From assembly GCF_001475935.1 (NCBI RefSeq), contig NZ_LDQA01000014.1, positions 1 through 64,000 of the forward strand: 64,000 nucleotides of DNA, given 5' to 3'. This document shows, in pieces, positions 1-64,000 of this stretch. The position numbers were made by a program, and so were the translations under genes. The number at the start of each line of letters is the position of its first letter. Position 1 is the first letter of the stretch. Source of the DNA: Aureimonas ureilytica (lineage in GTDB: Bacteria; Pseudomonadota; Alphaproteobacteria; Rhizobiales; Rhizobiaceae). The notes beneath the pieces are model-generated. The model had not been told where the DNA came from and did no database searches. It worked only from the letters and a program-made list of their open reading frames with translations.

Positions 1-98
1 CCACGTGGAGCTGGCTCGCAGGCGGTGGTGAGGCCGATCGGGCCGCCGCCCATGATGACGACATCGGTGTCGAAGCTGTCCGACTGGGGAGCAGACAT
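1..98 (-). CDS. FAD-dependent monooxygenase, N-terminal fragment
   Basis: Only the first 32 codons are in the window; the gene runs off the left edge. The start ATG at 98 is preceded by a GAAAGGA ribosome binding site. After a short polar leader the protein has a hydrophobic beta strand followed by GGGPIG, the dinucleotide-binding motif that opens FAD-dependent hydroxylases of the PheA/TfdB type. That family adds oxygen to aromatic or polyketide substrates using FAD and NAD(P)H. The MarR-type gene lies just upstream on the same strand, which suggests a regulator-target pair. The substrate cannot be told from this fragment, and another FAD-linked oxidoreductase is possible. Confidence 0.7.
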   Translation of the reverse strand, partial: MSAPQSDSFDTDVVIMGGGPIGLTTACEPAPR

Positions 99-130
99 GG
101 GGATCCTTTCGCCGCAATTGCCGCGGCTGT

Positions 131-186
131 GACTGGAGACTGGGAGACTGGAGACTGGAGACTGGAGACTGGAGACTGGAGACTGG
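131..186. repeat. Heptanucleotide tandem repeat (GACTGGA)n
   Basis: Eight head-to-tail copies of GACTGGA are seen; the second copy has an extra G (8 bp) and the last is cut to GACTGG. The tract lies between the end of the MarR-type gene (209) and the start of the monooxygenase gene (98), so it is in the leader or promoter region of the latter. Copy-number change by slippage would alter spacing there. Confidence 0.95.
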
Positions 187-208
187 CAGCGTCGCTGGAG
201 GACAGCGC

Positions 209-649
209 TCAGGGAAGTGCGTCGTTCATTTCTCGTAGGACCGCGATGGCCACGGCGAGGCGTTCGGCGCCGATCTTGTCGAGAAGGGCTTCGTCAAGCG
301 GCGCGACCGCCCGCTCCGTGGCGGCGAGCGCTTCCTGCCCCGCCTCGGTCAGGACGATAAGCTTTGCGCGTTGGTGGTGGGGGTTGGCCTCGAGCGCGAC
401 CAAACCGCGTTCGGCAAGCAGATCGACGACACGTTGCACCGCTTGACGGGTCAGACCCATGTTGCGGGCGATATGAGCGACGGGAAGGGGTGCGGGCGCG
501 TAGCCAAGCGCACCCAACACCTGCCACCATGCGGTGCTGAGACCGAGGGGGCGGACCAACGCGTTACCGGTCTCGACGAGGCGCCCGTTCGTCTCGAAGA
601 CAGCGATGGAGAGCTGCCGAACCAGTGTGGATTGATCGCTCTCGTTCAT
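209..649 (-). CDS. MarR-family transcriptional regulator
   Basis: A 146-residue protein of normal MarR length. The chosen ATG at 649 follows an AGGTGG ribosome binding site; the open frame continues upstream but without family similarity. The central part has the winged-helix pattern: a hydrophobic helix, then PVAHIARNMGLTRQAVQRVV as helix-turn-helix (about residues 60-80), then a wing with HHQRAK and LTEAG, the usual MarR sequence before the C-terminal dimer helix. MarR proteins are dimeric repressors released by small phenolic ligands, and they commonly sit next to the genes they control. The adjacent downstream monooxygenase gene is the obvious candidate target. No operator palindrome stood out. 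Confidence 0.9.
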   Translation of the reverse strand: MNESDQSTLVRQLSIAVFETNGRLVETGNALVRPLGLSTAWWQVLGALGYAPAPLPVAHIARNMGLTRQAVQRVVDLLAERGLVALEANPHHQRAKLIVLTEAGQEALAATERAVAPLDEALLDKIGAERLAVAIAVLREMNDALP

Positions 650-841
650 TGACCACCTATCGTCACATCGACAACAGGCTGTCAAATCGGAAGCGAGTGG
701 TTTGGTTCCGCAGCATCGTAACGGCTGAGCATCCTTTAATGGATACATGCCCAACGGATACCTATGCCATCTCAGCGATTGCCAGCGTCGTATTAAGATG
801 GATGTTCCGACAGCCGGCAGCTTTCCTTCTACCTTTACCGC

Positions 842-860
842 AAAGCGGACCATCCGCTTT
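842..860. terminator. Short hairpin downstream of the leftmost phage gene
   Basis: AAAGCGGA and TCCGCTTT are perfectly complementary 8-bp arms with a 3-nt loop, lying just after the stop of the minus-strand gene that ends at 877. There is no clear U-tract, so termination is inferred from position. It also marks the approximate left limit of recognisable phage sequence; the rest of 650-876 shows no gene and no tRNA. Confidence 0.4.
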
Positions 861-876
861 CCACCCTACCCCGTCA

Positions 877-1281
877 TCACACGTCTCCGAACAGCGACAT
901 CTGCGCGGCCGGCGCCCTCGGCTTCGCCACCTCCACCGGCACGCGGACGGCCGGTAAACTCGGCGCCCGAGCCAGCCTCTCCGCGTGCAGCCGTTGGGTC
1001 TCGGCGAGGCGACGGGCCTGACGCTCCGGGGTGTCATCGCGCACTTCGGTCGGGTGACAGGGACGGAGGTCGATCCGGAGGAAGCCGAGCTTGCATGCCG
1101 CCCTGCGCTCGTCGGGAGTCGACCCCTTCCCGTTCGACGGCTCGTGGTCGAGGCGAGACCAGACGGCCTCGACGAAGGCGATCTCGCCGAGCACACGGTC
1201 GAGGACGGGGCCGGTGCACCGCTCGGTGGCGGTGGCGCGGAGGCGGTCGATCTGGGAGATGCGGCGTTCGGCCGGGGTCAC
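877..1281 (-). CDS. Phage protein of unknown function with C-terminal clamp-binding-like motif
   Basis: A basic 134-residue protein that I do not recognise. Its last eight residues are QMSLFGDV (880-903). QMSLF fits the pentapeptide QL(S/D)LF used by many bacterial replication and repair proteins to bind the DNA polymerase III beta clamp, and the motif is at a free C-terminus, where such motifs usually occur. The same prophage encodes its own beta clamp at 34888-35994, which makes the match more meaningful. The rest is helical and Arg-rich without enzyme motifs. It overlaps the upstream gene by 4 bp, so the two are probably translated from one transcript. Confidence 0.6.
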   Translation of the reverse strand: MTPAERRISQIDRLRATATERCTGPVLDRVLGEIAFVEAVWSRLDHEPSNGKGSTPDERRAACKLGFLRIDLRPCHPTEVRDDTPERQARRLAETQRLHAERLARAPSLPAVRVPVEVAKPRAPAAQMSLFGDV

Positions 1282-2066
1282 GACGCCCTCCTCCCACCCG
1301 CCTTGTACGCCTCGACGAAGCTCTCGACGATCGCGGGCACCATCCTCGGGTCGATACCCTCCAGGGCGCGGACGGGGATGCGGAGCATATCAGGACCGCC
1401 GAGGTCGACACGGATCGCCCAGTTCGTGATCTCGACCGATCCGGTGTGACCCGGCATCGACCTGACCTTAGCTGCGATCAGGGCGCGAAGACGGTCGAAG
1501 TACTCCTCGCGGTCCCAGAACTCGTCGCTAGTGAGCATCTCGGGCTCTGGCTTCACCTTCGACAGAACGTCGAGCAGGATGGCGTCGGTCTCCTCCTGAC
1601 AGTCGACCTTGTGAAACTCGGGGATGCCGCATCCGGCGGCATAGGAGCGCTCGGCGATCTCGCGGATGGCATTGGCCGGCGCGACGACGATCTGCATGTG
1701 GGGCGGCTGGTCCGGATCGTCGTGGTTGCCGACGACGAAGTTCTGGCTGCAGGTCGGTGTCTCGTGAACCGTGTTCATGATTTGTCCTCCAAATGGAAAA
1801 GATTGGGCCGAGCGAGCGGCAGGATGAATGGCGGGCAACAGGTGCAGGCGGTCGAGCGCGTCCTCGACGATCTCGGCCGGGGTCTTGCCGTCCAGGTCTG
1901 TCACGGGAAGACGGAGCCAGCGGTTCGTCAGCAGGCTGTAGAAGAACCACTGCGTCCCGGCGTACGACAGGACGGCCCACGCGTCCCGCAAGTTCGCCTG
2001 GGTCACGATCGGGAACCGGACGAGAGCCGGGGTGGCGTCGAGGTGGAAGCGGACGGCAGGGTTCAC
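1278..2066 (-). CDS. Hypothetical phage protein with a strong internal start
   Basis: The reading frame from GTG 2066 encodes 262 residues. The GTG has a GGAGGTGAG ribosome binding site and overlaps the stop of a possible short upstream frame. Inside, at 1778, an ATG in the same frame is preceded by GGAGGACAAATC, a ribosome binding site at least as good as the first. No stop separates the two, so either a full-length and a 166-residue product are both made, or two former genes were fused. The first 96 residues contain a Trp/Phe/Tyr-rich stretch; the remainder is acidic and mixed alpha/beta. No known domain is recognised. Confidence 0.6.
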   Translation of the reverse strand: MNPAVRFHLDATPALVRFPIVTQANLRDAWAVLSYAGTQWFFYSLLTNRWLRLPVTDLDGKTPAEIVEDALDRLHLLPAIHPAARSAQSFPFGGQIMNTVHETPTCSQNFVVGNHDDPDQPPHMQIVVAPANAIREIAERSYAAGCGIPEFHKVDCQEETDAILLDVLSKVKPEPEMLTSDEFWDREEYFDRLRALIAAKVRSMPGHTGSVEITNWAIRVDLGGPDMLRIPVRALEGIDPRMVPAIVESFVEAYKAGGRRAS

Positions 2067-2156
2067 GACCTCACCTCCATCCCGAGGCGACTTGCGACGA
2101 CCGGATGGCACTCGCGCAGCCAGTCGTCCTCGCCCTCCTCCAAATCGTCAGGTCGA

Positions 2157-2639
2157 TCATGACGGGCGAATCCTGATCTCGACCCTCGGATCGTCGCGCA
2201 GCATGCGAAGGGCCATCCCGGCCGCCTGGATCGCGATGCACTGAACCTCGTCGGCCGCCCACGTCGGGGTCGCCCTGCGCGACAGTTCGGCGATGATCGC
2301 CACCATCGAATCCGGACGAGCCACTCTGGCCTCGCGGTCGCGCATGTCGAGATGGACGAGTCGCCTGTAGACGTCACGGCGGGACACGCCGAGGGCCTTG
2401 CGGATGAACGGCAACGAGCGGCCGGCCTCGACCATCTCGCGGAGAGAGGTGTCCATCTCGGTCGACCAGGCGACGGTCGTGCGCTGGTAGCCCATCTGAG
2501 CGCGACGCAGGATCACGGTGATGATTGGGATGTCGAACATCTCCGCGATGTCCTTCGACGACATGTCGGATCCTAGAAAGGTGCCGAGGATGGCGTCTTC
2601 TTCGAGCGTGTAGTCGGTGTTCCGGGGCATCTTGCTCAC
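2157..2639 (-). CDS. Helix-turn-helix phage regulator, GcrA/SANT-like
   Basis: A 160-residue protein with two successive helix-turn-helix-like segments: residues about 10-45 (TLEEDAILGTF, then DIAEMFDIPIITV) and about 55-95 (WSTEMDTSLREMVEAGRS, then RKALGVSRRDVYRRL). A leading Trp or Tyr, an acidic helix, and a Gly-Val-Ser-Arg turn are the pattern of SANT/Myb-like and GcrA-like DNA-binding domains of alphaproteobacteria and their phages. Its start overlaps the end of the next upstream gene by 4 bp. Between its stop and 2066 there is about 90 bp in which a short acidic frame could be translated, but it has no good start. Role inferred as transcription control. Confidence 0.6.
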   Translation of the reverse strand: MSKMPRNTDYTLEEDAILGTFLGSDMSSKDIAEMFDIPIITVILRRAQMGYQRTTVAWSTEMDTSLREMVEAGRSLPFIRKALGVSRRDVYRRLVHLDMRDREARVARPDSMVAIIAELSRRATPTWAADEVQCIAIQAAGMALRMLRDDPRVEIRIRPS

Positions 2640-3226
2640 GACTGGCTCTCCTCGTTGACGACGGTCAGCACGTACGCCCTCACCTGTCGGATCTGGGCGC
2701 CCTTCCGCTTCAGCTTGTGCACGTACACACGCACCTGCTGGATCGGGACGCGGCCGGCGACGGTCAGTTCTTCCGGCGTCGCGGGTCCGGCGGCGAGACG
2801 GTCGGCCATCCGGCGCATGACGCGGCTCGTCGACTCGAGGTGCGGCTGGGCATCGGCGACGTAGCGGTGGACGTACTGGATTTCATGACCGTCGGCGCGC
2901 AGCAGGGCCATCGACACCCTCACCGCGTTGACCGCGCTCGAACCGGGGGACTTGGGGACGTGAAGCGCCGTCAGGTCATCGACCGTCGCCGCATGCCCGT
3001 CCGCCTCCTTCAGCAGATCGAGGATGCGGTCGGCCAGCGTCGGCGTTTCCGGGCGCATACCGGCCAGGCTGTGAGTCGACAGGTGCGGGAGGCGGCGCTC
3101 GACGTACTCCGTCGGCAACTGGAGGCGCTCGCCGATCCCGCGAGGCGTCAGACCGCGCACGTGAGCGGCGTAGATCTTCGCATCCATCGGACGCTGCGCC
3201 CCTCTGTTAACGCTCACCAAGGACAT
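2636..3226 (-). CDS. Putative winged-helix DNA-binding phage protein
   Basis: A 196-residue basic protein. Residues about 15-45 (IYAAHVRGLTPRGIGERLQLP) look like a helix-turn-helix. A later stretch (residues about 140-185) has the form of a second small winged helix, with TPEELTVAGRVPIQQVRVYVHKL followed by a basic beta hairpin. Two DNA-binding units would suit a repressor or a replication initiator-like regulator. It is transcribed away from the ribbon-helix-helix gene at 3331, with a 10-bp inverted repeat in the shared promoter region, and is the first gene of a leftward set with 4-bp overlaps. No catalytic motif is seen. Confidence 0.55.
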   Translation of the reverse strand: MSLVSVNRGAQRPMDAKIYAAHVRGLTPRGIGERLQLPTEYVERRLPHLSTHSLAGMRPETPTLADRILDLLKEADGHAATVDDLTALHVPKSPGSSAVNAVRVSMALLRADGHEIQYVHRYVADAQPHLESTSRVMRRMADRLAAGPATPEELTVAGRVPIQQVRVYVHKLKRKGAQIRQVRAYVLTVVNEESQS

Positions 3227-3242
3227 CGAAAAACTCTCATAA

Positions 3243-3275
3243 CCGGTACGTCATTTACAAAATAAGACGTACCGG
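3243..3275. promoter_or_regulatory. Palindromic operator in a divergent promoter
   Basis: CCGGTACGTC (3243-3252) and GACGTACCGG (3266-3275) form a perfect 10-bp inverted repeat around a 13-bp AT-rich spacer. It lies between the divergent genes starting at 3226 and 3331. A further GGTACG occurs at about 3302. Position and symmetry fit a dimeric repressor site, with the ribbon-helix-helix protein encoded at 3331 the leading candidate; that assignment is inference. Confidence 0.7.
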
Positions 3276-3330
3276 ATACGAACGTCAATGACCTGTTAAT
3301 AGGTACGCGAAATAAATCTTGGAGAGGGCT

Positions 3331-3549
3331 ATGATCGCAGCCACGAATCAAATCGAGGAGGCAGCACGGGTGGGCCGGAAGCTCCGATACCCCGAGCACA
3401 TCAACGTCGCCGTTCCCGAGGGGACCAAGGCTCGTCTCGACGCCCTGCTCGACGACGGCGAGGAGCGGCTGTCTCTGATCCGAGATGCCTTGGAGCGTGA
3501 GATCAGGCGCCGGGAGAGGCTGTCGAAAAAGATTTCCGACAACGACTGA
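3331..3549 (+). CDS. Ribbon-helix-helix-type phage regulator
   Basis: A 72-residue basic protein. ATG 3331 is chosen because GGAGAGG lies 3-9 bp upstream; a TTG at 3319 is in frame but would place that site inside the gene. The segment HINVAVPEGTKARLDALL followed by a second basic helix (SLIRDALEREIRRRERL) has the strand-helix-helix pattern of Arc/CopG/MetJ-type repressors, in which a short beta strand reads DNA. It is divergent from a DNA-binding protein gene across a perfect palindrome, an arrangement like a phage genetic switch or an autoregulated repressor. No toxin gene follows, so an antitoxin role is not indicated. Confidence 0.65.
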   Translation: MIAATNQIEEAARVGRKLRYPEHINVAVPEGTKARLDALLDDGEERLSLIRDALEREIRRRERLSKKISDND

Positions 3550-3613
3550 TTGTCGCTTGCCGAAGACGCGGCCAGTCTGAAAAGCGGCGATCATGCCGCC
3601 CGGAGATCAGATC

Positions 3614-4255
3614 ATGTGGAAGGCAATCAGAGCGGCCCTGGGGGCCATCACCAACGCGCTATCAATGACGACGTCGATGTTCGCCAACGGCCTGTGGTGG
3701 ATGGACCGGACGGTGACGAACACCTGGAACTGGATTGCTCGATCGACGTCGGGAACGAACTACCGGCCGGCCCCGGTTCACGACGCCGAGCGTCACGTGG
3801 ACGCGATCGTCGAGCGCGCACCCGAGCCTGTCACTCCCGCCGACGACATGGCCGATCGCGGACGTCAGGTCCGTTCCGCGGCGACGCGCATTCTATGTGG
3901 TGATCGTACGGCCGGAGCCGATCTCCCGTCAGACGTCAGGCTTTGGTTGCTCGCGCTCGACAAGCCCGACCTGAGGATCGTCCTGGCGGCGAGCGACACG
4001 ATGATCGGTCGCCATGCGTCGGGTGACGTGTGCATCAAGGGAACTGGTGGCCGGCCGGTACCCACGCCCGACGTCGAGCGTGACCTCCTGACGATCAAGC
4101 GAAGGGAGGAGGCACTGACGCGGGACATCTCCGCGCAGGAGCGGCAGCACCTCGAAGACCTCTTGGCGGTTCGATCGACGAGGGCGATGGAGGCTCTCGA
4201 CGAGCCCGACGTCGACGAGCCGCAAGCAGTCCCGGCCCCTCGCCTCGTCGCCTAG
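3614..4255 (+). CDS. Hypothetical phage protein
   Basis: A 213-residue protein from ATG 3614, with GGAG about 10 bp upstream. The first 50 residues are hydrophobic and aromatic (MWKAIRAALGAI, LWWMDRTVTNTWNWIA) and may insert in or lie on the membrane. The rest is charged and helical, ending in an acidic Pro-rich tail (EPDVDEPQAVPAP). No domain is recognised. The gene follows the ribbon-helix-helix gene on the same strand and overlaps the convergent gene at 4252 by 4 bp. It could be an anti-restriction, exclusion or regulatory protein; nothing in the sequence decides. Confidence 0.5.
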   Translation: MWKAIRAALGAITNALSMTTSMFANGLWWMDRTVTNTWNWIARSTSGTNYRPAPVHDAERHVDAIVERAPEPVTPADDMADRGRQVRSAATRILCGDRTAGADLPSDVRLWLLALDKPDLRIVLAASDTMIGRHASGDVCIKGTGGRPVPTPDVERDLLTIKRREEALTRDISAQERQHLEDLLAVRSTRAMEALDEPDVDEPQAVPAPRLVA

Positions 4256-4539
4256 CGCTTCATCATGAGAAGCGCGTTCTGCAGGGCCAAGTCGGCCAGG
4301 CGCTTCTCCAGATCAGCGGCCCGTGCAGCCTCACGGTCGGCGCGGGCCCGTTCGGACCGATAAGCACGGGCGAGCTTGTCGAAAGCGCGGATCTCGTCGT
4401 CCCTGATGGCCCCGGCATCGGCAGCAGCCTGGTAGGCCCTGGCCCGGTTCACGCCACGGGCATAGGCGCCGGCGGCACCGCCGATGACCATCCCGGTTGC
4501 CATGCCCATCGCGGCGACGTGACCAAAGTGCGATGCCAT
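4252..4539 (-). CDS. Small protein with Gly-rich membrane segment and coiled coil
   Basis: A 95-residue protein; ATG 4539 is preceded by GAGGATCGAAGA, a usable ribosome binding site. Residues about 8-28 are Gly/Ala/Met-rich (MGMATGMVIGGAAGAYA), resembling a glycine-zipper membrane helix. Residues about 50-90 are a heptad-like run of Arg, Glu, Ala and Leu (coiled coil). It is divergent from the coiled-coil gene at 4573 with only 33 bp between. The function is unknown; a membrane-anchored phage accessory protein fits. Confidence 0.5.
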   Translation of the reverse strand: MASHFGHVAAMGMATGMVIGGAAGAYARGVNRARAYQAAADAGAIRDDEIRAFDKLARAYRSERARADREAARAADLEKRLADLALQNALLMMKR

Positions 4540-4572
4540 TCTTCGATCCTCATGATCCGGCGGAGTCAGCAG

Positions 4573-5307
4573 ATGACCACACCAGACCCTAACAAACGAC
4601 TAACGCCAGAAGACGCCGCGGCTCTGAACCGGAGGGCCGCAGCCATGCGCCAGGCCGACCGTCGGGCCCGGAAGAAGCTTCTGGACGCGGAGGAGGCCCG
4701 TCTCGTCGCCGAACGTGAGGCCGAGGCCAAGGCCCTTGAGGCAGCACGCGTCGAACGGATGGCCGATCTCGAGAAGCGTCTCCTGGATGCCCAGACGGCC
4801 CTGCAGGGATGTCAGGAGAGGTTGGACGACGCGACGACGCTACTGGCCCTGCACTACGACACGGTGAGGATCAATGCTGGGGGCGTGTCTAAAGGGGTGT
4901 GCAGGATCATCAACGAGGCGAACGTCATCGCCTTGGATGCCTTCAATGAGGCGACGAAGCGATACTGGACCTGTTTGCCAGAGCAGGCGGTCGAACGGGC
5001 TCACGATCTGATCCGGTCGATTGAGCATCGCATCACCACCCTGCCCTCCGTCGACGACCCGATCACGATCGGCAAGGATGTAACCCTGCCCGGCACCCCC
5101 GTTACTCAGACAGTTCGCAACGCAGATCGACCAGTCGGCAACGCCGATAGGTCACAAGAGGCCAGCCCGATTTCGGAGGAGGAGCAGGCATGGATCGACC
5201 GTCAGGACCGTGACCCGTATGACCCGTACCAAGACTACGTGGAGAGGATGGAGGCGATCGCCGAGGGGAATGAACCCGACGACGATGACGACGGGGAGCG
5301 CTTCTGA
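4573..5307 (+). CDS. Hypothetical coiled-coil phage protein
   Basis: A 244-residue protein starting at ATG 4573 with GGCGGAG upstream. Residues about 25-100 form a long charged helix rich in Ala, Arg and Glu, predicted to be a coiled coil. Residues 100-170 are mixed, with one Cys in GVCRII and one in CLPEQ. The C-terminus is strongly acidic (EPDDDDDGERF). No family is recognised. The gene is followed by a hairpin terminator and then 700 bp of non-coding DNA with repeats. Confidence 0.5.
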   Translation: MTTPDPNKRLTPEDAAALNRRAAAMRQADRRARKKLLDAEEARLVAEREAEAKALEAARVERMADLEKRLLDAQTALQGCQERLDDATTLLALHYDTVRINAGGVSKGVCRIINEANVIALDAFNEATKRYWTCLPEQAVERAHDLIRSIEHRITTLPSVDDPITIGKDVTLPGTPVTQTVRNADRPVGNADRSQEASPISEEEQAWIDRQDRDPYDPYQDYVERMEAIAEGNEPDDDDDGERF

Positions 5308-5343
5308 CACACCAGTGTGACGTCGAGCCAGGAACACCCGCGA

Positions 5344-5376
5344 GGCCGCCCAGGACACCCTGTGGCGGCCTTTCTC
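5344..5376 (+). terminator. Rho-independent-like terminator
   Basis: GGCCGCC (5344-5350) pairs with GGCGGCC (5364-5370), followed by TTTCTCG. It lies 36 bp after the stop of the preceding plus-strand gene. Confidence 0.65.
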
Positions 5377-5401
5377 GTGCGCGGTGCCCGGATCATCGTC
5401 G

Positions 5402-5529
5402 CGTGACGTCACGGCGATCCTGGGCGATCTCTGACGGTCGTGGCAGGGCGGCCGGCGTGTGGTGGCGTGGTGGCGGGCCAGGAGGGCGTGACGTCACGGT
5501 GAAGGGCCGGTCGGAAGCGTGACGTCACG
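5402..5529. repeat. Three copies of the 12-bp palindrome CGTGACGTCACG
   Basis: Perfect palindromes CGTGACGTCACG lie at 5402-5413, 5487-5498 and 5518-5529, with a weaker TGTGACGTCGAG near 5317. They occupy the left part of the 700-bp non-coding stretch 5308-6009. Three identical palindromes this close together are not expected by chance. Binding of a dimeric phage protein as operator, enhancer or origin element is inferred. Confidence 0.75.
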
Positions 5530-5653
5530 CTGGACGGGATCGGGTCAGGGCCGGCGACCAGGCGGATGGGGCGGCGTCGAGGTCGAGGGTCGGGCGTGTC
5601 AGGATGGGATGGTGACGTATCGGGTGGATCGAGGGAGCGAGGGTGGAGGACTG

Positions 5654-5868
5654 CCTCCCGAAGGAGAGCTTCTCTTTTCGATTCGAGACGGTTACGTCGC
5701 GATTTCGTTTGACAGAGGTGCACTTACCTGGATAAGTGAGCGACAGCGAGCTTATCTAAACAATAGTTAGTTCTGTTCGCTACGCTCACAGAACGTACCT
5801 TCTGCAGAGATCTCGGTTTGCGTGGTCTTGCGTGAAGAATCGAAAAGAGAAGTTTTTCCTGCGGGGAG
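5654..5868. repeat. Element bounded by about 30-bp inverted repeats
   Basis: CTTCTCTTTTCGATTC (5669-5684) is repeated inverted as GAATCGAAAAGAGAAG (5837-5852). Similarity continues outward through CTCCCG..AGGA to give imperfect arms of about 30 bp. The 150 bp between is AT-rich relative to its surroundings and holds two hairpins: CACTTA/TAAGTG (5721-5738) and GTTCTGT/ACAGAAC near 5770-5794. No transposase is present. It could be a MITE-like insertion, a replication or packaging signal, or a large RNA structure. Confidence 0.65.
5709..5738 (+). promoter_or_regulatory. Possible sigma70 promoter with overlapping operator
   Basis: TTGACA (5709-5714) is followed 16 bp later by GATAAG (5731-5736), a fair match to -35/-10 elements. 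The perfect inverted repeat CACTTA-6-TAAGTG (5721-5738) covers the spacer and -10, where a repressor would block transcription toward the gene at 6010. The remainder of 5870-6009 shows no gene. Confidence 0.45.
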
Positions 5869-6009
5869 AGACTGATCTGACCTCGGTGACGCTGACACAG
5901 ACTGGAAAGGTGGGTGACGCTGAGATGCTCGGCCCGACCCACTCGGAGACACCCCCGCTCCGGAACACCGCCCCCGCGCCCTGGCCCCTTCTCACGAGGA
6001 CCAGACACC

Positions 6010-6954
6010 ATGACCACCGACACCGTGCAGAAGTCACTCCCTCTCTGGATCGCCTGTCCCGCCGCATCTCTGTGCCCCGGTGACGCCATCCGGGTGACCC
6101 GCGACGTCGGCCTCCTGACCGGACGCCGGATGACCAACGGGCGCCCCGAGTACGTCACCGTGCCGACTGGTAGCGGCCACTACCCTGGCAAGCCAAAGAG
6201 GAAGCCCACCACCGTCCGCCTCTCCGGACGCGTTCTCGACGTTGTTGACAGGCCTGCGACCGGAACACGTCCAGCCGGCCGGTACGTACGCATCGAGTGG
6301 ATCGGGACGGCCACTGCATGCGACCCCCGCGCCGACCTACCGATCCTTTACCATCCTTACGAAGAGGCGGCGGCCAAACTCGATCTACCCGGTATAGACC
6401 TCGCCAGGGCGCGTGAGGAAGGTCCCCAGGACCGAAACCGTTCGGCCGGCCTTGAGTGGCTCCGGGAGCGTCTGGTGAAAGCCTGTGGCGACCGTGATCC
6501 CGCCGAGGCGCTGTCGCGCTGCGTCGATCCTCGTGAGGTCAGACGCCGCCGTCCGGGTGGAAGCCTCGAAGGCCGACACCTCTTCACGATCGGCTCCCAC
6601 GTCGCTCAGGACGTGCTGGACGGTGTGGCTCCCGTCAGGGAATGGATGATCCGCCAGATCGACGGACGCGTCGAGATCCCGACCGCTCACCACCTCGACG
6701 ATTTCGATCCCGTGCAGGTCCAGGACTATCTGTACCCACCCGGCTCGCCGGCTCGCGAAGAGGTCGATCAGGTTCAGGCTATACAGGAGGCTCACCCGAC
6801 CGCTGTGATCCGCCTTGTTCGCCAGAGACCTACGGACCCGTCCGAGCCCGACGAAGCCCTTCCTACCCCTTCTCCGGCGCCCTCGCCGACCATCTTCAAG
6901 GTCGACCCGAGCCTGTACGCGCAGCCCGATGAAGATGACCTGATCTACGAGTAG
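6010..6954 (+). CDS. Hypothetical phage protein
   Basis: A 314-residue protein starting at ATG 6010, with GAGGA about 12 bp upstream; the frame is open further left but without a ribosome binding site. The N-terminal 100 residues are rich in beta-type sequence with many Gly, Thr and Pro (CPGDAIRVTRDVG, RYVRIEWIG), like a small barrel domain. The middle is basic and helical; the tail is Pro-rich and acidic, ending DEDDLIYE. No known family is recognised. It stands alone between the repeat-rich region and the gene at 7097. Confidence 0.55.
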   Translation: MTTDTVQKSLPLWIACPAASLCPGDAIRVTRDVGLLTGRRMTNGRPEYVTVPTGSGHYPGKPKRKPTTVRLSGRVLDVVDRPATGTRPAGRYVRIEWIGTATACDPRADLPILYHPYEEAAAKLDLPGIDLARAREEGPQDRNRSAGLEWLRERLVKACGDRDPAEALSRCVDPREVRRRRPGGSLEGRHLFTIGSHVAQDVLDGVAPVREWMIRQIDGRVEIPTAHHLDDFDPVQVQDYLYPPGSPAREEVDQVQAIQEAHPTAVIRLVRQRPTDPSEPDEALPTPSPAPSPTIFKVDPSLYAQPDEDDLIYE

Positions 6955-7096
6955 AGTGCTGATTCCGAAGGAGAAAATGTCGTCGAAACCCTTGCCGAAC
7001 GCGGGTGACCAGCACATAATCCAGGTGCTTTAGACGTGATCATGACTAGGCCGGCCGGTGACCCCGAGCCGGCCATTTTTTCGATCGGGGGATCGG

Positions 7097-7978
7097 ATGG
7101 CAGACCTGGTGGTGTCGATCGACGACCGTGAGATCCGGCGGGCCGCGAAGGCGTACGCGAGGCTCGGTGAGAGCGTTCCGCGTGCTATTCGGGACAGTCT
7201 GAGCGAGATCGCTGTCGACGCCCAGGAGAGGCTCCGGGACAGGTGGCAGAGGGACATCGAGGGCGGACCGGCGCGGTTTTCGGAGATCCAGCCTGGCGGC
7301 CGGAAGGGCGCCGTCCTGGATCGCAGGGCAAGGCAGGATGGCGATGGGATCACGTCCAGCATCGCCGTGAACAGGCTCCAGTCGACGTACCTAAAATACT
7401 CGCTCGGTGAGGAGCGTGTCAGGACGCCGGGAGACGCCGGCGCGGCCTCGGACTACAATTTCATCTGGACTGGAACGAGGGCGGCCATGCGCGGTGTCGG
7501 CGTCACGGTCGACAAGCACGGCAACCTGCCGAGAAACTCGCTCCGGAAGCTCATACGCGCCTCGACGTCGCAGAGAGACAGGGACCGGGCCAACGTCAAG
7601 AAGAGGGCTGCCGAGGCCGGGCGTGAGGCCACGGACGAGGATTTCAGTGCCTTCAGACAGTCCAGGAAAGCGAGGTCAAAAGGAGAGATCCGACGCGTCG
7701 ACCAGCGGGTGGGCGCCGGCTCCGGGTCGCAGATTTTCTTCGGGCGCCTGCGTCGAGGTGGAAGCGGTCCGGTCGGCTTCTGGCAGCGCCCGTTCGATTC
7801 CGAGGGCAAGGGCCGTCCGAGCTTGCTCGTGCTCGGCGTCGAGAGGTCGACTTATCGGTCAGACAAGCTTCTCGACGGGTGGAACGAGAGCGTCATGCAG
7901 GCGGCTGAGGATCTGTCTCGGAAGCTCCAGAAGAGGCTCCAGGCGTCGCTCAACGGGCGTGGGGACAGCCAGGAGTAG
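7097..7978 (+). CDS. Probable phage morphogenesis protein (gp10/tail-completion-like)
   Basis: A 293-residue protein. ATG 7097 follows GGGGGATCGG. The N-terminus (residues 1-55: a beta strand with VSIDD, then helices REIRRAAKAYARLGESVPRAIRDSLSEIAVDAQERLRDRW) resembles the start of HK97 gp10-like and related head-tail or tail-completion proteins, which begin with a short strand and amphipathic helices. The rest is highly basic with an Arg/Gly-rich middle. It lies well away from the packaging genes, which would be unusual for a morphogenesis gene, so the call is tentative. A cargo protein binding nucleic acid is an alternative. Confidence 0.4.
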   Translation: MADLVVSIDDREIRRAAKAYARLGESVPRAIRDSLSEIAVDAQERLRDRWQRDIEGGPARFSEIQPGGRKGAVLDRRARQDGDGITSSIAVNRLQSTYLKYSLGEERVRTPGDAGAASDYNFIWTGTRAAMRGVGVTVDKHGNLPRNSLRKLIRASTSQRDRDRANVKKRAAEAGREATDEDFSAFRQSRKARSKGEIRRVDQRVGAGSGSQIFFGRLRRGGSGPVGFWQRPFDSEGKGRPSLLVLGVERSTYRSDKLLDGWNESVMQAAEDLSRKLQKRLQASLNGRGDSQE

Positions 7979-8000
7979 GCACACGAAAAGAACGAGAGGA

Positions 8001-8360
8001 TCACCCCTCGCTCCGATTGATGGGTTCCGCTCGTTTACTGGCCCATCTCCTTTCCCTGATCGCCTTAATCGCCTCTCGTCTCGCGTGTGCTGGTTCTGGC
8101 ATCGGACCAATGATGTCAGACCGGAATGATACTCGTTCCCAGAGATCTGCCAGCCTGTCGAGGACATCGAGAGGAGGGTTCCGCGCCCCGGATGCGTACG
8201 ATCGGATTGAGCCGACCGAGATATTCAGAAAGGCCGCGGCCTCATCATACGTCATGCCGATCAGAGCGATCAGATGGGCAAATGTCGTTCCGGCCGCCCT
8301 TCGGGCATTAGTGCCACCCTTCGGTCGGCCGGCCTTCTTGATATCGGCCTCGTCGGCCAT
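8001..8360 (-). CDS. Cro/C1-type helix-turn-helix regulator
   Basis: A 119-residue protein with a basic N-terminus (RPKGGTNARR) and a clear helix-turn-helix at about residues 36-72: MTYDEAAAFLNISVGSIRSY followed by ASGARNPPLDVLDRLADLWE, the pattern of XRE-family repressors (helix, turn with Asn-Ile-Ser, recognition helix, then the SGxRxP segment). It is convergent with the gene ending at 7978. Role inferred as a phage repressor of lytic or accessory genes. Confidence 0.7.
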   Translation of the reverse strand: MADEADIKKAGRPKGGTNARRAAGTTFAHLIALIGMTYDEAAAFLNISVGSIRSYASGARNPPLDVLDRLADLWERVSFRSDIIGPMPEPAHARREAIKAIRERRWASKRAEPINRSEG

Positions 8361-8380
8361 GTGACCCCCTCGGTCCTGTC

Positions 8381-8623
8381 TTAGAACGCCACCATCGGAT
8401 CTTCGGCATTACGGCGAGCCTGCTCGTAGCCCGCCTTGATCTCCTCGATCTCGTCGTCCGTGTGCGGGAGCATGTAGACCTCGTTCCAGCAGCGCCCGTC
8501 GTCGTTGTCCTCAGGTGCGGTGCAGTCGGCGGCGAAGCCCTTGGTGTACTCGCCGGTGAGGTTGGGGCGCTTCTGGATATTGAGGTGTCCGCACCTGTCG
8601 CAGGTGCCGGCGTAGATCGTCAT
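8381..8623 (-). CDS. Small zinc-ribbon-like protein
   Basis: An 80-residue protein; ATG 8623 has AGGAGAG upstream. The pair CDRCGH near the N-terminus and two later Cys residues (DCTAPEDNDDGRC) form a possible four-Cys zinc-binding site. The C-terminal half is an acidic helix. Function unknown. It is on the same strand as, and 81 bp downstream of, the next gene, with nothing visible in the gap. Confidence 0.5.
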   Translation of the reverse strand: MTIYAGTCDRCGHLNIQKRPNLTGEYTKGFAADCTAPEDNDDGRCWNEVYMLPHTDDEIEEIKAGYEQARRNAEDPMVAF

Positions 8624-8704
8624 GTGCGCTCTCCTGCCTGATGCAACTGGATCGTTGCGGAATGGTGCACCGACGGATCAGTGCTCACATCCGCAGGGGT
8701 CTTG

Positions 8705-9310
8705 TCAGTTCTCCTCGTCGTCCTGAACCTCGACCTCGTAGATCCTGTCGATAATCTCTTCGCCCTCCTCACGCGACGTGTAGTCGAGGACAATGATGCG
8801 GTAGGAGCCGGGAAGCGCCTCATCCTCCAGATGGGCGACCTCCTCATTGTACGCTTCGAGTGCCCATGCCTTCCGATCCTCCGGATTTCCGATCTCGATC
8901 GTTCCGTGAAAGGCGATGCCGTCATCGGGTAGAACGGGTTGATCACGATGGTTCGGAGTGAAGCTCATGTGATCTTCGTCCGGCTCTTCGGACCGGACCG
9001 TCAGCATCAAGTTGCGACTGGTTTCCCAGGGCTTGATGCCGGTCTGGATCTCGCACTCGTAGTCGTCTGCCTCACGGGCCTCGTCGAGCGTCTGCGGGAC
9101 ATCGCCCCTGTAAATCAGGGCGACCACTGCCGTTGCCCCGTGCCCGCGGGTATCGCAGGTCTCGTGTACCGATCCGACAGTCTGGTCGTAGTTCTCGATG
9201 GCCTCGAGCCATTCGGAACCGTCCTGGAGATAAACGAGGGCGCCGGTCTCGACGAGGTAGATCGCGGTCTGGTGCATGGTTGAATTCCTGTCACTTCGTA
9301 CGGCCATCAT
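8705..9310 (-). CDS. Acidic hypothetical phage protein
   Basis: A very acidic protein of 201 residues from ATG 9310 (GGAGG five bases upstream) or 190 residues from ATG 9277 (AGGA upstream); both are plausible. It begins with beta strands (TAIYLVETGALVYLQDG) and contains repeated beta-alpha elements, ending in the acidic tail VEVQDDEEN. No family is recognised. The strong negative charge is reminiscent of DNA-mimic or anti-restriction proteins, but this is only a compositional hint. An operator-like palindrome lies just upstream. Confidence 0.5.
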   Translation of the reverse strand: MMAVRSDRNSTMHQTAIYLVETGALVYLQDGSEWLEAIENYDQTVGSVHETCDTRGHGATAVVALIYRGDVPQTLDEAREADDYECEIQTGIKPWETSRNLMLTVRSEEPDEDHMSFTPNHRDQPVLPDDGIAFHGTIEIGNPEDRKAWALEAYNEEVAHLEDEALPGSYRIIVLDYTSREEGEEIIDRIYEVEVQDDEEN

Positions 9311-9331
9311 GGCCGCCTCCGTGAACGAGAA

Positions 9332-9380
9332 TGTAGATTTCAAATCGACAATCTACAAGGGTCGAGTTGTAGATTTCGAA
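9332..9380 (-). promoter_or_regulatory. Operator-like repeats in the promoter of the acidic protein gene
   Basis: TGTAGATT (9332-9339) and AATCTACA (9350-9357) form a perfect inverted repeat with a 10-bp spacer. The sequence TGTAGATTTC recurs at 9368-9377. The stretch is AT-rich in a GC-rich phage and lies directly upstream of the minus-strand gene starting at 9310. A dimeric repressor site is inferred. Confidence 0.6.
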
Positions 9381-9517
9381 ACTATTTTTGACGTGTGTCC
9401 TCGTCGGCTCGAACGGGTCGATCCGCGTCGGCATTCCATCCGATTGTCCTGTAGAAACGACAGGGTGTCGCGACCCAACCGGTTGACGCGTGAAGCTCAA
9501 GGCGGTGATCGTGAGGC

Positions 9518-10465
9518 ATGCAGAGTAAGCCTCAACGCCCATCCCGCAAACACCACTACATCCCGGAATTCTAACTGAAGCGGTGGGCGAACCCGGAAGG
9601 CAAGCTGACCGAGTTCCGTAGGCATCCTAGGGCCGGCGTTCTACACCGTGAAACCGCGCCTGGAGGGACCGGGTACGAGTTTGACCTCTACTCCATGAAG
9701 GGCGCGCCGACCGGGTCATCGTTCGAGGACATTTTCTTCAAACCGATAGACGGGCTTGCATCGGTCACCCTCGACATCATGGAGCGCCACGGCGCTCAGT
9801 ATCCTTACATGATGGAACATCGTCGCGCCTGGAGTACGTTCGTCGTCTCCCTACTGACGAGATGCCCTGAGGACATCCAGACCTTTCGAAGGCACTGGCA
9901 TGCCGTCGTCATGTCGAACTCGCCCGATAACCATGAGGAGTATGCACGGCTTCGGCGTGACGGAGATCCCGACAGCCTGGACGAATACATGCAGCGACTC
10001 CCGCCTGAGATGGTGGAGTCGAGCATGTTCGAGACATTGACGGACATCATCTCCTCCCAGCCAATCGGGCAGGACCTGAGTTCGCTGAACTGGACGATCC
10101 TGACCGCGCCCGTTGGAGCGCGAGAACTTCTGACGTCGGACAGGCCGATCTTATGGAGCGACGACTTCGGAAGTGCGCGTGGTCACATGATCATGCCGAT
10201 CGGACCCAGGAAGCTCTTGATCGCTGCACGAGATCCAATGTTCGCCACACGGCTCCGCGACTCTTGCGGTGTCGAGGAACTCATAGGTCTGTGCAACATC
10301 GATATCGTCCAAGGTGCGGCAAAGTTCGTTTACGCAACGAACCGGAACCAGCACCGCTTCATATCTAACCGGCTCGGGGTAGCACCGGCTGTCCGTCATA
10401 TGGATCGTGCCATCAACGCACGCATCCACCGAAGGGCTGATCCTCAGGCACCTGCTGGATCGTAG
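9518..10465 (+). pseudogene. DUF4238 protein gene interrupted by a stop at codon 19
   Basis: From ATG 9518 the frame reads through RKHHYIPEF, then a TAA (9572-9574), then continues in the same frame as LKRWANPEGKLTEFRR and on to 10465. DUF4238 proteins begin with His-His-Tyr-Ile-Pro-x-Phe-Tyr-Leu-x-x-Trp and contain a later TSDRP segment; here both flanks match (TSDRPILW near residue 208), so the TAA sits where Tyr is normal. A single change from TAC or TAT would cause it. The rest is intact (316 codons in all), so decay is recent or the assembly has an error. A short product from an internal ATG at 9695 would lack the family's N-terminal motif. Confidence 0.8.
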
Positions 10466-10854
10466 GCGCCAATCTCCATGACCGATCCCGCAGGTTCAGA
10501 ACTGCCTTCGCTTGGCTGGGGGACCCCATGGATTTTCGCGCACACATGGGTGGTTCGCGAGGGCCGGCCGTGCGTACTTTTGGGGAAAATGGTTCGGACC
10601 CAGCAGGCCAGCAGGTTCTGGGGTGTGCTGCATCCTCATCAGTCACACGAGTTGATACGTTCAACCTACTGACATTGCAGCGTCTGTAGCACGTTTCAAA
10701 CGCTTCGTTCCCCAACGAAATCGCCAGATCGACCTGCTGTAATGCCGGGTGACCATCGCCGTCGGACCCCGCAGGTCTGTCTTCTTGACCTCCCTGACGC
10801 GGTTCCGGTGGCTTGTGACCATCCTGCTGGACCATCCATCGGTCCGGGATCGCC
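10466..10854. other. 389-bp region upstream of the terminase genes
   Basis: No convincing gene. A frame from about 10529 to 10687 could encode some 50 residues after a GGGGGA sequence, but I recognise nothing in it. In phages with GpA/Nu1-type terminases the cos packaging site normally lies here, so this is where I would look for it. One copy of a 23-bp repeat shared with the prohead protease leader is at 10787-10809. Confidence 0.5.
10787..10809. repeat. 23-bp direct repeat, copy 1 of 2
   Basis: The 23-bp sequence beginning GACCTCCCTG and ending GGTTCCGGT is identical to 20840-20862. This copy lies 46 bp upstream of the small terminase start. Confidence 0.9.
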
Positions 10855-11445
10855 GTGTCGAAGCTCACCCCAGCGCAGGAGGACGCCGCCGACCGGGCCG
10901 AGCGTCTGATGTCCATGTCCAAGGCAGCGGCCCTCATGGGTCGCGACAGGAACACGCTTGCCGCCTGGGCTGCCAAGGGCATGCCTATCGCCCGGAAGGG
11001 TGAGAGCGGGTCCAGTCACCTCGTCGACCTGAAGGAAGTGATCTTGTGGAGAGAGGAGCAGGTCCGTCGTGAAGAACGGACCCGATTTCCAGGCGCAGGC
11101 GAGGACGGCCTTGGAGAAGGCATGGGAGGTCGCATGTCTCCATCTGACCTCCTGAAGCTGGAGAACCTCAAGCTCACACGTCTGAAGGTCGGACAGGCGG
11201 CGGAGATCCTCGTCGAGCGGTCGATCCCCGAGATGGCCGAGGAGCGTGCGTACGGCATTCTCCGTCAGGCCATCATGGCCCTGCCCGAGCGCCTCACTCG
11301 CGAGATGGCGGGCTTCCCCGAAGAGAAGAAGCTGATCTGGCGCCAGAAGGCGCAGGGGTGGTGCCGGGAGGCGCTCAAGCAGTCGGCCAAGGTGATCGCC
11401 GACGCCATGGGCACCGTCCCGACGAGACCAGACGATGCGGTATGA
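10855..11445 (+). CDS. Terminase small subunit, Nu1-like DNA-packaging protein
   Basis: A 196-residue protein from GTG 10855. Residues about 20-45 (MSKAAALMGRDRNTLAAWAAKGMPIARKG) form the winged helix-turn-helix of lambda Nu1-type small terminases, followed by SSHLVDLKEVILWREEQ and a long helical region for oligomerisation and contact with the large subunit. Family members bind the cos site and load the genome into the motor. It overlaps the large terminase gene by 11 bp, the normal order for this family. Confidence 0.85.
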   Translation: MSKLTPAQEDAADRAERLMSMSKAAALMGRDRNTLAAWAAKGMPIARKGESGSSHLVDLKEVILWREEQVRREERTRFPGAGEDGLGEGMGGRMSPSDLLKLENLKLTRLKVGQAAEILVERSIPEMAEERAYGILRQAIMALPERLTREMAGFPEEKKLIWRQKAQGWCREALKQSAKVIADAMGTVPTRPDDAV

Positions 11446-13675
11446 GGATCCCGAACTCCTCGCCCGATGCGCCGAACTCACGGAGATCGGAGCCGACGCC
11501 TATCTGAAGGCCGCCGCTTTGGCTGCAGCCAATCTCGTTCCCAGCGAACCGGAAGACATTCCGACCTGGGCGAAGAACAACGTCATCATTCCGACGTCGG
11601 TCTCGGACCGGTCGGGGCCCTACGAGATGAACGCGATCCAGTGCGCGATCGCACGGATGTGGCAGGACCCGTTCATCCGGCAGGTCGACTACCTCAAGAT
11701 CGCCCGCGCCGGCGCGACGCTGTTGATCTCGACGGGCATGGCCTACCACACCGGCCATCTCGGCTTCGACTCCCTGTTCTTCGAGAGGACGGAGCCGGAC
11801 GCCCAGGCATTCCACGACAAGAAGCTGTACCAGATACTCATGGCGTCGCCGTCCCTGGCTGCCATGATGCGGCCAGACACGAAAGCGGGCATCCAGGACG
11901 GCTGGTCGGATCGCATCTTCCGGAACGGCGCGTCCCTGCAGCTTCGCTCAGGCAACAAGCCGATCAAGTCGATCAAGGGCTTGTTCGTCGCGATCGACGA
12001 GGCCGGCGACGAGAAGTACTCCAAGGGCCCGGAAGGCAACATCGTCACCGTCGTGCGGGGTCGCCTTCAGGAGTTCTGCGCCCCGATCCTGTTCGTCTGC
12101 GGCACCCCGACCGTCGTCGGCTGCTGCATCTCGGACGAGTACAGCCGCTCGGACAAGCGGCATTGGTACATGCCCTGCCCCCACTGCCAGGAGATGATCC
12201 GGTACGAGCCTGACGTCCGGCCGGGCCGGCGCGACCAGGACACCGGGACCGGGCTCCGGTACGTGCGCAACGAGCGCGGTGTCGTCGAGGACTCCTGGTA
12301 CGCCTGCGCGTGCGGCGGACTGATCGAAGAAACCTCCAAGATCGAGATGCTCGAGGCCGGCGAGTTCCGGGCTACGGACATCGGCGAGCCCGGTCATGTC
12401 GGCTGCTACACCTCGGCCGCTCACTCCACCGATCCGCAGATGACCTGGCGCCACGTCGGGGCGAACCACCATGCGTCGCTCCGGAACGAGAAGACGCGCC
12501 AGGCATACGTCAACCTCACCCTCGCCCAGCCGTACGACCCGGCCCCGCCGATCCTCGTCGACACGACGAAACTTCAAGAGAACGTCCTCGACGCCGAGGC
12601 TCTCCCCGACGGCATCGACTGCCCCGAGGACGCGGTCTACCTCGTCGCGGCGATCGACAACCAGAAGGGCGTCAGGGACGATCCCCGGAACCCGCCCCGC
12701 GGCGAGATGACGGTCATGGCGGCCTGCCGGAACAACCGGTGGCACGTGATCGCTCACCACGTCATCTCGCACCTCGTGCAGGAGCGCGACGGCCACACCA
12801 AGAGGATCGGCTTCGACCCGTTCGACGAGGACTACGCCGACCAGGTGTGGGACATCCTCGACAAGGAGTACGTCGCCGGTGACGGGCGCCTCCTGAAGAT
12901 CAGGAAGTGCCTGGTCGACGTCGGCTGGCAGACCGAGGCCGCATACAAGTTCTGCACCCTGCCCGGCTCGCGTGAGCGTGGCATCCTGCCGATCCGTGGC
13001 GACACGACCGAGCGGGCCGGCCGGCGTGTGACCCTCCTGCCGACGAACGGGACGCTCCGGAAGTCCAAGAAGTCGGGCCGGAACTACCTCTGGATCGGCA
13101 CCAGGGATGCCAAGGACGAGTGCGCCCGTCGCCTCGCCATCCCCGCACCGGCCCCCGGATCGATCTCGTTCTCCCGCAGTTTGCCCGAGACCTACTTCGA
13201 GGGCCTGATCGCCGAGCGTCTGGTCGAGACGAAGCCGGGCGTGTCGACGTGGGTCCAGACCGGATCGAACACGGGCGAGCCGTGGGACTGCCTTCAGTAC
13301 TGGTACGCTGCCAAGGAGCTTGTGATCGTGAAGAACCGCCGTCTCCGTGAAGAGGTCGACGCCGTCGATCCCACCGTGGCCCAGGCCGCGATCGAAGCCC
13401 GCCTGGCGACCGAGGAAGCATCGACGATCGTCGAGGGGGCGACGACCGATCTGGTGGTCCAGCCTCCCTTGCAGGGTTCCGGCTCGGACGCCGATCCTCC
13501 CTTGCAGGGTTCCGGCTCGGACGCCGATCCTCCCGAGCAGGAAGCCGTCTCGTCGTCGGGGCTTCGTATGCGCGTCGTTGAGCGCAAAACCCGGCGGACC
13601 GAGACGACACCGGAGGTGACCAGCAGGATCGAACGCATCCGCAGGCGCCAGTCCCGGTCTGGCGTGGGGTGGTGA
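11435..13675 (+). CDS. terL: Terminase large subunit, GpA family
   Basis: A 746-residue protein of normal GpA length. The ATPase domain has LKIARAGAT at about residues 87-95, the family's variant Walker A, and FVAIDEAGDE (Asp188-Glu189) as Walker B. A zinc-binding insertion uses CPHC (Cys248, Cys251) and a later CACGG pair. The C-terminal nuclease part contains AAIDNQKG and LVDVGW, fitting the acidic residues of the RNase H-like fold. The protein cuts and pumps phage DNA into preformed heads. The tail after residue 670 holds two copies of an 11-residue repeat. The gene appears intact although the rest of the head module is broken. Confidence 0.92.
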   Translation: MRYEDPELLARCAELTEIGADAYLKAAALAAANLVPSEPEDIPTWAKNNVIIPTSVSDRSGPYEMNAIQCAIARMWQDPFIRQVDYLKIARAGATLLISTGMAYHTGHLGFDSLFFERTEPDAQAFHDKKLYQILMASPSLAAMMRPDTKAGIQDGWSDRIFRNGASLQLRSGNKPIKSIKGLFVAIDEAGDEKYSKGPEGNIVTVVRGRLQEFCAPILFVCGTPTVVGCCISDEYSRSDKRHWYMPCPHCQEMIRYEPDVRPGRRDQDTGTGLRYVRNERGVVEDSWYACACGGLIEETSKIEMLEAGEFRATDIGEPGHVGCYTSAAHSTDPQMTWRHVGANHHASLRNEKTRQAYVNLTLAQPYDPAPPILVDTTKLQENVLDAEALPDGIDCPEDAVYLVAAIDNQKGVRDDPRNPPRGEMTVMAACRNNRWHVIAHHVISHLVQERDGHTKRIGFDPFDEDYADQVWDILDKEYVAGDGRLLKIRKCLVDVGWQTEAAYKFCTLPGSRERGILPIRGDTTERAGRRVTLLPTNGTLRKSKKSGRNYLWIGTRDAKDECARRLAIPAPAPGSISFSRSLPETYFEGLIAERLVETKPGVSTWVQTGSNTGEPWDCLQYWYAAKELVIVKNRRLREEVDAVDPTVAQAAIEARLATEEASTIVEGATTDLVVQPPLQGSGSDADPPLQGSGSDADPPEQEAVSSSGLRMRVVERKTRRTETTPEVTSRIERIRRRQSRSGVGW
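13463..13528 (+). repeat. 33-bp tandem duplication inside the terminase gene
   Basis: Two exact adjacent copies (13463-13495, 13496-13528) encode the 11-residue unit PPLQGSGSDAD twice in the C-terminal tail. The length is a multiple of three, so the frame is kept. It looks like a recent slippage or duplication event in a disordered linker. Confidence 0.95.
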
Positions 13676-13676
13676 T

Positions 13677-13931
13677 GTGAAATTCGATCTGTTCCGGTCC
13701 CTGTCGGACGCCGAGCTGGACGCTGCGATCAAGGCGTTGGTCACCCAGATCACGTCCGGCGCCACGACGATCACGTCACCCGATGCCGGCAGCGTCGGAT
13801 ACATGACGACGAGGGAGGCGGAACGCCTGGTCGAGAAGATGGAGCGCAGTCGCTGTTCCCGCCTCGGCATCCCGTTCGATTCCGGGCGTCGCATCAGATA
13901 CACCAAGGTTTACGTGAGGCAGGGCCTGTGA
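13677..13931 (+). CDS. gpW-like head-tail joining protein
   Basis: An 84-residue protein from GTG 13677, one base after the terminase stop. The form is LSDAELDAAIKALVTQITSGATTI, a beta hairpin region, then MTTREAERLVEKMERSRCSR, matching the small gpW family, which sits between terminase and portal genes in lambda-like phages and plugs the connector after packaging. Its stop overlaps the GTG of the portal gene. Confidence 0.75.
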   Translation: MKFDLFRSLSDAELDAAIKALVTQITSGATTITSPDAGSVGYMTTREAERLVEKMERSRCSRLGIPFDSGRRIRYTKVYVRQGL

Positions 13932-15478
13932 CCAAGCGCACCACGACGCCGGCCGCACCGGCCGTCCGCAAGACCCGTCGCGCACCCGAGAGCAAGGCGA
14001 CCGGTCGGCGCGCCGCCGTGTCCCGTACCGGCCCCCTTGCCGGCCTGGACGTCGCCGCCCGGCACCCTCTCCTGCCACGACTCCACGCGCCGTCGCCGAC
14101 GCTGTCTGTCCGTCAGCACGCGTACGAGCGCCTCCTGTCCGGCCACCTCTACGAGCAGGAGCCGCTGGTTACGCGCCTCGTGAACTCAGCTTGCGAACTC
14201 TACATCGGCAGAGGACCGGTGCCGGTGTCACGGTTCGCGGACCTCGACGACCTCTGGTGCGCGGTCTCGGAGAACTTCGACAACATCGACGATAGGTCCT
14301 TCGGCGCCATGCTGCGTCAGGCCGGCCACCGCACACTGATGGTCGCAGGCGAGTTCTTCGTGCGTCGCCGCGACCGCACGGATTCACCTGAGGCCGACTT
14401 CCTCGAGGTGCCGATCGAGTGGGAGGTTCACGGTCCGCAGTACGTGCCGCTTGACTTCACCCAGGTCGAGGGCGGCCTGCGCTGGACATCGGGCATCGCG
14501 ACTTACAGGTCGAAGGCTATCCGGTACAAGTTCTGGTCCGAGGACCCCTACGACCCGTCCCTGTCGACGCGCCTGCTCGACCTCGACCGGTCCGAAATCT
14601 ACCATGTCGCCGATCCCTCCCTGGGGTCGAGGCGCGGTCGACCGATTCTGGCGCCGGCCCTGCTCAGGGCGATCAAAATGACCACCCTGGAGGACAGCGA
14701 GCTTCGCAGGAAGCAGGTTGCCAGTCTCATGTCCGTTTTCGCGGTCCGGCCTGCCGAGGCGTCCGACGACGAGTCGATGCTGCCCACCGACGAGGAGGTC
14801 GACGAGATGCTCGACGCCGTGGCGCTGACGCCCGGTGGCGTCTTCCAGCTACCCTACGGCTTCGACATCAAGACGTTCGAACCGAAGGACGAAGGGGCGA
14901 ACTTCGAGCGCGCTCTCCGGTGGCAGGTGATGATGATCGCAATGGCGGTCGGCATTCCGTTGAACGAGGTACTCGGTGACGAGGGCGTCGAGCGGTGGGG
15001 CCGCATGATGTCCCAGCGCGTCCAGCGCCAGGCCGATCTCGTGCACGAAATGTACGAGAAGCGCCTTCTGAACCGCATGTGGCGCGACTTCATCGACGCA
15101 GCAATGGCGGCCGGTCTCTGGGAGCCGCCCGCCGACCTGAAGCCGTGAAAACTCTACGCCTGCGACTGGCAGTGGCCCGTGATCCCGGCCGCCAGGTTGG
15201 ACCAAGAGCTGAATGCGCGGATGGGCGCCGTCGATCGCGGTATCATTCCGCAGGGCCATGTCACTCGGGCGCTGTTTGGAATGAAGCCGGACGTGGCTGC
15301 TCGCGCCGGTGCCCGAGACCAGGCCCGCTTGCAGAGCCTGGGCTTCCAGGCAGGACAGGCCGTGTGGAAGCCGGACACCGAGGTCGCAGCCCGTATCCAG
15401 GCCACGGTCGATGCCGAGGAAACGGCCGAGCGGGACCTTGTGGACAAGGCTCTCCTCGAGGACTCGGTCTTGGACTGA
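13928..15478 (+). pseudogene. Lambda-family portal protein interrupted by an in-frame TGA
   Basis: The frame from GTG 13928 encodes a lambda-type portal: RLVNSACELYIGRGPVP near the start, the DRTD/DFLEV segment, EIYHVADPSLGSRRGRP, and FQLPYGFDIKTFEPKDEGANFE with VGIPLNEVLGD. After residue 406 (PADLKP) there is TGA at 15146-15148. The same frame then continues without interruption as KLYACDWQWPVIPAARLDQELNARMG up to a stop at 15478. That second part, about 110 residues, corresponds to the usual portal C-terminus. CGA to TGA is the simplest origin. The truncated product would lack part of the clip and C-terminal region, so heads are unlikely to assemble normally. Confidence 0.85.
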
Positions 15479-15489
15479 CGAGAGACAAA

Positions 15490-15510
15490 TTAGAAACGAA
15501 TGATTTCTAA
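15490..15510 (+). promoter_or_regulatory. Operator-like inverted repeat upstream of the cargo genes
   Basis: TTAGAAA (15490-15496) and TTTCTAA (15504-15510) are perfect arms around a 7-bp spacer in an AT-rich patch, followed by TTGATTTTTT. It lies 75 bp upstream of the gene at 15585. A private promoter and operator for inserted cargo is inferred. Confidence 0.55.
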
Positions 15511-15584
15511 CGTCGTCGGTATTGATTTTTTCTGGGCGGTCTGCCATTTGTCTTCCCGTCCAATCACAGTCGACAGGAGACGAA

Positions 15585-16271
15585 ATGACAAACGTTTTTG
15601 CAACACCCGCGAAGATTCAGACCGGCAAGCGGCTATTCGACATCGGGATCGAGTACTTGGAGAGTGAGGGCTACGAGATCACTCGCGTTCCGAAGGCAGG
15701 CAAGAAGAGCCTGCGTCGCGTCGCGAAGAATGGTCGCGAGTTCAACGTGGCCGTCAGAACGTCCCAGGACCAGTGGTTCGCATTCCCACGCGGCGACGAC
15801 GGTAGCTGGCTCGGAATGGACGACGTCGACGTCGAGCGCGTCATCGTCGTCGCGCTCAACACGAGGGAGGAAGGCAAGGAACAGATCGGTCTGGTCCACG
15901 ACTTCCCCGCGTCCGAGGTCCGTGATCGCCTGAACCGCAACTACGCGGCACGTCTGGCGTCGAACCCCGACCTCGATATCTCCCACGGGAACTGGATCTC
16001 GCTTTACGGTGTCGAGGCGAAGGAGCCGATCTCGCTGGTCGGCGCGGGCATCGGTCTCAAGCACAAGCCGGTGGCGCGCATCCCGCTACTCGGCACCAGT
16101 GCGGAAACCGAGCTGGACGACGAGGACTACCTTGAGGCCGACGAGTCCGGCGAGAACGAGACGGTCGAGGCGTCCGCGGACGAGGGTCTGACGATCCCCG
16201 AGGCGAAGCGTCGTCTGGCGATCACTCTCGGTGTCGATCCGTCCGCGATCAAGATCTCGATCGAGGCGTGA
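15585..16271 (+). CDS. Conserved-looking hypothetical cargo protein
   Basis: A 228-residue protein; ATG 15585 has AGGAGA upstream. The first 150 residues look like one alpha/beta domain: LFDIGIEYLESEGYEI, then FNVAVRTSQDQWFAFPR, then VDVERVIVVALN and RNYAARLASN, ending GNWISLY. The strand containing VRTSQDQWFAF resembles proteins I have seen annotated as hypothetical in rhizobia and is faintly like a restriction-endonuclease fold core, but I see no complete catalytic set. The tail has an acidic linker followed by TIPEAKRRLAITLGVDPSAIKISIEA, a possible small protein-binding helix pair. The gene sits in the cargo block where head genes would be expected. Confidence 0.5.
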   Translation: MTNVFATPAKIQTGKRLFDIGIEYLESEGYEITRVPKAGKKSLRRVAKNGREFNVAVRTSQDQWFAFPRGDDGSWLGMDDVDVERVIVVALNTREEGKEQIGLVHDFPASEVRDRLNRNYAARLASNPDLDISHGNWISLYGVEAKEPISLVGAGIGLKHKPVARIPLLGTSAETELDDEDYLEADESGENETVEASADEGLTIPEAKRRLAITLGVDPSAIKISIEA

Positions 16272-16312
16272 CAGAAAGCGCATCGTGAGGATACGGCACC
16301 ACATAAAACGAC

Positions 16313-16337
16313 ACGATCCCACTTGTCGCAGGATCGT
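16313..16337. promoter_or_regulatory. Inverted repeat between two cargo genes
   Basis: ACGATCC (16313-16319) and GGATCGT (16331-16337) flank an 11-bp spacer; TTTATAA follows at about 16343. It could be a terminator of the preceding gene or an operator for the gene at 16388. No U-tract is present. Confidence 0.45.
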
Positions 16338-16387
16338 GAACGCTTTATAACCTCATTCGCTGGCTCAAACAGCGAAGGAGAGACATC

Positions 16388-16915
16388 ATGTCGAATGAAG
16401 TCATCACGATCTCACGTACTGACCTCATGGCTGCGCTTGCGTTCGTACCGCAGGCGCAGCGTGGGGAGTTTGCCCTGACCCTTCTCGGGCTTCAAGAGCC
16501 CAAGATCGGGACCACGACGGTGTTCGGTTCGTACCCGCTCACCGTCGATCAGGCCCGACTTCTCAAGTCGAAGCTCGACGACAAGACCAACCTGCTGATC
16601 CGCCGTATGCTGATTCAGGAGAAGGACGGTCGGGCCGAGGTTCGCTGGCCCGAACTGAAGAAGATACTGGGCGAAGATACCCTCAAGGGTCCGTTCGCCC
16701 GTGGTCGCCTGGGCGGGCTGCATCGGTCGCTTGCGAAGATGGAAGGTGTGCCCTCCAATTCCAAGCTCATGCTAATGGGCGAGTCCTGGGTCGAGAACCC
16801 CTCGGTTCCGGACGACTATCTTGATGGCGTCCTGTACATCGACGGTCCCGCCGTCGATGCCCTTAAGGTGGCGTACGATGTCCCGGACTGGGACAACGAA
16901 CACGGCCACGGCTGA
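16388..16915 (+). CDS. Hypothetical cargo protein
   Basis: A 175-residue protein; ATG 16388 follows GAAGGAGAGACATC, a strong ribosome binding site. Residues 1-60 are helical with two hydrophobic helices (LMAALAFVPQAQRGEFALTL, then YPLTVDQARLLKSKL). Residues 65-125 are basic with a winged-helix-like alternation (VRWPELKKILG, GRLGGLHRSLAKMEG), and the tail is acidic and aromatic. No family is recognised. It is followed by a strong hairpin before the nuclease-like gene. Confidence 0.5.
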   Translation: MSNEVITISRTDLMAALAFVPQAQRGEFALTLLGLQEPKIGTTTVFGSYPLTVDQARLLKSKLDDKTNLLIRRMLIQEKDGRAEVRWPELKKILGEDTLKGPFARGRLGGLHRSLAKMEGVPSNSKLMLMGESWVENPSVPDDYLDGVLYIDGPAVDALKVAYDVPDWDNEHGHG

Positions 16916-16923
16916 CGAAACCG

Positions 16924-16947
16924 ATCGGGAGGGGCGACCCTCCCGAT
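16924..16947 (+). terminator. 10-bp hairpin with GCGA tetraloop
   Basis: ATCGGGAGGG (16924-16933) pairs perfectly with CCCTCCCGAT (16938-16947) around a GCGA tetraloop, 9 bp after the stop at 16915. The following TATCGTT is only weakly U-rich, so it may be a terminator or a structured leader for the gene at 16967. Confidence 0.65.
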
Positions 16948-16966
16948 TATCGTTCCGCTACAATCC

Positions 16967-17530
16967 ATGACGATCAACGGTGCCGGAATGCCAGGCTACT
17001 CGGAAAAAGCTCAACCCTACCTCGATGCAATCGGCGCCGCAGTCCTGTCGTCCGCCGAAGTCCGTGACTGGATCCTGACCGGCATACCCGGCGCCATTCC
17101 GTACCTGGGTTCGACGCCCGTAGCCGACGAACAGCGGGCGAAGCGCGGCGCCACCAAGCAGCCCTTCTGGGCCAACTACTGGTGCGGACGGGACAGCCGA
17201 TGCACGTGCCGGATCGAGGGAAGCAAGGCTCTCGAGTCGGACGCGATCTTCTTTCTCAGGAACACAGAGGGACGGACGCTTGGCCTCCATGTGGAGTTCA
17301 AACACCCTCGCGAGACGTTCGGGTACGGCCAGCCGGAAGGGTATCCGCTCCGGGCGGCCTGCTTTGCGAAGACGTGGGCGGGCAGGAAGACGATGCTGCC
17401 GCACGAGGATTGGGCCACGGTCATATTCTGTGGCGCCGAAGCCGTTTCCGATCCGCGCATTGGCTCGTTCCAGCGGATCATCACGCACGCAGAGGCCCGT
17501 CAACGGATACGTGATTACCCAGTAGTCTGA
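16967..17530 (+). CDS. Probable PD-(D/E)XK-fold nuclease
   Basis: A 187-residue protein. The central segment ESDAIFFLRNTEG..LGLHVEFKHPRETFGYGQPEGYPLRA has the core of the PD-(D/E)XK nuclease fold: an Asp in a strand (about residue 92), a hairpin, then Glu-x-Lys in VEFKHP (about residues 108-110), followed by a helix with Gln and Tyr. A Cys pair in GRDSRCTCRIEG precedes it. Such small nucleases occur in restriction systems, repair and phage defence. ATG 16967 has no clear ribosome binding site; ATG 16988 is an alternative. It lies next to, and converges on, the CHAT protease operon. Confidence 0.55.
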   Translation: MTINGAGMPGYSEKAQPYLDAIGAAVLSSAEVRDWILTGIPGAIPYLGSTPVADEQRAKRGATKQPFWANYWCGRDSRCTCRIEGSKALESDAIFFLRNTEGRTLGLHVEFKHPRETFGYGQPEGYPLRAACFAKTWAGRKTMLPHEDWATVIFCGAEAVSDPRIGSFQRIITHAEARQRIRDYPVV

Positions 17531-17603
17531 TGCACCAACAATTGGAGAACGCTGCAGAATCCCATGCTGAAACAAAGGTCGGACGTATCGATCGCTACTG
17601 CTG

Positions 17604-19295
17604 CTAGGCTCGCATTCGAAGTCGGTACTTTGCCGCCTCGCCTTTCCTATCCATCAGATCAAGTTCGTTCCGAGCTAGATCGAAAGCCTGCTGGTACGTC
17701 ACACCGTAGGCGAGCGCCCTGTAGAAGCCTCTCGTGAACATGGCCGCAGCATCGTCGTCGATCGAGTCATCGCAGCCGATCACGGCATCCACGTGAGCGT
17801 CCATCTCACCCGCCATCGAGTCGGAGTAGCAGGCGTTCAAGACCACGCACTTCACCCCTCCCACCAGACCGATCAGGTTCGCCAAGGTGCTGGCAGGGAT
17901 GTCGTATGAGTTTCCGTCCCTGTCCTCGAAGACGAGAAGACCGGTGTCGCCATGACCACTAAAATGGACGACCTCCGGCCGGTTGTTCAGCATCTCGGAT
18001 TGAAGCTGATCGGCTCGGACCGCCCACGCGTGCTCGACATCAACCTTGACCTTCGGATCCCGGACGGTCGCGATCTGCGTTTTCAGATCGTTCGCCTCCC
18101 GACCGATGTTCAACGGATCCTGGTCCAAGGGGCTCGCGGCCAGAAACAGAACCTTCATGACGTGAACCTTTCTGGTGAGATCTCGGGCCTGACGGAACAT
18201 TGTATCGAGGCTGCCGGTGTTCCCGAACATGTCGATCATGCCCAGTTGCACGTCACGGTCCCGCAGCCGTCCATATAGGGCCGTCCGCTCCGCGCTCACC
18301 AGAAGGCGATCGAGAAGAGCCGGATTGGCCGCGACGATTTCGAGCACCTTCTCGCCGTAGGGTGCGAAGGCATCGGAGAACTTGGCGAAATGCACGGCGA
18401 TCAGTCCTTTGACGCCGTCGTCGGAATCGAGGTCGTACCAGTCGAGGGTGAGGTCCTGAATGCCGTCGTAGAATGTCCGCGACACGCCCTTCGCGAGGCC
18501 CATGCGCGCCTCGACCTCCGACGCGTACGTCCCCCGGTAGACGAGGTCGTGTCGAAGGGTCTTGTCGCCGATGCGCTCCGCACCGAGCTGATAGAGCTTG
18601 GCCTGGACGTTGACCGGTTGCTTCTCGATCTCGTCGAATCGCATGCCCAGGTCGTCCAGCGAGAGACGACGGTTCTCCATGACGGACCAGACGCTGTACT
18701 GACGAACGATCCTGTCGTCGTACTGACAGAGTTGCCGGACGATGGCCCCGTTCGTGTGGCGCGGGTGCAGAAGGTTCTGAATGTCCCGGTTCAGGCCGAC
18801 TAGGAGGAGCGCGAGTTTCAGAACCTCCGCATCCGACTTGTCGATGTCGATGACGAGATCCTTCATCTCGATCCTTCGAGGATCGGTCGTCTGCATGGAG
18901 GCGAGGATCCGGATGGCCGGATCGATGCTGGGCAGGTCCGCGACCATGTCCAAGGCACCGTTGTAGACCTTCGAGAGCGCGGCGACTGCTGCGCCTACGA
19001 TCTCGGGTTCGTCCTCGAACCGCCTGATGGCGTTGCTCAGGTAAAGTCCGCTTCCTTGCCTGGTGCCCAGTCGCGCAAGCGCATTGAGCCCCCAACGGAC
19101 GACCTTCTTGTCCGTTTCACCCAGCAGGAAGCCGCAGATCAGCCGCTCGAAGGCGTGGGCGGCCTCGGCGTTGAGAACGTCACCCTTTCGGTAGAGTCCC
19201 GTGAGATCCTGCAGAGCCACCTTCTTCCTGAAGGCCGATCCGTTCTCGATCTCGAACTTGAGTAGGGCCGTCTGCCCATCCGATATGGTGGGCAC
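17604..19295 (-). CDS. Helical-repeat protein with C-terminal CHAT (caspase-like) protease domain
   Basis: A 563-residue protein starting at GTG 19295, which shares one base with the stop of the upstream HARE-HTH gene (TAGTG), so translation is coupled. Residues about 1-370 are helical and look like HEAT/ARM-type repeats (VVRWGLNALARLG, VGAAVAALSKVYNG). Residues about 380-540 are a CHAT domain: MKVLFLAASPLDQDPLNIG opens it, VVHFSGHGD supplies the catalytic His (about 448) and VVLNACYSDSMA the catalytic Cys (about 489), followed by GFYRALAYGVTYQQAFDLAR. CHAT domains are clan CD proteases related to caspases and separins, used as effectors in bacterial conflict systems. I infer a latent protease released by its partner. 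Location in a prophage cargo slot supports a defence role; direct proof is lacking. Confidence 0.85.
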   Translation of the reverse strand: MPTISDGQTALLKFEIENGSAFRKKVALQDLTGLYRKGDVLNAEAAHAFERLICGFLLGETDKKVVRWGLNALARLGTRQGSGLYLSNAIRRFEDEPEIVGAAVAALSKVYNGALDMVADLPSIDPAIRILASMQTTDPRRIEMKDLVIDIDKSDAEVLKLALLLVGLNRDIQNLLHPRHTNGAIVRQLCQYDDRIVRQYSVWSVMENRRLSLDDLGMRFDEIEKQPVNVQAKLYQLGAERIGDKTLRHDLVYRGTYASEVEARMGLAKGVSRTFYDGIQDLTLDWYDLDSDDGVKGLIAVHFAKFSDAFAPYGEKVLEIVAANPALLDRLLVSAERTALYGRLRDRDVQLGMIDMFGNTGSLDTMFRQARDLTRKVHVMKVLFLAASPLDQDPLNIGREANDLKTQIATVRDPKVKVDVEHAWAVRADQLQSEMLNNRPEVVHFSGHGDTGLLVFEDRDGNSYDIPASTLANLIGLVGGVKCVVLNACYSDSMAGEMDAHVDAVIGCDDSIDDDAAAMFTRGFYRALAYGVTYQQAFDLARNELDLMDRKGEAAKYRLRMRA

Positions 19296-20212
19296 TAGAA
19301 CCTTTCATCAGCTTCACAGAATGCGTCGAGAGTGGCCTTGGTCCACGGCTCGAAGTCATCGATGTCGTTATGGGTCCTCAGATCTAGCCAGCGCGGATCG
19401 TTCAGAGACAATCGGCGTGTCGTCGGCTCGAACCATGCGGGACAGGTCCAGTCCATCAGGACGAGCAGAACATCCCTACGATCGTCCTCGTGCACCACCA
19501 CGGACCCGCGAGGCACAGGGTCCGGTATCTCCCCTCCATGCATCGCAACTGCGGAGATATCCAGATCGGACATAAGTGCGTTCAGCGAGTTCTCACGCGT
19601 TCCGAAGTCGCCGTTCGAGAAGAGCGTGCAGTCGTAGAAGCTCACGACGCCGGGGAACCCGATCGTTCGCTTGTTCATGAACGTGTCCTGATCGGTCCGA
19701 TACCGACCCGTACGATACGACAGAACCTCGGTACCCCGGCGAACGACGGAGAAGGTCCACACGACGAGGCGGTCTCCGGCCTCCTTTCGCGACTCAAGAT
19801 AGTGGATCGCCTTGCAATCCTCCGCTTCTTGCAGAAGCCCATGCCAGTCATGCAAGAGAGCGCTGTCGCAATGGGCGATGAAATCTCTGTCGATGCCGAG
19901 GAAGGGGGCGACGTGGAGATCGCGGATGCGCCGTCGCGCCTCGAACTTCTCCTTGAACTTCGCGGGGATCGTAGGATCGGCGACGAGTTCGTTCAGGAAG
20001 AAGACGCCTGGTTCGGTCCGAAAGAATGCCGAATACGAGCTGTAGAGCACATCCTCACTGAGGCGGGCCTGCAGCGTCTTGACCTGCGTCCGCCCGTAGA
20101 GCCTCTTCGGCACGATTCCGGCGGCGTATGCAGAATCCAGGATGCCGGACGGCGTCATCGGACGCCGAGCAGCACGGAGCACCTGTTGGGCTATTTCGAG
20201 ATACGAATCCAT
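19295..20212 (-). CDS. HARE-HTH domain protein with degenerate NUDIX-like C-terminus
   Basis: A 305-residue protein from ATG 20212 (GTG 20227 also possible). Residues about 1-70 match the HARE-HTH winged helix: YLEIAQQVLRAARRPMTPSGIL, a basic turn, then TLQARLSEDV and FFRTEPGVFFLNEL. HARE-HTH domains occur in restriction-linked, RNA polymerase delta and ASXL proteins and are thought to read DNA or modified DNA. The C-terminal half resembles NUDIX-type phosphoesterases found with HARE domains: VVWTFSVVRRG, TIGFPGVVSFYDCTLF and ENSLNALMSDLDI in the place of the NUDIX box. The usual Arg-Glu-x-x-Glu-Glu residues are absent there, so it may bind rather than cleave a nucleotide. It is the first gene of a two-gene operon with the CHAT protease and is the likely sensor. 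Confidence 0.7.
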   Translation of the reverse strand: MDSYLEIAQQVLRAARRPMTPSGILDSAYAAGIVPKRLYGRTQVKTLQARLSEDVLYSSYSAFFRTEPGVFFLNELVADPTIPAKFKEKFEARRRIRDLHVAPFLGIDRDFIAHCDSALLHDWHGLLQEAEDCKAIHYLESRKEAGDRLVVWTFSVVRRGTEVLSYRTGRYRTDQDTFMNKRTIGFPGVVSFYDCTLFSNGDFGTRENSLNALMSDLDISAVAMHGGEIPDPVPRGSVVVHEDDRRDVLLVLMDWTCPAWFEPTTRRLSLNDPRWLDLRTHNDIDDFEPWTKATLDAFCEADERF

Positions 20213-20291
20213 CAGTCCAGGTTGCACATCGGGATTGCCCGAAGTTAGACGCCAATTTCGCGCTCAGCAAGCGCCCTGCGGTCGCAGCACA

Positions 20292-20308
20292 ACCGCTCGG
20301 AGAGCGGT
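20292..20308 (-). terminator. Hairpin at the end of the secreted-protein gene
   Basis: ACCGCTC (20292-20298) pairs with GAGCGGT (20302-20308) around a 3-nt loop, at the stop of the gene ending at 20308 and upstream of the HARE-HTH operon. It would separate the two transcripts. Confidence 0.45.
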
Positions 20309-20739
20309 CACAAGTCCCCTTCCGGATAGAACGAACCGCCGAACCCGATCATGCCGCGTCCCTTCTGCAGCTTGGCGTTCGCACAGGCGCCCGTAACGAT
20401 CGGCATTAGGCTCCCGTCGGCGTTCCCGGAGATCGCGAATTCGACGCCCTTCGTCTTCCCCACGAGCGCATCGAACTCGTCGCCGCTCGCAAACTCGCCG
20501 ACGCCGACCTTGAGCATGGCGGTGTGTTCGCAGAGACGTCGGCCACCGGGCTTCGTCTCGTCCGCCCAAGCTTCCAGCTTCCACGCGTCACGGCCCTTGC
20601 GCTCGATCGACAGGAAGCACGTGACGGTCGGAAGGCACTGCTGCGAGTAGGTCCCATCGGCCGGGACATCGACCTTCCCGGCCAGGGCCGGCGTGGCGGC
20701 GAGAATGGCGACGGCGGCTGCGGTGAGCATGCGGATCAT
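20308..20739 (-). CDS. Secreted protein of unknown function (cargo)
   Basis: A 143-residue protein; ATG 20739 is chosen because GGAG lies about 9 bp upstream and it places a Sec signal at the N-terminus (MIRMLTAAAVAILAATPALA, cleaved after ALA). The mature part has four Cys (QQCLPTVTC, LCEHTA, GACANA) that could form disulfides in the periplasm. No enzyme motif is seen. It is one of three signal-peptide proteins carried by this prophage, a pattern typical of lysogenic conversion genes. It precedes the HARE-HTH/CHAT operon on the same strand. Confidence 0.6.
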   Translation of the reverse strand: MIRMLTAAAVAILAATPALAGKVDVPADGTYSQQCLPTVTCFLSIERKGRDAWKLEAWADETKPGGRRLCEHTAMLKVGVGEFASGDEFDALVGKTKGVEFAISGNADGSLMPIVTGACANAKLQKGRGMIGFGGSFYPEGDL

Positions 20740-20839
20740 GTCGGTCTCCATGTTGACGTGAGACCAGTCCAGCACCCCGCGTCCTAACGCCTTGCTGGCC
20801 CGATTCCTAAGATTGCTGGTCACTCCGAAAAATCTTCAG

Positions 20840-20862
20840 GACCTCCCTGACGCGGTTCCGGT
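20840..20862. repeat. 23-bp direct repeat, copy 2 of 2
   Basis: Identical to 10787-10809. This copy lies 45 bp upstream of the GTG of the prohead protease remnant, nearly the same distance as copy 1 from the small terminase start (46 bp). Confidence 0.9.
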
Positions 20863-20907
20863 CCCCTTTGAGACGATGCCCTTCGAAACAGATCGAGGGC
20901 ACCCGTC

Positions 20908-21343
20908 GTGGGCAAGGTCATCAGCATCGAGAAGGCGCGTGGAGGTGCTCGGTTCAAGCCGATGGCCACCCGTGGTCTGCGTGCTGCCGCGACCCCACCG
21001 ACGAGTTTCGACCCGAAGGCGCGAACGTTCACGTTCGTCCTCGCGACCGAGCGCCCCTGCCGGACCTACCGCTGGGCGGGCTGGGACGTCGTCGAGGTCG
21101 ACGAGGTCCTGCCGATGTCTGGTCTCGTCGAGATCGAGCGCCTGGTCGGTTCGCCGATTCTTAACTCGCACTCTTCCTGGAACCTGCGTGACGTCATCGG
21201 CGTGATCACATCCGCGAAGGTCGAAGGCGACAAGCTCGTCTGCACCGGACAGCTTTCCGAGCGGTCCGACGTCGCCGACATCGCCCGTGACATCGGGGCC
21301 GGTGTCCTGACGTCCATGAGCGTCGGCTTCTCCATCCTCGAGG
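20908..21343 (+). pseudogene. Prohead protease, truncated by a deletion
   Basis: From GTG 20908 about 145 codons encode an HK97-type (S78) prohead protease start: VLPMSGLVEIERLVGSPIL, then NSHSSW with the catalytic His, GDKLVCTGQL, and GVLTSMSVGFSILED with the catalytic Ser. Similarity stops near 21340. After that the frame reads Arg-rich nonsense through the end of another gene whose own frame is one base off. The usual ending of the family with its catalytic Glu and EISLV segment is missing. The frame remains open into the next tail gene, so a run-on product is possible but would not be functional. A deletion joining head and tail modules is the simplest explanation. Confidence 0.8.
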
Positions 21344-21574
21344 ATGGCATCGCCTTCGTCCGTCTGGCTCGGGGCCTCCCTGTTCGGGGTCCTACGCTGG
21401 CCGGTAGCTTCCACGTCCGACGGCCGGCCGCTGCTGCGCGTGTCGACCGACGAGTTCGGTGCGCAGGTCCGCGAGTACCGACCCGTCATTCAGACGGTGG
21501 TCGTCGGGTGGACCGTGTCGGGGGGCTCCGGGGACCGCGACGCCGGGTGGACGCTGAATTTGGAGGAGGTCTGA
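21344..21574 (+). pseudogene. C-terminal remnant of a tail gene
   Basis: A frame of 76 codons ending in TGA at 21572-21574, which overlaps the ATG of the next gene (TGATG), the normal spacing of coupled tail genes. It reads PLLRVSTDEFGAQVREYRPVIQTVVVGWTV and ends WTLNLEEV. It has no start of its own with a good ribosome binding site and follows directly on the broken prohead protease, so it is the end of a gene whose front was deleted. The parent protein is not identifiable beyond its position in the tail region. Confidence 0.65.
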
Positions 21575-23559
21575 TGACCCTGTGGATCGATGAACGTGGG
21601 CTACCCTTCAACGCCGCGACATCGTGTGTCGAGGCGAACGCCTACGTCTACGGCTTCAAGATGTCGGTATCGGAAGGCCAGGCGACCGAGTTCGAGTACG
21701 AGGCTCCGAACCGCGGGCTCAGTGCCGTCCTGACTAACGCCTTCGAGCGCCTTGTTCACGTCGCCTGGTCTCCGACCGGCCTCGCCTCGGACGCCATCCA
21801 CCTTGCGATGGGCTACATCGTCGAGTCGCCCGGCGACCTGCTTGCCGAGACGACGACCATTCGTGTGCGTTGCGCACCGATCGACCTCGACGCGGCGATC
21901 CTCGCGTGGGCGATGGTCAATCTCGTCAATCGTCCGAACACCGATCTGAGGTTCTCGGAAGATCCCGAGAGCGTCGACACGTACATCATCGGACGCTGCG
22001 TCGATTATCATGTCCATCCGACGACGCATGCCGTTTCGGTGTCGGACACCCTGACTGGCGACAGGGTCGTCGACCTGACCGCCGAGCTTGTCGAAGAGGC
22101 CGGCATCACTTGGTCGGCCGGTTCATTCGGTGAGCCGCAGAAAGTCCTCTCCCTGGAATTCGAATGCCAGTGGACGCAGGAGGCCAAAGGCGTCGTCGAC
22201 ATCGCGTCCATGATCTCACCGTTTGCAACAATGGACAGCGACCCAGGCTCCATCCTGCAGTCGCCCGTCACGGTGCGCGACGTCGACGGGATCGATATCG
22301 TCTCCGGGGGGATTCGCGCTTCGATCGAACACTGGCGTGAGGTTGAATTCCGACTCGCCGGATTCGAGGCCGTCTACGAGACAGAAGTGCTTAGCGAGAA
22401 GCTCGTCGACAGCGAAGAGGCCGCAGTCGGGACCGGCAATGGCGGGACGGCCTTCAGGTACAGGTTCAAGACGAAGCCATCCTGGGAAACTCTATCTCTC
22501 GATACCTTCCGAGACGAAACCGGAACCATCCCGCCGGGAACGATTCCTGACAACGAGAACGTGAGCATCAATGACTCCGAGATCCGCCGATCCACGTCGG
22601 CGACCGTGGCTTACGAGGCGAGCCGCGTCCGCGTCATCGACTACATGGTGTCATGGGATTTGTCCCAGGCTAGGTCCGAGAAACTCGTCATCCAGATGGC
22701 ATTCCCTGTTCCGTCCTCCCCCCGTGAGAAGCCGGAGGTGCTGACCGCCTCACTGCGCGACGACTACCTCGAGCCGCCTGCCCCGTCGTACGACTACACC
22801 GTCGCGTACAAGGCGGGCGACGTCGTGACGTCCGGCGCCAGGCGGTACCGAGCGACAAAGGACATCGAGCCCGGCAAACCGGCACTGCTCCTGTCGAACG
22901 GGTGGGCTCGGTATGCGGAGAGCGAGGAGCGCATGTCCGTCGTCCGGTCCGCCCAGGCGATCGAGTTCCAGCAGCACCTGCTATGCCGTCTCCTCCGTGA
23001 AGGTCGTCGGAGGCTCCGCTCGGTCAACCTTCAGATCGAGGTGCCGTTCTCCGTCGGCGTCGGTTTGTCGACACGCGACTCCGTAAGGATCGTCGTTCCC
23101 TGGACTGAGGCCGAAGACAAGGCCATCGTAGGGAAGGTCATCGGCATCGAGATGTCGATGGACGGAGATGGCAAGGCGACCTGCAGCCTGACCTTGGGCG
23201 TCTGCATGTACGGCTCGACGAGTGGCCGTCCAGGCGACCTCGACGACCTCTACGCTCCACCGATCCCCCCGATCGATCCGGAAAGCACCGGCGACTTCGC
23301 TCTCGACAAGCGGGTCCGGGCGCTCCGGGCTGGCAACCCGAGAGCCATCGTGAAGTCGGCGCAGGTCCAGAACACCGACACAGCCCAGGTCGCCGAGATG
23401 GCCACGCTCGCTGGCCTCGGCGCGGATCCTGCCCTCGCATCGGTCCGTCTGCCGACCAGGCTCGTCATCGATTTCGAACCGCTCGGCGAAGAGGACGAGA
23501 TCCACACCGACTACATGATCCAGTCGACGCTACTGGACGCACCCAGGGGGTACGCATGA
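21574..23559 (+). CDS. Phage tail protein (baseplate/hub-like)
   Basis: A 661-residue protein; ATG 21574 follows GGAGGAGGTCTG and overlaps the preceding stop. The sequence is mostly beta with regular acidic turns (VDGIDIVSGGIRASIEHWREVEFR, SEKLVDSEEAAV) and a C-terminal region with VGLSTRDSVRIVVPWTEAEDKAIVGKVIGIEMSMDGDGKATCSLTL in pieces, as in phage hub proteins. It contains no protease or glycosidase motif that I can see. Synteny after terminase, portal and protease, and before a small acidic gene, supports a tail role. Intact by length, though its neighbours upstream are deleted. Confidence 0.6.
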   Translation: MTLWIDERGLPFNAATSCVEANAYVYGFKMSVSEGQATEFEYEAPNRGLSAVLTNAFERLVHVAWSPTGLASDAIHLAMGYIVESPGDLLAETTTIRVRCAPIDLDAAILAWAMVNLVNRPNTDLRFSEDPESVDTYIIGRCVDYHVHPTTHAVSVSDTLTGDRVVDLTAELVEEAGITWSAGSFGEPQKVLSLEFECQWTQEAKGVVDIASMISPFATMDSDPGSILQSPVTVRDVDGIDIVSGGIRASIEHWREVEFRLAGFEAVYETEVLSEKLVDSEEAAVGTGNGGTAFRYRFKTKPSWETLSLDTFRDETGTIPPGTIPDNENVSINDSEIRRSTSATVAYEASRVRVIDYMVSWDLSQARSEKLVIQMAFPVPSSPREKPEVLTASLRDDYLEPPAPSYDYTVAYKAGDVVTSGARRYRATKDIEPGKPALLLSNGWARYAESEERMSVVRSAQAIEFQQHLLCRLLREGRRRLRSVNLQIEVPFSVGVGLSTRDSVRIVVPWTEAEDKAIVGKVIGIEMSMDGDGKATCSLTLGVCMYGSTSGRPGDLDDLYAPPIPPIDPESTGDFALDKRVRALRAGNPRAIVKSAQVQNTDTAQVAEMATLAGLGADPALASVRLPTRLVIDFEPLGEEDEIHTDYMIQSTLLDAPRGYA

Positions 23560-23975
23560 CGACGGCAGAGCAGGACAGACAGTTCCGACGGGCGATCCAG
23601 AAGACGCTTCGGGACCAGAAGGAGGCCAAGGTCGGTCAGCGCCGGCAGGCCCGACTGAGGGCAGCCCGTCTGCGCGAGATCGAGGACCTCGATGCAAAGG
23701 CAACGAACGGTGGGAATGCCGCCAAGGCCCTCTGGATCAGCTTCGAGGCGTCACCGGTCCTGTCCGACACATGGGGCGGGAAGGTCGTCCGGCACCGTCT
23801 GAGGTCTATCGAGTACGTCACGGATGACGACGGATCCGGCGATCCGATCGAGCCGCCCGACGGCATGCAGAGCTTTTCCGCCGACGAACTCGGGAAGAAC
23901 AGCCGTTATCCCGGTCGCATCGGACTGAACAAGAAGAGGGAGTTCGAAACGGTCGACGAGGACGAGACGACCTAG
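23556..23975 (+). CDS. Hypothetical phage protein downstream of the tail gene
   Basis: A 139-residue protein starting at ATG 23556 and overlapping the tail gene by 4 bp. The first 50 residues are a basic coiled-coil-like helix (AIQKTLRDQKEAKVGQRRQA), followed by a short beta region with ALWISFEASPVLSDTWGGK and an acidic C-terminus (VDEDETT). No family is recognised. Coupling to the tail gene suggests a tail or host-attachment accessory role. It overlaps the convergent gene at 23972 by 4 bp. Confidence 0.5.
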   Translation: MTTAEQDRQFRRAIQKTLRDQKEAKVGQRRQARLRAARLREIEDLDAKATNGGNAAKALWISFEASPVLSDTWGGKVVRHRLRSIEYVTDDDGSGDPIEPPDGMQSFSADELGKNSRYPGRIGLNKKREFETVDEDETT

Positions 23976-24331
23976 TTGACCATCCTCTTTAGTTCGGTGA
24001 CCTCTCGCTGAAGCCACTGGACGTCGTGCTGCACATCCTCATGCCATCGAACGTCGTGCTGACTCGCTTCGTTAGTGGCTGCTTCGAGTGACGCCAGCTT
24101 CTCGCGCACCTCGGTCACGTCGTCCTCGACCTTATTGAACCGCTCTACGATCGCGGTCCGGGTGACGAGGTTCGCGCTGCTCTCGCTGGCATACATGAAC
24201 AGCGTCAGGACCGCCGTCGTCGCGTACCAGGGAATCTGAATGATCAGCAGGTACCGGGCTGCGATATCCAACGCGATGGCGATGGCCAGCGTCCTCACCA
24301 TGATTGAGAGAACCTCGGTCCCGTTCAGCAT
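23972..24331 (-). CDS. Two-helix membrane protein with coiled-coil tail
   Basis: A 119-residue protein from ATG 24331, preceded by GGGTGG. Two membrane segments (about residues 8-28 VRTLAIAIALDIAARYLLII and 33-50 YATTAVLTLFMYAS) are followed by a long acidic coiled coil with many His and Gln (VEDDVTEVREKLASLE, HDVRWHEDVQHDVQWLQREV). The layout resembles phage DUF-type membrane accessories or a second holin/antiholin, but it is not beside the lysis genes. It lies convergent to tail genes and in line with the primase-helicase gene. Confidence 0.5.
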   Translation of the reverse strand: MLNGTEVLSIMVRTLAIAIALDIAARYLLIIQIPWYATTAVLTLFMYASESSANLVTRTAIVERFNKVEDDVTEVREKLASLEAATNEASQHDVRWHEDVQHDVQWLQREVTELKRMVN

Positions 24332-24401
24332 CACCCACCCGCCCTGCTTGATTCCAAGGCGACCATGACGCCTTTCGCTGGTGCTTGGTGTCAACGGGTT
24401 G

Positions 24402-27400
24402 TCAGGCGACGACCCTGAGCTTCGGCTTCTGGACCGCCCTCGCCTTCGGACTCGGCGTCGCCTCGAGCACCGTCTTCGGCGTCACAACGAGATCGACAAC
24501 GGTCCCAGCCGGCACGTGATCGCCGACGAGGTAGAGCGCCATCGGCTCCTGTCGGTGCACCTGCCTCCCGCGGGCGGCATTCTGGATCAGGTCCTCGTCC
24601 CTTAGTTGGGCGAGCATCCGGGTGTGCCACACGCCCTTCGTTCCCGGCCCTTCGGCCTGGGCGTCACTCCCGTCCCGCATCGGCCAAAAGTGCTCCGAGC
24701 GGACCCACTGAATCGTACCGTCACGGCCGACCAGCGCGGGTTCGGGATCGGCGTCGTCGTAACTGAGAGCGGCGGCGAGGTCGTCGAGCGCGTCGGGCGA
24801 TGGAAGGAGATTCCCGATGATGACGATCGCCTCCGAGGACTCGTACGCGTTCAGTCCCTTGAGCGCGCCGTGGTGGCCGAACCGGATCCGGTCCGGCCAC
24901 TGCATCATGCCGCGGAGCGCGTCTTCGGCCACACCGCGCACCACGACGAGGATCTCACCAAGGTGCTGCTGCGCTATCCGCGTGACCAGTCCTGCGGCCT
25001 CTTCGAGCAGGGGCGACCGGCCGGTCCGCTCCATCTCGTCGACCGCCTTGCGCAGGGCCGTCCCCGACATGCCGTTGTGGCGCACGAGTGTGAGGTGCTG
25101 TCTCAATGGAGCGGTGACGTGGATCGTCTTGATCGGCGTCCCGAGGATTTTCTCGTTGATGTGCAGGTCGGCCGAGCCGTCCAGGAGGATCCACGGTACA
25201 CTGCGGAAGTTGAGGTCGTTCCTCCATGAGAGGTGGACGGTGTCGCCGGACAGACGGATCCGAGCTTCGTGCGACGGGACGACGATGGACGGAACGTCAC
25301 GTGCGGCGACGATCATGCGTCTCCTCTCGTCGACGATCCTCCAGAACCGAGCCTCCTCACGCCCGTATGCGTCGTCCGCGGACAGGATGTGATCGAGGCT
25401 CTTGATCGTGGATTTCGGATTGACGCGGGCCGCACGGCTGTCACCTCGAGCCACGGTCGCGATCGCGCCGACGAGCAACTCCTCGCCGTGCGGGTGATCG
25501 GCGAACGCCGGGGCGATGTCGTCGCCGGCCTTCAGGCGGCGGTATGCGATCGCCACTGCATCGTCCCGGTTCGCCCGGTGGATCTCGCCGAAGTGGCCAC
25601 GGGCGCGCTCGGCAGCGCTCACCGGCGGAATGCCACGCTGCCGGATCAGGGTCTCGAGGGGCATCGTTGCGGAGTCGAGGACGACACTATGAAAGCTCTC
25701 GTCGACGATGACGATCTGAGCGGCCTCGATCAGACGCTTGTCGACGGGCATGCTGAGAAGCGCGTGGGGCGCCAGGATCAGGTCGCAGGTCTCCAGGTCC
25801 TCGTACTGCGAGAAGGCGGGGCACTCGACGAAGTGCGGGCACTGCTCGGTGCGCTGACCGGCGGCCGACGCCACGACGGCTTTGCAGACACGGCCGGGTG
25901 AGACCCCTTTTGCTTCGAGCCGCTCGACGACCGGGTTCTTGCAGACCGACGACCGGCCTCTGATCTGACGAACGACGAGCCCGGCCCGACGGGCGTCCTC
26001 GGCGATCTCGTTGAGGTTGCGATGCTGAGGGGCGAGCATGACGGCGCGGAGCGGCGCTCCGACGTCCGACCGGAGCCCGGCCAGCGTCTCGACGATCCGC
26101 GTGGTCTTTCCGGTAGCCGGAAGGCCGCGAAGGCAGGATACCGGGGCCGGACCGTCCTCCTCGCGATACCCGAAGGCGTCGAGCAGCAGGGTCTCGATCG
26201 CGTTCTTGGTCTCTGCGGTCACGCGAGCCGAGGTCGGCCGGACGTCTCCGGGGATCTCACGAGCCTCGATCAAGCGCTCGCGCTGTCCGCCACGGCGGGA
26301 GTAGTCCTCGTGGGTGATGGGCGGCACCGTGATCGAGACGCCGGGGGTGCGATGCGTCGGGACACCGTCCGGGGCAAGCCATGTACCGAGTGACAGGATC
26401 GGAAACGGGGCGGCGTAGCTGTCGGTGACCCTCGGCTTGCGGGCTGCCGGCGACGGCATCAGATGGACGTCGGCCGTCCTGGTCTGGCCGCCGGACGCCT
26501 TAGAGTACGCCCCTGCGTTCCGGATGACGGGTACGGCGGCGCTGCCCAGCGCCTCGGAGATACGTCCGACCTTGTCGGCGATCTGGTACCGGATGCTCTC
26601 GTCCGTCGAGAAACGCGCAACCTGTCGACCGCTGATCGAAGGCGCATGCGTCACGGCCTTCTCGCAAAAGACCCTGTACGTCATCTCGCGCAGTCCGGCG
26701 CGTCCGTCTTCGGTCGAGGCGGCATGAGGGTTGGCCCGGACGATCAGCGTGGCGATCCGGAACATGAAACGCTCGCGCCCGTCGGTCACGCGCCCGCGGG
26801 AGTCTAGGACGTAACCCGCCGTTGAGATGTGCGGGACCCTGATGTCGTCGCGCATCTCGAAGCGGACGGGCTCCTGGTTCCGGCCCATCTTCCGATCGAA
26901 GTCGCGGATGCCGATCTTCTCGTGCACGGCAGCCAGGAAGGCATCGACCTGCTCGACGGTGACGACCGGGACCGACCACGTCGAGGTGGTGAATGGTTCG
27001 TACCTGGCGTCCTCCCACGTGTACGGCTTTCCGCTCGCAGCATGCTCTCCATACGCCATGAGCAGCCGGCCGTTCCCGAGGATCGAGAAGCAGTCCGCGG
27101 CCTCGTGTGCGAGGGTGAAGTCCTTGGTGATCAGGTCGTCGGGATGGGCGAACCGGAAGATGGATGCGAAGCGGGTATTGTGACCCGACATCCGGGTGAA
27201 AGGCGTCGTGGGTAGATGATCGGCCATGGCGGATCGGATGACCTCACGCCCTTCGACGCTGTCGGTGTCACAGTCGATTGCGAAGGTGTTCCCGGAGGGC
27301 TCTCCCAGGAGCATCGCCGTCGCCTCGACGTGACGGCTCATGTCCGAGAACTCACGGGCCCAGCTTTCGATCTGATCGAGATTGGGACCGACGCCAGTCC

Positions 27401-27560
27401 GAACGTACGCCTTCCACGCCTTCATTGGGACGCGGTCGGCCCTCGACGGGATCATGGCCCAGCCGTGCACCGTGGCGACGGGCGCGACGGTCCGGAAGGC
27501 GTCGTGGATGCTCCCGCGAGGGCGGTATTGTGGCGTCATGGGGATCGCTTTTCGTGTCAT
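24402..27560 (-). CDS. Primase-polymerase fused to an iron-sulfur helicase-like ATPase
   Basis: A 1052-residue replication protein. Residues about 25-230 look like an archaeo-eukaryotic primase-polymerase: AMIPSRADRVPMKAWKAY, then FAIDCDTD with Asp96/Asp98, and FTRMSGHNTRFASIF. Residues about 475-620 form a helicase-type P-loop domain: GLPATGKTT (479-487), a four-Cys group (Cys540, 559, 574, 580; QCPHFVEC and neighbours) like the iron-sulfur insert of DinG/XPD helicases, and IVIVDESFH as Walker B. A second RecA-like half follows, ending near VWHTRMLAQLRDEDLIQNAARGRQ. It likely primes and unwinds phage DNA at the adjacent origin-like region. The start is uncertain; ATG 27539 is an alternative. 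Confidence 0.75.
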   Translation of the reverse strand: MTRKAIPMTPQYRPRGSIHDAFRTVAPVATVHGWAMIPSRADRVPMKAWKAYVRTGVGPNLDQIESWAREFSDMSRHVEATAMLLGEPSGNTFAIDCDTDSVEGREVIRSAMADHLPTTPFTRMSGHNTRFASIFRFAHPDDLITKDFTLAHEAADCFSILGNGRLLMAYGEHAASGKPYTWEDARYEPFTTSTWSVPVVTVEQVDAFLAAVHEKIGIRDFDRKMGRNQEPVRFEMRDDIRVPHISTAGYVLDSRGRVTDGRERFMFRIATLIVRANPHAASTEDGRAGLREMTYRVFCEKAVTHAPSISGRQVARFSTDESIRYQIADKVGRISEALGSAAVPVIRNAGAYSKASGGQTRTADVHLMPSPAARKPRVTDSYAAPFPILSLGTWLAPDGVPTHRTPGVSITVPPITHEDYSRRGGQRERLIEAREIPGDVRPTSARVTAETKNAIETLLLDAFGYREEDGPAPVSCLRGLPATGKTTRIVETLAGLRSDVGAPLRAVMLAPQHRNLNEIAEDARRAGLVVRQIRGRSSVCKNPVVERLEAKGVSPGRVCKAVVASAAGQRTEQCPHFVECPAFSQYEDLETCDLILAPHALLSMPVDKRLIEAAQIVIVDESFHSVVLDSATMPLETLIRQRGIPPVSAAERARGHFGEIHRANRDDAVAIAYRRLKAGDDIAPAFADHPHGEELLVGAIATVARGDSRAARVNPKSTIKSLDHILSADDAYGREEARFWRIVDERRRMIVAARDVPSIVVPSHEARIRLSGDTVHLSWRNDLNFRSVPWILLDGSADLHINEKILGTPIKTIHVTAPLRQHLTLVRHNGMSGTALRKAVDEMERTGRSPLLEEAAGLVTRIAQQHLGEILVVVRGVAEDALRGMMQWPDRIRFGHHGALKGLNAYESSEAIVIIGNLLPSPDALDDLAAALSYDDADPEPALVGRDGTIQWVRSEHFWPMRDGSDAQAEGPGTKGVWHTRMLAQLRDEDLIQNAARGRQVHRQEPMALYLVGDHVPAGTVVDLVVTPKTVLEATPSPKARAVQKPKLRVVA

Positions 27561-27665
27561 GCGTCGGGCGATCTGACGCCGCCTCGACCCCTACTATGAT
27601 GCCACGAAATCTTCTCTCGTCTATGGGTTAGACAGTAAAAATCATTTCCCCACATCCTGGGGCGA

Positions 27666-27701
27666 ACTTCCCCCACATTTTCGGACCCTCGTGGGGGAAG
27701 T
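27666..27701. repeat. Perfect 11-bp inverted repeat in the origin-like region
   Basis: ACTTCCCCCAC (27666-27676) and GTGGGGGAAGT (27691-27701) are exact complements around a 14-bp spacer. It could bind a dimeric initiator or form a cruciform; its GC arms also fit an RNA hairpin. Confidence 0.75.
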
Positions 27702-27813
27702 CTTTTGGTAGATTGTACGACTTAGACAACATCGAAAACCCAACGTTATGGGTTCTTGCTGTTCCGTCGGACTGGCCCCGGATCGACCCGATCTGCGCGC
27801 GGACGGTCCGTGG

Positions 27814-27845
27814 CCGTTAACTTTCCGTTAACGGGTCCCGTTATG
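27814..27845. repeat. CCGTTAAC iteron-like series
   Basis: CCGTTAAC occurs at 27814-27821 and 27825-27832, with CCGTTATG at 27838-27845, spaced 11 and 13 bp apart, close to one helical turn. Short direct repeats in phase on one face of DNA are typical of initiator or regulator binding sites. Confidence 0.6.
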
Positions 27846-28054
27846 CCGATGTTGTCGAACGTTTTTTGGCGTTCACCCCCTTCCCCGCAGCCGATTCTCA
27901 TGTCCAGCTAATTCCGATGCAGGGCGGCGGGGGCTTCCCAGCGAATACATGACGAGTCTGATGCGTTGCTTCGGATATTCGTTCGAAAATTCGAGGATCG
28001 GATCCGACTGGCTCGGACTCGATACCGTCTCGACGTGCTGGGGACCGATTCAGC

Positions 28055-28411
28055 GTGCGCGAATCCGTAAACGTGACTCCGAGGGTGTTCCGCGACGCGA
28101 TGGACGACATCGCGGTCGAGGCCAGCCTGATGATGAAGAAGCGGGGCATGCGCCTCTGCGACGTCCGCGACCGCATGAAGGTGTCGGACAAGCGGGCGAA
28201 CGCGATCAGCCGCTACCTGCGGGGCTCGGACCATCCGGTTGGAATCGTCGGAGCCGTCAAACTCGCCGAAGCGATGAAGGTGCCGATCCGCATCCTGGTT
28301 GGTGAGGAGGCGGTCCTCCATCCCGAGCGCCCACGTCGCCGGAAGGCACCGCGTCCAGTCTGGGACGGCCAGCTCGCGCTTCCACTCGATATCGTCGAGT
28401 ACCACCCGTGA
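28055..28411 (+). CDS. XRE-like phage regulator with clamp-binding-like C-terminus
   Basis: A 118-residue basic protein from GTG 28055 (GGGGA upstream). Residues about 28-80 form a Cro/C1-like helix-turn-helix: KRGMRLCDVRDRMKVSDKRA, NAISRYLRG, then AVKLAEAMKVPIRILVG. The C-terminus carries QLALPLDIV (28370-28396). QLALPL resembles the hexapeptide by which Hda binds the beta clamp (QLSLPL), and again the motif is near a free end. A regulator that also touches the phage-encoded clamp could couple expression to replication; this is inference. Its stop overlaps the GTG of the RuvC-like gene. Confidence 0.65.
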   Translation: MRESVNVTPRVFRDAMDDIAVEASLMMKKRGMRLCDVRDRMKVSDKRANAISRYLRGSDHPVGIVGAVKLAEAMKVPIRILVGEEAVLHPERPRRRKAPRPVWDGQLALPLDIVEYHP

Positions 28412-28917
28412 GGGTCCTCGCTCTCGATCTCGCGACCAACTCCGGCGTCGCCATCGTCGACGGTGATGCGACCATCGTGTGCACGTCCTGGCCGCTCCTC
28501 GACGGCGTCCGCACGTCAGGTCGCCACGCTCCTCCGCTCGACGTCCGTCACGTCCTCGCCGTTCAGTCCCTCCGGAACCGCCTGAAGAGGCTGATCGCGA
28601 TCCACCGTCCGGACGTCGTCGCCGTCGAGCGCGAGTTCGGCCGGGGCGTCGGATCCCGGCTGCTGGTCGCGCTCTACACCGCCGGCCAGGAAGCCGCCTA
28701 CGACGCCGGTCTTCCATGCCTCGGCGTCCGGCTCGGCGACTGGAGAAAGCACGTCCACGGGTCGGCCGGCTGGACCACCGACAGATACAAGGACGAGGCG
28801 ATGCGCTTGGTCCCGGACGCACCCGATGCCGACGCAGCAGAGGCGACCCTGATCGCCCGCTACGTCTCCCAGACCGCCAGATCCACACCTGCCGACGCCC
28901 CCTCGGCCAAGCGCTAG
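28408..28917 (+). CDS. RuvC-like Holliday junction resolvase
   Basis: A 169-residue protein of RuvC length. LALDLATNSGVAIVDG supplies the first catalytic Asp (residue 6 or 7), VVAVEREFGRG the Glu, and PDADAAEATLIARY the C-terminal acidic cluster of the RNase H-like fold. Phage RuvC-type enzymes cut branched DNA before packaging or during recombination. It is translationally coupled to the preceding regulator and leads into the lysis genes. The gene is intact. Confidence 0.8.
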   Translation: MRVLALDLATNSGVAIVDGDATIVCTSWPLLDGVRTSGRHAPPLDVRHVLAVQSLRNRLKRLIAIHRPDVVAVEREFGRGVGSRLLVALYTAGQEAAYDAGLPCLGVRLGDWRKHVHGSAGWTTDRYKDEAMRLVPDAPDADAAEATLIARYVSQTARSTPADAPSAKR

Positions 28918-28928
28918 AGGAAGGCCGC

Positions 28929-29150
28929 ATGAGGCTCGTCGACGACTACCGCGCCGTTCTGAAGAAAGCTTGGAGCGTCCGCTTCATGGCCGCCGCCTTC
29001 GTGTTCTCGGCCCTCGAGATCGCCCTGCCGATGCTCGATGGCCTGCTCCCGATCCCGGCCGGCGCGTTCGCGGCGATGACCGGTCTCTGCACCGGCGCGG
29101 CCTTTGTGTCCCGCCTCGTCGCCCAACAGAATCTAGGAGGTCAGTCGTGA
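28929..29150 (+). CDS. Putative holin
   Basis: A 73-residue protein; ATG 28929 follows GAGGAAGG. After a charged start (MRLVDDYRAVLKKAWSVR) come two hydrophobic segments, about residues 18-37 (FMAAAFVFSALEIALPML) and 42-62 (IPAGAFAAMTGLCTGAAFVS), then RLVAQQNL. This is the form of the small two-span phage holins placed right before a lysozyme gene. It overlaps the endolysin gene by 4 bp, which strongly supports a lysis-cassette role. Confidence 0.75.
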   Translation: MRLVDDYRAVLKKAWSVRFMAAAFVFSALEIALPMLDGLLPIPAGAFAAMTGLCTGAAFVSRLVAQQNLGGQS

Positions 29151-29884
29151 GCCTCATGTCCCTCTTCCGGCGGTCGTCGAAGCCCGTCGCTCGCATCTCG
29201 CCGGCTGCAAACCAGAACACGAAGCCCAAGGGACGGGTCACGAAGACCCGCCTGGTCGGCGCTGTCTTGGCATCGGCGATCGGCGTCGTGGCCGCGCACG
29301 AGGGCCTGCGTACGAAGGCGTACATCCCGATCCCCGGCGACGTCCCGACGATCTGCTTCGGCGAGACCCGCGGCGTCCGGATAGGCGACACGAAGACGGT
29401 CGCGGAATGCCATGCGATGCTGGGCCCGAGGCTCCAGGAGTTCGAAACGGCAATCCGGGCGTGTCTCACGAACCCCGACGCGATCCCGGACAAGCCGTAC
29501 GTCGCCTTCCTCTCGGTGACCTACAACATTGGGTCGGCGGGGTTCTGCGGGTCGTCGATGGCCCGCCTGGCTAACGCCGGTGATCTTCGCGGGGCGTGCG
29601 ACGCCCTGCTCCTGTGGGACAAATCGAAGGGAAAGCGGATCCCCGGCCTCACCCGTCGTCGTCGGGAAGAACGCGAGATGTGCCTCGCCGGACTGAACGA
29701 CAACGCAACCCTGACCGCAGACCAGCGTCTTGCCGCCTTCGAGAAAGAGGTCCGCATGGCCCTCTACTACCTCGACCACGACGTCCTGGAGTGCGAACGC
29801 TGCACGCACCAGCACAGCGTGTCGACGCTCGACGCCGCGTATACGCTTCGTAGTGCACTGCGCGATCTGGAAGCCTCCAGGTGA
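29147..29884 (+). CDS. Endolysin, GH24 lysozyme with signal-anchor start and C-terminal extension
   Basis: A 245-residue protein from GTG 29147 (AGGAGG upstream; ATG 29156 possible). Residues about 34-50 (TRLVGAVLASAIGVVAA) form a weakly hydrophobic, Ala/Gly-rich helix like a signal-anchor-release segment. The lysozyme core follows: AHEGLRTKAY with catalytic Glu52, GDVPTICFGET with Asp65 and Thr68, and NIGSAGFCGSSMARLANAGD, ending GLTRRRREEREMCLAG. GH24 enzymes cut peptidoglycan. About 55 extra residues follow, with CERCTHQHS, a possible metal-binding group; these are not part of a normal GH24 enzyme and may be a fused small protein. Confidence 0.88.
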   Translation: MSLMSLFRRSSKPVARISPAANQNTKPKGRVTKTRLVGAVLASAIGVVAAHEGLRTKAYIPIPGDVPTICFGETRGVRIGDTKTVAECHAMLGPRLQEFETAIRACLTNPDAIPDKPYVAFLSVTYNIGSAGFCGSSMARLANAGDLRGACDALLLWDKSKGKRIPGLTRRRREEREMCLAGLNDNATLTADQRLAAFEKEVRMALYYLDHDVLECERCTHQHSVSTLDAAYTLRSALRDLEASR

Positions 29885-30279
29885 CCGACGCCGAGATTCC
29901 CAAAACCATCGTCGGCCGGACGAACACACCTTCCCTGACACCCGTCCCGTCGACCAGCTTGGCTTGGCTCGCCGAAGCGCATGCCGACGGAGCCCGGAAG
30001 TACGGCCCGCTCAACTGGCGCGAGACCCCGATCCCGCTCACGATCTACATCGACGCCATGGTGCGTCACCTGCTCGCTCTCCGCGAGGGTCAGGACTGCG
30101 CCCCTGATAGTGGGCTCCCTCACCTCGCCCACGTCATGGCCGGCGCGTCGATCGTGCTTGACGCCGAGGCATGCGGGACGCTGATCGACGATCGTGAGAA
30201 CGGGAGGATCGATGCCTACGAGTTCACGCTGACGGAGATTGCCCGGATCCGCAGGGCGAGATGTGAACGAGATGCCTAA
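29881..30279 (+). CDS. dATP/dGTP diphosphohydrolase-like protein (DUF5664 type)
   Basis: A 132-residue protein from GTG 29881, overlapping the endolysin stop. The signature GARKYGPLNWR, then YIDAMVRHLLALREGQD and GLPHLAHVMAGASIVLD, is that of the phage all-alpha NTP pyrophosphohydrolase group annotated as dATP/dGTP diphosphohydrolase N-terminal domain (DUF5664), with acidic residues in helices that hold metal ions. Such enzymes trim dNTP pools, and relatives take part in making modified-base DNA. Here it follows lysis genes and is followed by a bidirectional terminator. Confidence 0.75.
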   Translation: MTDAEIPKTIVGRTNTPSLTPVPSTSLAWLAEAHADGARKYGPLNWRETPIPLTIYIDAMVRHLLALREGQDCAPDSGLPHLAHVMAGASIVLDAEACGTLIDDRENGRIDAYEFTLTEIARIRRARCERDA

Positions 30280-30338
30280 GGTTTTCGATAACAGTTCCTA
30301 CCGAAAACTTAACGGCACTCTGAACCGCCTGCGGAAGA

Positions 30339-30370
30339 AGCTATAAAACTTTGGTTTTTTCTTTATAGCT
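30339..30370. terminator. Bidirectional terminator
   Basis: AGCTATAAA (30339-30347) and TTTATAGCT (30362-30370) are perfect 9-bp arms; the loop contains TTTTTTC. It lies between the convergent genes ending at 30279 and 30404. Confidence 0.8.
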
Positions 30371-30403
30371 ACCGGCCGGTACATAGGATGCGACCAATCC
30401 CGG

Positions 30404-30679
30404 TTAAGGATTAGCCGCCTGACCACGCCGCCACTTCACGACGTGGACAACCGCCTCGTGTGCGAACACCATCGGATCGGCCGAGATCGCCTCCCGCAGT
30501 TCGTCGACCGACCCGTACGGTGCCGGGACTAGGCTGGCGTCACCGTAGACCATCCGCGTCGTCTGCTGTCCGATCGTGACGTCGAACGCCGGGTGGTCGA
30601 GGTCGCCGTGATAGACGACGTCGACGCCGGTGGGGAGCGTGATCTGGTACGACCCGTGACTGTCCTGATCGATCGTCAT
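30404..30679 (-). CDS. Small hypothetical phage protein
   Basis: A 91-residue acidic protein; ATG 30679 overlaps the stop of the upstream gene by 4 bp (ATGA). The first 50 residues are beta-rich (QITLPTGVDVVYHGDLDHPAFDV), followed by SVDELREAISADP and a short basic end. No domain is recognised; the form would suit a small immunity or regulatory protein. It forms a coupled pair with the gene upstream. Confidence 0.5.
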   Translation of the reverse strand: MTIDQDSHGSYQITLPTGVDVVYHGDLDHPAFDVTIGQQTTRMVYGDASLVPAPYGSVDELREAISADPMVFAHEAVVHVVKWRRGQAANP

Positions 30680-31005
30680 GCCGCGATCCCCGGCCACGTC
30701 TTCGCAACGTTGCGCCGATACTGGTGGGCGACCAGGCGGAGCATGCTGTGTGCGCTCGCGCACATGTCTTCGATCACGTGACCAAGCTCCGAGCGGTCCT
30801 CGAGGCAGTCCGTCGTGAAAATCGGACCAGCGATCGGGATGACGATGAAGACGCTGTCGCCCGTCCAGACGACGCTCAGATCGTCGGCGCGGTGCGTGAA
30901 ACCGAGGGCCGTCTCACTGCCGGTGTACGCGTACTGATCCGGCCCTTCCCGTTCGGCGATAGCGATCAGGCGGGCTCGGTTTTTGTCGAACTCTTCGGTC
31001 GTCAT
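30676..31005 (-). CDS. Small hypothetical phage protein
   Basis: A 109-residue protein. A charged helix at the start (TTEEFDKNRARLIAIAERE) is followed by strands with LSVVWTGDSVFIVIPIAGP and then a helix containing EDMCASAHSMLRLVAHQYRR. Two Cys are present (one in TTDCLED). No family is recognised. The gap to the next gene (31006-31084) is AT-rich with CTGACAGGTTAAAAATC and probably holds the promoter of this pair. Confidence 0.5.
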   Translation of the reverse strand: MTTEEFDKNRARLIAIAEREGPDQYAYTGSETALGFTHRADDLSVVWTGDSVFIVIPIAGPIFTTDCLEDRSELGHVIEDMCASAHSMLRLVAHQYRRNVAKTWPGIAA

Positions 31006-31084
31006 GACCTTGTCTCCGGTGGATCATTCCACGGCACAAGGATCCTACTGACAGGTTAAAAATCGGAGACCAAAACGCAAATTC

Positions 31085-31513
31085 TCAATCCAGCCGCCGA
31101 CAGGTGAGCTTGCTCGGCAGCGGGACTAGGTCGTCGAAGTCGATCATGCTTCCGAACCCCTCCGTCCGGAACTTCGAGACCGAGAAGTCGACGTCGACCA
31201 CTCGAACCGGCGACACGATGGACTCGGCCTCGACCTCCTTCCGCAGGATCGCCACCACACGCAGTCCGTTTCTGGAGACGAATGCGACGTCCCACCGATC
31301 CGCTGGGTCAAAGGCAGGCGCCTCGCGGGTGGACAGAGCGAACCGGAAAACCTGCGTCTCGGGATCGAACTGCATCCGATACCATCCGCTGATCCGGTCC
31401 GATCCGTCGTCGCGCTTGTAGGAGCGCTCGCATTCGAGGGTCTTCGGCGCGGCGGTCGCGGCCGAGACCGATGCGGACAGGACAACGAGGCAGGCGGCGA
31501 GGATCCGGTACAT
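31085..31513 (-). CDS. Secreted protein of unknown function
   Basis: A 142-residue protein with a Sec signal peptide: MYRILAACLVVLSASVSA, cleavage near ATAA. The mature part has two Cys far apart (LECERSY and LTCRRLD), likely one disulfide, and alternating strands (YRMQFDPETQVFRFALS, WDVAFVSRNGLRVVAIL) like a small beta barrel of the lipocalin-like kind. It is encoded 14 bp after the next secreted-protein gene on the same strand, so the two probably form one unit. Lysogenic conversion is suggested by context only. Confidence 0.55.
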   Translation of the reverse strand: MYRILAACLVVLSASVSAATAAPKTLECERSYKRDDGSDRISGWYRMQFDPETQVFRFALSTREAPAFDPADRWDVAFVSRNGLRVVAILRKEVEAESIVSPVRVVDVDFSVSKFRTEGFGSMIDFDDLVPLPSKLTCRRLD

Positions 31514-31527
31514 GGCGCGGATCGACC

Positions 31528-32106
31528 TTAGAACCTCATGCCATCGAGTTTCTGGCGTTTTGCTGCATCCTCGTCACTCTGCTTCTCCTCCTCATACTTC
31601 GCCCTCAGGGCATCCCGCGCCCCGCGATCGAGAAGGTTGTAGAGGACAACGGACTTGGCCCCCACCACGCGTCGACAGTCTAGGGGTCGATCATCGCAGG
31701 CATGCACGGTGATCGCCAAGCCCTGACCGCTGGGCCCCGATGCGTCGTCACCGCTGGCGTCGAATGCGTCGCCAAAAGTCGCCGTCAGTGTCTCGGTGTC
31801 GAAGGCAACCGGTGGCCCGTAGTGCTCGATCGCCCTCTGCACCACGTCCTTCGGCGACGGGTCATCGGCAGTGAGTACCTGTACGCGAGTCACCTGGACG
31901 ACCTTGATCATGGTCTCGCCGTCGGTTCGGATCGCTACGCCCCTCTCGGCGTCGTAGCATGAATGTATACCATCGTGGGCCGGCGCGAGTTGGCAGGTGA
32001 TCTTATTGCGAAGTCCGAGACCGGTCCCAAGAATCTTAAGATCATCTGCGACTGCCGGTGATGCGGCGAGGGAGCCTAGAACCCCCAGTACGACCGTCTT
32101 GCGCAT
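31528..32106 (-). CDS. Secreted protein of unknown function
   Basis: A 192-residue protein beginning MRKTVVLGVLGSLAASPAVA, a Sec signal cleaved after AVA. Cys residues occur in pairs (ITCQ, HSCYD; HACD, LDCRR), so two disulfides in the periplasm are likely. The C-terminal third is a charged helix (ALRAKYEEEKQSDEDAAKRQKLDG). No enzyme motif is seen. It lies directly upstream of the secreted-protein gene at 31085 on the same strand. Confidence 0.55.
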   Translation of the reverse strand: MRKTVVLGVLGSLAASPAVADDLKILGTGLGLRNKITCQLAPAHDGIHSCYDAERGVAIRTDGETMIKVVQVTRVQVLTADDPSPKDVVQRAIEHYGPPVAFDTETLTATFGDAFDASGDDASGPSGQGLAITVHACDDRPLDCRRVVGAKSVVLYNLLDRGARDALRAKYEEEKQSDEDAAKRQKLDGMRF

Positions 32107-32157
32107 GCTCTGCCCCTACCCTCCGCCACATCGATCTGCGCGGGAATCTACCATGGA

Positions 32158-32433
32158 CTACCACGCCCCGCTCGACGCTCGTACTGTCGTCGTACTCCCC
32201 GGCGCCGTAAATACGAGCCGCACCCGGCGGCTATGACACATCGGGCATTTCAGCCGGTCAGCGAGCGCGTCGAGTGGGCAGTCGGCACCTCTCGTCCAGA
32301 CAAGAGTCGCCAGATCAAGTTGATACTTGTGGTGGCATTCCCGGATCGACTTAAGGCCGTCCCGGTTGCCGAACGCGCACCTGACCTCGACGGTCCAGCT
32401 TGCTCTCAGAGCCTCGCCAAGCGTCTCGACCAT
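32158..32433 (-). CDS. Small zinc-ribbon-like protein downstream of DUF3572
   Basis: A 91-residue protein; ATG 32433 is two bases from the stop of the DUF3572 gene. Cys residues occur in VRCAF, RECHHKY, ADCPLD and CPMCHSRRVRLVF; the last is a zinc-knuckle type CxxC followed by a basic strand. The protein is probably cytoplasmic and may bind nucleic acid or a partner. The pairing with a DUF3572 gene implies a shared job, which is unknown. Confidence 0.5.
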   Translation of the reverse strand: MVETLGEALRASWTVEVRCAFGNRDGLKSIRECHHKYQLDLATLVWTRGADCPLDALADRLKCPMCHSRRVRLVFTAPGSTTTVRASSGAW

Positions 32434-32434
32434 C

Positions 32435-32725
32435 TCACCAGCCGGCGTCGAGCTTCCGTCGGGCGTTCGAGACTTCGTCCGGCTGTAGAGCAGCAAAGCC
32501 GCAGAAGGTCATCAAAGTCGGTTCATGCGCACTGATGAAATCAAGGACACCGACGAAGAAGCTCTGGTGCGAGACAAGCGTTCGAACCTCGTCGGCTTCA
32601 ATCCCCGTGACGTCTAGAAACCTCTGCATCAGATCCTGATCGGATGCGAGGAACGACAGAGCCTCGATCCCGATCGTCTCCGCATCCTTCCCAGACCTCG
32701 TCTTCCGATCCCGCATCTCAAGCAT
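32435..32725 (-). CDS. DUF3572 family protein
   Basis: A 96-residue helical protein. IGIEALSFLASDQDLMQRFLDVTGIEADEVR, then FFVGVLDFISAHEPTLMTFC and LQPDEVSNARRKL match the alphaproteobacterial DUF3572 family, in which two four-helix-like repeats end in a DEV-x-A-R-x-x-L motif. The function of the family is not known. Chromosomal members are common, so this copy may have been picked up by the phage. It is coupled to a zinc-ribbon gene downstream. Confidence 0.7.
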   Translation of the reverse strand: MLEMRDRKTRSGKDAETIGIEALSFLASDQDLMQRFLDVTGIEADEVRTLVSHQSFFVGVLDFISAHEPTLMTFCGFAALQPDEVSNARRKLDAGW

Positions 32726-32754
32726 GATCCACTCCTTTCGTCAGGCTGACATGA

Positions 32755-32781
32755 TTCCTATCTGTCAGAACAAAATAGGAA
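32755..32781. promoter_or_regulatory. Operator-like inverted repeat between divergent small genes
   Basis: TTCCTAT (32755-32761) and ATAGGAA (32775-32781) are perfect 7-bp arms around a 13-bp spacer with CTGTCAGAACAAA. It lies between the DUF3572 gene (start 32725) and the small gene at 32847. Confidence 0.55.
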
Positions 32782-32846
32782 CAAATGCTTCCCTGCAAGT
32801 CCGGTCGGAGTCATCATTCACGGATCGAATCGCATGGAGATGGACG

Positions 32847-33041
32847 ATGTCGAAGCTCGCAGAACGGATCACCGACCTGTCGTTGAAGGATGACCTCGAG
32901 GAGGCGATCGACGACGCATTGCGCGTCACCGGCGGGAACTCAAGGGCGGCCATCGGAGCCTTGATACTGGGTCAGCGAAACCTGCAGGAAGCATATGCAG
33001 CCCGGATCTCAGCCGGCTATGTCAAGCGGAAACCTTCCTGA
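32847..33041 (+). CDS. Small helical phage protein
   Basis: A 64-residue protein; ATG 32847 has GGAG about 10 bp upstream. It is helical: MSKLAERITDLSLKDDLEEAIDDAL, a turn with GGNSRAAIGALILGQRNLQEAYAAR, then a basic tail KRKPS. The middle resembles a single helix-turn-helix-like unit, perhaps for a transcription accessory factor. It overlaps the convergent membrane-protein gene by 20 bp. Confidence 0.45.
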   Translation: MSKLAERITDLSLKDDLEEAIDDALRVTGGNSRAAIGALILGQRNLQEAYAARISAGYVKRKPS

Positions 33042-33654
33042 CATCATCGGTCAGTCCAGGGATCGCGACACCACGCTTCTCGGCCAGCTTCCTGAGGGTT
33101 TCGGCGGTGATCTCGACATGAGCGCCCGCCTTCGGGCGACCGTTCACACCACCGGTTGTCCTCATGTTCTCAAGCGTGATCTCTAGTTCGAACGGCTTCG
33201 TCACCTTAAGCCTTTTCTCTCCAGCCCTCGCCTGCAAATCTTGAAGGATGACCAAGGCTGTCCCGGTCATCTCACCTGATTGAATCTTGACGCCAGCAAG
33301 TAGGTAAGCCGCCTCCGTCAGCGTGAAGGTTTCCCTCTCCATGATGGAGCGAGGATACTCAGGGTCGTTATCGGACAGGCGCTGTGTGCCCATGTACCAG
33401 GCCGCCATGACCCACTGAGCGACGAAGGCCGCCAGTACCAGCGCAATGTAGGACAGAAGGGTTGTAAGCGAGAGCAGCTCGGTCAAGGCGCTCCATTCAA
33501 GCTTGGGCATCCCGGATAGCCACTGCCACGCCACCGGCAAGAGCAGGAAGACGGCCTTCCATCCGTCGAAGAATTGAAAGGTGTTCCAGGTTGCTCGCCG
33601 CGCCGAGCGCAACAGAACGCCTGGATCGATGTCATCCTTGGGCGCCTTCGCCAT
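33022..33654 (-). CDS. Hypothetical membrane protein with cytoplasmic C-terminal domain
   Basis: A 210-residue protein; ATG 33654 follows AAAGGTA. After a basic start (RSARRATWNTFQFF) come two to three hydrophobic segments at about residues 35-50 (KAVFLLLPVAWQWLSG) and 60-85 (LTTLLSYIALVLAAFVAQWVMAAW). The C-terminal 110 residues are soluble, with TLTEAAYLLAGVKIQSGE, KPFELEITLENMRTTGG and ITAETLRKLAEKRG. This could be a membrane-anchored superinfection-exclusion or sensing protein; no family is recognised. Confidence 0.5.
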   Translation of the reverse strand: MAKAPKDDIDPGVLLRSARRATWNTFQFFDGWKAVFLLLPVAWQWLSGMPKLEWSALTELLSLTTLLSYIALVLAAFVAQWVMAAWYMGTQRLSDNDPEYPRSIMERETFTLTEAAYLLAGVKIQSGEMTGTALVILQDLQARAGEKRLKVTKPFELEITLENMRTTGGVNGRPKAGAHVEITAETLRKLAEKRGVAIPGLTDDVRKVSA

Positions 33655-33960
33655 GCTCAGATACCTTTCACGTACCCCAAACCCGACCTGCGTCGATCGC
33701 TGTGCAGGCGGTCTGATGCGATGTCTCGCGCTCCACCGCAAGACGTCCGTTTCCACGCTAAGTCGTTATCGTGGAAGATGGGATACCTTTTTACGAACGT
33801 CTTCCAAGCCGTTGTAATCGCACCATAAAAACGTGCGACAGCTCTTGCGCGCATCCGATTCTTCGACATGTAATTGAGGACCTGCTGATGAAAGCAGACG
33901 GCCCAGGGCGGTGTGCTACCACCGACATCCTGGGCCTGACCTCACACATGGATCTGGACC
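33655..33960 (+). promoter_or_regulatory. 306-bp leader of rha with a long hairpin at 33900-33936
   Basis: No gene is visible. GGCCCAGG (33900-33907) pairs with CCTGGGCC (33929-33936), and inside them CGGTG pairs with CCACCG, giving a long stem just 24 bp before the Rha start codon. It may be an attenuator or a leader structure that hides or presents the ribosome binding site. Confidence 0.5.
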
Positions 33961-34784
33961 ATGCCCAAGGCTCTGAGCACCATAGATCAACTCCCACACC
34001 TCCACATCAAGGGGCGTGAGGTTTTCTGTTCGACGCAGGACCTCGCGGTCTACGTCAACAAGACCCACGGCTACGTCTGCCGCGCCGTCAAGGCCGCGAT
34101 CAAGACGCAGGAGAAGGCCGTCAGACTTGCGGAAACGCAGGGACATCGGGTGCCAGAGGAGGGTCTGTTCAAGTTTGAACACACCCCCTATCAGGGCCAG
34201 AACGGCGAGACATACGACGCCTACGACCTGGACCGGAACGCCACGATCGCGATGATCCTCAGCTTCCGTGGTGCCAAGGCGACCATATGGAAGATGAGCT
34301 ACATCGCGGCGTTCAACCGCATGGAGCAGGAGCTTCTCGATAGGCGCTCCGAGGACCGCACCGGCCTGGTGACCTCAACGATCTCGCTTCGGTGCAGGTC
34401 GCCCTGTTGTCGCTCGTGCAGGACAAGCAGAGACTTTTGACGGTCGTCTCCGTGACGCAGGGTCAGTTGGCTGTCGCTGCTCCGAAAGCCGCACAGTGGG
34501 ACGCATACGGCGACAAAGAAGGCCAGGTCGCGCTGACCGACCTCGGGAGGATCCTCGACTACCCGCCGAAGAAGCTCGTCGATTGGCTCATCGAGAGGAA
34601 GGTCCTCTTTCGTCAGACCTCTGGTGCTCCCCTTCGCCCGATCGAAACCTACAGGCGCCGTGGCTGGTTCGTGGTCCGTACGATGGAGATCAACGGCAAA
34701 GAGCGCCTACAGACCCTAGTGACGCCCCGTGGGATCCATGAGGTCGCTGCGATGCTCGGGCGCCCGCTCGATATGCTGGGCTAG
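33961..34784 (+). pseudogene. rha: Rha-type phage antirepressor, frameshifted
   Basis: From ATG 33961 the N-terminal Rha domain is clear: LHIKGREVFCSTQDLAVYV, HGYVCRAVK, GLFKFEHTPYQGQNGETYDAYDL and MILSFRGAKATIWKMSYIAAFNRMEQEL. After about residue 130 this frame becomes Ser/Arg/Cys-rich and stops at 34440. The natural continuation, PGDLNDLASVQ and then QWDAYGDKEGQVALTDLGRILDYPPKKLVDWL with a final VTPRGIHEVAAML, is in another frame and runs to 34784; it is a KilA C-terminal (ANT) domain. A one-base loss or two-base gain near 34350-34365 explains it. Rha proteins interfere with phage growth in some hosts and act as antirepressors. Confidence 0.75.
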
Positions 34785-34831
34785 GTCGACAGGCAGGCCA
34801 GCCTGCCGCTGCTCACGCACTGACCGAGCCC

Positions 34832-34868
34832 GGGGTCTGCTGACTTTTCAGCACACCCCTCTTTTCCT
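34832..34868 (+). terminator. Two-part hairpin terminator
   Basis: GGGGT (34832-34836) pairs with ACCCC (34855-34859) and, inside it, GCTGA (34839-34843) with TCAGC (34848-34852); TCTTTTCCTT follows. It separates rha from the sliding clamp gene. Confidence 0.7.
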
Positions 34869-34887
34869 TCCTTCGAAAGTCACGATC

Positions 34888-35994
34888 ATGAAGATCACCG
34901 TCGAAAAGTCGGCGCTGCTGGCCGCCCTGACTCCGCTCGCACGCATCGTCGCACGGAAGCCCAACGTCCCCATCCTCGGCAATATCCTGATGCAGGCCGC
35001 CGACGGAAAACTGACCGTCATCGGCACTGACCAGGACCGCGAGGTCTACACCGACGCACCCGCCGAGGTCACGATCGCGGGCGAGGTCACCCTGCCCTGT
35101 CACACGCTCTTCGACTTCCTCCGGAAGGTCGATTCCGGGTCCGTCTCGATCGAGGTCGAGGACGGCGGCGGTCGCGCCAAGGTCGTCGCCGGCAGGGCCC
35201 GCGTGACGCTTCACACCCTGCCCACCGCGGACTTCCCCAACATTGCGGAAAGCGCCGCGACCTCGACCTTCTCGATGCCGGCCCGTGACCTGCGTCGCCC
35301 GATCGAGCGCGTCGCGTACGCGCAGAGTCAGGAGGAAACGAGGTACTACCTGTGCGGCGTCCACGTCCACGTCGCCGATGGAGACCTCGCCTTCGTGGCT
35401 ACGGACGGCCACAGGCTCGGCCGCTCGACGATCCCGGTTCCGAACGGTGCCGAGACCCTCCCGCCGATCATCCTGCCCAGCGAGACCGTGGCCGAGCTTC
35501 TAAAGATTCTCGACGTCGAGGCCGAGGCGACGGTTGAGGTCAACGACCGGATGGCCCGCTTCACGGCCGGTCCGGTGACGATCGTCTCGAAACTCGTCGA
35601 CGGAACGTACCCCGACTACAGGCGCGTCATTCCGTCCGGACACGACCGCACCCTGAAGGTGTGCCCCAAAGACCTCCTCGGAGCCGTGGAGCGCGTCGCC
35701 ACGATCACCAGCGAACGCGGGAGCCGTGTCACGCTGACGATCGGCGAGGACGGAGTGGGACTGGCGACGCGGTCACCCGAGGCGGGCGACTCCAGCGATC
35801 ACCTCGAGGCCGTGGAGTTCGAGGGGGACCCGATCAAGATCGCCTTCAACAGCAAGTACGTGACGAACCTCCTGAGTGCCATCGAAGGCGAGGTGGTCGA
35901 GTGGAGGATGACGGATCCCGGCGCGCCGGTCGTCATCCACGATCCGTCCGAGATCCAGACGCTCCGCCTCCTCATGCCGATGGGGGTCCAGTGA
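34888..35994 (+). CDS. dnaN: Phage-encoded DNA polymerase III beta sliding clamp
   Basis: A full-length 368-residue clamp; ATG 34888 gives the canonical start MKITVEKSALLAALTPL. Family marks are present in order: RKPNVPILGNILMQA, the DLR-type segment before VAYAQSQEETRYYLCGVHV, the ATDGHRL motif (FVATDGHRLGRS), GTYPDYRRVIP, then FNSKYVTNLLSAI and the C-terminal LRLLMPMGVQ, close to the usual MPMR end. Beta clamps are dimeric rings that tether DNA polymerase III and repair proteins. A clamp gene in a temperate tailed phage of this size is unusual. The gene is followed by two coupled small genes, so they may serve replication together. Confidence 0.95.
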   Translation: MKITVEKSALLAALTPLARIVARKPNVPILGNILMQAADGKLTVIGTDQDREVYTDAPAEVTIAGEVTLPCHTLFDFLRKVDSGSVSIEVEDGGGRAKVVAGRARVTLHTLPTADFPNIAESAATSTFSMPARDLRRPIERVAYAQSQEETRYYLCGVHVHVADGDLAFVATDGHRLGRSTIPVPNGAETLPPIILPSETVAELLKILDVEAEATVEVNDRMARFTAGPVTIVSKLVDGTYPDYRRVIPSGHDRTLKVCPKDLLGAVERVATITSERGSRVTLTIGEDGVGLATRSPEAGDSSDHLEAVEFEGDPIKIAFNSKYVTNLLSAIEGEVVEWRMTDPGAPVVIHDPSEIQTLRLLMPMGVQ

Positions 35995-36344
35995 TGTCGC
36001 AGGCCACCTTCCAGATGGCGTTCCCCTTCGGGGACGTCGCTCCGACCAAGGCTCCGCCGCCCACAATCGACGATCGCGCCACGGGTATGGTCGTCGAAGC
36101 GCTGCGATCCATCATCCGGCCCGGCGCCCCGTTGCCCTTCCACTCCATCGTGTCGTCGCGCATCCGCAAGGGTGCGACGGGCGACATCGCCGAGGCCGAC
36201 GTCATACTGTTCGACGACGAGCCGGCCTCTTTCGAGTGCCAGAGGATCGGTCGCTTCGACGACGCGTGGATGACGTACTGGAGCCAGTTGGACGGCGAGC
36301 CGATCGAGTACGTCGACAGCGCGTGGCGGAGGGCGAGGTCATGA
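35994..36344 (+). CDS. Small protein coupled to dnaN, with N-terminal clamp-binding-like motif
   Basis: A 116-residue protein; its ATG overlaps the dnaN stop (TGATG). The N-terminus is SQATFQMAFPFGDVAP. QMAFPF (36012-36029) is a looser match to clamp-binding hexapeptides, and the same QM-x-x-x-FGDV pattern ends the protein at 877-1281 (QMSLFGDV). The rest has a helix (GMVVEALRSIIRPG), then SSRIRKGATGDIAEADVILFDDEP and an acidic aromatic end. No enzyme motif is recognised. Coupling to the clamp gene suggests a clamp partner or regulator. Confidence 0.55.
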   Translation: MSQATFQMAFPFGDVAPTKAPPPTIDDRATGMVVEALRSIIRPGAPLPFHSIVSSRIRKGATGDIAEADVILFDDEPASFECQRIGRFDDAWMTYWSQLDGEPIEYVDSAWRRARS

Positions 36345-36553
36345 GCCGCCTCACCTCGCCTGCCAACCTCAGCGGCGATCCCGTCGACGACGCGCTCGCC
36401 CAGTTCGGCGGCGACGCCAGGGCCTGCATCGCCGACCTACTACGGTATGTCGGTGAACTCGAACGCGAGAACCTTAGGCTCCAGGTCGCGTGCACGATCG
36501 CGAACGAGGACACTAGCCACGGTTACGTGCGCGGGGCGAAGCAGGTCCTCTGA
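36341..36553 (+). CDS. Small hypothetical phage protein
   Basis: A 70-residue protein starting at ATG 36341 and overlapping the previous gene by 4 bp. Residues 15-50 form a helix-turn-helix-like pair (DDALAQFGGDARACIADLLRYVGELERENLRLQ), followed by a short tail ending SHGYVRGAKQVL. Similar very small proteins are common in alphaproteobacterial prophages near integrase genes. The function is unknown. A strong terminator follows. Confidence 0.5.
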   Translation: MSRLTSPANLSGDPVDDALAQFGGDARACIADLLRYVGELERENLRLQVACTIANEDTSHGYVRGAKQVL

Positions 36554-36576
36554 GCCGCCTAGGTGTCAGCATCTGA

Positions 36577-36606
36577 GCCGCTATGGGAATTCCCATAGCG
36601 GCTTTT
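36577..36606. terminator. Palindromic bidirectional terminator
   Basis: A 26-bp perfect palindrome (36577-36602) with GCCGCTATGGGA on the left and TCCCATAGCGGC on the right, followed by TTTTCG. It lies between the convergent dnaN set and the integrase gene. Confidence 0.8.
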
Positions 36607-36620
36607 CGTCGTCTGGATCG

Positions 36621-38417
36621 TCACTCCGCGGCCTCGAAATCCGGCAGGGGCAACCCCTTCTCACGATCCGCCCATGCCTGCCTGACTTCCTTCCACCTCT
36701 TCAGCGCGCTGGCGACGACGCCGGCGAGATCGGGCCGTTCCGAGATGTCGTGACCGGCGACGATCCGGTGCGCGACAAGATGTTCGATGTCCGGCAGTCG
36801 AAGGGCATGGAGAGCCGCTTCGTCGCTGATGTGGCCCGTCCGATGGTCCTCGAAGACGCGCTGGATGATGGTGGTGTCCTCAGCCGAGGCCGACTCTTCG
36901 GTCTCGCGAGCCGTCCTGATCTTCGCCATGGCGTTCTTGTGCCGTCTGGACTCCGAAAGCTTCGGCGTCTTCTGATGCGAACGTCTGCGCTCCTGGAGCT
37001 TGCTCTTCCCGGCGACCGGATCGTAGCTGTCGATCGCATCCGCAGTGGGCTTCTCGATCGCCTGGACCCACTCCCGAAGGATCCTCGCCTTGACCTTCAG
37101 GAGCTGTGCGAAATCGTAGTGGAGATCCGTCGAACCGATCCGCCCTTCCCTGTGGTCCAGGATCAGCTTCACCATCAGCTTCCTGTTCGCGATCCGACTG
37201 AAGACGGCCTCGGCGTCGAGGTCGTCGTCATCGTCATCCTCGTCATCCTCCATCCCGTTGATCACGGACGTGAAGGCATGACGCAGGCGATGCGGGGAAA
37301 CGTCCGCGGAATAGCTCATCCCGTGAGACAGGGCGCTCAATGAGATGTGTCCGGGATCGGGGTTCTCGGTGGTACGCTTGCCCGTCCGGATCTCCGGGAA
37401 GAGGTACTCCGATCCCGACTGCTTCGAGATCTCGATAGCCTCGTGGACGATCTCGAGGGACCGGCCGAACAGGGGGATGGCATGACCCTGCCGAAGCTTC
37501 ATCCGCTCACCGGCGATATCCCAGTACGGCCGGCGCCCGTCGAGCATCATCTCGTCCACGCGAGCACTTGCGATCGTCTGTCTTCTCTGCAGGGTCAACA
37601 CGACGAACTCGGCGGCGAGTGACGTCGTCGGGTGCAGCACTCCGGATCTGGCCACAGCGATCGCCAAGCCCACGCCGGGCAGACCCGGCACTCGCACGGT
37701 GGAACCCCTCGGCCTGTCCTCGGGTCGTTTCGGGGGCTTGAGGCCGATCATGACGTTGTGCTCGACGCCGGACGCCTTCGAGTTCTCATCGTCGGACAGG
37801 AAGCCCCAGAACATCCGCATCTGGGTGCACAATTGCTCGGCACCGGAAAACTTCTTCGCCCTGCCCATCTCGGAGACGATGGCGGCGACGGTGCGCCTGT
37901 CGATATCCACGATCGACTTCCCGACGAGCGCCTTCCGGACATGCGGCCCCATGAGCGTCTGGCGGTACGACCGCCGGCTTCCGAGCCGCCGCACTCCATC
38001 GCCCAACGACGCGATGTAGGCGTCCACGCCTTCCTCGTACAACCACGTCTTCGCACGGACACGGGACATGGTCGCGACCGGAGACGGCTCGGGTCGCAGA
38101 CCCAGGGCGACATACTGACCGTCGAGCCATCGAAGATCCAAGTCGTAGCCGGCCTTGACCCTGTCGATCCCGGCCCCCGCGATCCTCCTGGCGTCGGCCA
38201 GGCCCAGTGTTGGCGGCGATCCGATCTTGAACTGGTTCCTCTTCCCGTTGCTCATCACCGAGATGCGCCAGGAGGCCCCTCGCTTGCTCTGACGAAGGTA
38301 CAGACCCGGCTGCTGCAGATCCGAGAACTCGGTATCCCCAGGCTCACGGACGATCTGATCGACACGGGCGGCTGTCAGCCTGGTCGGCGGCGTCTTGGTT
38401 TTCGATTCGGAAGGCAC
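36621..38417 (-). CDS. int: Tyrosine-type site-specific recombinase (phage integrase)
   Basis: About 598 residues from GTG 38417, chosen for its AGGAT site; GTG 38456 is also possible. The N-terminal part (SDLQQPGLYLRQSKRGASWRI) resembles the arm-binding domain of large prophage integrases. Catalytic residues are Arg in LTLQRRQTIASA, HRLRHAF with His-x-x-Arg, His in ILDHREG, and the nucleophile Tyr in STDLHYDFAQ. Two oddities: a long Asp/Glu run (MEDDEDDDDDDLDAE) inserted between the HxxR box and the next His, and about 170 residues after the Tyr, far beyond a typical integrase. It sits next to the attR site. The gene is intact. Confidence 0.9.
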   Translation of the reverse strand: MPSESKTKTPPTRLTAARVDQIVREPGDTEFSDLQQPGLYLRQSKRGASWRISVMSNGKRNQFKIGSPPTLGLADARRIAGAGIDRVKAGYDLDLRWLDGQYVALGLRPEPSPVATMSRVRAKTWLYEEGVDAYIASLGDGVRRLGSRRSYRQTLMGPHVRKALVGKSIVDIDRRTVAAIVSEMGRAKKFSGAEQLCTQMRMFWGFLSDDENSKASGVEHNVMIGLKPPKRPEDRPRGSTVRVPGLPGVGLAIAVARSGVLHPTTSLAAEFVVLTLQRRQTIASARVDEMMLDGRRPYWDIAGERMKLRQGHAIPLFGRSLEIVHEAIEISKQSGSEYLFPEIRTGKRTTENPDPGHISLSALSHGMSYSADVSPHRLRHAFTSVINGMEDDEDDDDDDLDAEAVFSRIANRKLMVKLILDHREGRIGSTDLHYDFAQLLKVKARILREWVQAIEKPTADAIDSYDPVAGKSKLQERRRSHQKTPKLSESRRHKNAMAKIRTARETEESASAEDTTIIQRVFEDHRTGHISDEAALHALRLPDIEHLVAHRIVAGHDISERPDLAGVVASALKRWKEVRQAWADREKGLPLPDFEAAE

Positions 38418-38582
38418 GGGTCGATCCTGGTGGCGCGGGGAAATGCGGGGAAACACCCACTCACTGCCATTCTAGGCCCACTTTTCGGACTCGCTCGCCC
38501 GAAAGTGCTGTATCGCAACGGTTTCAGAGGGTTAGGTTAACGACCAGTACGGATTCGATTTCGGATTCGAAGTCTGTGCACA
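38418..38582. other. Phage attachment-site arm next to the integrase
   Basis: No gene is visible. CGGATTCGA occurs twice at 38550-38558 and 38562-38570, and an imperfect hairpin (CACTTTTCGG with CCCGAAAGTG) lies near 38480-38510. Repeats between an integrase gene and its core site usually bind the integrase arm domain or excisionase. Confidence 0.5.
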
Positions 38583-38584
38583 CT

Positions 38585-38630
38585 ATTCGTAATGATGGGG
38601 TCAGGTGTTCGAGTCACCTAAGCGGCACCA
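38585..38630 (+). other. attR: 3' half of a tRNA-Thr(CGU) gene
   Basis: The segment begins in an anticodon loop (ATTCGTAATGA with anticodon CGT), then has a T arm AGGTG-TTCGAGT-CACCT, the 3' acceptor strand AAGCGGC and an encoded CCA at 38628-38630. The 5' half (D arm and 5' acceptor) is absent; upstream is phage sequence. This is the usual scar when a phage integrates in a tRNA gene and replaces its 3' end elsewhere. The intact gene would be expected at the left end of the prophage. Downstream to 38843 I see no gene. Confidence 0.75.
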
Positions 38631-38843
38631 TATATCCCAAAGATTTATATATTTCTTCTGCCTTTAGAGCTTGAATTAGCCTGCGATCTGAATACGCACG
38701 GCAGTAGGGCTATGGCCGGCAGCCGACCTCGATGTTGCTGATCGGCTGACTTTCTTCTCCGGATTCGAAGCCGAGGCGCTCACACCGTCGCGAGTTCCGA
38801 CTCGCTGGATTTTTGCGGCGCCTGCTTCTTAAGACGAGGCCGG

Positions 38844-39908
38844 CTATGCCGGCTCGCTCATCAATCCCGTATAAAGACGATCATGCTCCTGCCACAGATG
38901 ATCCACGCCGAAGCGTTCGATGCCGTCTTGTGAGCGTTGCTTCATGTCGCGCAGATGATCGGGGTCGGTCAGCAGACGCTCGATGGCTTGCGCGAAGGCA
39001 GCGGTGTCGCGCGGTGGGACGAGAATGCCGGCGCGGCCACCGTCCAGAATCTCAGGGATACCCCCCACATCCGATGCGACGATGGCGCAGCCGGCTTGCC
39101 GGGCCTCGATATTGACGAGCCCCATCGGCTCGGCATGGGAGGCGAGAACGAAAATGTCAGCGCCGCGCAGGATGCGGCCTGGGTCTTCCAGCGAACCGTG
39201 AAAGACGATGCGCTCGCCAAAGCCTGTCGCGGCGGCTCGGCTCTCGAGAGCCTGCCGGTCTGGGCCGTCACCGACGATATGCAATTCACAAGGATGGCGA
39301 CCCGCAAGCGAAGCAAAAGCGTCGATGATCGTATCGACGCCTTTGCGACGATGCAGGCCACAGACCGTGCTGAGCACCGGCACCGAACGGCTCCAGACGT
39401 CCTTCGAGCCGAACATGCGCATCCTCGCGCCGCCGAGCGTCGCGTTGACGATCGTCGCGAGCTGCCGCTCCTTGAACCCGACCGATAGCAAGGCGGCCCG
39501 CTCGGCCTGGCTGACCGCGACGACGCGGTCGCCGAGCCGCATGATTCGAGCGTGGGAATCGAAGGAATTGTGAACGGTGGTGACCAGCCGCGCCCGGCTG
39601 GCGCGCGTCGCGAGATAGCCGAGCACGGCGCCCGACATCATATGCGCGTGCACGATGTCGATCCGCTCCCGCCGGATGAGGCGACGCAACTGCGCCACGG
39701 AACCCAGCAACTGCTGCGGACGACGTGTGCGCTGCACCACCGTGACATGCGTGACGCCGGATGCGGCCAACGTGGGCTCCAACTCGCCGCCTTCCGATCC
39801 GTAGAAGACCGTATCACCCGTTTCGGCCTGCACACAGGCGAGATCAACGGCGAGATGGACATTCCCATGTCCCATTCGGCAATGATTGGCGAGATGGAGA
39901 ACGCGCAT
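38844..39908 (-). CDS. Glycosyltransferase, GT4 family
   Basis: A 354-residue protein; ATG 39908 starts MRVLHLANHCRMGHGNVHLAVDLA, the typical N-terminal Rossmann strand and glycine loop of GT4 enzymes. Further marks are DIVHAHMMSGAVLGY, VTTVHNSF, VGDGPDRQALE and the donor-binding EPMGLVNIEARQAGCAIVASDVGGIPEIL with the E-x7-E pattern. It transfers a sugar from a nucleotide donor in the cytoplasm onto the growing lipid-linked polysaccharide. It overlaps the GH16 gene by one base and shares its strand, so the two are cotranscribed. Donor and linkage cannot be inferred. Confidence 0.88.
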   Translation of the reverse strand: MRVLHLANHCRMGHGNVHLAVDLACVQAETGDTVFYGSEGGELEPTLAASGVTHVTVVQRTRRPQQLLGSVAQLRRLIRRERIDIVHAHMMSGAVLGYLATRASRARLVTTVHNSFDSHARIMRLGDRVVAVSQAERAALLSVGFKERQLATIVNATLGGARMRMFGSKDVWSRSVPVLSTVCGLHRRKGVDTIIDAFASLAGRHPCELHIVGDGPDRQALESRAAATGFGERIVFHGSLEDPGRILRGADIFVLASHAEPMGLVNIEARQAGCAIVASDVGGIPEILDGGRAGILVPPRDTAAFAQAIERLLTDPDHLRDMKQRSQDGIERFGVDHLWQEHDRLYTGLMSEPA

Positions 39909-40726
39909 CAGTTCGGCTTCTTTGCGTAGATGCGGACATAGTCCACGAGGAGACGCGAGGGATCGGGCGTATTTTCGATCGAGAAGCCGCTCCCCAAGGC
40001 GAGATTGACCAGCGGGAACAAGGGCTGGGCGAATTCCGGCGGCGTGTCGAACGACCAGTAGGCGACGCCGTCGAGATAATAGGTCGTCTTGTCCTTCTCG
40101 ATCATTACGCCGAACGTATGGAAATCCTTCGTCAGGTCGATCCCGGTCTGCTGCATGTGACCGATATGCTTCTCGGGCGATTTTCCATCCATCTGCCAAA
40201 GATGGTAATAGCTCTGGAATTTCGTCGGCTCGTGGCCGTAGAACTCCATCACATCCACTTCCACAGCGTATTTCGAGCGCTCTGTTCCCATCAGCCAGAA
40301 GGCCGGCCAGACGCCCTCGCCCGCCGGCAGCTTGGCGCGCATTTCGAAATAACCATAGGTCTGCGCGAAACCATGTCCCTTCAGGTCATGGCCCGACAGA
40401 AGACCGCTTTCCCATTTTCCGTTGGCGTTGCGCGCCGCCGTGATCGTCAGGATACCGTTTTCGGTGGTAAAGGGAAAACCCGGGCGCGGATCGACAAATT
40501 GCGCGTCTCCGAAATCACCATGCCAGGGCGTATGCGCGATCCAGCGTGTTGTTGGTCCCCAAGCGGACACGTCGATCGTATCGAACTCATCCGCAAAGGT
40601 GATGTCGTATTGGCTGAGGTCGAGCTTCTGCTCTTCCGCACGGGCCGGCGTGCCGAGGACGGCGGCCAGCGTACCGACAACCAGAAGAAAGCGCGTCGCC
40701 AGACGCTGTAGGCGGTGGGGTCGCAT
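39908..40726 (-). CDS. Secreted GH16 glycanase (ExoK-like)
   Basis: A 272-residue protein; ATG 40726 has AGGA upstream. Residues 1-30 form a Sec signal (FLLVVGTLAAVLGTPARA). The body has the GH16 jelly-roll pattern: FADEFDTIDVSAWGP, ARLP-like RAKLPAGEGVWPAFWLMG, then the catalytic VEVDVMEFYG (Glu156, Asp158, Glu161, beta-bulge type), FHTFGVMIEKDKTTYYLDG and DYVRIYAKKP. GH16 enzymes cut beta-linked glycans; in rhizobial exopolysaccharide loci ExoK shortens the nascent polymer. The same role here is inferred from the neighbours. Confidence 0.9.
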   Translation of the reverse strand: MRPHRLQRLATRFLLVVGTLAAVLGTPARAEEQKLDLSQYDITFADEFDTIDVSAWGPTTRWIAHTPWHGDFGDAQFVDPRPGFPFTTENGILTITAARNANGKWESGLLSGHDLKGHGFAQTYGYFEMRAKLPAGEGVWPAFWLMGTERSKYAVEVDVMEFYGHEPTKFQSYYHLWQMDGKSPEKHIGHMQQTGIDLTKDFHTFGVMIEKDKTTYYLDGVAYWSFDTPPEFAQPLFPLVNLALGSGFSIENTPDPSRLLVDYVRIYAKKPN

Positions 40727-40797
40727 CGTCTGTCCTTATGCTGGGCGAGTGCGCCGAACCAAGATCGGCGCGCCACGCGCGGGGTCTTGCCGTGCGA

Positions 40798-41724
40798 TCA
40801 GAGCGAAAGAATGTTCCGGGGATGAATGCGTCCGCGCAGGAGATCGGCTACCGCCAGAAGGTTGCCCTTCACGCGGCCCTTGCGATCGACCCAAGGCTCG
40901 GGCCTACCCATCTTGGCGACATTCGCCGCGATATTGCGCAGAGCCTGACGGGCGGCGAGATCGGGTCGCATGGTGCGCTTGCGCATGAGATACCAGGGAT
41001 TGGCGATCTGGGAATATCCCAGCCTGACGCCCGAGCCGCGTCCGCGCTTGACGCCCATGTGAACGCCGCGCAGGCGCGTCGACGAGACGAGACGCCCATG
41101 CGCCGCCAGCCGCCGGCTGAAATCGACATCTTCCAGCCAGGCGTAAAGCGGCATTTCGGCATCGAAACGGAGGCTGTGTCGCTCGGCTGCCTCCAGGCGC
41201 ACGGCCATGTTGCAACCATAACCATTATAAACAGGCTCGATCCGTTCGGGCACATCGTCACGATCGGCCGCGAGAATGGCGAGGGATTCCTCCACGCTCA
41301 AACCGGGCCCCGGCGCGCCATCGGCCAGAACCGTGCCCGTGGCCATGACCACATCCTGACGCGACTGGAAGAGCCGGGACAATTCCGAGATATAGTCGGC
41401 GCGCAGGAAGAAATCATCGTCCATGAACAGGAGCACGCCGTCCCGCTCCATCGACAGCCGATCCATGATGGCGTTGCGCTGGACGCAAGCGCCGGGCGTC
41501 GAATGAACCCGCTCCACCTCGAAGGGCAGTGTCTCACTTGGCGGAAAGTTCAAGTCCTCCTCGCGGGCGGGACAGACGAGAACGCGCGCAGGCGGAGTCT
41601 CCTGACGCGCCAGATCGCGGAGCACCTCGTTCAGGATCGGCGCACGACCCGAGGTGGCGATCCCGATATACACGGGCAACTTCGATCCGACTACCAAGCT
41701 CGCGTTCCTGTCCATCATACTCAT
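40798..41724 (-). CDS. Glycosyltransferase, GT2 family
   Basis: A 308-residue protein with a GT-A fold start (VYIGIATSGRAPILNEVLRDL) and the acidic donor site LLFMDDDFFLRADYI. A second conserved part is NMAVRLEAAERH with AWLEDVDFSRRL, the acceptor or base region of GT2 enzymes. Probably cytoplasmic and acting on a lipid-linked oligosaccharide. It precedes the GH16 and GT4 genes on the same strand (gap 71 bp) and is divergent from the flippase gene. Confidence 0.85.
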   Translation of the reverse strand: MSMMDRNASLVVGSKLPVYIGIATSGRAPILNEVLRDLARQETPPARVLVCPAREEDLNFPPSETLPFEVERVHSTPGACVQRNAIMDRLSMERDGVLLFMDDDFFLRADYISELSRLFQSRQDVVMATGTVLADGAPGPGLSVEESLAILAADRDDVPERIEPVYNGYGCNMAVRLEAAERHSLRFDAEMPLYAWLEDVDFSRRLAAHGRLVSSTRLRGVHMGVKRGRGSGVRLGYSQIANPWYLMRKRTMRPDLAARQALRNIAANVAKMGRPEPWVDRKGRVKGNLLAVADLLRGRIHPRNILSL

Positions 41725-42030
41725 GAACTAACCGTTCGAAAGCGCGGCGACTGCCAGCCGTCGCATACAAAGACACTGCCTCGAACCGCCGATCACCATA
41801 TTCTCGCCATACAAACGCCACCAGTCATTAAGGACAACAAGCAACGATCTGAATTGATATGAATCTTAATTGGATTTTTTTGCACTGCGGCAAGGCCTGA
41901 ACCGATTTTCTTGCTGGACGCTGACGGAAAGTCAATGCATAGTGACTTTCATTGCCGGTTTTTCGTGCAGTGCAGCAAGCCGCCGTTCGACCGATTTCGC
42001 TGAGCCCACCGAATGGTGAGGAGATTTCGT
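41725..42030. promoter_or_regulatory. Divergent promoter region of the polysaccharide locus
   Basis: The 306 bp between the leftward GT2 gene and the rightward flippase gene contains no gene. Its middle (about 41830-41890) is AT-rich with TTGATATGAATCTTAATTGG and a T-run, a likely place for divergent promoters. Confidence 0.5.
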
Positions 42031-43377
42031 ATGCCCGGCCTGGACTTCCTGCGTCGCAAACCGTCCAACTCGGCGGCGGAGGCGGTTCCGCCTGCGGGCG
42101 GTCATGCGCGCGCGGGCCTGATCGGCAATATCACCGCACTCGGCTTTCTCCAAATCTCTGCCTATGTGCTGCCTCTGGCGATCGCCGCCTATACGACGCG
42201 CGTTCTGGGCGTGGCGGACTGGGGCCATGTCGCGCTGACGCAGATGGTTCTCAGCTTCTTCTGCCTCGTCGTGTCCTGGGGTTTCTCCTGGAGCGCGACG
42301 CGCAAGATCGCGGCGATCGGCGACGATCCTCATGAAGTCTCGCGGGTGGCGATCGCGACCATCGCGGGTCAGGTGATTCTGGCCGGCCTCATGGGCGCCC
42401 TGCTTCTCGTGTTGATTGAAACCGTTCCCTTCTTTGCCGACGCCGCCCCCTTCTACGCCTGGGGTCTTGTGGTCATCGCCGGCACCGCCCTGTTCCCCAA
42501 CTGGCTGCTGCAGGGGCTGGAACGGATGAAGGCCTTTTCGGCCATCCAGATCGGCGGTCGAATTCTGACGCTCGTGCTCATCATCCTTCTCGTCCATGCG
42601 CCGGATGATGCGCCCTTGATCATCGCCATCCAGGGCACGGTTTCTCTGGTGGCGGGCTTCGTCAGCGTCTGGCTGCTGCATCGCGACGGCATTCTGATCT
42701 GGAGCCGGCCGAGCGCGCGAGACATCTTCGAAGAGATCAAAGAGGGCTCGGCGATCTTCCTGTCGACCACGGCGATCGGCATTTATGTGAATCTGACGCC
42801 CGTGATTCTGGGCTTTCTGGCAGGCCCCGTGGCGGTCGGGCAGTTCGCTCTCGCCGACCGCATCCGGCAAGCCGCCCAATCGGTGCTTCAGCCCGTTTCG
42901 ACCGCTCTTTTCCCGCGCATCAGCCGTCTCGTGGCGTCCGATCCGCGCTCGGCCGCGCCGCTTCTGAAAATTTCCGGCATCGGCCTCGTGGTGATCTCGA
43001 CGGGCATTACAGGTGCGCTTTGGGTTCTGGCGCCGCAATTCGTGGTGTTGATCGGCGGACAGCAGTTCGCGGCGGCGGCCGAGGTCCTGCGCTGGCTGGC
43101 CTTCCTGCCTGTGGTCATGTCCTTCTCGACCTTTCTCGGCCTTCAGATCCTTTTGCCCAACAAGCGCACCAAGGCCTTCAACACGATTCTCGTGAGCGGC
43201 GGCATTCTGAGCCTCGTGATCATCGCACCGCTGATCAAGACCTTCGGCCCCGAAGGCGCAGCGATGACCCTTTTGATCGTGGAAGGCTTCGTATCCCTGT
43301 CCATGGTGATCTACGTCCTCAAGACGGGCTATTTCCGGGGGCATTGGCATACGGGCCTCGCGGCCGCATCGGCCTGA
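42031..43377 (+). CDS. Polysaccharide flippase, Wzx-like
   Basis: A 448-residue integral membrane protein; ATG 42031 has GGTGAGGAG upstream. Twelve to fourteen hydrophobic helices are evenly spaced, starting GLIGNITALGFLQISAYVLPLAIA, with YTTRVLGVADWGHVALTQ, the short motif found at the first cytoplasmic loop of Wzx/RfbX flippases, and later SAIFLSTTAIGIYVNLTPVILGFLAGPVAVGQFALADR. Flippases move undecaprenyl-linked repeat units across the inner membrane. First gene of the rightward set with the polymerase and mutase genes. Confidence 0.88.
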   Translation: MPGLDFLRRKPSNSAAEAVPPAGGHARAGLIGNITALGFLQISAYVLPLAIAAYTTRVLGVADWGHVALTQMVLSFFCLVVSWGFSWSATRKIAAIGDDPHEVSRVAIATIAGQVILAGLMGALLLVLIETVPFFADAAPFYAWGLVVIAGTALFPNWLLQGLERMKAFSAIQIGGRILTLVLIILLVHAPDDAPLIIAIQGTVSLVAGFVSVWLLHRDGILIWSRPSARDIFEEIKEGSAIFLSTTAIGIYVNLTPVILGFLAGPVAVGQFALADRIRQAAQSVLQPVSTALFPRISRLVASDPRSAAPLLKISGIGLVVISTGITGALWVLAPQFVVLIGGQQFAAAAEVLRWLAFLPVVMSFSTFLGLQILLPNKRTKAFNTILVSGGILSLVIIAPLIKTFGPEGAAMTLLIVEGFVSLSMVIYVLKTGYFRGHWHTGLAAASA

Positions 43378-43392
43378 TCCGGCGCGGCGTCC

Positions 43393-44838
43393 ATGTCGGC
43401 TCTCGTTCTCGCTCTTTTCTGGCTTCTGGCGCTGCTGGCCTTCGTTCGGGGCGTGCCCGCCCTCATCGTCCTGTTCTTTTGCGCCGTCCCGTTCGGATCG
43501 CTGGCGGCGGTGCCGCCGGCCATGACGGGCGGCTTGACTTTCACCCCCCTGCCGATCGTGGCGGCGCTCCTGTCGCTGCGCATCCTTCTCGCGCCAGGGC
43601 AGGCGGCGAACCTCCTGAGCGGAGTGCTGCACGCACGGCCGCAGGCGCTGCTCTTCACCTTTCTCCTCGTCTGCATCGTCAGCACTCTGCTCATGCCGCG
43701 TCTGTTCGCGGGGCAGATTCTCGTCGTGCCCGTGCGCGCAATCGAAGGGCCGATGGCGCCGCTGGCTCCCAGCACCCAGAACATTTCGCAGCTCGCCTAT
43801 CTCGCGATCTCGGTCATGACGACGCTGACCGCCTCGGTCGGCTTGCGAAGCGCGCGCGTGCGCGCCGTCGTGCCGCGCGCGATCCTTGCCGGCTGCCTCG
43901 TGACGGTTGGAACCGGCCTTCTCGACTACGCCAGCAATTTCGTTCCGCTGGATGCCATTCTCGACGCGTTCCGAACCGCCACCTATGCGCTTCTGGTGGA
44001 TGCCGAGGTTCTGGGCGCGCGGCGGGTCGTCGGCCTGATGCCGGAAGCGTCTGCCTTCGGCAGCACCTGCGTCGTGCTTCTGGCGCTGCTGTATTTCGCA
44101 CGCCGCGCCTTTCCGGTCTCCGATCCGATGCGCCTTCTCTCGCTGCCCGCCTGCGGCGGGCTCGCGGTCTTCGCGATCATGTCCTCGTCCTCGGCGGCTT
44201 ATGTCGGACTGGGTGTCTTCCTGGCCTCGGTCGGGCTAGAATGGATCTGGCGTGTCATGCGCTTCGATCAGGACACGATGAACGCAATCCGGGTGGAAGC
44301 GCTGATCGGTCTGCTCGCGCTGGCGGCGATTGCGGCCTTGTTCCTGCTCCAGCCCGCCCTGATCGATCGAATCGCCTTTATTCTGGACGATCTCCTCGTC
44401 TCCAAGACCAGTTCGAGCTCCTTCGAAGAGCGCAACATGTGGACGCGCACGGCGTGGGAGGCCTTCGTCTCGTCCTGGGGTCTCGGAATCGGAGTCGGTA
44501 GCTCGCGAGCTTCGAACTTCTGGGTTGCGCTGGCCAGCAACACGGGCCTTATCGGCGTCGTGCTTTATGGTGGATTCGTGCTGGCCTGCTATCTGCGCCG
44601 CCGGCCGAAGCGGGACGGGCAAGCCGCCGCACTTCTGACGGCCGGTCGCTGGGCGCTTCTGCCCGGCTTCGCCATTGGCATCCTGATCGGCACCAGCCCG
44701 GATTTCGGTTCACTCACCGGAATGACGATGGGTGTCATGCTGGCGGCCGGGCGCTCGCGCTACGAGACATCGCCCGTCGTAATAGAGTCGGATCGAAGCG
44801 ACCATTCGACCGAGCAGTCCGAAATATCAATTGCTTAA
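43393..44838 (+). CDS. Polysaccharide polymerase, Wzy/O-antigen-ligase-like
   Basis: A 481-residue membrane protein with about a dozen hydrophobic segments and a large periplasmic loop in the second half (LDDLLVSKTSSSSFEERNMWTRTAWEAFVSSWGLGIGVGSSRASNFW). The pattern R-x-x-x-W followed by GLGIGVGSSR and an N-x-x-W/L-x-x-x-N-T-G-L-I-G element is that of the Wzy_C family of polymerases and ligases. It joins repeat units at the periplasmic face. It follows the flippase gene by 15 bp. Confidence 0.82.
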   Translation: MSALVLALFWLLALLAFVRGVPALIVLFFCAVPFGSLAAVPPAMTGGLTFTPLPIVAALLSLRILLAPGQAANLLSGVLHARPQALLFTFLLVCIVSTLLMPRLFAGQILVVPVRAIEGPMAPLAPSTQNISQLAYLAISVMTTLTASVGLRSARVRAVVPRAILAGCLVTVGTGLLDYASNFVPLDAILDAFRTATYALLVDAEVLGARRVVGLMPEASAFGSTCVVLLALLYFARRAFPVSDPMRLLSLPACGGLAVFAIMSSSSAAYVGLGVFLASVGLEWIWRVMRFDQDTMNAIRVEALIGLLALAAIAALFLLQPALIDRIAFILDDLLVSKTSSSSFEERNMWTRTAWEAFVSSWGLGIGVGSSRASNFWVALASNTGLIGVVLYGGFVLACYLRRRPKRDGQAAALLTAGRWALLPGFAIGILIGTSPDFGSLTGMTMGVMLAAGRSRYETSPVVIESDRSDHSTEQSEISIA

Positions 44839-44940
44839 AACTGTCTCTGATGCCGTTTTATTGGGATATTCAATATTCCATCCTTGACTAAGAGTAACGA
44901 CGATGTTGCTTTGCACCATCGCAGCGAGAAGAGCGGATTC

Positions 44941-46086
44941 ATGCACTCCACCAGTCAGCCCAAATGGGTCATTGTCGGCGCGGGCTTCACAGGTGCCGTT
45001 CTAGCGGAGCGCATCGCCGGGGTTCTGGACCAGAAGGTTCTGGTGATCGACAGGCGCGATCACATCGCCGGCAACGCCTATGATTATCCCGGCGCCTACG
45101 GCGTTCTGATCCACAAATACGGCCCGCACATCTTCCATACGAACAGCGAGGCGATCTGGACCTATCTGTCGCGCTTCACGGAATGGCGGCCCTATTTCCA
45201 TCACGTGCTGGCGCATGTGGATGGGCGCTACACGCCGATTCCGTTCAACCTGAACACGCTAACCGACCTTTTCCCGGCCAGGATGGCCGAGCGCCTGAGC
45301 GATGCGCTGATCGGCGCCTATGGCTACGGCACCAAGGTTCCCATTCTGAAGATGCGCCAGGATGGCAATCCCGAACTCACCTTCCTCGCCGACTACGTGT
45401 ATTCGCGCGTTTTCGAGAATTACACGTTCAAGCAATGGGGCATGAAGCCCGAGGATCTCGCGCCATCCGTGAGCGCGCGCGTGCCGGTGCATGTCAGCCG
45501 CGACGATCGCTATTTTCAGGATCGCTTCCAGGCCATGCCGGTGGATGGCTACACCGCCATGTTCAAGCGGATGCTGAATCATCCCAATATCGACGTGTCA
45601 CTGAACACCGAATACGAGGCCGTTCGCGAGCTTTATCCGGACGCCAAGGTCGTCTTCACCGGCCCGATCGACGAGTATTTCCGCTACCAGCATGGGGCCC
45701 TGCCCTATCGCAGCCTGCGCTTCCGCCTCGTCGAAACGCCGGAGAGCATGGTTCAGCCGGTCGGCACCGTGAACTACCCCAACGAATTCGGCTTCACGCG
45801 CATCACCGAGTTCAAGCATTTGACCGGGCAGAAGGGCGAAGGCTCGGTTCTGGTCGAGGAATATCCCGAGGCCTATGTGCCGGGCACGAACGAGCCCTAT
45901 TATCCAATCCCGACGGAAGGCACGTCGCAGGCGCTTCAGCCCTACCAGCAGATGGCGCGCGACCTGTCGGGCAAGGTCTGGTTTGCCGGGCGTCTGGGTG
46001 ACTACGCCTACTACAACATGGATCAGGCCTGTGGCCGGGCTCTCGCCCTGTTCGAAAAGCAGCTCGCCCCAGCGAGCGTCGGTTGA
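44941..46086 (+). CDS. glf: UDP-galactopyranose mutase
   Basis: A 381-residue protein starting at ATG 44941; a TTG at 44884 is in frame but adds unrelated residues. It opens with VIVGAGFTGAVLAERIA, the FAD-binding motif, followed by DRRDHIAGNAYDY, then KYGPHIFHTNSEAIW and FEQWGMK-like FKQWGMKPEDLAPSVSARVPV, EYFRYQHGALPYRSLRF and the FAGRLGDYAYYNMD end, all specific to Glf. The enzyme converts UDP-galactopyranose to UDP-galactofuranose, so the polymer made here probably contains galactofuranose. The gap 44839-44940 has AT-rich sequence and no gene. Confidence 0.96.
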   Translation: MHSTSQPKWVIVGAGFTGAVLAERIAGVLDQKVLVIDRRDHIAGNAYDYPGAYGVLIHKYGPHIFHTNSEAIWTYLSRFTEWRPYFHHVLAHVDGRYTPIPFNLNTLTDLFPARMAERLSDALIGAYGYGTKVPILKMRQDGNPELTFLADYVYSRVFENYTFKQWGMKPEDLAPSVSARVPVHVSRDDRYFQDRFQAMPVDGYTAMFKRMLNHPNIDVSLNTEYEAVRELYPDAKVVFTGPIDEYFRYQHGALPYRSLRFRLVETPESMVQPVGTVNYPNEFGFTRITEFKHLTGQKGEGSVLVEEYPEAYVPGTNEPYYPIPTEGTSQALQPYQQMARDLSGKVWFAGRLGDYAYYNMDQACGRALALFEKQLAPASVG

Positions 46087-46108
46087 TCGGCGGGGCTCGG
46101 AGGCATTG

Positions 46109-47185
46109 ATGGCAACGGTTTCGGTGGTGATGGCGACCTACAATGGCGCCCGGTACATATCGGCCCAGCTGGAAAGCCTCCGCGCCCAGACGCATCTGCC
46201 TTCCGAACTGATCGTCGGCGACGACGGATCGAGCGACGCGACACTCGAGATCGTCGCCGCCTTCGCGGCCTCCGCACCCTTTCCGGTTCGCATCCAGAGA
46301 AACGCGATGCGGCTTGGCTATGGCGAGAATTTCCTCACCAATGCCAAGCTTGCGACGGGCAATTACGTCGCCTTCTGCGATCAGGACGACGAATGGGCGC
46401 CGGAGAAGCTCGCGACCTGTTTGGCGCATCTTGAGCGCGAACAGGCGGTGATGTGCGTTCATGCCGCCTCGCTGATCGATGGCGAGTCGCAGGAAATCGG
46501 CACGTTCGACCAGGGGATAACGGGCTTCGAGATTCGCCCGACTTTGTCTCTGGAGCCTTGGGACGTGTTTTTCGGGCTGACGCAGGTCTTCCGGCGCGAT
46601 CTTCTCGACCTCATCCCGTCCGACCGGCGCGGCCTCGACAATCACGCGGTCGGCTCGCCTTTGTCGCATGATCGCTGGATTCACTTCCTCGGCGACAGTT
46701 TCGGCAAGACCGTGATTCTGCCCGACCGGCTGGTGCGCTATCGCCAGCATGGGAAGAACGCTTATGGCGGCTTGCGCAAGGGGCTGCTTCTGCGCCTGCG
46801 CGGCAAGCTCGTCGCCTCCGCCGAGATCATGGACATGCACCATGGCATCGCCGCGCACCGCGTGAGCCTCCTGCGCGAGGCAGAAGCGAACGCCTCGGAT
46901 GCCGGGACCAGAGCCCATGCGCGGGCGGCAGCCGCGTATTGGCAAGGTCTCGCCGACCTCTACCGCGATCGTAGGGAGGTCTATCGCGCGCCGCGTCTTG
47001 GCGAACGCCTTGCGGTCTTCCGCCGCCTCCGATCCGCCAAGGCCTATGAAGCGGGCGCGGGATTGGGCGGCAAGGTTCTGGTGAAAGACTTCTTCCTTGG
47101 CGTGTGCCGACTGCCGGTCGATGCGATCACGCCCAAGGACCACCACACGGCGACGGTGGCAACGCCGCCCTCTCCGCAAAAATGA
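46109..47185 (+). CDS. Glycosyltransferase, GT2 family
   Basis: A 358-residue protein from ATG 46109 (GGAGG upstream). VSVVMATYNGARYISAQLESLRAQT is a classic GT2 start, with VGDDGSSDAT (donor Asp-Asp), then YVAFCDQDDEWAPEKL as the DXD-type site and SHDRWIHFL later. This arrangement is near that of rhamnosyl- and galactofuranosyl-type transferases, which would suit the preceding Glf, but the donor is not proven. The C-terminal 100 residues are basic and helical and may lie on the membrane. Confidence 0.88.
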   Translation: MATVSVVMATYNGARYISAQLESLRAQTHLPSELIVGDDGSSDATLEIVAAFAASAPFPVRIQRNAMRLGYGENFLTNAKLATGNYVAFCDQDDEWAPEKLATCLAHLEREQAVMCVHAASLIDGESQEIGTFDQGITGFEIRPTLSLEPWDVFFGLTQVFRRDLLDLIPSDRRGLDNHAVGSPLSHDRWIHFLGDSFGKTVILPDRLVRYRQHGKNAYGGLRKGLLLRLRGKLVASAEIMDMHHGIAAHRVSLLREAEANASDAGTRAHARAAAAYWQGLADLYRDRREVYRAPRLGERLAVFRRLRSAKAYEAGAGLGGKVLVKDFFLGVCRLPVDAITPKDHHTATVATPPSPQK

Positions 47186-47225
47186 TTCCCACCTTTTCGA
47201 TACACTGCCCTTTCGGAGCCTTTGC

Positions 47226-48170
47226 ATGACTCGTTGCGCCTATGGAAAGATCGCGGTTCTCGCGCCGTCGAACGTCCAGACGGGCGGACCGGAGCTCCTG
47301 CATCAGCTTGTCCACGAAATCCGGCGGCAGGGCGGTGACGCGTATATTCATTACGTGCCGGACCCGGAAGCGCCGGTTCCCGAGCGCTATCGGATCTACG
47401 ATACGCCGCCTATGAAGAAGCTCACGCTCGGCAAGAACGATTGCCTCGTGGCGCCGGAAACCATGGTCCGGCAGATCCCGCTTTTCTCCAAGGCCGAGCG
47501 GTTCATCTGGTGGCTAAGCTTCGACTTCTTCTTGTCGCAGCGCAGCGGCCCGCAGCGTCTGGCCGCCAACACCTACAAGCGCTCGCTGGTGAAGGCGCAG
47601 TCCTTGTCGGGCACCAAGCATCTTTTCCAGTCCCACTACGCGCGGGCACGCCTTGAGCGCTGGGGGGTGTCAGGCGGCATTCTGTCGGACTATCTCTCGG
47701 TCGCACCGGCCAAGGCCGACGCGCCGGCCCGAGAAGACATCATTCTCTACAATCCCAAGAAGGGCCTGCCGATCACCGAGCGGCTGCAACGCGCTCATCC
47801 CGGCCTCACCTTCAAGCCTATCATCAACATGACGAAGGCCGAGGTGGAGGACGCCTTCGCCCGCGCCAAAATCTACATCGATTTCGGCGAGCATCCCGGC
47901 AAGGACCGCCTCCCGCGCGAGGCCGCCTCGCTTGGAACCGTGGTGATCGCAGGCCAGCGCGGCTCGGCGGCCTTCGCAGAGGACATGCCGCTGGAAGACC
48001 GCTACAAGCTCGCCATCGATCCGTCGCTGGAAGCCAAGTTCGGCGCTCTCGTGGCGCAGGTCTTCGGTGATTTCGAGACCCATTTGAAAGCGCAGCAGCC
48101 CTATCGCGACTTCATCGCGGGCGAGCGGGACATGTTCTCCGAGCAGGTCCGCGCGGCGTTTTTCCGCTGA
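47226..48170 (+). CDS. Putative glycosyltransferase of the polysaccharide locus
   Basis: A 314-residue protein from ATG 47226. The start KIAVLAPSNVQTGGPELLHQLVHEIRRQGGDAYIHYV is a GT-B type N-terminal domain; the second half has IILYNPKKGLPITERLQ, YIDFGEHPGKDRLPREAASLGTVVIAGQRGSAAFAED, where Glu in PREAA stands in the place of the donor-binding Glu of GT4 enzymes. The domain arrangement is looser than in typical GT4 members, so a polysaccharide-modifying transferase is a safe description. Last gene before a strong terminator. Confidence 0.65.
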   Translation: MTRCAYGKIAVLAPSNVQTGGPELLHQLVHEIRRQGGDAYIHYVPDPEAPVPERYRIYDTPPMKKLTLGKNDCLVAPETMVRQIPLFSKAERFIWWLSFDFFLSQRSGPQRLAANTYKRSLVKAQSLSGTKHLFQSHYARARLERWGVSGGILSDYLSVAPAKADAPAREDIILYNPKKGLPITERLQRAHPGLTFKPIINMTKAEVEDAFARAKIYIDFGEHPGKDRLPREAASLGTVVIAGQRGSAAFAEDMPLEDRYKLAIDPSLEAKFGALVAQVFGDFETHLKAQQPYRDFIAGERDMFSEQVRAAFFR

Positions 48171-48195
48171 CGATCAAACCATAGTCTTTGCCCTA

Positions 48196-48238
48196 CGAAA
48201 GAAGCGGCCGATGCCCAGCGCATCGGCCGCTTCTTTCG
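48196..48238. terminator. Strong bidirectional terminator
   Basis: CGAAAGAAGCGGCCGATG (48196-48213) and CATCGGCCGCTTCTTTCG (48221-48238) are perfect 18-bp arms around a 7-nt loop. It lies between the convergent genes ending at 48170 and 48354, with T- and A-rich stem ends serving both directions. Confidence 0.92.
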
Positions 48239-48353
48239 TTCGGACATTGCGACAGCGCTCAACGGCGACACGCCATCGGTTCGAAACGAAAGAGCCCTCC
48301 GACCCGGCATTCGGGGCGAAGGGCTCGAACCGTTCCAAACAGTGGTCGGACGA

Positions 48354-50471
48354 TCAAACGACCTTGCTGAGATCCGCCTCGTCCAGCACGACGCCGGAGC
48401 ATTTGGCACGCAGCCCATGCACCGAGCGAATGGCTTCCGTCAGCGACTGGCGCGGAATGCTGCCCCACCGGGCCAGCACGATGAAGCGATCGACCGAAGG
48501 CAGCAGCGCCGAAACATGCAGCGCCTGCTCTAGCGAGGTGCTTTCGATCACGACGCGATCGAAGCGGCCGGACAGGCCGGACACGCTGGAACCTAGCGTT
48601 TGAACGCCCGTGCGATTGGCCGACTGGCTGAGAACCGGCAGATTGCCTGCCGGAATGACCGTGGGGTTCTGGTGGCTGCCGGGCTCGGCGACGAGAGAGC
48701 GCGCGCTGTGCCGCGCCAGCGCGCCCGCCGCCGGTGTCGAAGCACGTTCGGGATTGCGCGCGATCAACAGCACTTCATGGCCGAGTTTGGCCAATTCGTC
48801 GGCATAGGCTTTGGCGATGAAGGACTGGTTCTGGGCCTTGTCGTTTTCGAGCGGCGTGATCGCGATGACCATAGGCTCCAGGCGCATCGCGTCCGTCGCC
48901 ACCAGAAGGCGCTGAAGCGTTCGGTCGAGAATACGATCGGCCTTGTCAGGAGACACGCCGCCAAGAAGACCGGCCTTCTGGCTGAGCGCCGGAATAAAGC
49001 CGAGGAAGGGCACGCCATGCGCTTCCACGTCCGCGCGCCCGCGCAGCGAGCGGTCGAAGAACTCGCGCCCGACGCCGACGGCCGCGCCAAGGGCCCCACC
49101 CAGCACGAGCGAAAGCGCCATGACGATCTTATATTTCGGGAAAAGCGGCGAGTCCGGCTGGACCGCTGTGGTGATGATGCGCGCTGTGTCGATCGGCAGA
49201 GAGCGCTGCTGGATCAGTTCCTGATAGCGATCGAGATAGTTCTGGTAGAGCGACTGGTAGGACTGCGCCCTCTGCTCCAGCGTGCGCAGCTGGACCATGG
49301 TGGAGCTGACGCCCTCACTCTTGGCGGTTGCCGCATCGACATTCTTGTTGATCGCCGCGAGTTCGGATTGGCTGCGAGCGAGCTCGGCCTGGTAGGCGTC
49401 GAGCGTGCGCCGAGCCTCGGCACGGATTTGGTCGGCCAGACGCTCTTTCTCGGCCGTGATAGCCTTGGCCTGCGGATTGTCTGCGCCCCAGCGCGCGATC
49501 ACCGCGCGCTCTCTCTCGGCGGCGAGAAGGTAGTCGCTGGCGATATCGCTGGACGAATTGGCACTGTTGCTGCTGCCGCGCTGGCGCAGACCAATCAGGG
49601 TCTGAACGTTTCCGTCCTTGATCGCAGCGGAATAGATCTCCACCTGAGCCTGCGCCGCCGACACGCTGGCACGCGCGTTGATCAGTTGCTGGTTCAGGCC
49701 TTCGAGTTGCTGATCGGTCACCAGACGCCCATCGGCCGCGACCAGCCCATTTTCGGCGCGGAAGCGCGTGACGGCTTCGGCGGCTTCGCGCGAACCACGA
49801 CCGATTTCCTCGATGCGGACTTCCAACCATTTGCTGATGCGGCTCAGGCCGTCGAGGCGCCCCTCGACCTGATCGGCCAGGAAGGCCTTGCCGTAGGCAT
49901 CCGCCACTTCGCGGGCCAGCGTCGAGTCCGAGGAATCGAAGCCGATCTCGATCACATAGCTTCGCGCGATGCGGAAGACGGCTAGGTTGGATTGCAAATA
50001 AGCGATAGCGCGCTCATCCGCGCTTTCGGCTTCCTGGGGCGTTTCGGTCTTCGGCTCGCTCCTCGAGAAGAGCGAACTCAGCGAGGACAGAAGGCCGTGG
50101 CTTTTGTGCATCTCATCGACGCGGGCGCCGAGGTTGAGATCCTTGACGACACGCTCGGCAATGCTGCGCGATTCGATCAGCGCGATCTGCGTCGCGATAT
50201 ATTCGTCCGCCTCCCCCAGCGCGCGTCGATCGCGATCGGCCTGCATGAAGTTCGGCGGCTCGGAGAACAGAAGCCGGATCTGCGAGCGATAGGTCGGTAC
50301 GGTGTTGAGGAGAATAATCGCTGCCAGAACCGCCGCCACGCCCGCGCCGATCGCAACGAGCAGGATCTGCCGCCGAACGAAACCGAACAGGCGATACAAC
50401 TCGTCGCGCAGATTGCCCGCGCGGCCTTCGCGCACGCCGGCGCCACTGAGGGGCGGAAACTTCATTTCCAT
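48354..50471 (-). CDS. Polysaccharide co-polymerase, ExoP/Wzc-like, with degenerate kinase domain
   Basis: A 705-residue protein. Two membrane helices (about residues 36-56 ILLVAIGAGVAAVLAAIILL and 455-478 IVMALSLVLGGALGAAVGV) enclose a periplasmic domain with VPTYRSQIRLLF, a long coiled coil (LAAERERAVIARWG, KSEGVSSTMVQLRTLEQRAQSYQSLYQNYLDRYQE) and the Pro-rich QPDSPLFPKYK before the second helix, as in Wzz/ExoP proteins. The C-terminal 200 residues correspond to the BY-kinase domain, but the P-loop (expected GEGKST) is replaced by PLENDKAQNQ and the Walker A' DxDxR by LIARNPE. It is thus probably a non-catalytic chain-length regulator. No Tyr-rich tail is present. Confidence 0.88.
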   Translation of the reverse strand: MEMKFPPLSGAGVREGRAGNLRDELYRLFGFVRRQILLVAIGAGVAAVLAAIILLNTVPTYRSQIRLLFSEPPNFMQADRDRRALGEADEYIATQIALIESRSIAERVVKDLNLGARVDEMHKSHGLLSSLSSLFSRSEPKTETPQEAESADERAIAYLQSNLAVFRIARSYVIEIGFDSSDSTLAREVADAYGKAFLADQVEGRLDGLSRISKWLEVRIEEIGRGSREAAEAVTRFRAENGLVAADGRLVTDQQLEGLNQQLINARASVSAAQAQVEIYSAAIKDGNVQTLIGLRQRGSSNSANSSSDIASDYLLAAERERAVIARWGADNPQAKAITAEKERLADQIRAEARRTLDAYQAELARSQSELAAINKNVDAATAKSEGVSSTMVQLRTLEQRAQSYQSLYQNYLDRYQELIQQRSLPIDTARIITTAVQPDSPLFPKYKIVMALSLVLGGALGAAVGVGREFFDRSLRGRADVEAHGVPFLGFIPALSQKAGLLGGVSPDKADRILDRTLQRLLVATDAMRLEPMVIAITPLENDKAQNQSFIAKAYADELAKLGHEVLLIARNPERASTPAAGALARHSARSLVAEPGSHQNPTVIPAGNLPVLSQSANRTGVQTLGSSVSGLSGRFDRVVIESTSLEQALHVSALLPSVDRFIVLARWGSIPRQSLTEAIRSVHGLRAKCSGVVLDEADLSKVV

Positions 50472-50504
50472 ACTACAGTCTCCACCATGCCCTGCTGGTC
50501 TTGA

Positions 50505-51686
50505 TTACGCCTGATCGGTTTTCGCGGGAAGCAGGAGATCGCGCTCCTTCAAATCGGCCGGCTCGCGATTCCAGGATGGGCGCTCGAACGCAGATTGCTT
50601 GCGCGCCCATTCGGTCTCGACGAATGTCTGCATTTCACGGCGAAAACGAGCCGCCGAGAAATTTTCCGACCGCGCGCGGATGGCCTTCGAATCGAATTCG
50701 TCCGCCCGCGCCTCGAAGCGCTCGACCGCTTCGATCAAGCCGTCCACAGTCTGGTCTCGAAAGAAGACACCCGCACCCTCGTCGCCGATGCTTTCCACCG
50801 CGCCGCCCGCGCCATACGCGATGACGGGACGCCCGCTCGCCATGGCCTCCACGGGCAGGATGCCGAAATCCTCCTCACCCGGGAAGACCAGCGCGCGGCA
50901 ATGGCTGAGATGATGGCGAAGCGTCGCGAAGTCGCAGCGCCCGAGGAAGGTCACCGTCGGACCCGCGATCTTCTTCAAGGCGTCGAGATGCGGCCCGTCG
51001 CCGATCACGACCAGCCGCTTGTTCATTCGCGTGAAGGCCTGAACCGCAAGGTCCGGCCGCTTGTAGGTGACGAGCTGGCCGGCGCAAAGATAGTAATCGT
51101 CCACCGTTTCCGCCGGCTCGAAATCCTCGATGGCCACGGGCGGATAGATCACGGTCGACATGCGATTGTAGACGCGCGCGATACGGCGCGACACGTGAAC
51201 CGAGTTCGACACGAACGCGTCCACACGCGCCGCCGTCGTCACGTCCCATATGCGCAGAAAGGGGGCGACGAGCGAAAAGACGAACCGCGAAACGGCGCCC
51301 AGTTCCCGGCGATAGACGTGATAGTGATCCCAGATGTAGCGCATCGGGGAATGGCAGTAGCAGATGTGTAGGGCATCGGGTCGCGTGACGATGGCTTTCG
51401 CCGGCCCCGATTCGCTGGAGATCACGAGGTCGTAATCCGTCACGTCCAGCTGCTCGATCGCGAACGGCATCAACGGCAGGAGCTTCTGGTAATGCTTGCG
51501 ACTGCCGGGAATGCTCTGAAGAAAGGAAGTCGTGATCTTATGCTTGCGCAGGATGGGCGACAGGGTCGCCTCGTCGACCACGAGGGTAAAGATGTCGGCT
51601 TGCGGGTAGAGCTTGCAGAGTTCTTCGAGAACCTTTTCGCCGCCTCGCATTGTCACGAGCCAGTAGTGGACGATCGCTACCTTCAC
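50505..51686 (-). CDS. Glycosyltransferase, GT4 family
   Basis: A 393-residue protein from GTG 51686, chosen for GGGGAG eight bases upstream and because it yields the usual VKVAIVHYWLVTMRGGEKVLEELCKLYPQADIFTLV in pieces at the N-terminus; the frame is open further left. Other marks are CYCHSPMRYIWDHY, NSVHVSRRI, YPPVAIEDFEP, VIGDGPHLDALK and FPGEEDFGILPVEAMASGRPVIAYGAGG, the GT4 donor site. It acts in the cytoplasm on lipid-linked sugars. It precedes the co-polymerase gene on the same strand with a 33-bp gap. Confidence 0.88.
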   Translation of the reverse strand: MKVAIVHYWLVTMRGGEKVLEELCKLYPQADIFTLVVDEATLSPILRKHKITTSFLQSIPGSRKHYQKLLPLMPFAIEQLDVTDYDLVISSESGPAKAIVTRPDALHICYCHSPMRYIWDHYHVYRRELGAVSRFVFSLVAPFLRIWDVTTAARVDAFVSNSVHVSRRIARVYNRMSTVIYPPVAIEDFEPAETVDDYYLCAGQLVTYKRPDLAVQAFTRMNKRLVVIGDGPHLDALKKIAGPTVTFLGRCDFATLRHHLSHCRALVFPGEEDFGILPVEAMASGRPVIAYGAGGAVESIGDEGAGVFFRDQTVDGLIEAVERFEARADEFDSKAIRARSENFSAARFRREMQTFVETEWARKQSAFERPSWNREPADLKERDLLLPAKTDQA

Positions 51687-52491
51687 GCTTTCACTCCCCA
51701 GTTCCCGAGCGACCAAGTCCGATGACGATGCAGGCTCGCCACTCTCAAGTTCCGGGATGTCGGCATCCGACATGACGCGAAACGGAAAAGAGCAGCGCAT
51801 CGAAGCCACGGCTTCATCGAAAGTTTTCTCCAAGCACCACAATCGTGACGCTCTCGCCGGCGCCTTGCGACGAGAGAGCGCGATCGCGGACCTGTGGAGA
51901 AAGCTTCCGTTAGGTCAATAAGCTGCGCACCAGCAAAACGCCGCATTGCGCATATTCAGTCAGATTGTGCACATTGCGGTGCAGCATTGCAACGCTTACG
52001 CGCATCAACATGAGCTTATCCACGCTTCGCGGCCGTTTTGAGAAGATCGGAGCGGTCCGAACTCCATCTCGCTACTTAACTCTTATTAAGCCCTGCGAAA
52101 GCCGCGTAAATAAGCCTAAAAATTTCGACAGTTTCACCCGATACGACTGCAGTTCATTGGCGCCGAGGATCGCGATTCAGTTCGAAGCCGGATGCGTCGC
52201 CGCGCTGTTTTGGAACCATGAGCTGGTGAAGTATCATCCGACGGCTGCGAGCGCACCGCTTGGCCGCGACCTTCCGCTTGGGCGGAACCGGCCAGCATGC
52301 GAGAAGTCCACCCGGCTTCCCCAGTTGGACGGATCTATCGGCCCTTCCTCAAGCCCTACGCCCATCGACGGTCGAAAAGGCGGCCAGTCGAGTCGCAGCT
52401 TGCCGGACGCTGAACCGACACAGGAGGCACCCGCGCTTTTCCACCGCACCCTCTTGATCCCGCGCCCTCCATCCTTTACTGCGGGCTTACC
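51687..52491. other. 805-bp intergenic region upstream of the last polysaccharide operon
   Basis: I see no gene with a credible start and codon pattern. Around 51935-52010 there is a cluster of related short sequences (GCATTGCGCAT, CACATTGCGGTGC, GCATTGCAACGC) that look like binding sites of one regulator upstream of the leftward glycosyltransferase gene. From 52200 on the sequence is featureless until the tRNA gene. Confidence 0.4.
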
Positions 52492-52581
52492 GGAGAGGTG
52501 GCCGAGTGGTCGAAGGCGCTCCCCTGCTAAGGGAGTATACCAGAGATGGTATCGTGGGTTCGAATCCCATCCTCTCCGCCA
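52492..52581 (+). tRNA. tRNA-Ser(GCU)
   Basis: The acceptor stem GGAGAGG (52492) pairs with CCTCTCC, followed by discriminator G and encoded CCA ending at 52581. The anticodon loop CTGCTAA sits in the stem CTCCC/GGGAG and gives anticodon GCT. A long variable arm (TATACCAGAGATGGTA) is present, as expected for serine, and the T loop is GGTTCGAATCC. Confidence 0.96.
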
Positions 52582-52949
52582 TGAAGCGCCATCACGCGAT
52601 CCATCATATCCGATCATTCCCCTTTAAAATGTAGCAGTGCTTCCCTCTTGGGGTGACAATCGCGATTGGTAGCTTGCTGAGCTTGTTTCCTCGGAAACGC
52701 TTGCGATGCCCTGGCAGATCGGGGCGCTTCGGCGCGGGGCAAGATGCGATACGCCGGACCGTTTGCATCGAATGATAAGTAGCGTTCGAGCAACGATATG
52801 ATCACTTTGATCGCATGGCGGATCATCGCGACGGGGGTATCAGCCCCGTTCGGACAAACGCTTCATACCTTCTTCAGTATAGAAACCACTTTCGGCCCGA
52901 TGCTCCAGTTCTGGGCCGAACCATCTAGCCGCTGCCTTATTATAGGCCC
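52582..52949. other. 368-bp intergenic region before the chemoreceptor gene
   Basis: No gene is visible. The last part (about 52860-52940) has CTTCAGTATAG and GGCCCGATGCTCC..CTGGGCC, a weak inverted repeat. It presumably carries the promoter of the following gene. Confidence 0.4.
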
Positions 52950-54617
52950 ATGAACGCTCGTGAGTTCGAGAGCGCGGAGAGGTGTGACGTGCACGGTAAG
53001 ACTATGCGAATGTCTGTTCGCGCCAAAGTTGTTTGTTTAGCACTTTCAGTGGCTCTTCTCGTATCCGTCGTTAACATCTGGCAGTCTTACCAGACCGCGA
53101 TCACGGACGCCGGCCACAAGTCCGAGGCGCGGCTCTCGTCCAACATGCGGGTGGCCTGGAAGACACTCAATCCCCGGAACGAAACCTTCACCGCCGAAAA
53201 TGGGGAGTTGAAGCTCGGCTCCCGTACTCTGAACGGCGATACGAGCATCGTCGATGAGATCGCAGACATGTTGGGAGGCGCGGCGACGGTCTTCATGGGC
53301 GATACACGCATCGCCACCAACCTTCGCAATGCCGACGGGACGCGCGCAACGGGCACGAAACTGACATCGGCCGGAGCCACGAACATCAGTTTGATCGGCG
53401 GACAGCCGTTCCGGGGCGAAGCGCAGATACTCGGAAAAGACTATTACGTCGCCTACGACCCCATCAAGGACGCCTCCGGCAAGACGCTTGGCCTCCTTCT
53501 GGTCGGGCTCGACAGAGCCGCCTATATCGCGGGCATCAACACCATGTTCTACACGATGGCGCTGACCAATCTGGCGATTGCAGTCGTGGCCGCGCTCGGA
53601 ATTTTCTACGTGACGGGACGAATGTTCCAGCCGCTGAATATCTTGCGGGATGCGTTCGGCCGTATGGCCGGCGGCGATCTGAGCCGTTCGGTCGAGGCGA
53701 CTCGCAGTAGAGACGAGATCGGTGACCTTCAGAATGCGGCTGCGGCGATGGCCAAGAGGCTTGCGTCTACGGTCGGACAAATCCGGGAAACGGCGTCGCA
53801 GGTCTCCTCCGGGGCGGCCAATTCCTCGATGACGGCCCAGCAACTTTCCTCCGGCTCCACCGAGCAGGCTGCCGCGTCGGAACAGGCCTCGGCGGCGATC
53901 GAGCAGATGACCGCCAATATTCGTCAGAATGCCGACAACGCGTCCACCACGCAAAAGATCGCCGCCCAAGCCGCCGAACACGCTGGGACAACGGGTGAAG
54001 CCGTCGCGCAGTCCACACAGGCCATGCGCGAGATCGCCGAAAAGATCGCTCTGGTGCAGGAGATCGCACGTCAAACCGACCTCCTGGCGCTGAACGCCGC
54101 CATCGAAGCGGCCCGCGCCGGGCAGCATGGCAAGGGCTTTGCGGTCGTCGCTTCCGAAGTGCGCAAGCTGGCTGAACGCTCTCAGAGCACCGCGACCGAG
54201 ATCGGCAATCTGTCCACGCGCACGCTGGTCGTGGCCGAGGACGCCGGTTCGCGCCTTCAGCGCCTGGTGCCGGACATCCGCAGAACGGCTGAGTTGGTCT
54301 CGGAAATCTCGGCGGCCTGCCGCGAACAGTCGATCGGCATCCAGCAGATCAATCAGGCGATCGGGCAGTTGGATCAGGTCACGCAGGCCAATGCCGGTGC
54401 GGCCGGTGAGATGGCGGCGACGGCCGAGCAACTCTCGGGCGAAGCGCGGCGGCTGAACGTCCAAACCGACTATTTCAAGCTCGCCTCCACCCCTGCTCCG
54501 GTTCCATCGCCGGCCGCCGAACGTGAACCCGTGATCCGGCCGGTGGCGGAATCGTCGCGGCCCTCCCCCTCGCGTCATGTCGGACGCGATGACGAATGGG
54601 AGCGGCTGAGCGCCTGA
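52950..54617 (+). CDS. Methyl-accepting chemotaxis protein with Cache sensor
   Basis: A 555-residue receptor. A first membrane helix at about residues 25-45 ([18 protein letters not shown]) is followed by a periplasmic single-Cache domain ([22 protein letters not shown], then [24 protein letters not shown]), a second helix ([19 protein letters not shown]), a HAMP linker ([21 protein letters not shown]) and the signalling hairpin with [21 protein letters not shown]. The receptor relays ligand binding to CheA. There is no pentapeptide tether for CheR at the end. The start is uncertain; an ATG at 53004 or 53010 would remove a polar leader. Confidence 0.92.
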
Positions 54618-54636
54618 GAAGCAGATGTTCCAGAAG

Positions 54637-54664
54637 GCCGCGCCCCGAAAGGGCGCGGCATCTT
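54637..54664. terminator. Hairpin between chemoreceptor and porin genes
   Basis: GCCGCGCCC (54637-54645) pairs with GGGCGCGGC (54651-54659) around CGAAA. It lies between two convergent genes, 20 bp after the receptor stop. Confidence 0.75.
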
Positions 54665-54686
54665 CAGTTAAACTCCGGCCGGAGGA

Positions 54687-55949
54687 TCAGAAATCGCGCT
54701 GAAGGCGCAGGAAGCCGCTGGTCTGATCCACCTGACCCACGCGGTCGAAGTCGACATTGCGGTATGAGACCTCCAAGAGGGAGGCCATTTTGGACGTGAT
54801 CTGGTAGCCGAGATTGCCAACCAGGGCGTAATAATCTCCTCGGCTCGTGAGCGTGCCGAAGCGTCCATCGGGCAAGGTGCCGAAGAAGCCGGTGTCGAAC
54901 GTCCGGCCGAACTGACCTGAGACGGCGAAACCGACCTGTCCGACCTTCTGCGCGTAGCCCGCGCCCACGGCATATTCGAGGAAGATCGGGACCGAGCCAG
55001 GCTCCGGGTTCAGAACCGTCGGATTGTTGGCCGCGAAGGTGCTGGTTGTCGCAAGCCCGGCGATCGAGGCGTAGACGGTCGGGTCGAACGCATAATGCCC
55101 TTCGATCTTCAGCGACGAGTCGGGCGCAATAACGTTCTTGAACAGAACGCCGCCCTTCAAAGCGAAGGCGTCGTGAGAACCATCCTGAAGCCGGGTGGGC
55201 AGATTGGGCAGGAAGAGCGGATAATACTCCAAGCCCTGATACAGGAACGGATCGAAGCCGATGGCGCGGGCGGCGTCTTCCTGATTGAACGTTTCGTCAT
55301 AGACAGCGGACAGGTAGGCCCCGCCCCAGGCGCCGGAATAGACGAGCTTGGCGTGGATATCGGGCACGATGTCGCCGGTGGAATCGTCCTCCAGCCCCAG
55401 CGTCGCCGAGAAGCCCCCTCCGGCGAAGGTGTAGGACACCTGATTGGTGTTGAAGTCACCAACCACGAGGTCGGTGTCCGTCAGCAGCCCGTCTTCGATC
55501 CCGCCGATGTCGGATGACCAAAGGGAATCGCGGTAGCCCGCGAGAAGACCACCAAGCTGTACGAATCCCTGATCCATCGCGACCGTATTACCGGTGCCGG
55601 ACAGATTGGTGTTCTGAAGACGTGCGTAGGCGCGGAGCGTCCCCCATTCCGTTTCTTCCCGAATGTCGAAGTTCAAGCGCGTACGCACGCTGGTCGAGGC
55701 TTCGTAATCGTCCCCTTCCAGATTGCGTGCCGGGCTGCCGGCGACGATCGTGTCGAAGCGGAGATAGCCGCCGAAGCTGAAGCAGGTCTGCGTTCCCGGA
55801 ATGAAGAGAAATCCCGCGCCATAGACGTCGCAGACCCGGACATAATCCGCCGGGTCCACCTGTTGCATGACAGGGACGTCCGCCCCATGCGCTAAGGATA
55901 AAGCCGGCACGCTGGCGCCAATCGCCAGGAAGACGCTGCGCAATGTCAT
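54687..55949 (-). CDS. Alphaproteobacterial Omp2-type porin
   Basis: A 420-residue outer-membrane protein with a signal peptide (MTLRSVFLAIGASVPALSLAHGA). It then has the family signature VRVCDVYGAGFLFIPGTQTCFSFGGYLRF in pieces, with the conserved Cys pair, followed by many amphipathic strands (TSVRTRLNFDIREETEWGTLRAYARL and others) and a final aromatic RLQRDF, with Phe last as required for outer-membrane assembly. Omp2/RopA-like porins are trimeric 16-strand channels for small solutes. It stands alone with a terminator downstream and a long leader upstream. Confidence 0.92.
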   Translation of the reverse strand: MTLRSVFLAIGASVPALSLAHGADVPVMQQVDPADYVRVCDVYGAGFLFIPGTQTCFSFGGYLRFDTIVAGSPARNLEGDDYEASTSVRTRLNFDIREETEWGTLRAYARLQNTNLSGTGNTVAMDQGFVQLGGLLAGYRDSLWSSDIGGIEDGLLTDTDLVVGDFNTNQVSYTFAGGGFSATLGLEDDSTGDIVPDIHAKLVYSGAWGGAYLSAVYDETFNQEDAARAIGFDPFLYQGLEYYPLFLPNLPTRLQDGSHDAFALKGGVLFKNVIAPDSSLKIEGHYAFDPTVYASIAGLATTSTFAANNPTVLNPEPGSVPIFLEYAVGAGYAQKVGQVGFAVSGQFGRTFDTGFFGTLPDGRFGTLTSRGDYYALVGNLGYQITSKMASLLEVSYRNVDFDRVGQVDQTSGFLRLQRDF

Positions 55950-56378
55950 GTGGATGTCCCCGCTTCACGTCCTGCAACCCGGCGCGCCGCTCCGCGGCAT
56001 CCCTCCTCGCCGAATTACCAATGGTGCCTTAGCATCCGATCGGATGCGAGCGTTAAACGCAAGGTTCCGAAGCCCTTCGAAATGGAATCGAGGGTCTTCG
56101 GTTTCGCAATGTTGCGAGAACCCCACGATTCAACGGGACACCGAAGTGGTGCCCCTGTCCAAGTCGGCATAACCATTCGAATCATGGCGCGCGATATTAT
56201 GGGCGTGTTTCAATCGACTTTCAGCCGGCTAAACGATTTGGGAGATTAACTGACTGCTTCTACGTGCTCGACTCAGACAGCGCGTATCGTCGATGCCCTC
56301 GGCCATTCGAGGCGCGGGTTTGCAACCATCGAAAGAGTCCCTCCCGGGTCGCGGCCAAGCGCTCAAGTCGCCCCTCTT
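55950..56378. other. 429-bp region upstream of the porin gene
   Basis: No credible gene. AT-richer patches around 56170-56255 (GCGCGATATTATGGG, AACGATTTGGGAGATTAAC) may hold the porin promoter and explain a long untranslated leader. Nothing else stands out. Confidence 0.4.
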
Positions 56379-57236
56379 TCAGGTCTGGCTGTTCTCAATC
56401 GCGCCAATATCGTGAAGCGCTAGGCCGACAAGCTCGCCCATGGCGCGGCGCGCCTTTGCGGCATCGCCCTGCTCGATCGCCTCGAACACGCTCACATGCT
56501 CGGGCAGAGGATCGCGGGGCATACGGCCGTCACGGGCCTTGAACAAGGTGGTCCAGCGCACGGCCGAAGCGATACCCGGTGCCAGCGTGCCGAGGGCTCC
56601 GTTTCCGGTCGCGCGCAGGATCACCTCGTGAAACAGGCGATCGGCCTCGCGCCCGTCTTCCACCGCGAGACCATGACGCTCCATGCCGTCCAGCGCCGCT
56701 CGAAGCTCGTCGAGATCCTCGGCCGTGCGTCGCTCGGCGGCGAGTGCGGCCGCCGCCGGCTCCACGATCTGTCGCAGCTCGAACAGTTCCTGGAGGAAGG
56801 CCGGGTCCGGCGCACCGTTCTCGAAAATCCAGCGCAGGACGTCGGGGTCCAGAACGTGCCAGCTCCGGCGCGGGCTGATGCGGGTGCCGGCCTTCGGGCG
56901 GCTCGTTACGAGCCCCTTGGCAGCAAGAATACGCACCGCCTCGCGATAGGCCGTGCGCGAGACCTGAAGCTTTTCGGAAAAGGTGACTTCGTTCGGGAGA
57001 AGGTCGTTCGGCTTGTACCGCCCGGTCACAATGGCCGTGCCGATCTCTTGCGCGATGGAGCCGTGCAATCTCAAGGAGCGTCGCTTGGACGAACGGCTGA
57101 CAGGTGCGATCTCGACTACCAGCGTGGCGACTCCTTCCCCGCCGCGCGATCCCCCCGCGCGGCCCCCTACCGGACGCGAATCCGGAAGGCAACTGTAGCA
57201 TAGCCGAATGGCAGGGCCAGCGTGATACCCAACCAT
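56379..57236 (-). CDS. GntR-type regulator, FadR subfamily
   Basis: A winged-helix domain at about residues 55-125 (LRLHGSIAQEIGTAIVTGRYKPNDLLPNE, then LQVSRTAYREAVRILAAKGLVTSRPKAGTRI) followed by an FCD ligand domain: LRWIFENGAPDPAFLQELFELRQIVEPAAAALAAER in pieces, then READRLFHEVILRATGNGAL and HVSVFEAIEQGDAAKARRAM, with the Asp and His residues that hold a metal ion. It probably responds to a sugar acid or related metabolite and controls nearby transport genes. The start is unsure: ATG 57236 is the first usual codon, yet similarity begins some 45 residues later and no nearer ATG, GTG or TTG has a good ribosome binding site. Confidence 0.85.
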   Translation of the reverse strand: MVGYHAGPAIRLCYSCLPDSRPVGGRAGGSRGGEGVATLVVEIAPVSRSSKRRSLRLHGSIAQEIGTAIVTGRYKPNDLLPNEVTFSEKLQVSRTAYREAVRILAAKGLVTSRPKAGTRISPRRSWHVLDPDVLRWIFENGAPDPAFLQELFELRQIVEPAAAALAAERRTAEDLDELRAALDGMERHGLAVEDGREADRLFHEVILRATGNGALGTLAPGIASAVRWTTLFKARDGRMPRDPLPEHVSVFEAIEQGDAAKARRAMGELVGLALHDIGAIENSQT

Positions 57237-57274
57237 TGGCCCCAATGCGCAGACAAATTCGCATCGAATCGGCG

Positions 57275-57643
57275 TCAAACCCCCGGCGTATCGCCCGGTT
57301 CGGTTCTATCCCGCGCACCGTCCTGCTCGCTTTCGAGGCCGGCATACCAATCGGCGTAAGGCGTATTGCGCACGAGCCGCCGATTCAGATCCGGCGCGCC
57401 ATCGGACCACCAGACCGGCCCGCGCTCGCCCAAGGCCCTTTTGGCCCTATCCACTGCCTCCCGCGCGTCGGCAAGACCCTCGCCGTCCCCCTTACGCCGG
57501 CTCAGCGCCACCGCGCGGCGAGCCGCCATGAGGTTCTTGACGAGAGCGTCCCGTTTGTCGCCTGACAGAGCGGGGTTGGACAGGCGCCAAAGGCGACCCC
57601 GCACCACGAAATAGCGGCCATCAGGTGTCTCGGGGTATCGCAC
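57275..57643 (-). CDS. Conserved hypothetical protein of Hyphomicrobiales
   Basis: A 122-residue protein. MRYPETPDGRYFVVRGRLWRLSNPALSGDKRDALVKNLMAARRAV is the characteristic start of a short basic protein seen in many rhizobial-type genomes, followed by DAREAVDRAKRALGERGPVWWSDGAPDLNRR. Its function is unknown. It lies between the regulator and the Rieske/FAD gene on the same strand, 9 bp after the latter's stop, so cotranscription with that gene is likely. Confidence 0.7.
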   Translation of the reverse strand: MRYPETPDGRYFVVRGRLWRLSNPALSGDKRDALVKNLMAARRAVALSRRKGDGEGLADAREAVDRAKRALGERGPVWWSDGAPDLNRRLVRNTPYADWYAGLESEQDGARDRTEPGDTPGV

Positions 57644-57652
57644 CTGAAGACC

Positions 57653-59164
57653 CTAACGCTCCCAGTCCGCTTCCGCCTCCAGGGCCGCCTTATCTCGCTT
57701 GCAGGTGACGATGGCTTGGCCGCCTCGATTGTCCGTCAGCCGCAAGGCGAAATTCTTGTCGGACGTCGAGCCGTCCATTTCGGCCTCCGCGATCTCCTCG
57801 GCATGGCCGACATAGCGAAGGCTGGTGCCGAAATGCGCGCTCCAGAAGAAGGGGACGTCCTCGAAAGGCTCGCTGTGTCCGAGCAGGACGCGGGCGACGT
57901 GCTGGCCTTGGCGCTGGGCATGAACCCAGTGTTCGATCCGCTGGCGTCCCTGCCCCGCACGCGCCGGAAGGTTGGCGACGTCGCCGGCCGCGAAGATGCC
58001 GGGTGCGGATGTGCGAAGATTGGAGTCCACCCGAATACCGCCTCCTTCCTCGTCCGAAGCCAGTTCTAGGCCGGCGGCCGATGCCAGATCGACGCGCGGC
58101 GCGACGCCCAGGCCGAGCACCACGAAATCCACGTCAAGGCGAATGCCGTCTTCCAGAACGGCGGTGCGGCCATCATAGGAGTGGACGTTCCCCTGATGGA
58201 AACGGACGCCGTTCTCCTCGTGAAGGGCGCGAACCATCCGCCCGACATCCGCGCCCAACACCTTGCGCAGCGGGATGTCGCCAGGCGCGACCACATGGAC
58301 TTCGACCTTGCGGGCGCGCAGCGAAGCGGCCGCCTCCAGCCCGATGAAGCTGGAGCCGACGACCAGGGCCGTTCGACCCTCCCGCGCTTGTGCAATGATT
58401 GCATCGGCGTCCGCGAGGCTGCGAAGCACATAAACGTTTTCGCGCTCGAAACCCGACGTGTCTGCTCGCTTCGGCGCGGCGCCGGTGGCGATCACCAGCG
58501 CGTCGTAAGGCAAGGTTCCGCTCTTCAGCGAGAGGGTTTTGGCCTCCGCGTCGATGGACAGGACCTGCTCGCCACTGCGCAGCGTCACGCCGCTTTCGCG
58601 CAGGAACTCGGCCTCGGCCATGGCCACGCCGGGGCGGTCCTTCTTCCCGGCGAGATATTGCTTGGAACAGAATGTCCTGTCGTAGGGCGCGTCCCTCTCC
58701 TGGTCGATGAGAGTGACATGCGCGCCCGCGCCACGCTTGGCCAGTTCATGGGCGCAGGCAAAGCCCGCTGCGCCCGCCCCCAGGATCACGATTCGCTCGG
58801 GCAGTCGCCGCTCCAGTTGTGGGGGTTGGGCAGAGATTTTCTCGCCCACGACGATTTGCCCGTCGCGCTCTTCGACACGGTAGCAGGACAAGGGCGCGAA
58901 AGCCGGTGCGGCAACGGCCTCGCCCGTATCGGCGGAAAAACGCGCATGATGCCAGGGGCAGCGGATTTCGCCATGCGCCAGCAGGCCCGTATCCAGCATG
59001 GCGCCGAGATGCGTGCATTTGGCCGAGAAGGCGCGCAGGCCCGCTTCGCTCCGCACGAGGATCACCGGCGCTTCGCCCACGGTGCCGCGCATCATCGCGC
59101 CGATCGCAAGCTCCGCCGAGGCGATGCCTTTCGCGAAGTCCGGTCCCTTGTCCTTCTCGGCCAT
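57653..59164 (-). CDS. Rieske/FAD-NAD(P) oxidoreductase (AIFM3/ferredoxin-reductase-like)
   Basis: A 503-residue protein from ATG 59164 (AAGGA upstream). The N-terminal Rieske domain has KCTHLGAML and CPWHHARF, giving Cys-x-His and Cys-x-x-His ligands for a 2Fe-2S cluster. Then come VILGAGAAGFACAHEL (FAD), IATGAAPKR, LVVGSSFIGLEAAASL (NAD) and FAAGDVANLP, the order of ferredoxin/rubredoxin-type reductases, and a C-terminal reductase domain (WSAHFGTSLRYVG). The fusion passes electrons between NAD(P)H and an iron-sulfur centre. It is divergent from the SDR gene (59165-59329 is the shared promoter region). Confidence 0.9.
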   Translation of the reverse strand: MAEKDKGPDFAKGIASAELAIGAMMRGTVGEAPVILVRSEAGLRAFSAKCTHLGAMLDTGLLAHGEIRCPWHHARFSADTGEAVAAPAFAPLSCYRVEERDGQIVVGEKISAQPPQLERRLPERIVILGAGAAGFACAHELAKRGAGAHVTLIDQERDAPYDRTFCSKQYLAGKKDRPGVAMAEAEFLRESGVTLRSGEQVLSIDAEAKTLSLKSGTLPYDALVIATGAAPKRADTSGFERENVYVLRSLADADAIIAQAREGRTALVVGSSFIGLEAAASLRARKVEVHVVAPGDIPLRKVLGADVGRMVRALHEENGVRFHQGNVHSYDGRTAVLEDGIRLDVDFVVLGLGVAPRVDLASAAGLELASDEEGGGIRVDSNLRTSAPGIFAAGDVANLPARAGQGRQRIEHWVHAQRQGQHVARVLLGHSEPFEDVPFFWSAHFGTSLRYVGHAEEIAEAEMDGSTSDKNFALRLTDNRGGQAIVTCKRDKAALEAEADWER

Positions 59165-59329
59165 GCGTCGCATCCTTGTCTGGAATTCTTCCAGCAAAGA
59201 GCGGAGCCGGCCAACAGGTTCCGTCATCAGCCAAAGAGCCCCCCCAACCACTTTCGAAACCTTTGGCCTTCCGCCAAGTGCTAGCGCGTCGTAGAGCGCG
59301 CGGCATCTCACGCGTGCAAAGGAGCATTC

Positions 59330-60094
59330 ATGACGAAGCTGGTTGTAATCACAGGCGGAAATACCGGCATCGGGCGTGGTCTCGCATTGGCCTTCGCCGC
59401 ACAGGCCTATGCTGTCGCCGTCAGTTACAAGGCGGATGCGCAGGCCGCCGCTTCGCTCGTCGCCGAGATCAAGGCCATGGGCGGCCGGGCGCTGGGCCTC
59501 GAATGCGACGCGGGACGCTCGGCAGAGGTCTCGGCCTTCTATGACGAGATCGAGCGCTGGCATGGCGGCGCGCCGGATGTCGTGGTCAACAACGCGGGGC
59601 TGCAGACCTGGAGTTCGCTGCTCGACCTTGCGGAGGAAGATTGGGACCGGGTCATCCAGACCAATCTGAAAGGCACGTTTCTCAATACCCAAGCGGCCGC
59701 GCGCCGACTGATCGCGGCTGGAACGGGCGGCTCGATCGTCAATATCGGCTCGGGCTGCAACAAGCTCGCCTTCCCCCGGCTCGTGGACTACACGGCGTCC
59801 AAAGGCGGCATCGAGCAGCTGACCAAGGTGTCGGCCACTGAGCTCGGCCCTTACGGCATTCGCGTCAATTGCGTGGCCCCCGGCGCCATTTTGAACGAGC
59901 GCACCCTGCAGGAAGCGCCGGACTACGCAGCCAGCTGGGGCCGCATCACGCCGCTGCGCCGCGCCGGCACGGTGGACGACATCACCGGACCCGTCCTCTT
60001 CTTCGCCAGCGAGGCCGCCGCTTTCGTCACGGGCCAGACGCTCTGGGTGGATGGCGGCGTCTTCACGCAGGCCAATTGGCCCCAGGACGCCTGA
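59330..60094 (+). CDS. SDR-family dehydrogenase
   Basis: A 254-residue classical short-chain dehydrogenase. It has VVITGGNTGIGRGLALAF (TGxxxGxG cofactor site), VVNNAGLQ, SIVNIGSG (Ser region), DYTASKGG (catalytic Tyr-x-x-x-Lys) and RVNCVAPGAI, ending with VTGQTLWVDGG. The pattern around the motifs is like glucose 1-dehydrogenase and 3-oxoacyl reductase members. Beside a sugar importer and a FadR-type regulator it probably oxidises an imported sugar or polyol; the substrate is not evident. Confidence 0.9.
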   Translation: MTKLVVITGGNTGIGRGLALAFAAQAYAVAVSYKADAQAAASLVAEIKAMGGRALGLECDAGRSAEVSAFYDEIERWHGGAPDVVVNNAGLQTWSSLLDLAEEDWDRVIQTNLKGTFLNTQAAARRLIAAGTGGSIVNIGSGCNKLAFPRLVDYTASKGGIEQLTKVSATELGPYGIRVNCVAPGAILNERTLQEAPDYAASWGRITPLRRAGTVDDITGPVLFFASEAAAFVTGQTLWVDGGVFTQANWPQDA

Positions 60095-60102
60095 GACCGA
60101 CA

Positions 60103-60127
60103 AACTGGCGAACTCATTATACCAGTT
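60103..60127 (+). promoter_or_regulatory. Candidate GntR/FadR operator before the ABC importer genes
   Basis: AACTGG (60103-60108) and CCAGTT (60122-60127) are 6-bp inverted arms around 13 bp that include ATTATACCAG. FadR-subfamily operators are commonly TGGTATACCA-like. TTGACG follows at 60126. Binding by the regulator at 56379 is inferred. Confidence 0.4.
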
Positions 60128-60129
60128 GA

Positions 60130-61185
<1,056 letters not shown>

Positions 61186-61249
61186 CCCGACAGGCGGGCG
61201 GCGCAACATGCCGCCCGCATCGTCGGCTCGCCCGATCCGGAGGCTTCGC

Positions 61250-61897
61250 ATGTCTCTTTTCCGCAAACTGCCCTTCGTCGCTCTCGGTTTCGCGCTCGCG
61301 CTGACCGGCTGCAAGTTCATCGAAACGGCGGAGCTTGCCGCCCGCAAGGAAGCGGCCGCCAAGCCGAAGGCGGGCGTCGGCGCAACCGCCATGTGGGGAG
61401 CCCAGGTCGTCCCCTATTTCAGCGAAAAGGCCCATCCCTTCGCCGAGGTTCGCCCCGCCATCGCGGCCGATCTCGACGCCGCCGGCCGAAGCTTCGGCTA
61501 TCGCGAGGTGCAGGAAGGTGCGCCCTGGAACTTCGCCGTGCGCGTGAAGGGCACGGTGATCGCGGCCAACACGCAGTCGCGCGCGGCCACCGCCGAACTC
61601 GACACGGACGGCGACGGCAAGGGTGACGTCACGCTCCAGCTTGGCCCCGTCATCAAGGGCACCTCGATCCGCGACGTGCTGCCCTTCGTCTCCTTCACGC
61701 AATACAGCAATCAGATCGAATATGCCGACGTCGCCAAGGCCTTCAACAATCAGGCCTACGAGACGGCGCTGAAGGACCTGCCGCGCGACAAGCTGGTGGG
61801 CGCAAGCGTCGAGGCGACGGGCGTCTTCACCATGAAGACCAAGGGCGACAAGATCGTCCTAACCCCGGTTCTGGTCTCCCTCGGGGGCGGCGCATGA
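61250..61897 (+). CDS. DUF2291 lipoprotein of the sugar transport operon
   Basis: A 215-residue protein from ATG 61250 (CCGGAGG upstream). The start has a lipobox, LALTGCKF, so it is lipid-anchored in the membrane. The body (WGAQVVPYFSEKAHPFAEVRPAIAADLDAAG in pieces, then VTLQLGPVIKGTSIRDVLPFVSF and FNNQAYETALKDLP) matches DUF2291, a family of unknown function encoded inside ribose-type ABC operons. It overlaps the ATPase gene by 4 bp. It probably assists the transporter in the periplasm. Confidence 0.85.
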   Translation: MSLFRKLPFVALGFALALTGCKFIETAELAARKEAAAKPKAGVGATAMWGAQVVPYFSEKAHPFAEVRPAIAADLDAAGRSFGYREVQEGAPWNFAVRVKGTVIAANTQSRAATAELDTDGDGKGDVTLQLGPVIKGTSIRDVLPFVSFTQYSNQIEYADVAKAFNNQAYETALKDLPRDKLVGASVEATGVFTMKTKGDKIVLTPVLVSLGGGA

Positions 61898-63474
61898 GCG
61901 CGGCGTCGCAAGACCACGAGATCGTGCTGTCGGTCCGCAACGCGACCAAGGTCTATCCGGGCACGCAGGCGCTGAAGGGCGTCGATTTCGACGTGCGCAA
62001 GGGCGCGGTGAACGTTCTCGTGGGCGAGAACGGCGCGGGCAAATCGACCCTCATGAAGATCATCGCCGGCGTCGAGCAGCCGACGACGGGCGAGGTGATC
62101 GTCAACGGCGAGCCCGTCACCCTCTCGGGCACGGCCGACGCCGCGCGGTACGGGATCGGCATCGTGTTTCAGGAACTCAACCTCTTCCCGAACATGACGA
62201 TTGCCGAGAACATCTTCATCGGTCGCGAGAAGACGCGGCTGGGCATCGACATCGACAAGCAAGCACAGGCCAAGGCCGCGAGCGCGCTGCTGCGCCGGTT
62301 GGAGCATTCCAACGCGCCGGACACGCCGGTCGCGGACCTGCGCATCGGCGAGCAGCAGATCGTGGAGATCGCCAAGGCCCTGTCGCAGGATGCGCGCATC
62401 CTGATCCTGGACGAGCCGACCTCCGCCCTTTCGGCGGCCGAGGTGGAAATCCTGTTCGGCGTCATAACCGAGTTGAAGGCCCAAGGGGTCGCCATCGTCT
62501 ATATCTCGCATCGGCTGGAAGAGCTGGTGCGGATCGGCGACTACATCACCGTCCTGCGGGACGGGCGCATCACCGGCGCGCAGCCGATGACCGATGTGGA
62601 CGTGCCCTGGATCGTGCGCGCCATGATCGGTTCGGCCTCGAAGGACTTCGCCAAGACCGTGGATCATGCCTATGGCGGCGAGGTCTTAAGCGTCGAAGAC
62701 ATGACCTTGCCGCGCAAGGGCGGCGGCTTCGCGGTGGATCACGTGTCCCTGTCTTTGCGAGCCGGCGAGATCGTCGGCATCTATGGGCTGATGGGCGCGG
62801 GGCGCACGGAGCTGTTCGACTGCATTATCGGGCGCGAGCCGCTCGCCACCGGCCGCATAGTGCTGGACGGGAAGGAGCTTCACGACAAGACGATCCACGG
62901 GCGCATCCAGCGCGGCATCACGCTGATCCCGGAGGATCGCAAGGCGGAGGGTCTCGTGCAGATCCTCTCCGTCACCGAAAACATGACCATGTCGAGCTTG
63001 GCCGCCTTCACCAAACTTTTTCATCTCGACGTGAAGGCCGAGCGCGGTGCCGTCCGCGAGTTCGTGCGCAAGCTCGCGGTCAAAGTCTCCTCGCTGGACA
63101 ATCCGGTCTCTTCCCTTTCGGGCGGCAATCAGCAGAAGATCGTCATCGGCAAGGCGCTGATGACGGGGCCGAAAGTGCTCCTGATGGACGAGCCCAGCCG
63201 TGGCATCGACATCGGCGCGAAGGCCGAGATCTTCCGCGTCATGCGCGAGCTGGCCGCCCAGGGGCTCGGCATCCTCTTCGTCACCTCCGACCTCGAAGAG
63301 GTCATGGAGCTGTCGGACCGTATCATCGTCATGTCCAACGGCCGCGTCACGGGCGAGCGCTCGCGCGACGGGGCCACCGAGCCCGAGATCGTCGCGCTCT
63401 CGGCCGCCGGCCATGGCCTGTCCCCTGCCCCAACCAAGTCCGTTTCGTCCCGTCCCGCTGGGGAGCTTCACTGA
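61894..63474 (+). CDS. Sugar ABC transporter ATPase (RbsA-like, duplicated)
   Basis: A 526-residue protein with two ATPase halves. The first has GENGAGKST (residues 44-52), VFQELNLFPNMTIAENIFIG, LRIGEQQIVEIAKALS and ILDEPTSAL. The second has EIVGIYGLMGAGRTELFDCI (altered P-loop, as normal for RbsA), SLSGGNQQKIVIGKAL and LLMDEPSRGIDIGAKAEI. The protein energises import of a sugar of the ribose type. It overlaps the permease gene by one base. Confidence 0.95.
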   Translation: MSAASQDHEIVLSVRNATKVYPGTQALKGVDFDVRKGAVNVLVGENGAGKSTLMKIIAGVEQPTTGEVIVNGEPVTLSGTADAARYGIGIVFQELNLFPNMTIAENIFIGREKTRLGIDIDKQAQAKAASALLRRLEHSNAPDTPVADLRIGEQQIVEIAKALSQDARILILDEPTSALSAAEVEILFGVITELKAQGVAIVYISHRLEELVRIGDYITVLRDGRITGAQPMTDVDVPWIVRAMIGSASKDFAKTVDHAYGGEVLSVEDMTLPRKGGGFAVDHVSLSLRAGEIVGIYGLMGAGRTELFDCIIGREPLATGRIVLDGKELHDKTIHGRIQRGITLIPEDRKAEGLVQILSVTENMTMSSLAAFTKLFHLDVKAERGAVREFVRKLAVKVSSLDNPVSSLSGGNQQKIVIGKALMTGPKVLLMDEPSRGIDIGAKAEIFRVMRELAAQGLGILFVTSDLEEVMELSDRIIVMSNGRVTGERSRDGATEPEIVALSAAGHGLSPAPTKSVSSRPAGELH

Positions 63475-64000
63475 TGTCGGCCCAATCGCTTGCAGCCGCG
63501 CCCGGCGGAAACGACGCCTCGCTCACGCTTCTTCTCCTGAAGGCGCGCACCTTCATCGCGCTGATCGCGGTGATCGTTTTCTTCTCCTTCGCCGCGCCGA
63601 ACTTCCTGTCGACGGCCAACCTCATCATCATGTCCGAGCACGTGGCGCTGAACGCGTTCCTGGCCATCGGCATGACCTTCGTGATCATCACCGGCGGCAT
63701 CGACCTCTCGGTCGGCTCCATCGTCGGCCTGTGCGGGATGGTGGCGGGCTATCTCGTCTTGAACGGCGTGACGCTCGATTTCACGGGCTACACCGTCTTC
63801 TTCAACACGTTCGAGATCATCTTCTTGACCCTCGGCGTCGGCGTTGCAGTGGGCGTCGTCAACGGGCTTCTGATCACGCGCCTCAACGTCGCGCCCTTCA
63901 TCGCGACGCTCGGCACGCTTTATGTCGCGCGCGGCATGGCGCTGCTCTCGTCCGATGGCGCGACCTTTCCGAACCTGCGCGGGTCCGAAGAATGGGGCAC
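63474..64000 (+). CDS. Sugar ABC transporter permease (RbsC-like), 5' part
   Basis: Open to the right edge (175 codons seen). From ATG 63474 the protein has ARTFIALIAVIVFFSFAAPNFLS, LNAFLAIGMTFVIITGGIDLSVGSIVGL and GVVNGLLITRLNVAPFIATLGTLYVARG, the conserved GGIDLSVGS and ATLG elements of the BPD_transp_2 permeases for ribose, xylose and related sugars. Fourth gene of the importer operon. Confidence 0.93.
   Translation, partial: MSAQSLAAAPGGNDASLTLLLLKARTFIALIAVIVFFSFAAPNFLSTANLIIMSEHVALNAFLAIGMTFVIITGGIDLSVGSIVGLCGMVAGYLVLNGVTLDFTGYTVFFNTFEIIFLTLGVGVAVGVVNGLLITRLNVAPFIATLGTLYVARGMALLSSDGATFPNLRGSEEWG

Follow-up and report, generated by a model that had tools for sequence, protein, structure and literature searches.

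What function is served by two tightly coupled genes that sit among phage genes in Aureimonas ureilytica, one encoding a putative nucleic-acid-binding protein and the other a predicted protease? The window, meaning the whole stretch of 64,000 nucleotides that was analysed, carries both genes on the minus strand. Gene 1 (19295..20212, ATG at 20212) encodes a protein of 305 aa with a HARE-HTH domain and a NUDIX-like region, and gene 2 (17604..19295, GTG start) encodes a protein of 563 aa with a helical scaffold followed by a CHAT domain. A GTG at 20227 is a possible alternative start of gene 1. The stop codon of gene 1 and the GTG start of gene 2 have base 19295 in common (TAGTG), which confirms the coordinates of the one-base overlap noted in the original prediction. 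The GC content of the pair is 0.602, against 0.645 and 0.649 in its flanks. Relative to the nearest relative, L009, dN/dS is 0.08 for gene 1 (dS 1.84) and 0.20 for gene 2 (dS 1.21), both dS values being near saturation. The pair is more than a chance association, because these ratios are low and because it recurs across many genera, and we propose that the two genes probably form a bacterial module for immunity or conflict that has not been described before.

Judged by profile and by its His/Cys dyad, gene 2 is a predicted member of the CHAT (PF12770) caspase-like proteases. The domain was placed at residues 382-550 (17646..18152, minus strand) from the Pfam match and from the family-profile match to 8tl0, a solved CHAT protein. 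PF12770 matches residues 396-545 at E 3e-9, with 37.2 bits against a cut-off of 24. The single gene-2 sequence matches 8tl0 at E 1.5e-8, the only PDB chain that a single-sequence search returned for the pair at E <= 1, and a profile of 21 CHAT-type partners matches it at E 1e-22 over profile positions 382-550. The predicted catalytic His448 (17952..17954, minus strand) and Cys489 (17829..17831, minus strand) are invariant in 21/21 CHAT-type partners and align with a His and a Cys of 8tl0, so the CHAT domain and the dyad first read from the letters of the gene are upheld. The preceding scaffold, residues 1-345 (18261..19295, minus strand), was delimited by tblastn and HMM matches and is common to relatives with other effectors. 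It had been described as helical repeats; HEAT_2 does score above its Pfam cut-off in the same region of two relatives (L032 and L050), but Pfam finds no HEAT repeat in the window protein at E <= 1, and the description is thus borne out in these two relatives. The Pfam scan found no nuclease domain in gene 1 or gene 2.

The HARE-HTH winged helix of gene 1 occupies residues 4-74 (19991..20203, minus strand; PF05066, E 8.1e-6). Its score of 26.6 bits is just above the curated cut-off of 25.9, and PF05066 is matched by 43/43 family members scanned (E <= 1; best 2.5e-11), in agreement with the domain originally assigned. Two papers propose that HARE domains read modified DNA (PMC11037411, PMC10853773). 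The Nudix box position, residues 187-217 (19562..19654, minus strand), was located by alignment to three HARE proteins in which a REL.EEL box is present (L077, L078 and L079). L077 (E 3.1e-45) and L078 (E 1.7e-42) align to positions 3-303 of the gene-1 profile, and L079 (E 4.4e-19) to positions 4-223. The R-E..E-E pattern of the box is absent from window gene 1, as had been predicted for the catalytic Arg/Glu residues, and is kept in only one of the 43 family members (L051, which is paired with a nucleoside-phosphorylase-like, or PNP, protein); by aligned columns, Asp occupies the final acidic position in 40/43. The Pfam NUDIX family reaches only E 0.078, below its cut-off, in the relative L057, and no relevant PDB chain was found for the whole gene-1 family profile (best E 0.33). 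The label NUDIX-like is therefore based on homology to box-bearing relatives and not on a fold: of the NUDIX outline claimed at first, the relationship is supported by the alignments, and the fold is a putative one. In its C-terminal part, gene 1 has the look of a derived NUDIX domain that has lost its catalytic box.

A scan of genome_contigs (GTDB) with five gene-1 proteins as queries returned 47 loci, whose titles name alphaproteobacterial genera or groups, or give no more than Proteobacteria or bacterium. An effector gene lies directly downstream of gene 1 in 37 of them. The gene order is the same throughout and the gap ranges from -62 to +15 nt; because the earliest start was used, the overlaps are upper bounds. 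In the other ten (L026-L029, L033, L035, L048, L053-L055) the pair is broken or truncated, or a contig end cuts it, and they were given no effector class; L045 is kept in the counts despite its cut at a contig end. By tblastn, the first ~345 residues match the window scaffold in 36/37 effectors, and three kinds of C-terminal end follow. The CHAT end is found in 18 (L009-L025, L030), an Asn-rich stretch with a helical end, a class assigned by eye, in 16 (L031, L034, L036-L047, L049, L052), and a PNP end in three (L032, L050, L051), that of L051 being attached to another N-terminus, in which neither tblastn nor profiles detected the scaffold. The PNP partners match PNP_UDP_1 (E 6.8e-15, 3.5e-13 and 1.1e-10 for L032, L050 and L051) and the PADLOC family 'Effector, PN-superfamily' (E 3.1e-16, 4e-15 and 5.1e-12). 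For the Asn-rich/helical end, no Pfam family scored above its cut-off in the four members scanned; a PDB profile search gave 18 matches at E <= 1, many of them designed helical proteins, the best being 9hnh at 1e-5 with no single stretch passing, and the others having E >= 0.0035. Two further gene-1 relatives, L075 and L076, adjoin PNP-type proteins with other N-termini, on the opposite strand in L075; these and L051 were ruled out as scaffold-type pairs, because the partner N-termini differ or the scaffold is undetectable. Gene 1 and the scaffold are thus the constant parts of the system, and the C-terminal effectors are exchangeable. The original prediction did not include this exchange, in which CHAT is one effector among several.

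The exchange can be followed in the trees of gene 1. All CHAT rows fall on one side of a branch with support of 100/100 in the 21-row tree and 100/99 in the 24-row tree. The minimum number of label changes for the three effectors is four in both, and the supported branches alone force 2 to 3 changes for the Asn-rich label and 2 for PNP. Support for the branch uniting the CHAT rows and some of the Asn-rich rows is 95/90 in the 21-row tree versus 87/79 in the 24-row tree. The first row to split off after the HARE-NUDIX-kinase outgroup is L051 (97/90 with 21 rows, 100/99 with 24), a placement that may be wrong since long branches meet there. Both trees leave out L008, L069, L070, L072, L075 and L076, the 24-row tree also L049 and L052 (long branches) and L081 (a repeat of L021), and alignment A6 excludes all plasmid rows, L028, L048 and L053-L055. 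We infer that a HARE-NUDIX enzyme may have given rise to the PNP and Asn-rich types, followed by a single capture of CHAT.

The gene-1 profile matches 11/397 genomes of an order sample (E <= 1e-10), 2/385 of a class sample (1e-10) and 3/398 of a phylum sample (1e-6), the window's genome included in each. A scaffold-bearing partner is present in 7 of the 11 order-sample genomes; besides that of the window there are two CHAT and four Asn-rich partners, three of these six from genomes already among the GTDB loci (G777/L019, G970/L014, G996/L043). The remaining order-sample matches are two HARE-NUDIX-kinase proteins (L077, L078) and the two genes beside PNP-type proteins (L075, L076). The class and phylum samples contain the pair in no genome other than the window's (G262; G484 and G311 without it), the class match L079 and the second phylum match L080 being other HARE proteins; the pair is therefore rare, and it is sporadically distributed. 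It is carried by plasmids and phages. CHAT-type pairs are found on Agrobacterium Ti plasmids and on a plasmid of Leisingera, and a pair with the Asn-rich end on one of Paracoccus; repABC lies near the pair on one plasmid, and a Sulfitobacter plasmid has an ISL3-type transposase gene after a partner fragment. A search of viral_contigs with the gene-1 alignment gave seven loci; CHAT is the end in four of them and the Asn-rich type in the other three. One of the seven (L081) repeats the L021 locus. In L085 the effector end looks frame-disturbed. Gene 2 as the query found no match in viral_contigs, and gene 1 none in named phages among 50,697 phage records. Seven of ten proteins near the pair in viral contigs match PHROGs families. 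A tail protein in L082 and a terminase in L083 are among them, as are two methyltransferase/ParB-type proteins and a helicase-related one (L084); phrog_2045, a family whose function is unknown, occurs in both L086 and L087. The survey for the same gene pair that had been suggested at the outset thus found linkage kept, with an adjacent effector in 37/47 GTDB loci and in 7/7 viral contigs.

Carriage on such elements, including the plasmid with repABC close by, is also what an addiction module of the toxin-antitoxin kind would show. In that case, gene 1 would restrain CHAT, loss of the plasmid or prophage would free the protease, and the pair would stabilise the element rather than defend the cell. 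The putative inhibitor gene does come first and is tightly coupled with gene 2. There are also copies in which gene 1 is kept and the effector lost, namely one transposase-interrupted allele in three Sulfitobacter/Roseobacter records (L006, L026, L028), as well as L029 and L033; these fit addiction and a sensor equally and do not discriminate between them. Antitoxins are usually short, however, whereas gene 1 encodes a long protein made up of two domains. A conserved operator upstream of gene 1 was sought in 14 regions of 250 bases by exact 10-mer matching, a crude method that leaves room for autoregulation, and was rejected, as neither a palindrome nor any widely distributed exact 10-mer was common to the regions; the only 10-mers found more than once were those of L013/L014, which are nearly identical loci, and three isolated matches that look like chance. 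We consider addiction unlikely, with a modest residue of plausibility.

The same search bears on a physiological reading, in which gene 1 would encode an NrtR-type transcription regulator that responds to nucleotides, and gene 2 a protease of the stress response. NrtR regulates NAD metabolism and joins a helix-turn-helix to a NUDIX-like ligand domain, a make-up that gene 1 resembles, although HARE is a different helix-turn-helix family. The sporadic distribution, the exchange of effectors and the carriage by phages argue against such a regulator, as does the failure to find a shared upstream motif in the 14 regions, and we regard it as quite improbable.

In the window itself, the pair lies between phage genes and on the strand opposite to them. 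On one side are the terminase large subunit (11435-13675) and the portal (13928-15148), both identified by Pfam scan, and on the other is an ORF with a head/protease-type N-terminus (20908-23559). The family match of this ORF is confined to its first ~147 residues, so the prophage may be rearranged. That the pair is decaying prophage cargo with no present function in this strain would agree with such rearrangement and with the ten relatives of 47 that are broken, truncated or contig-cut, but both window genes are full length, the dyad is intact and dN/dS against L009 is low, which makes decay very improbable. Twelve window proteins, ten from the phage region and two from further out, matched only the window's own loci among 55 loci. 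The window's phage genes were thus not found beside the pair in the other loci, and the module is not confined to this phage; the prophage cargo slot of the original prediction suits this window.

Returning to the conflict module that we favour, its neighbourhood was surveyed in 134 proteins from 38 loci, taken two genes to each side with those of <100 or >800 aa excluded; the genes were called with a codon-usage script that missed some annotated genes of L004 and L005. With PADLOC (1e-10), no family had more than two members among the best 25 of 122. Among the best 25 of 139 Pfam families (1e-8) were Resolvase (5), Phage_integrase (3), IS66 transposase (2) and Mrr_cat (2), and the best 25 of 105 PHROGs families (1e-10) comprised integrases, invertases, transposases, one terminase and one tail protein. 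A third gene as the CHAT substrate was considered and rejected, there being no widely recurring family among the 134 neighbours. L013 and L014 share one upstream gene and L020 and L033 two neighbours, and one related group, probably the five Resolvase members, links L022, L023, L024, L036 and L039. Four of ten neighbours chosen by size and scanned singly match PADLOC families: two type I restriction-modification genes (L023), a PifA-like gene (L012) and a methyltransferase (L030). On the Ti plasmid of L004, the pair stands among further CHAT genes, three TIR genes, one caspase-family gene and two S8 peptidase genes, and nearly the same CHAT/TIR/caspase region is found on the Ti plasmid of L008. 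Defence-type genes are thus present near the pair at some loci, as the idea of a defence-island context had anticipated; the scans, which covered the neighbours alone, show presence and not enrichment.

No described system that we found contains this combination. PADLOC 2.0.0 (2023) has no family for gene 1 at E <= 1, and for gene 2 solely 'chat' and 'SAVED_CHAT'; the relatives of the pair gave the same picture. SAVED-CHAT proteins and 8tl0 likewise end in CHAT with aligned His/Cys, but their matches are limited to the CHAT part (residues 416-539 of gene 2 for SAVED_CHAT), Pfam finds no SAVED family in gene 2 at E <= 1, and the pair has instead a helical-scaffold N-terminus and a HARE/NUDIX-like partner gene. 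In TPR-CHAT of type III-E CRISPR (Craspase, PMC9729208), helical repeats and a CHAT protease likewise stand under a partner sensor, although sensor and repeat type differ; no Cas family, gRAMP or Cas7-11 was found near the CHAT gene among the scanned window proteins (sets of 9, 5 and 10, the pair included). A defence-domain review places CHAT in Borvo and type III-E CRISPR, and PNP in Cap17 of CBASS, Detocs and others (PMC10952713). None of the PADLOC hits belongs to a family named for Borvo. As in Cap17 and Detocs, PNP_UDP_1 is the effector in L032, L050 and L051; the sensor differs, and any ATP cleavage by the PNP partners here would be putative. The HARE + NUDIX + P-loop kinase proteins (L057/L078, L077) share homology with gene 1 across positions 3-303 of the profile but keep the Nudix box and have an extra kinase domain, and no scaffold-type partner accompanies them in the stretches examined. 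Fusions of HARE-HTH to restriction endonucleases (PMC12839542, PMC10853773) also place HARE-HTH in a defence setting; these are nucleases, unlike the window pair, which has no nuclease domain. Protease-nuclease and caspase-nuclease defence is described in another paper (PMC12799240), and Nudix, PNPase and HEAT are treated in conflict systems in PMC7159879, in whose available text the words 'CHAT' and 'HARE' are absent. The open-licence literature, which does not extend to bioRxiv, yielded no description of a HARE/NUDIX-like + CHAT pair; this weak evidence and the PADLOC result for gene 1 agree with the first impression that the exact pair had not been described.

Considering these results together, the reading to which we give somewhat better than even weight is a conflict module of two genes that is mobile and most likely directed against phages or other elements, composed of a sensor or gate and an exchangeable effector. 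It is favoured by the predicted catalytic dyad, the tight linkage, the exchange of effectors, the PADLOC PN-superfamily matches, the listing of the effector domains among defence domains, the sporadic distribution, the Ti-plasmid island and the low dN/dS. Points against it are that PADLOC contains no family for gene 1, that the matches in other genomes of the class and phylum samples lack the pair, and that no third gene recurs widely enough to be a candidate substrate of the protease. A fixed sensor and scaffold with swapped effectors is the pattern of abortive-infection-type systems. The likely sensor is the protein of gene 1, since HARE is a proposed reader of modified DNA and is joined here to a NUDIX-like domain. 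We propose the following: the HARE domain would bind DNA, while the NUDIX-like domain, which lacks the catalytic box, would bind a nucleotide-type ligand or relay the signal. The protein may dock on the helical scaffold of its translationally coupled partner, and upon a trigger, the C-terminal effector would act. In the present case, CHAT would cleave a protein of the cell or of the invader, and growth or infection would be stopped, possibly through growth arrest. A more specific proposal, which we hold tentatively and at slightly less than even confidence, is that the pair belongs to an immune family of alphaproteobacteria that has not been described so far. In this family, a HARE-NUDIX enzyme would have turned into a receptor for phage-altered DNA or nucleotides, while nucleosidase, Asn-rich/helical and, once, caspase-like protease effectors would have been exchanged behind it.

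CHAT proteases under the control of a sensor are known from few bacterial systems. If our reading is correct, the pair would achieve caspase-like signalling compactly, with just two proteins, and the NUDIX-like domain that lacks its catalytic box would be a plausible ligand pocket. The natural exchanges of effectors would separate the sensor from the killing step, and the proposed role of HARE as a reader of nucleic acids or their modifications in immunity would become directly testable. If the more specific proposal holds as well, one sensor would have been moved between nucleotide depletion and proteolysis as means of stopping a cell.

Next to the pair in the window lies an ORF of 883 aa (20908-23559, plus strand), in which head/protease PHROGs families were matched at residues 24-147 only; for the rest of the protein, a PHROGs match was absent at E <= 0.01. 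The prophage may be rearranged at 20908-23559. Among viral-contig relatives, phrog_2045, a phage family of unknown function, has a member close to the pair in two contigs by PHROGs match (L086, 5796-6710; L087, 11558-12646). In another viral contig, L082, a second CHAT-type protein adjoins the pair (10746-11975, minus strand); it was matched by a profile and also by PADLOC PDC-S66. At two Agrobacterium Ti-plasmid loci (L004, 893-20395, and L008), genes annotated as CHAT, TIR, caspase-family and S8 peptidase surround the pair. At the Octadecabacter locus L055 (8001-9523), a partial HARE gene adjoins a CHAT fragment that is encoded on the other strand.

The effector partners of relatives vary at their C-termini. 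In those of alignment A10 (L007, L034, L036-L044, L047, L071, L073, L074, L086 and L087), a recurring Asn-rich region, Gly/Gln-rich at its core, leads into a hydrophobic helical terminus; no known family was found for this Asn-rich/helical type of C-terminus, four members of which were scanned with Pfam. At L075 (3113-5879) and L076 (335-3057), the HARE/NUDIX-like gene adjoins a PNP-type (nucleoside-phosphorylase-like) protein with a different N-terminus; in L075 the two genes are convergent and overlapping, and are preceded by an HD-like and kinase-like gene, kinase-like by eye.

HARE is also joined to other domains. In L080 (4446-5327, minus strand), HARE-HTH is followed by an apparent GIY-YIG nuclease domain, judged by eye. 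The L057/L078 and L077 homologues of gene 1 combine HARE, a NUDIX-like domain that keeps its box and a P-loop kinase in one chain, and a Ham1-like gene lies near this gene in L057. These HARE-NUDIX-kinase proteins are possibly a nucleotide-handling module.
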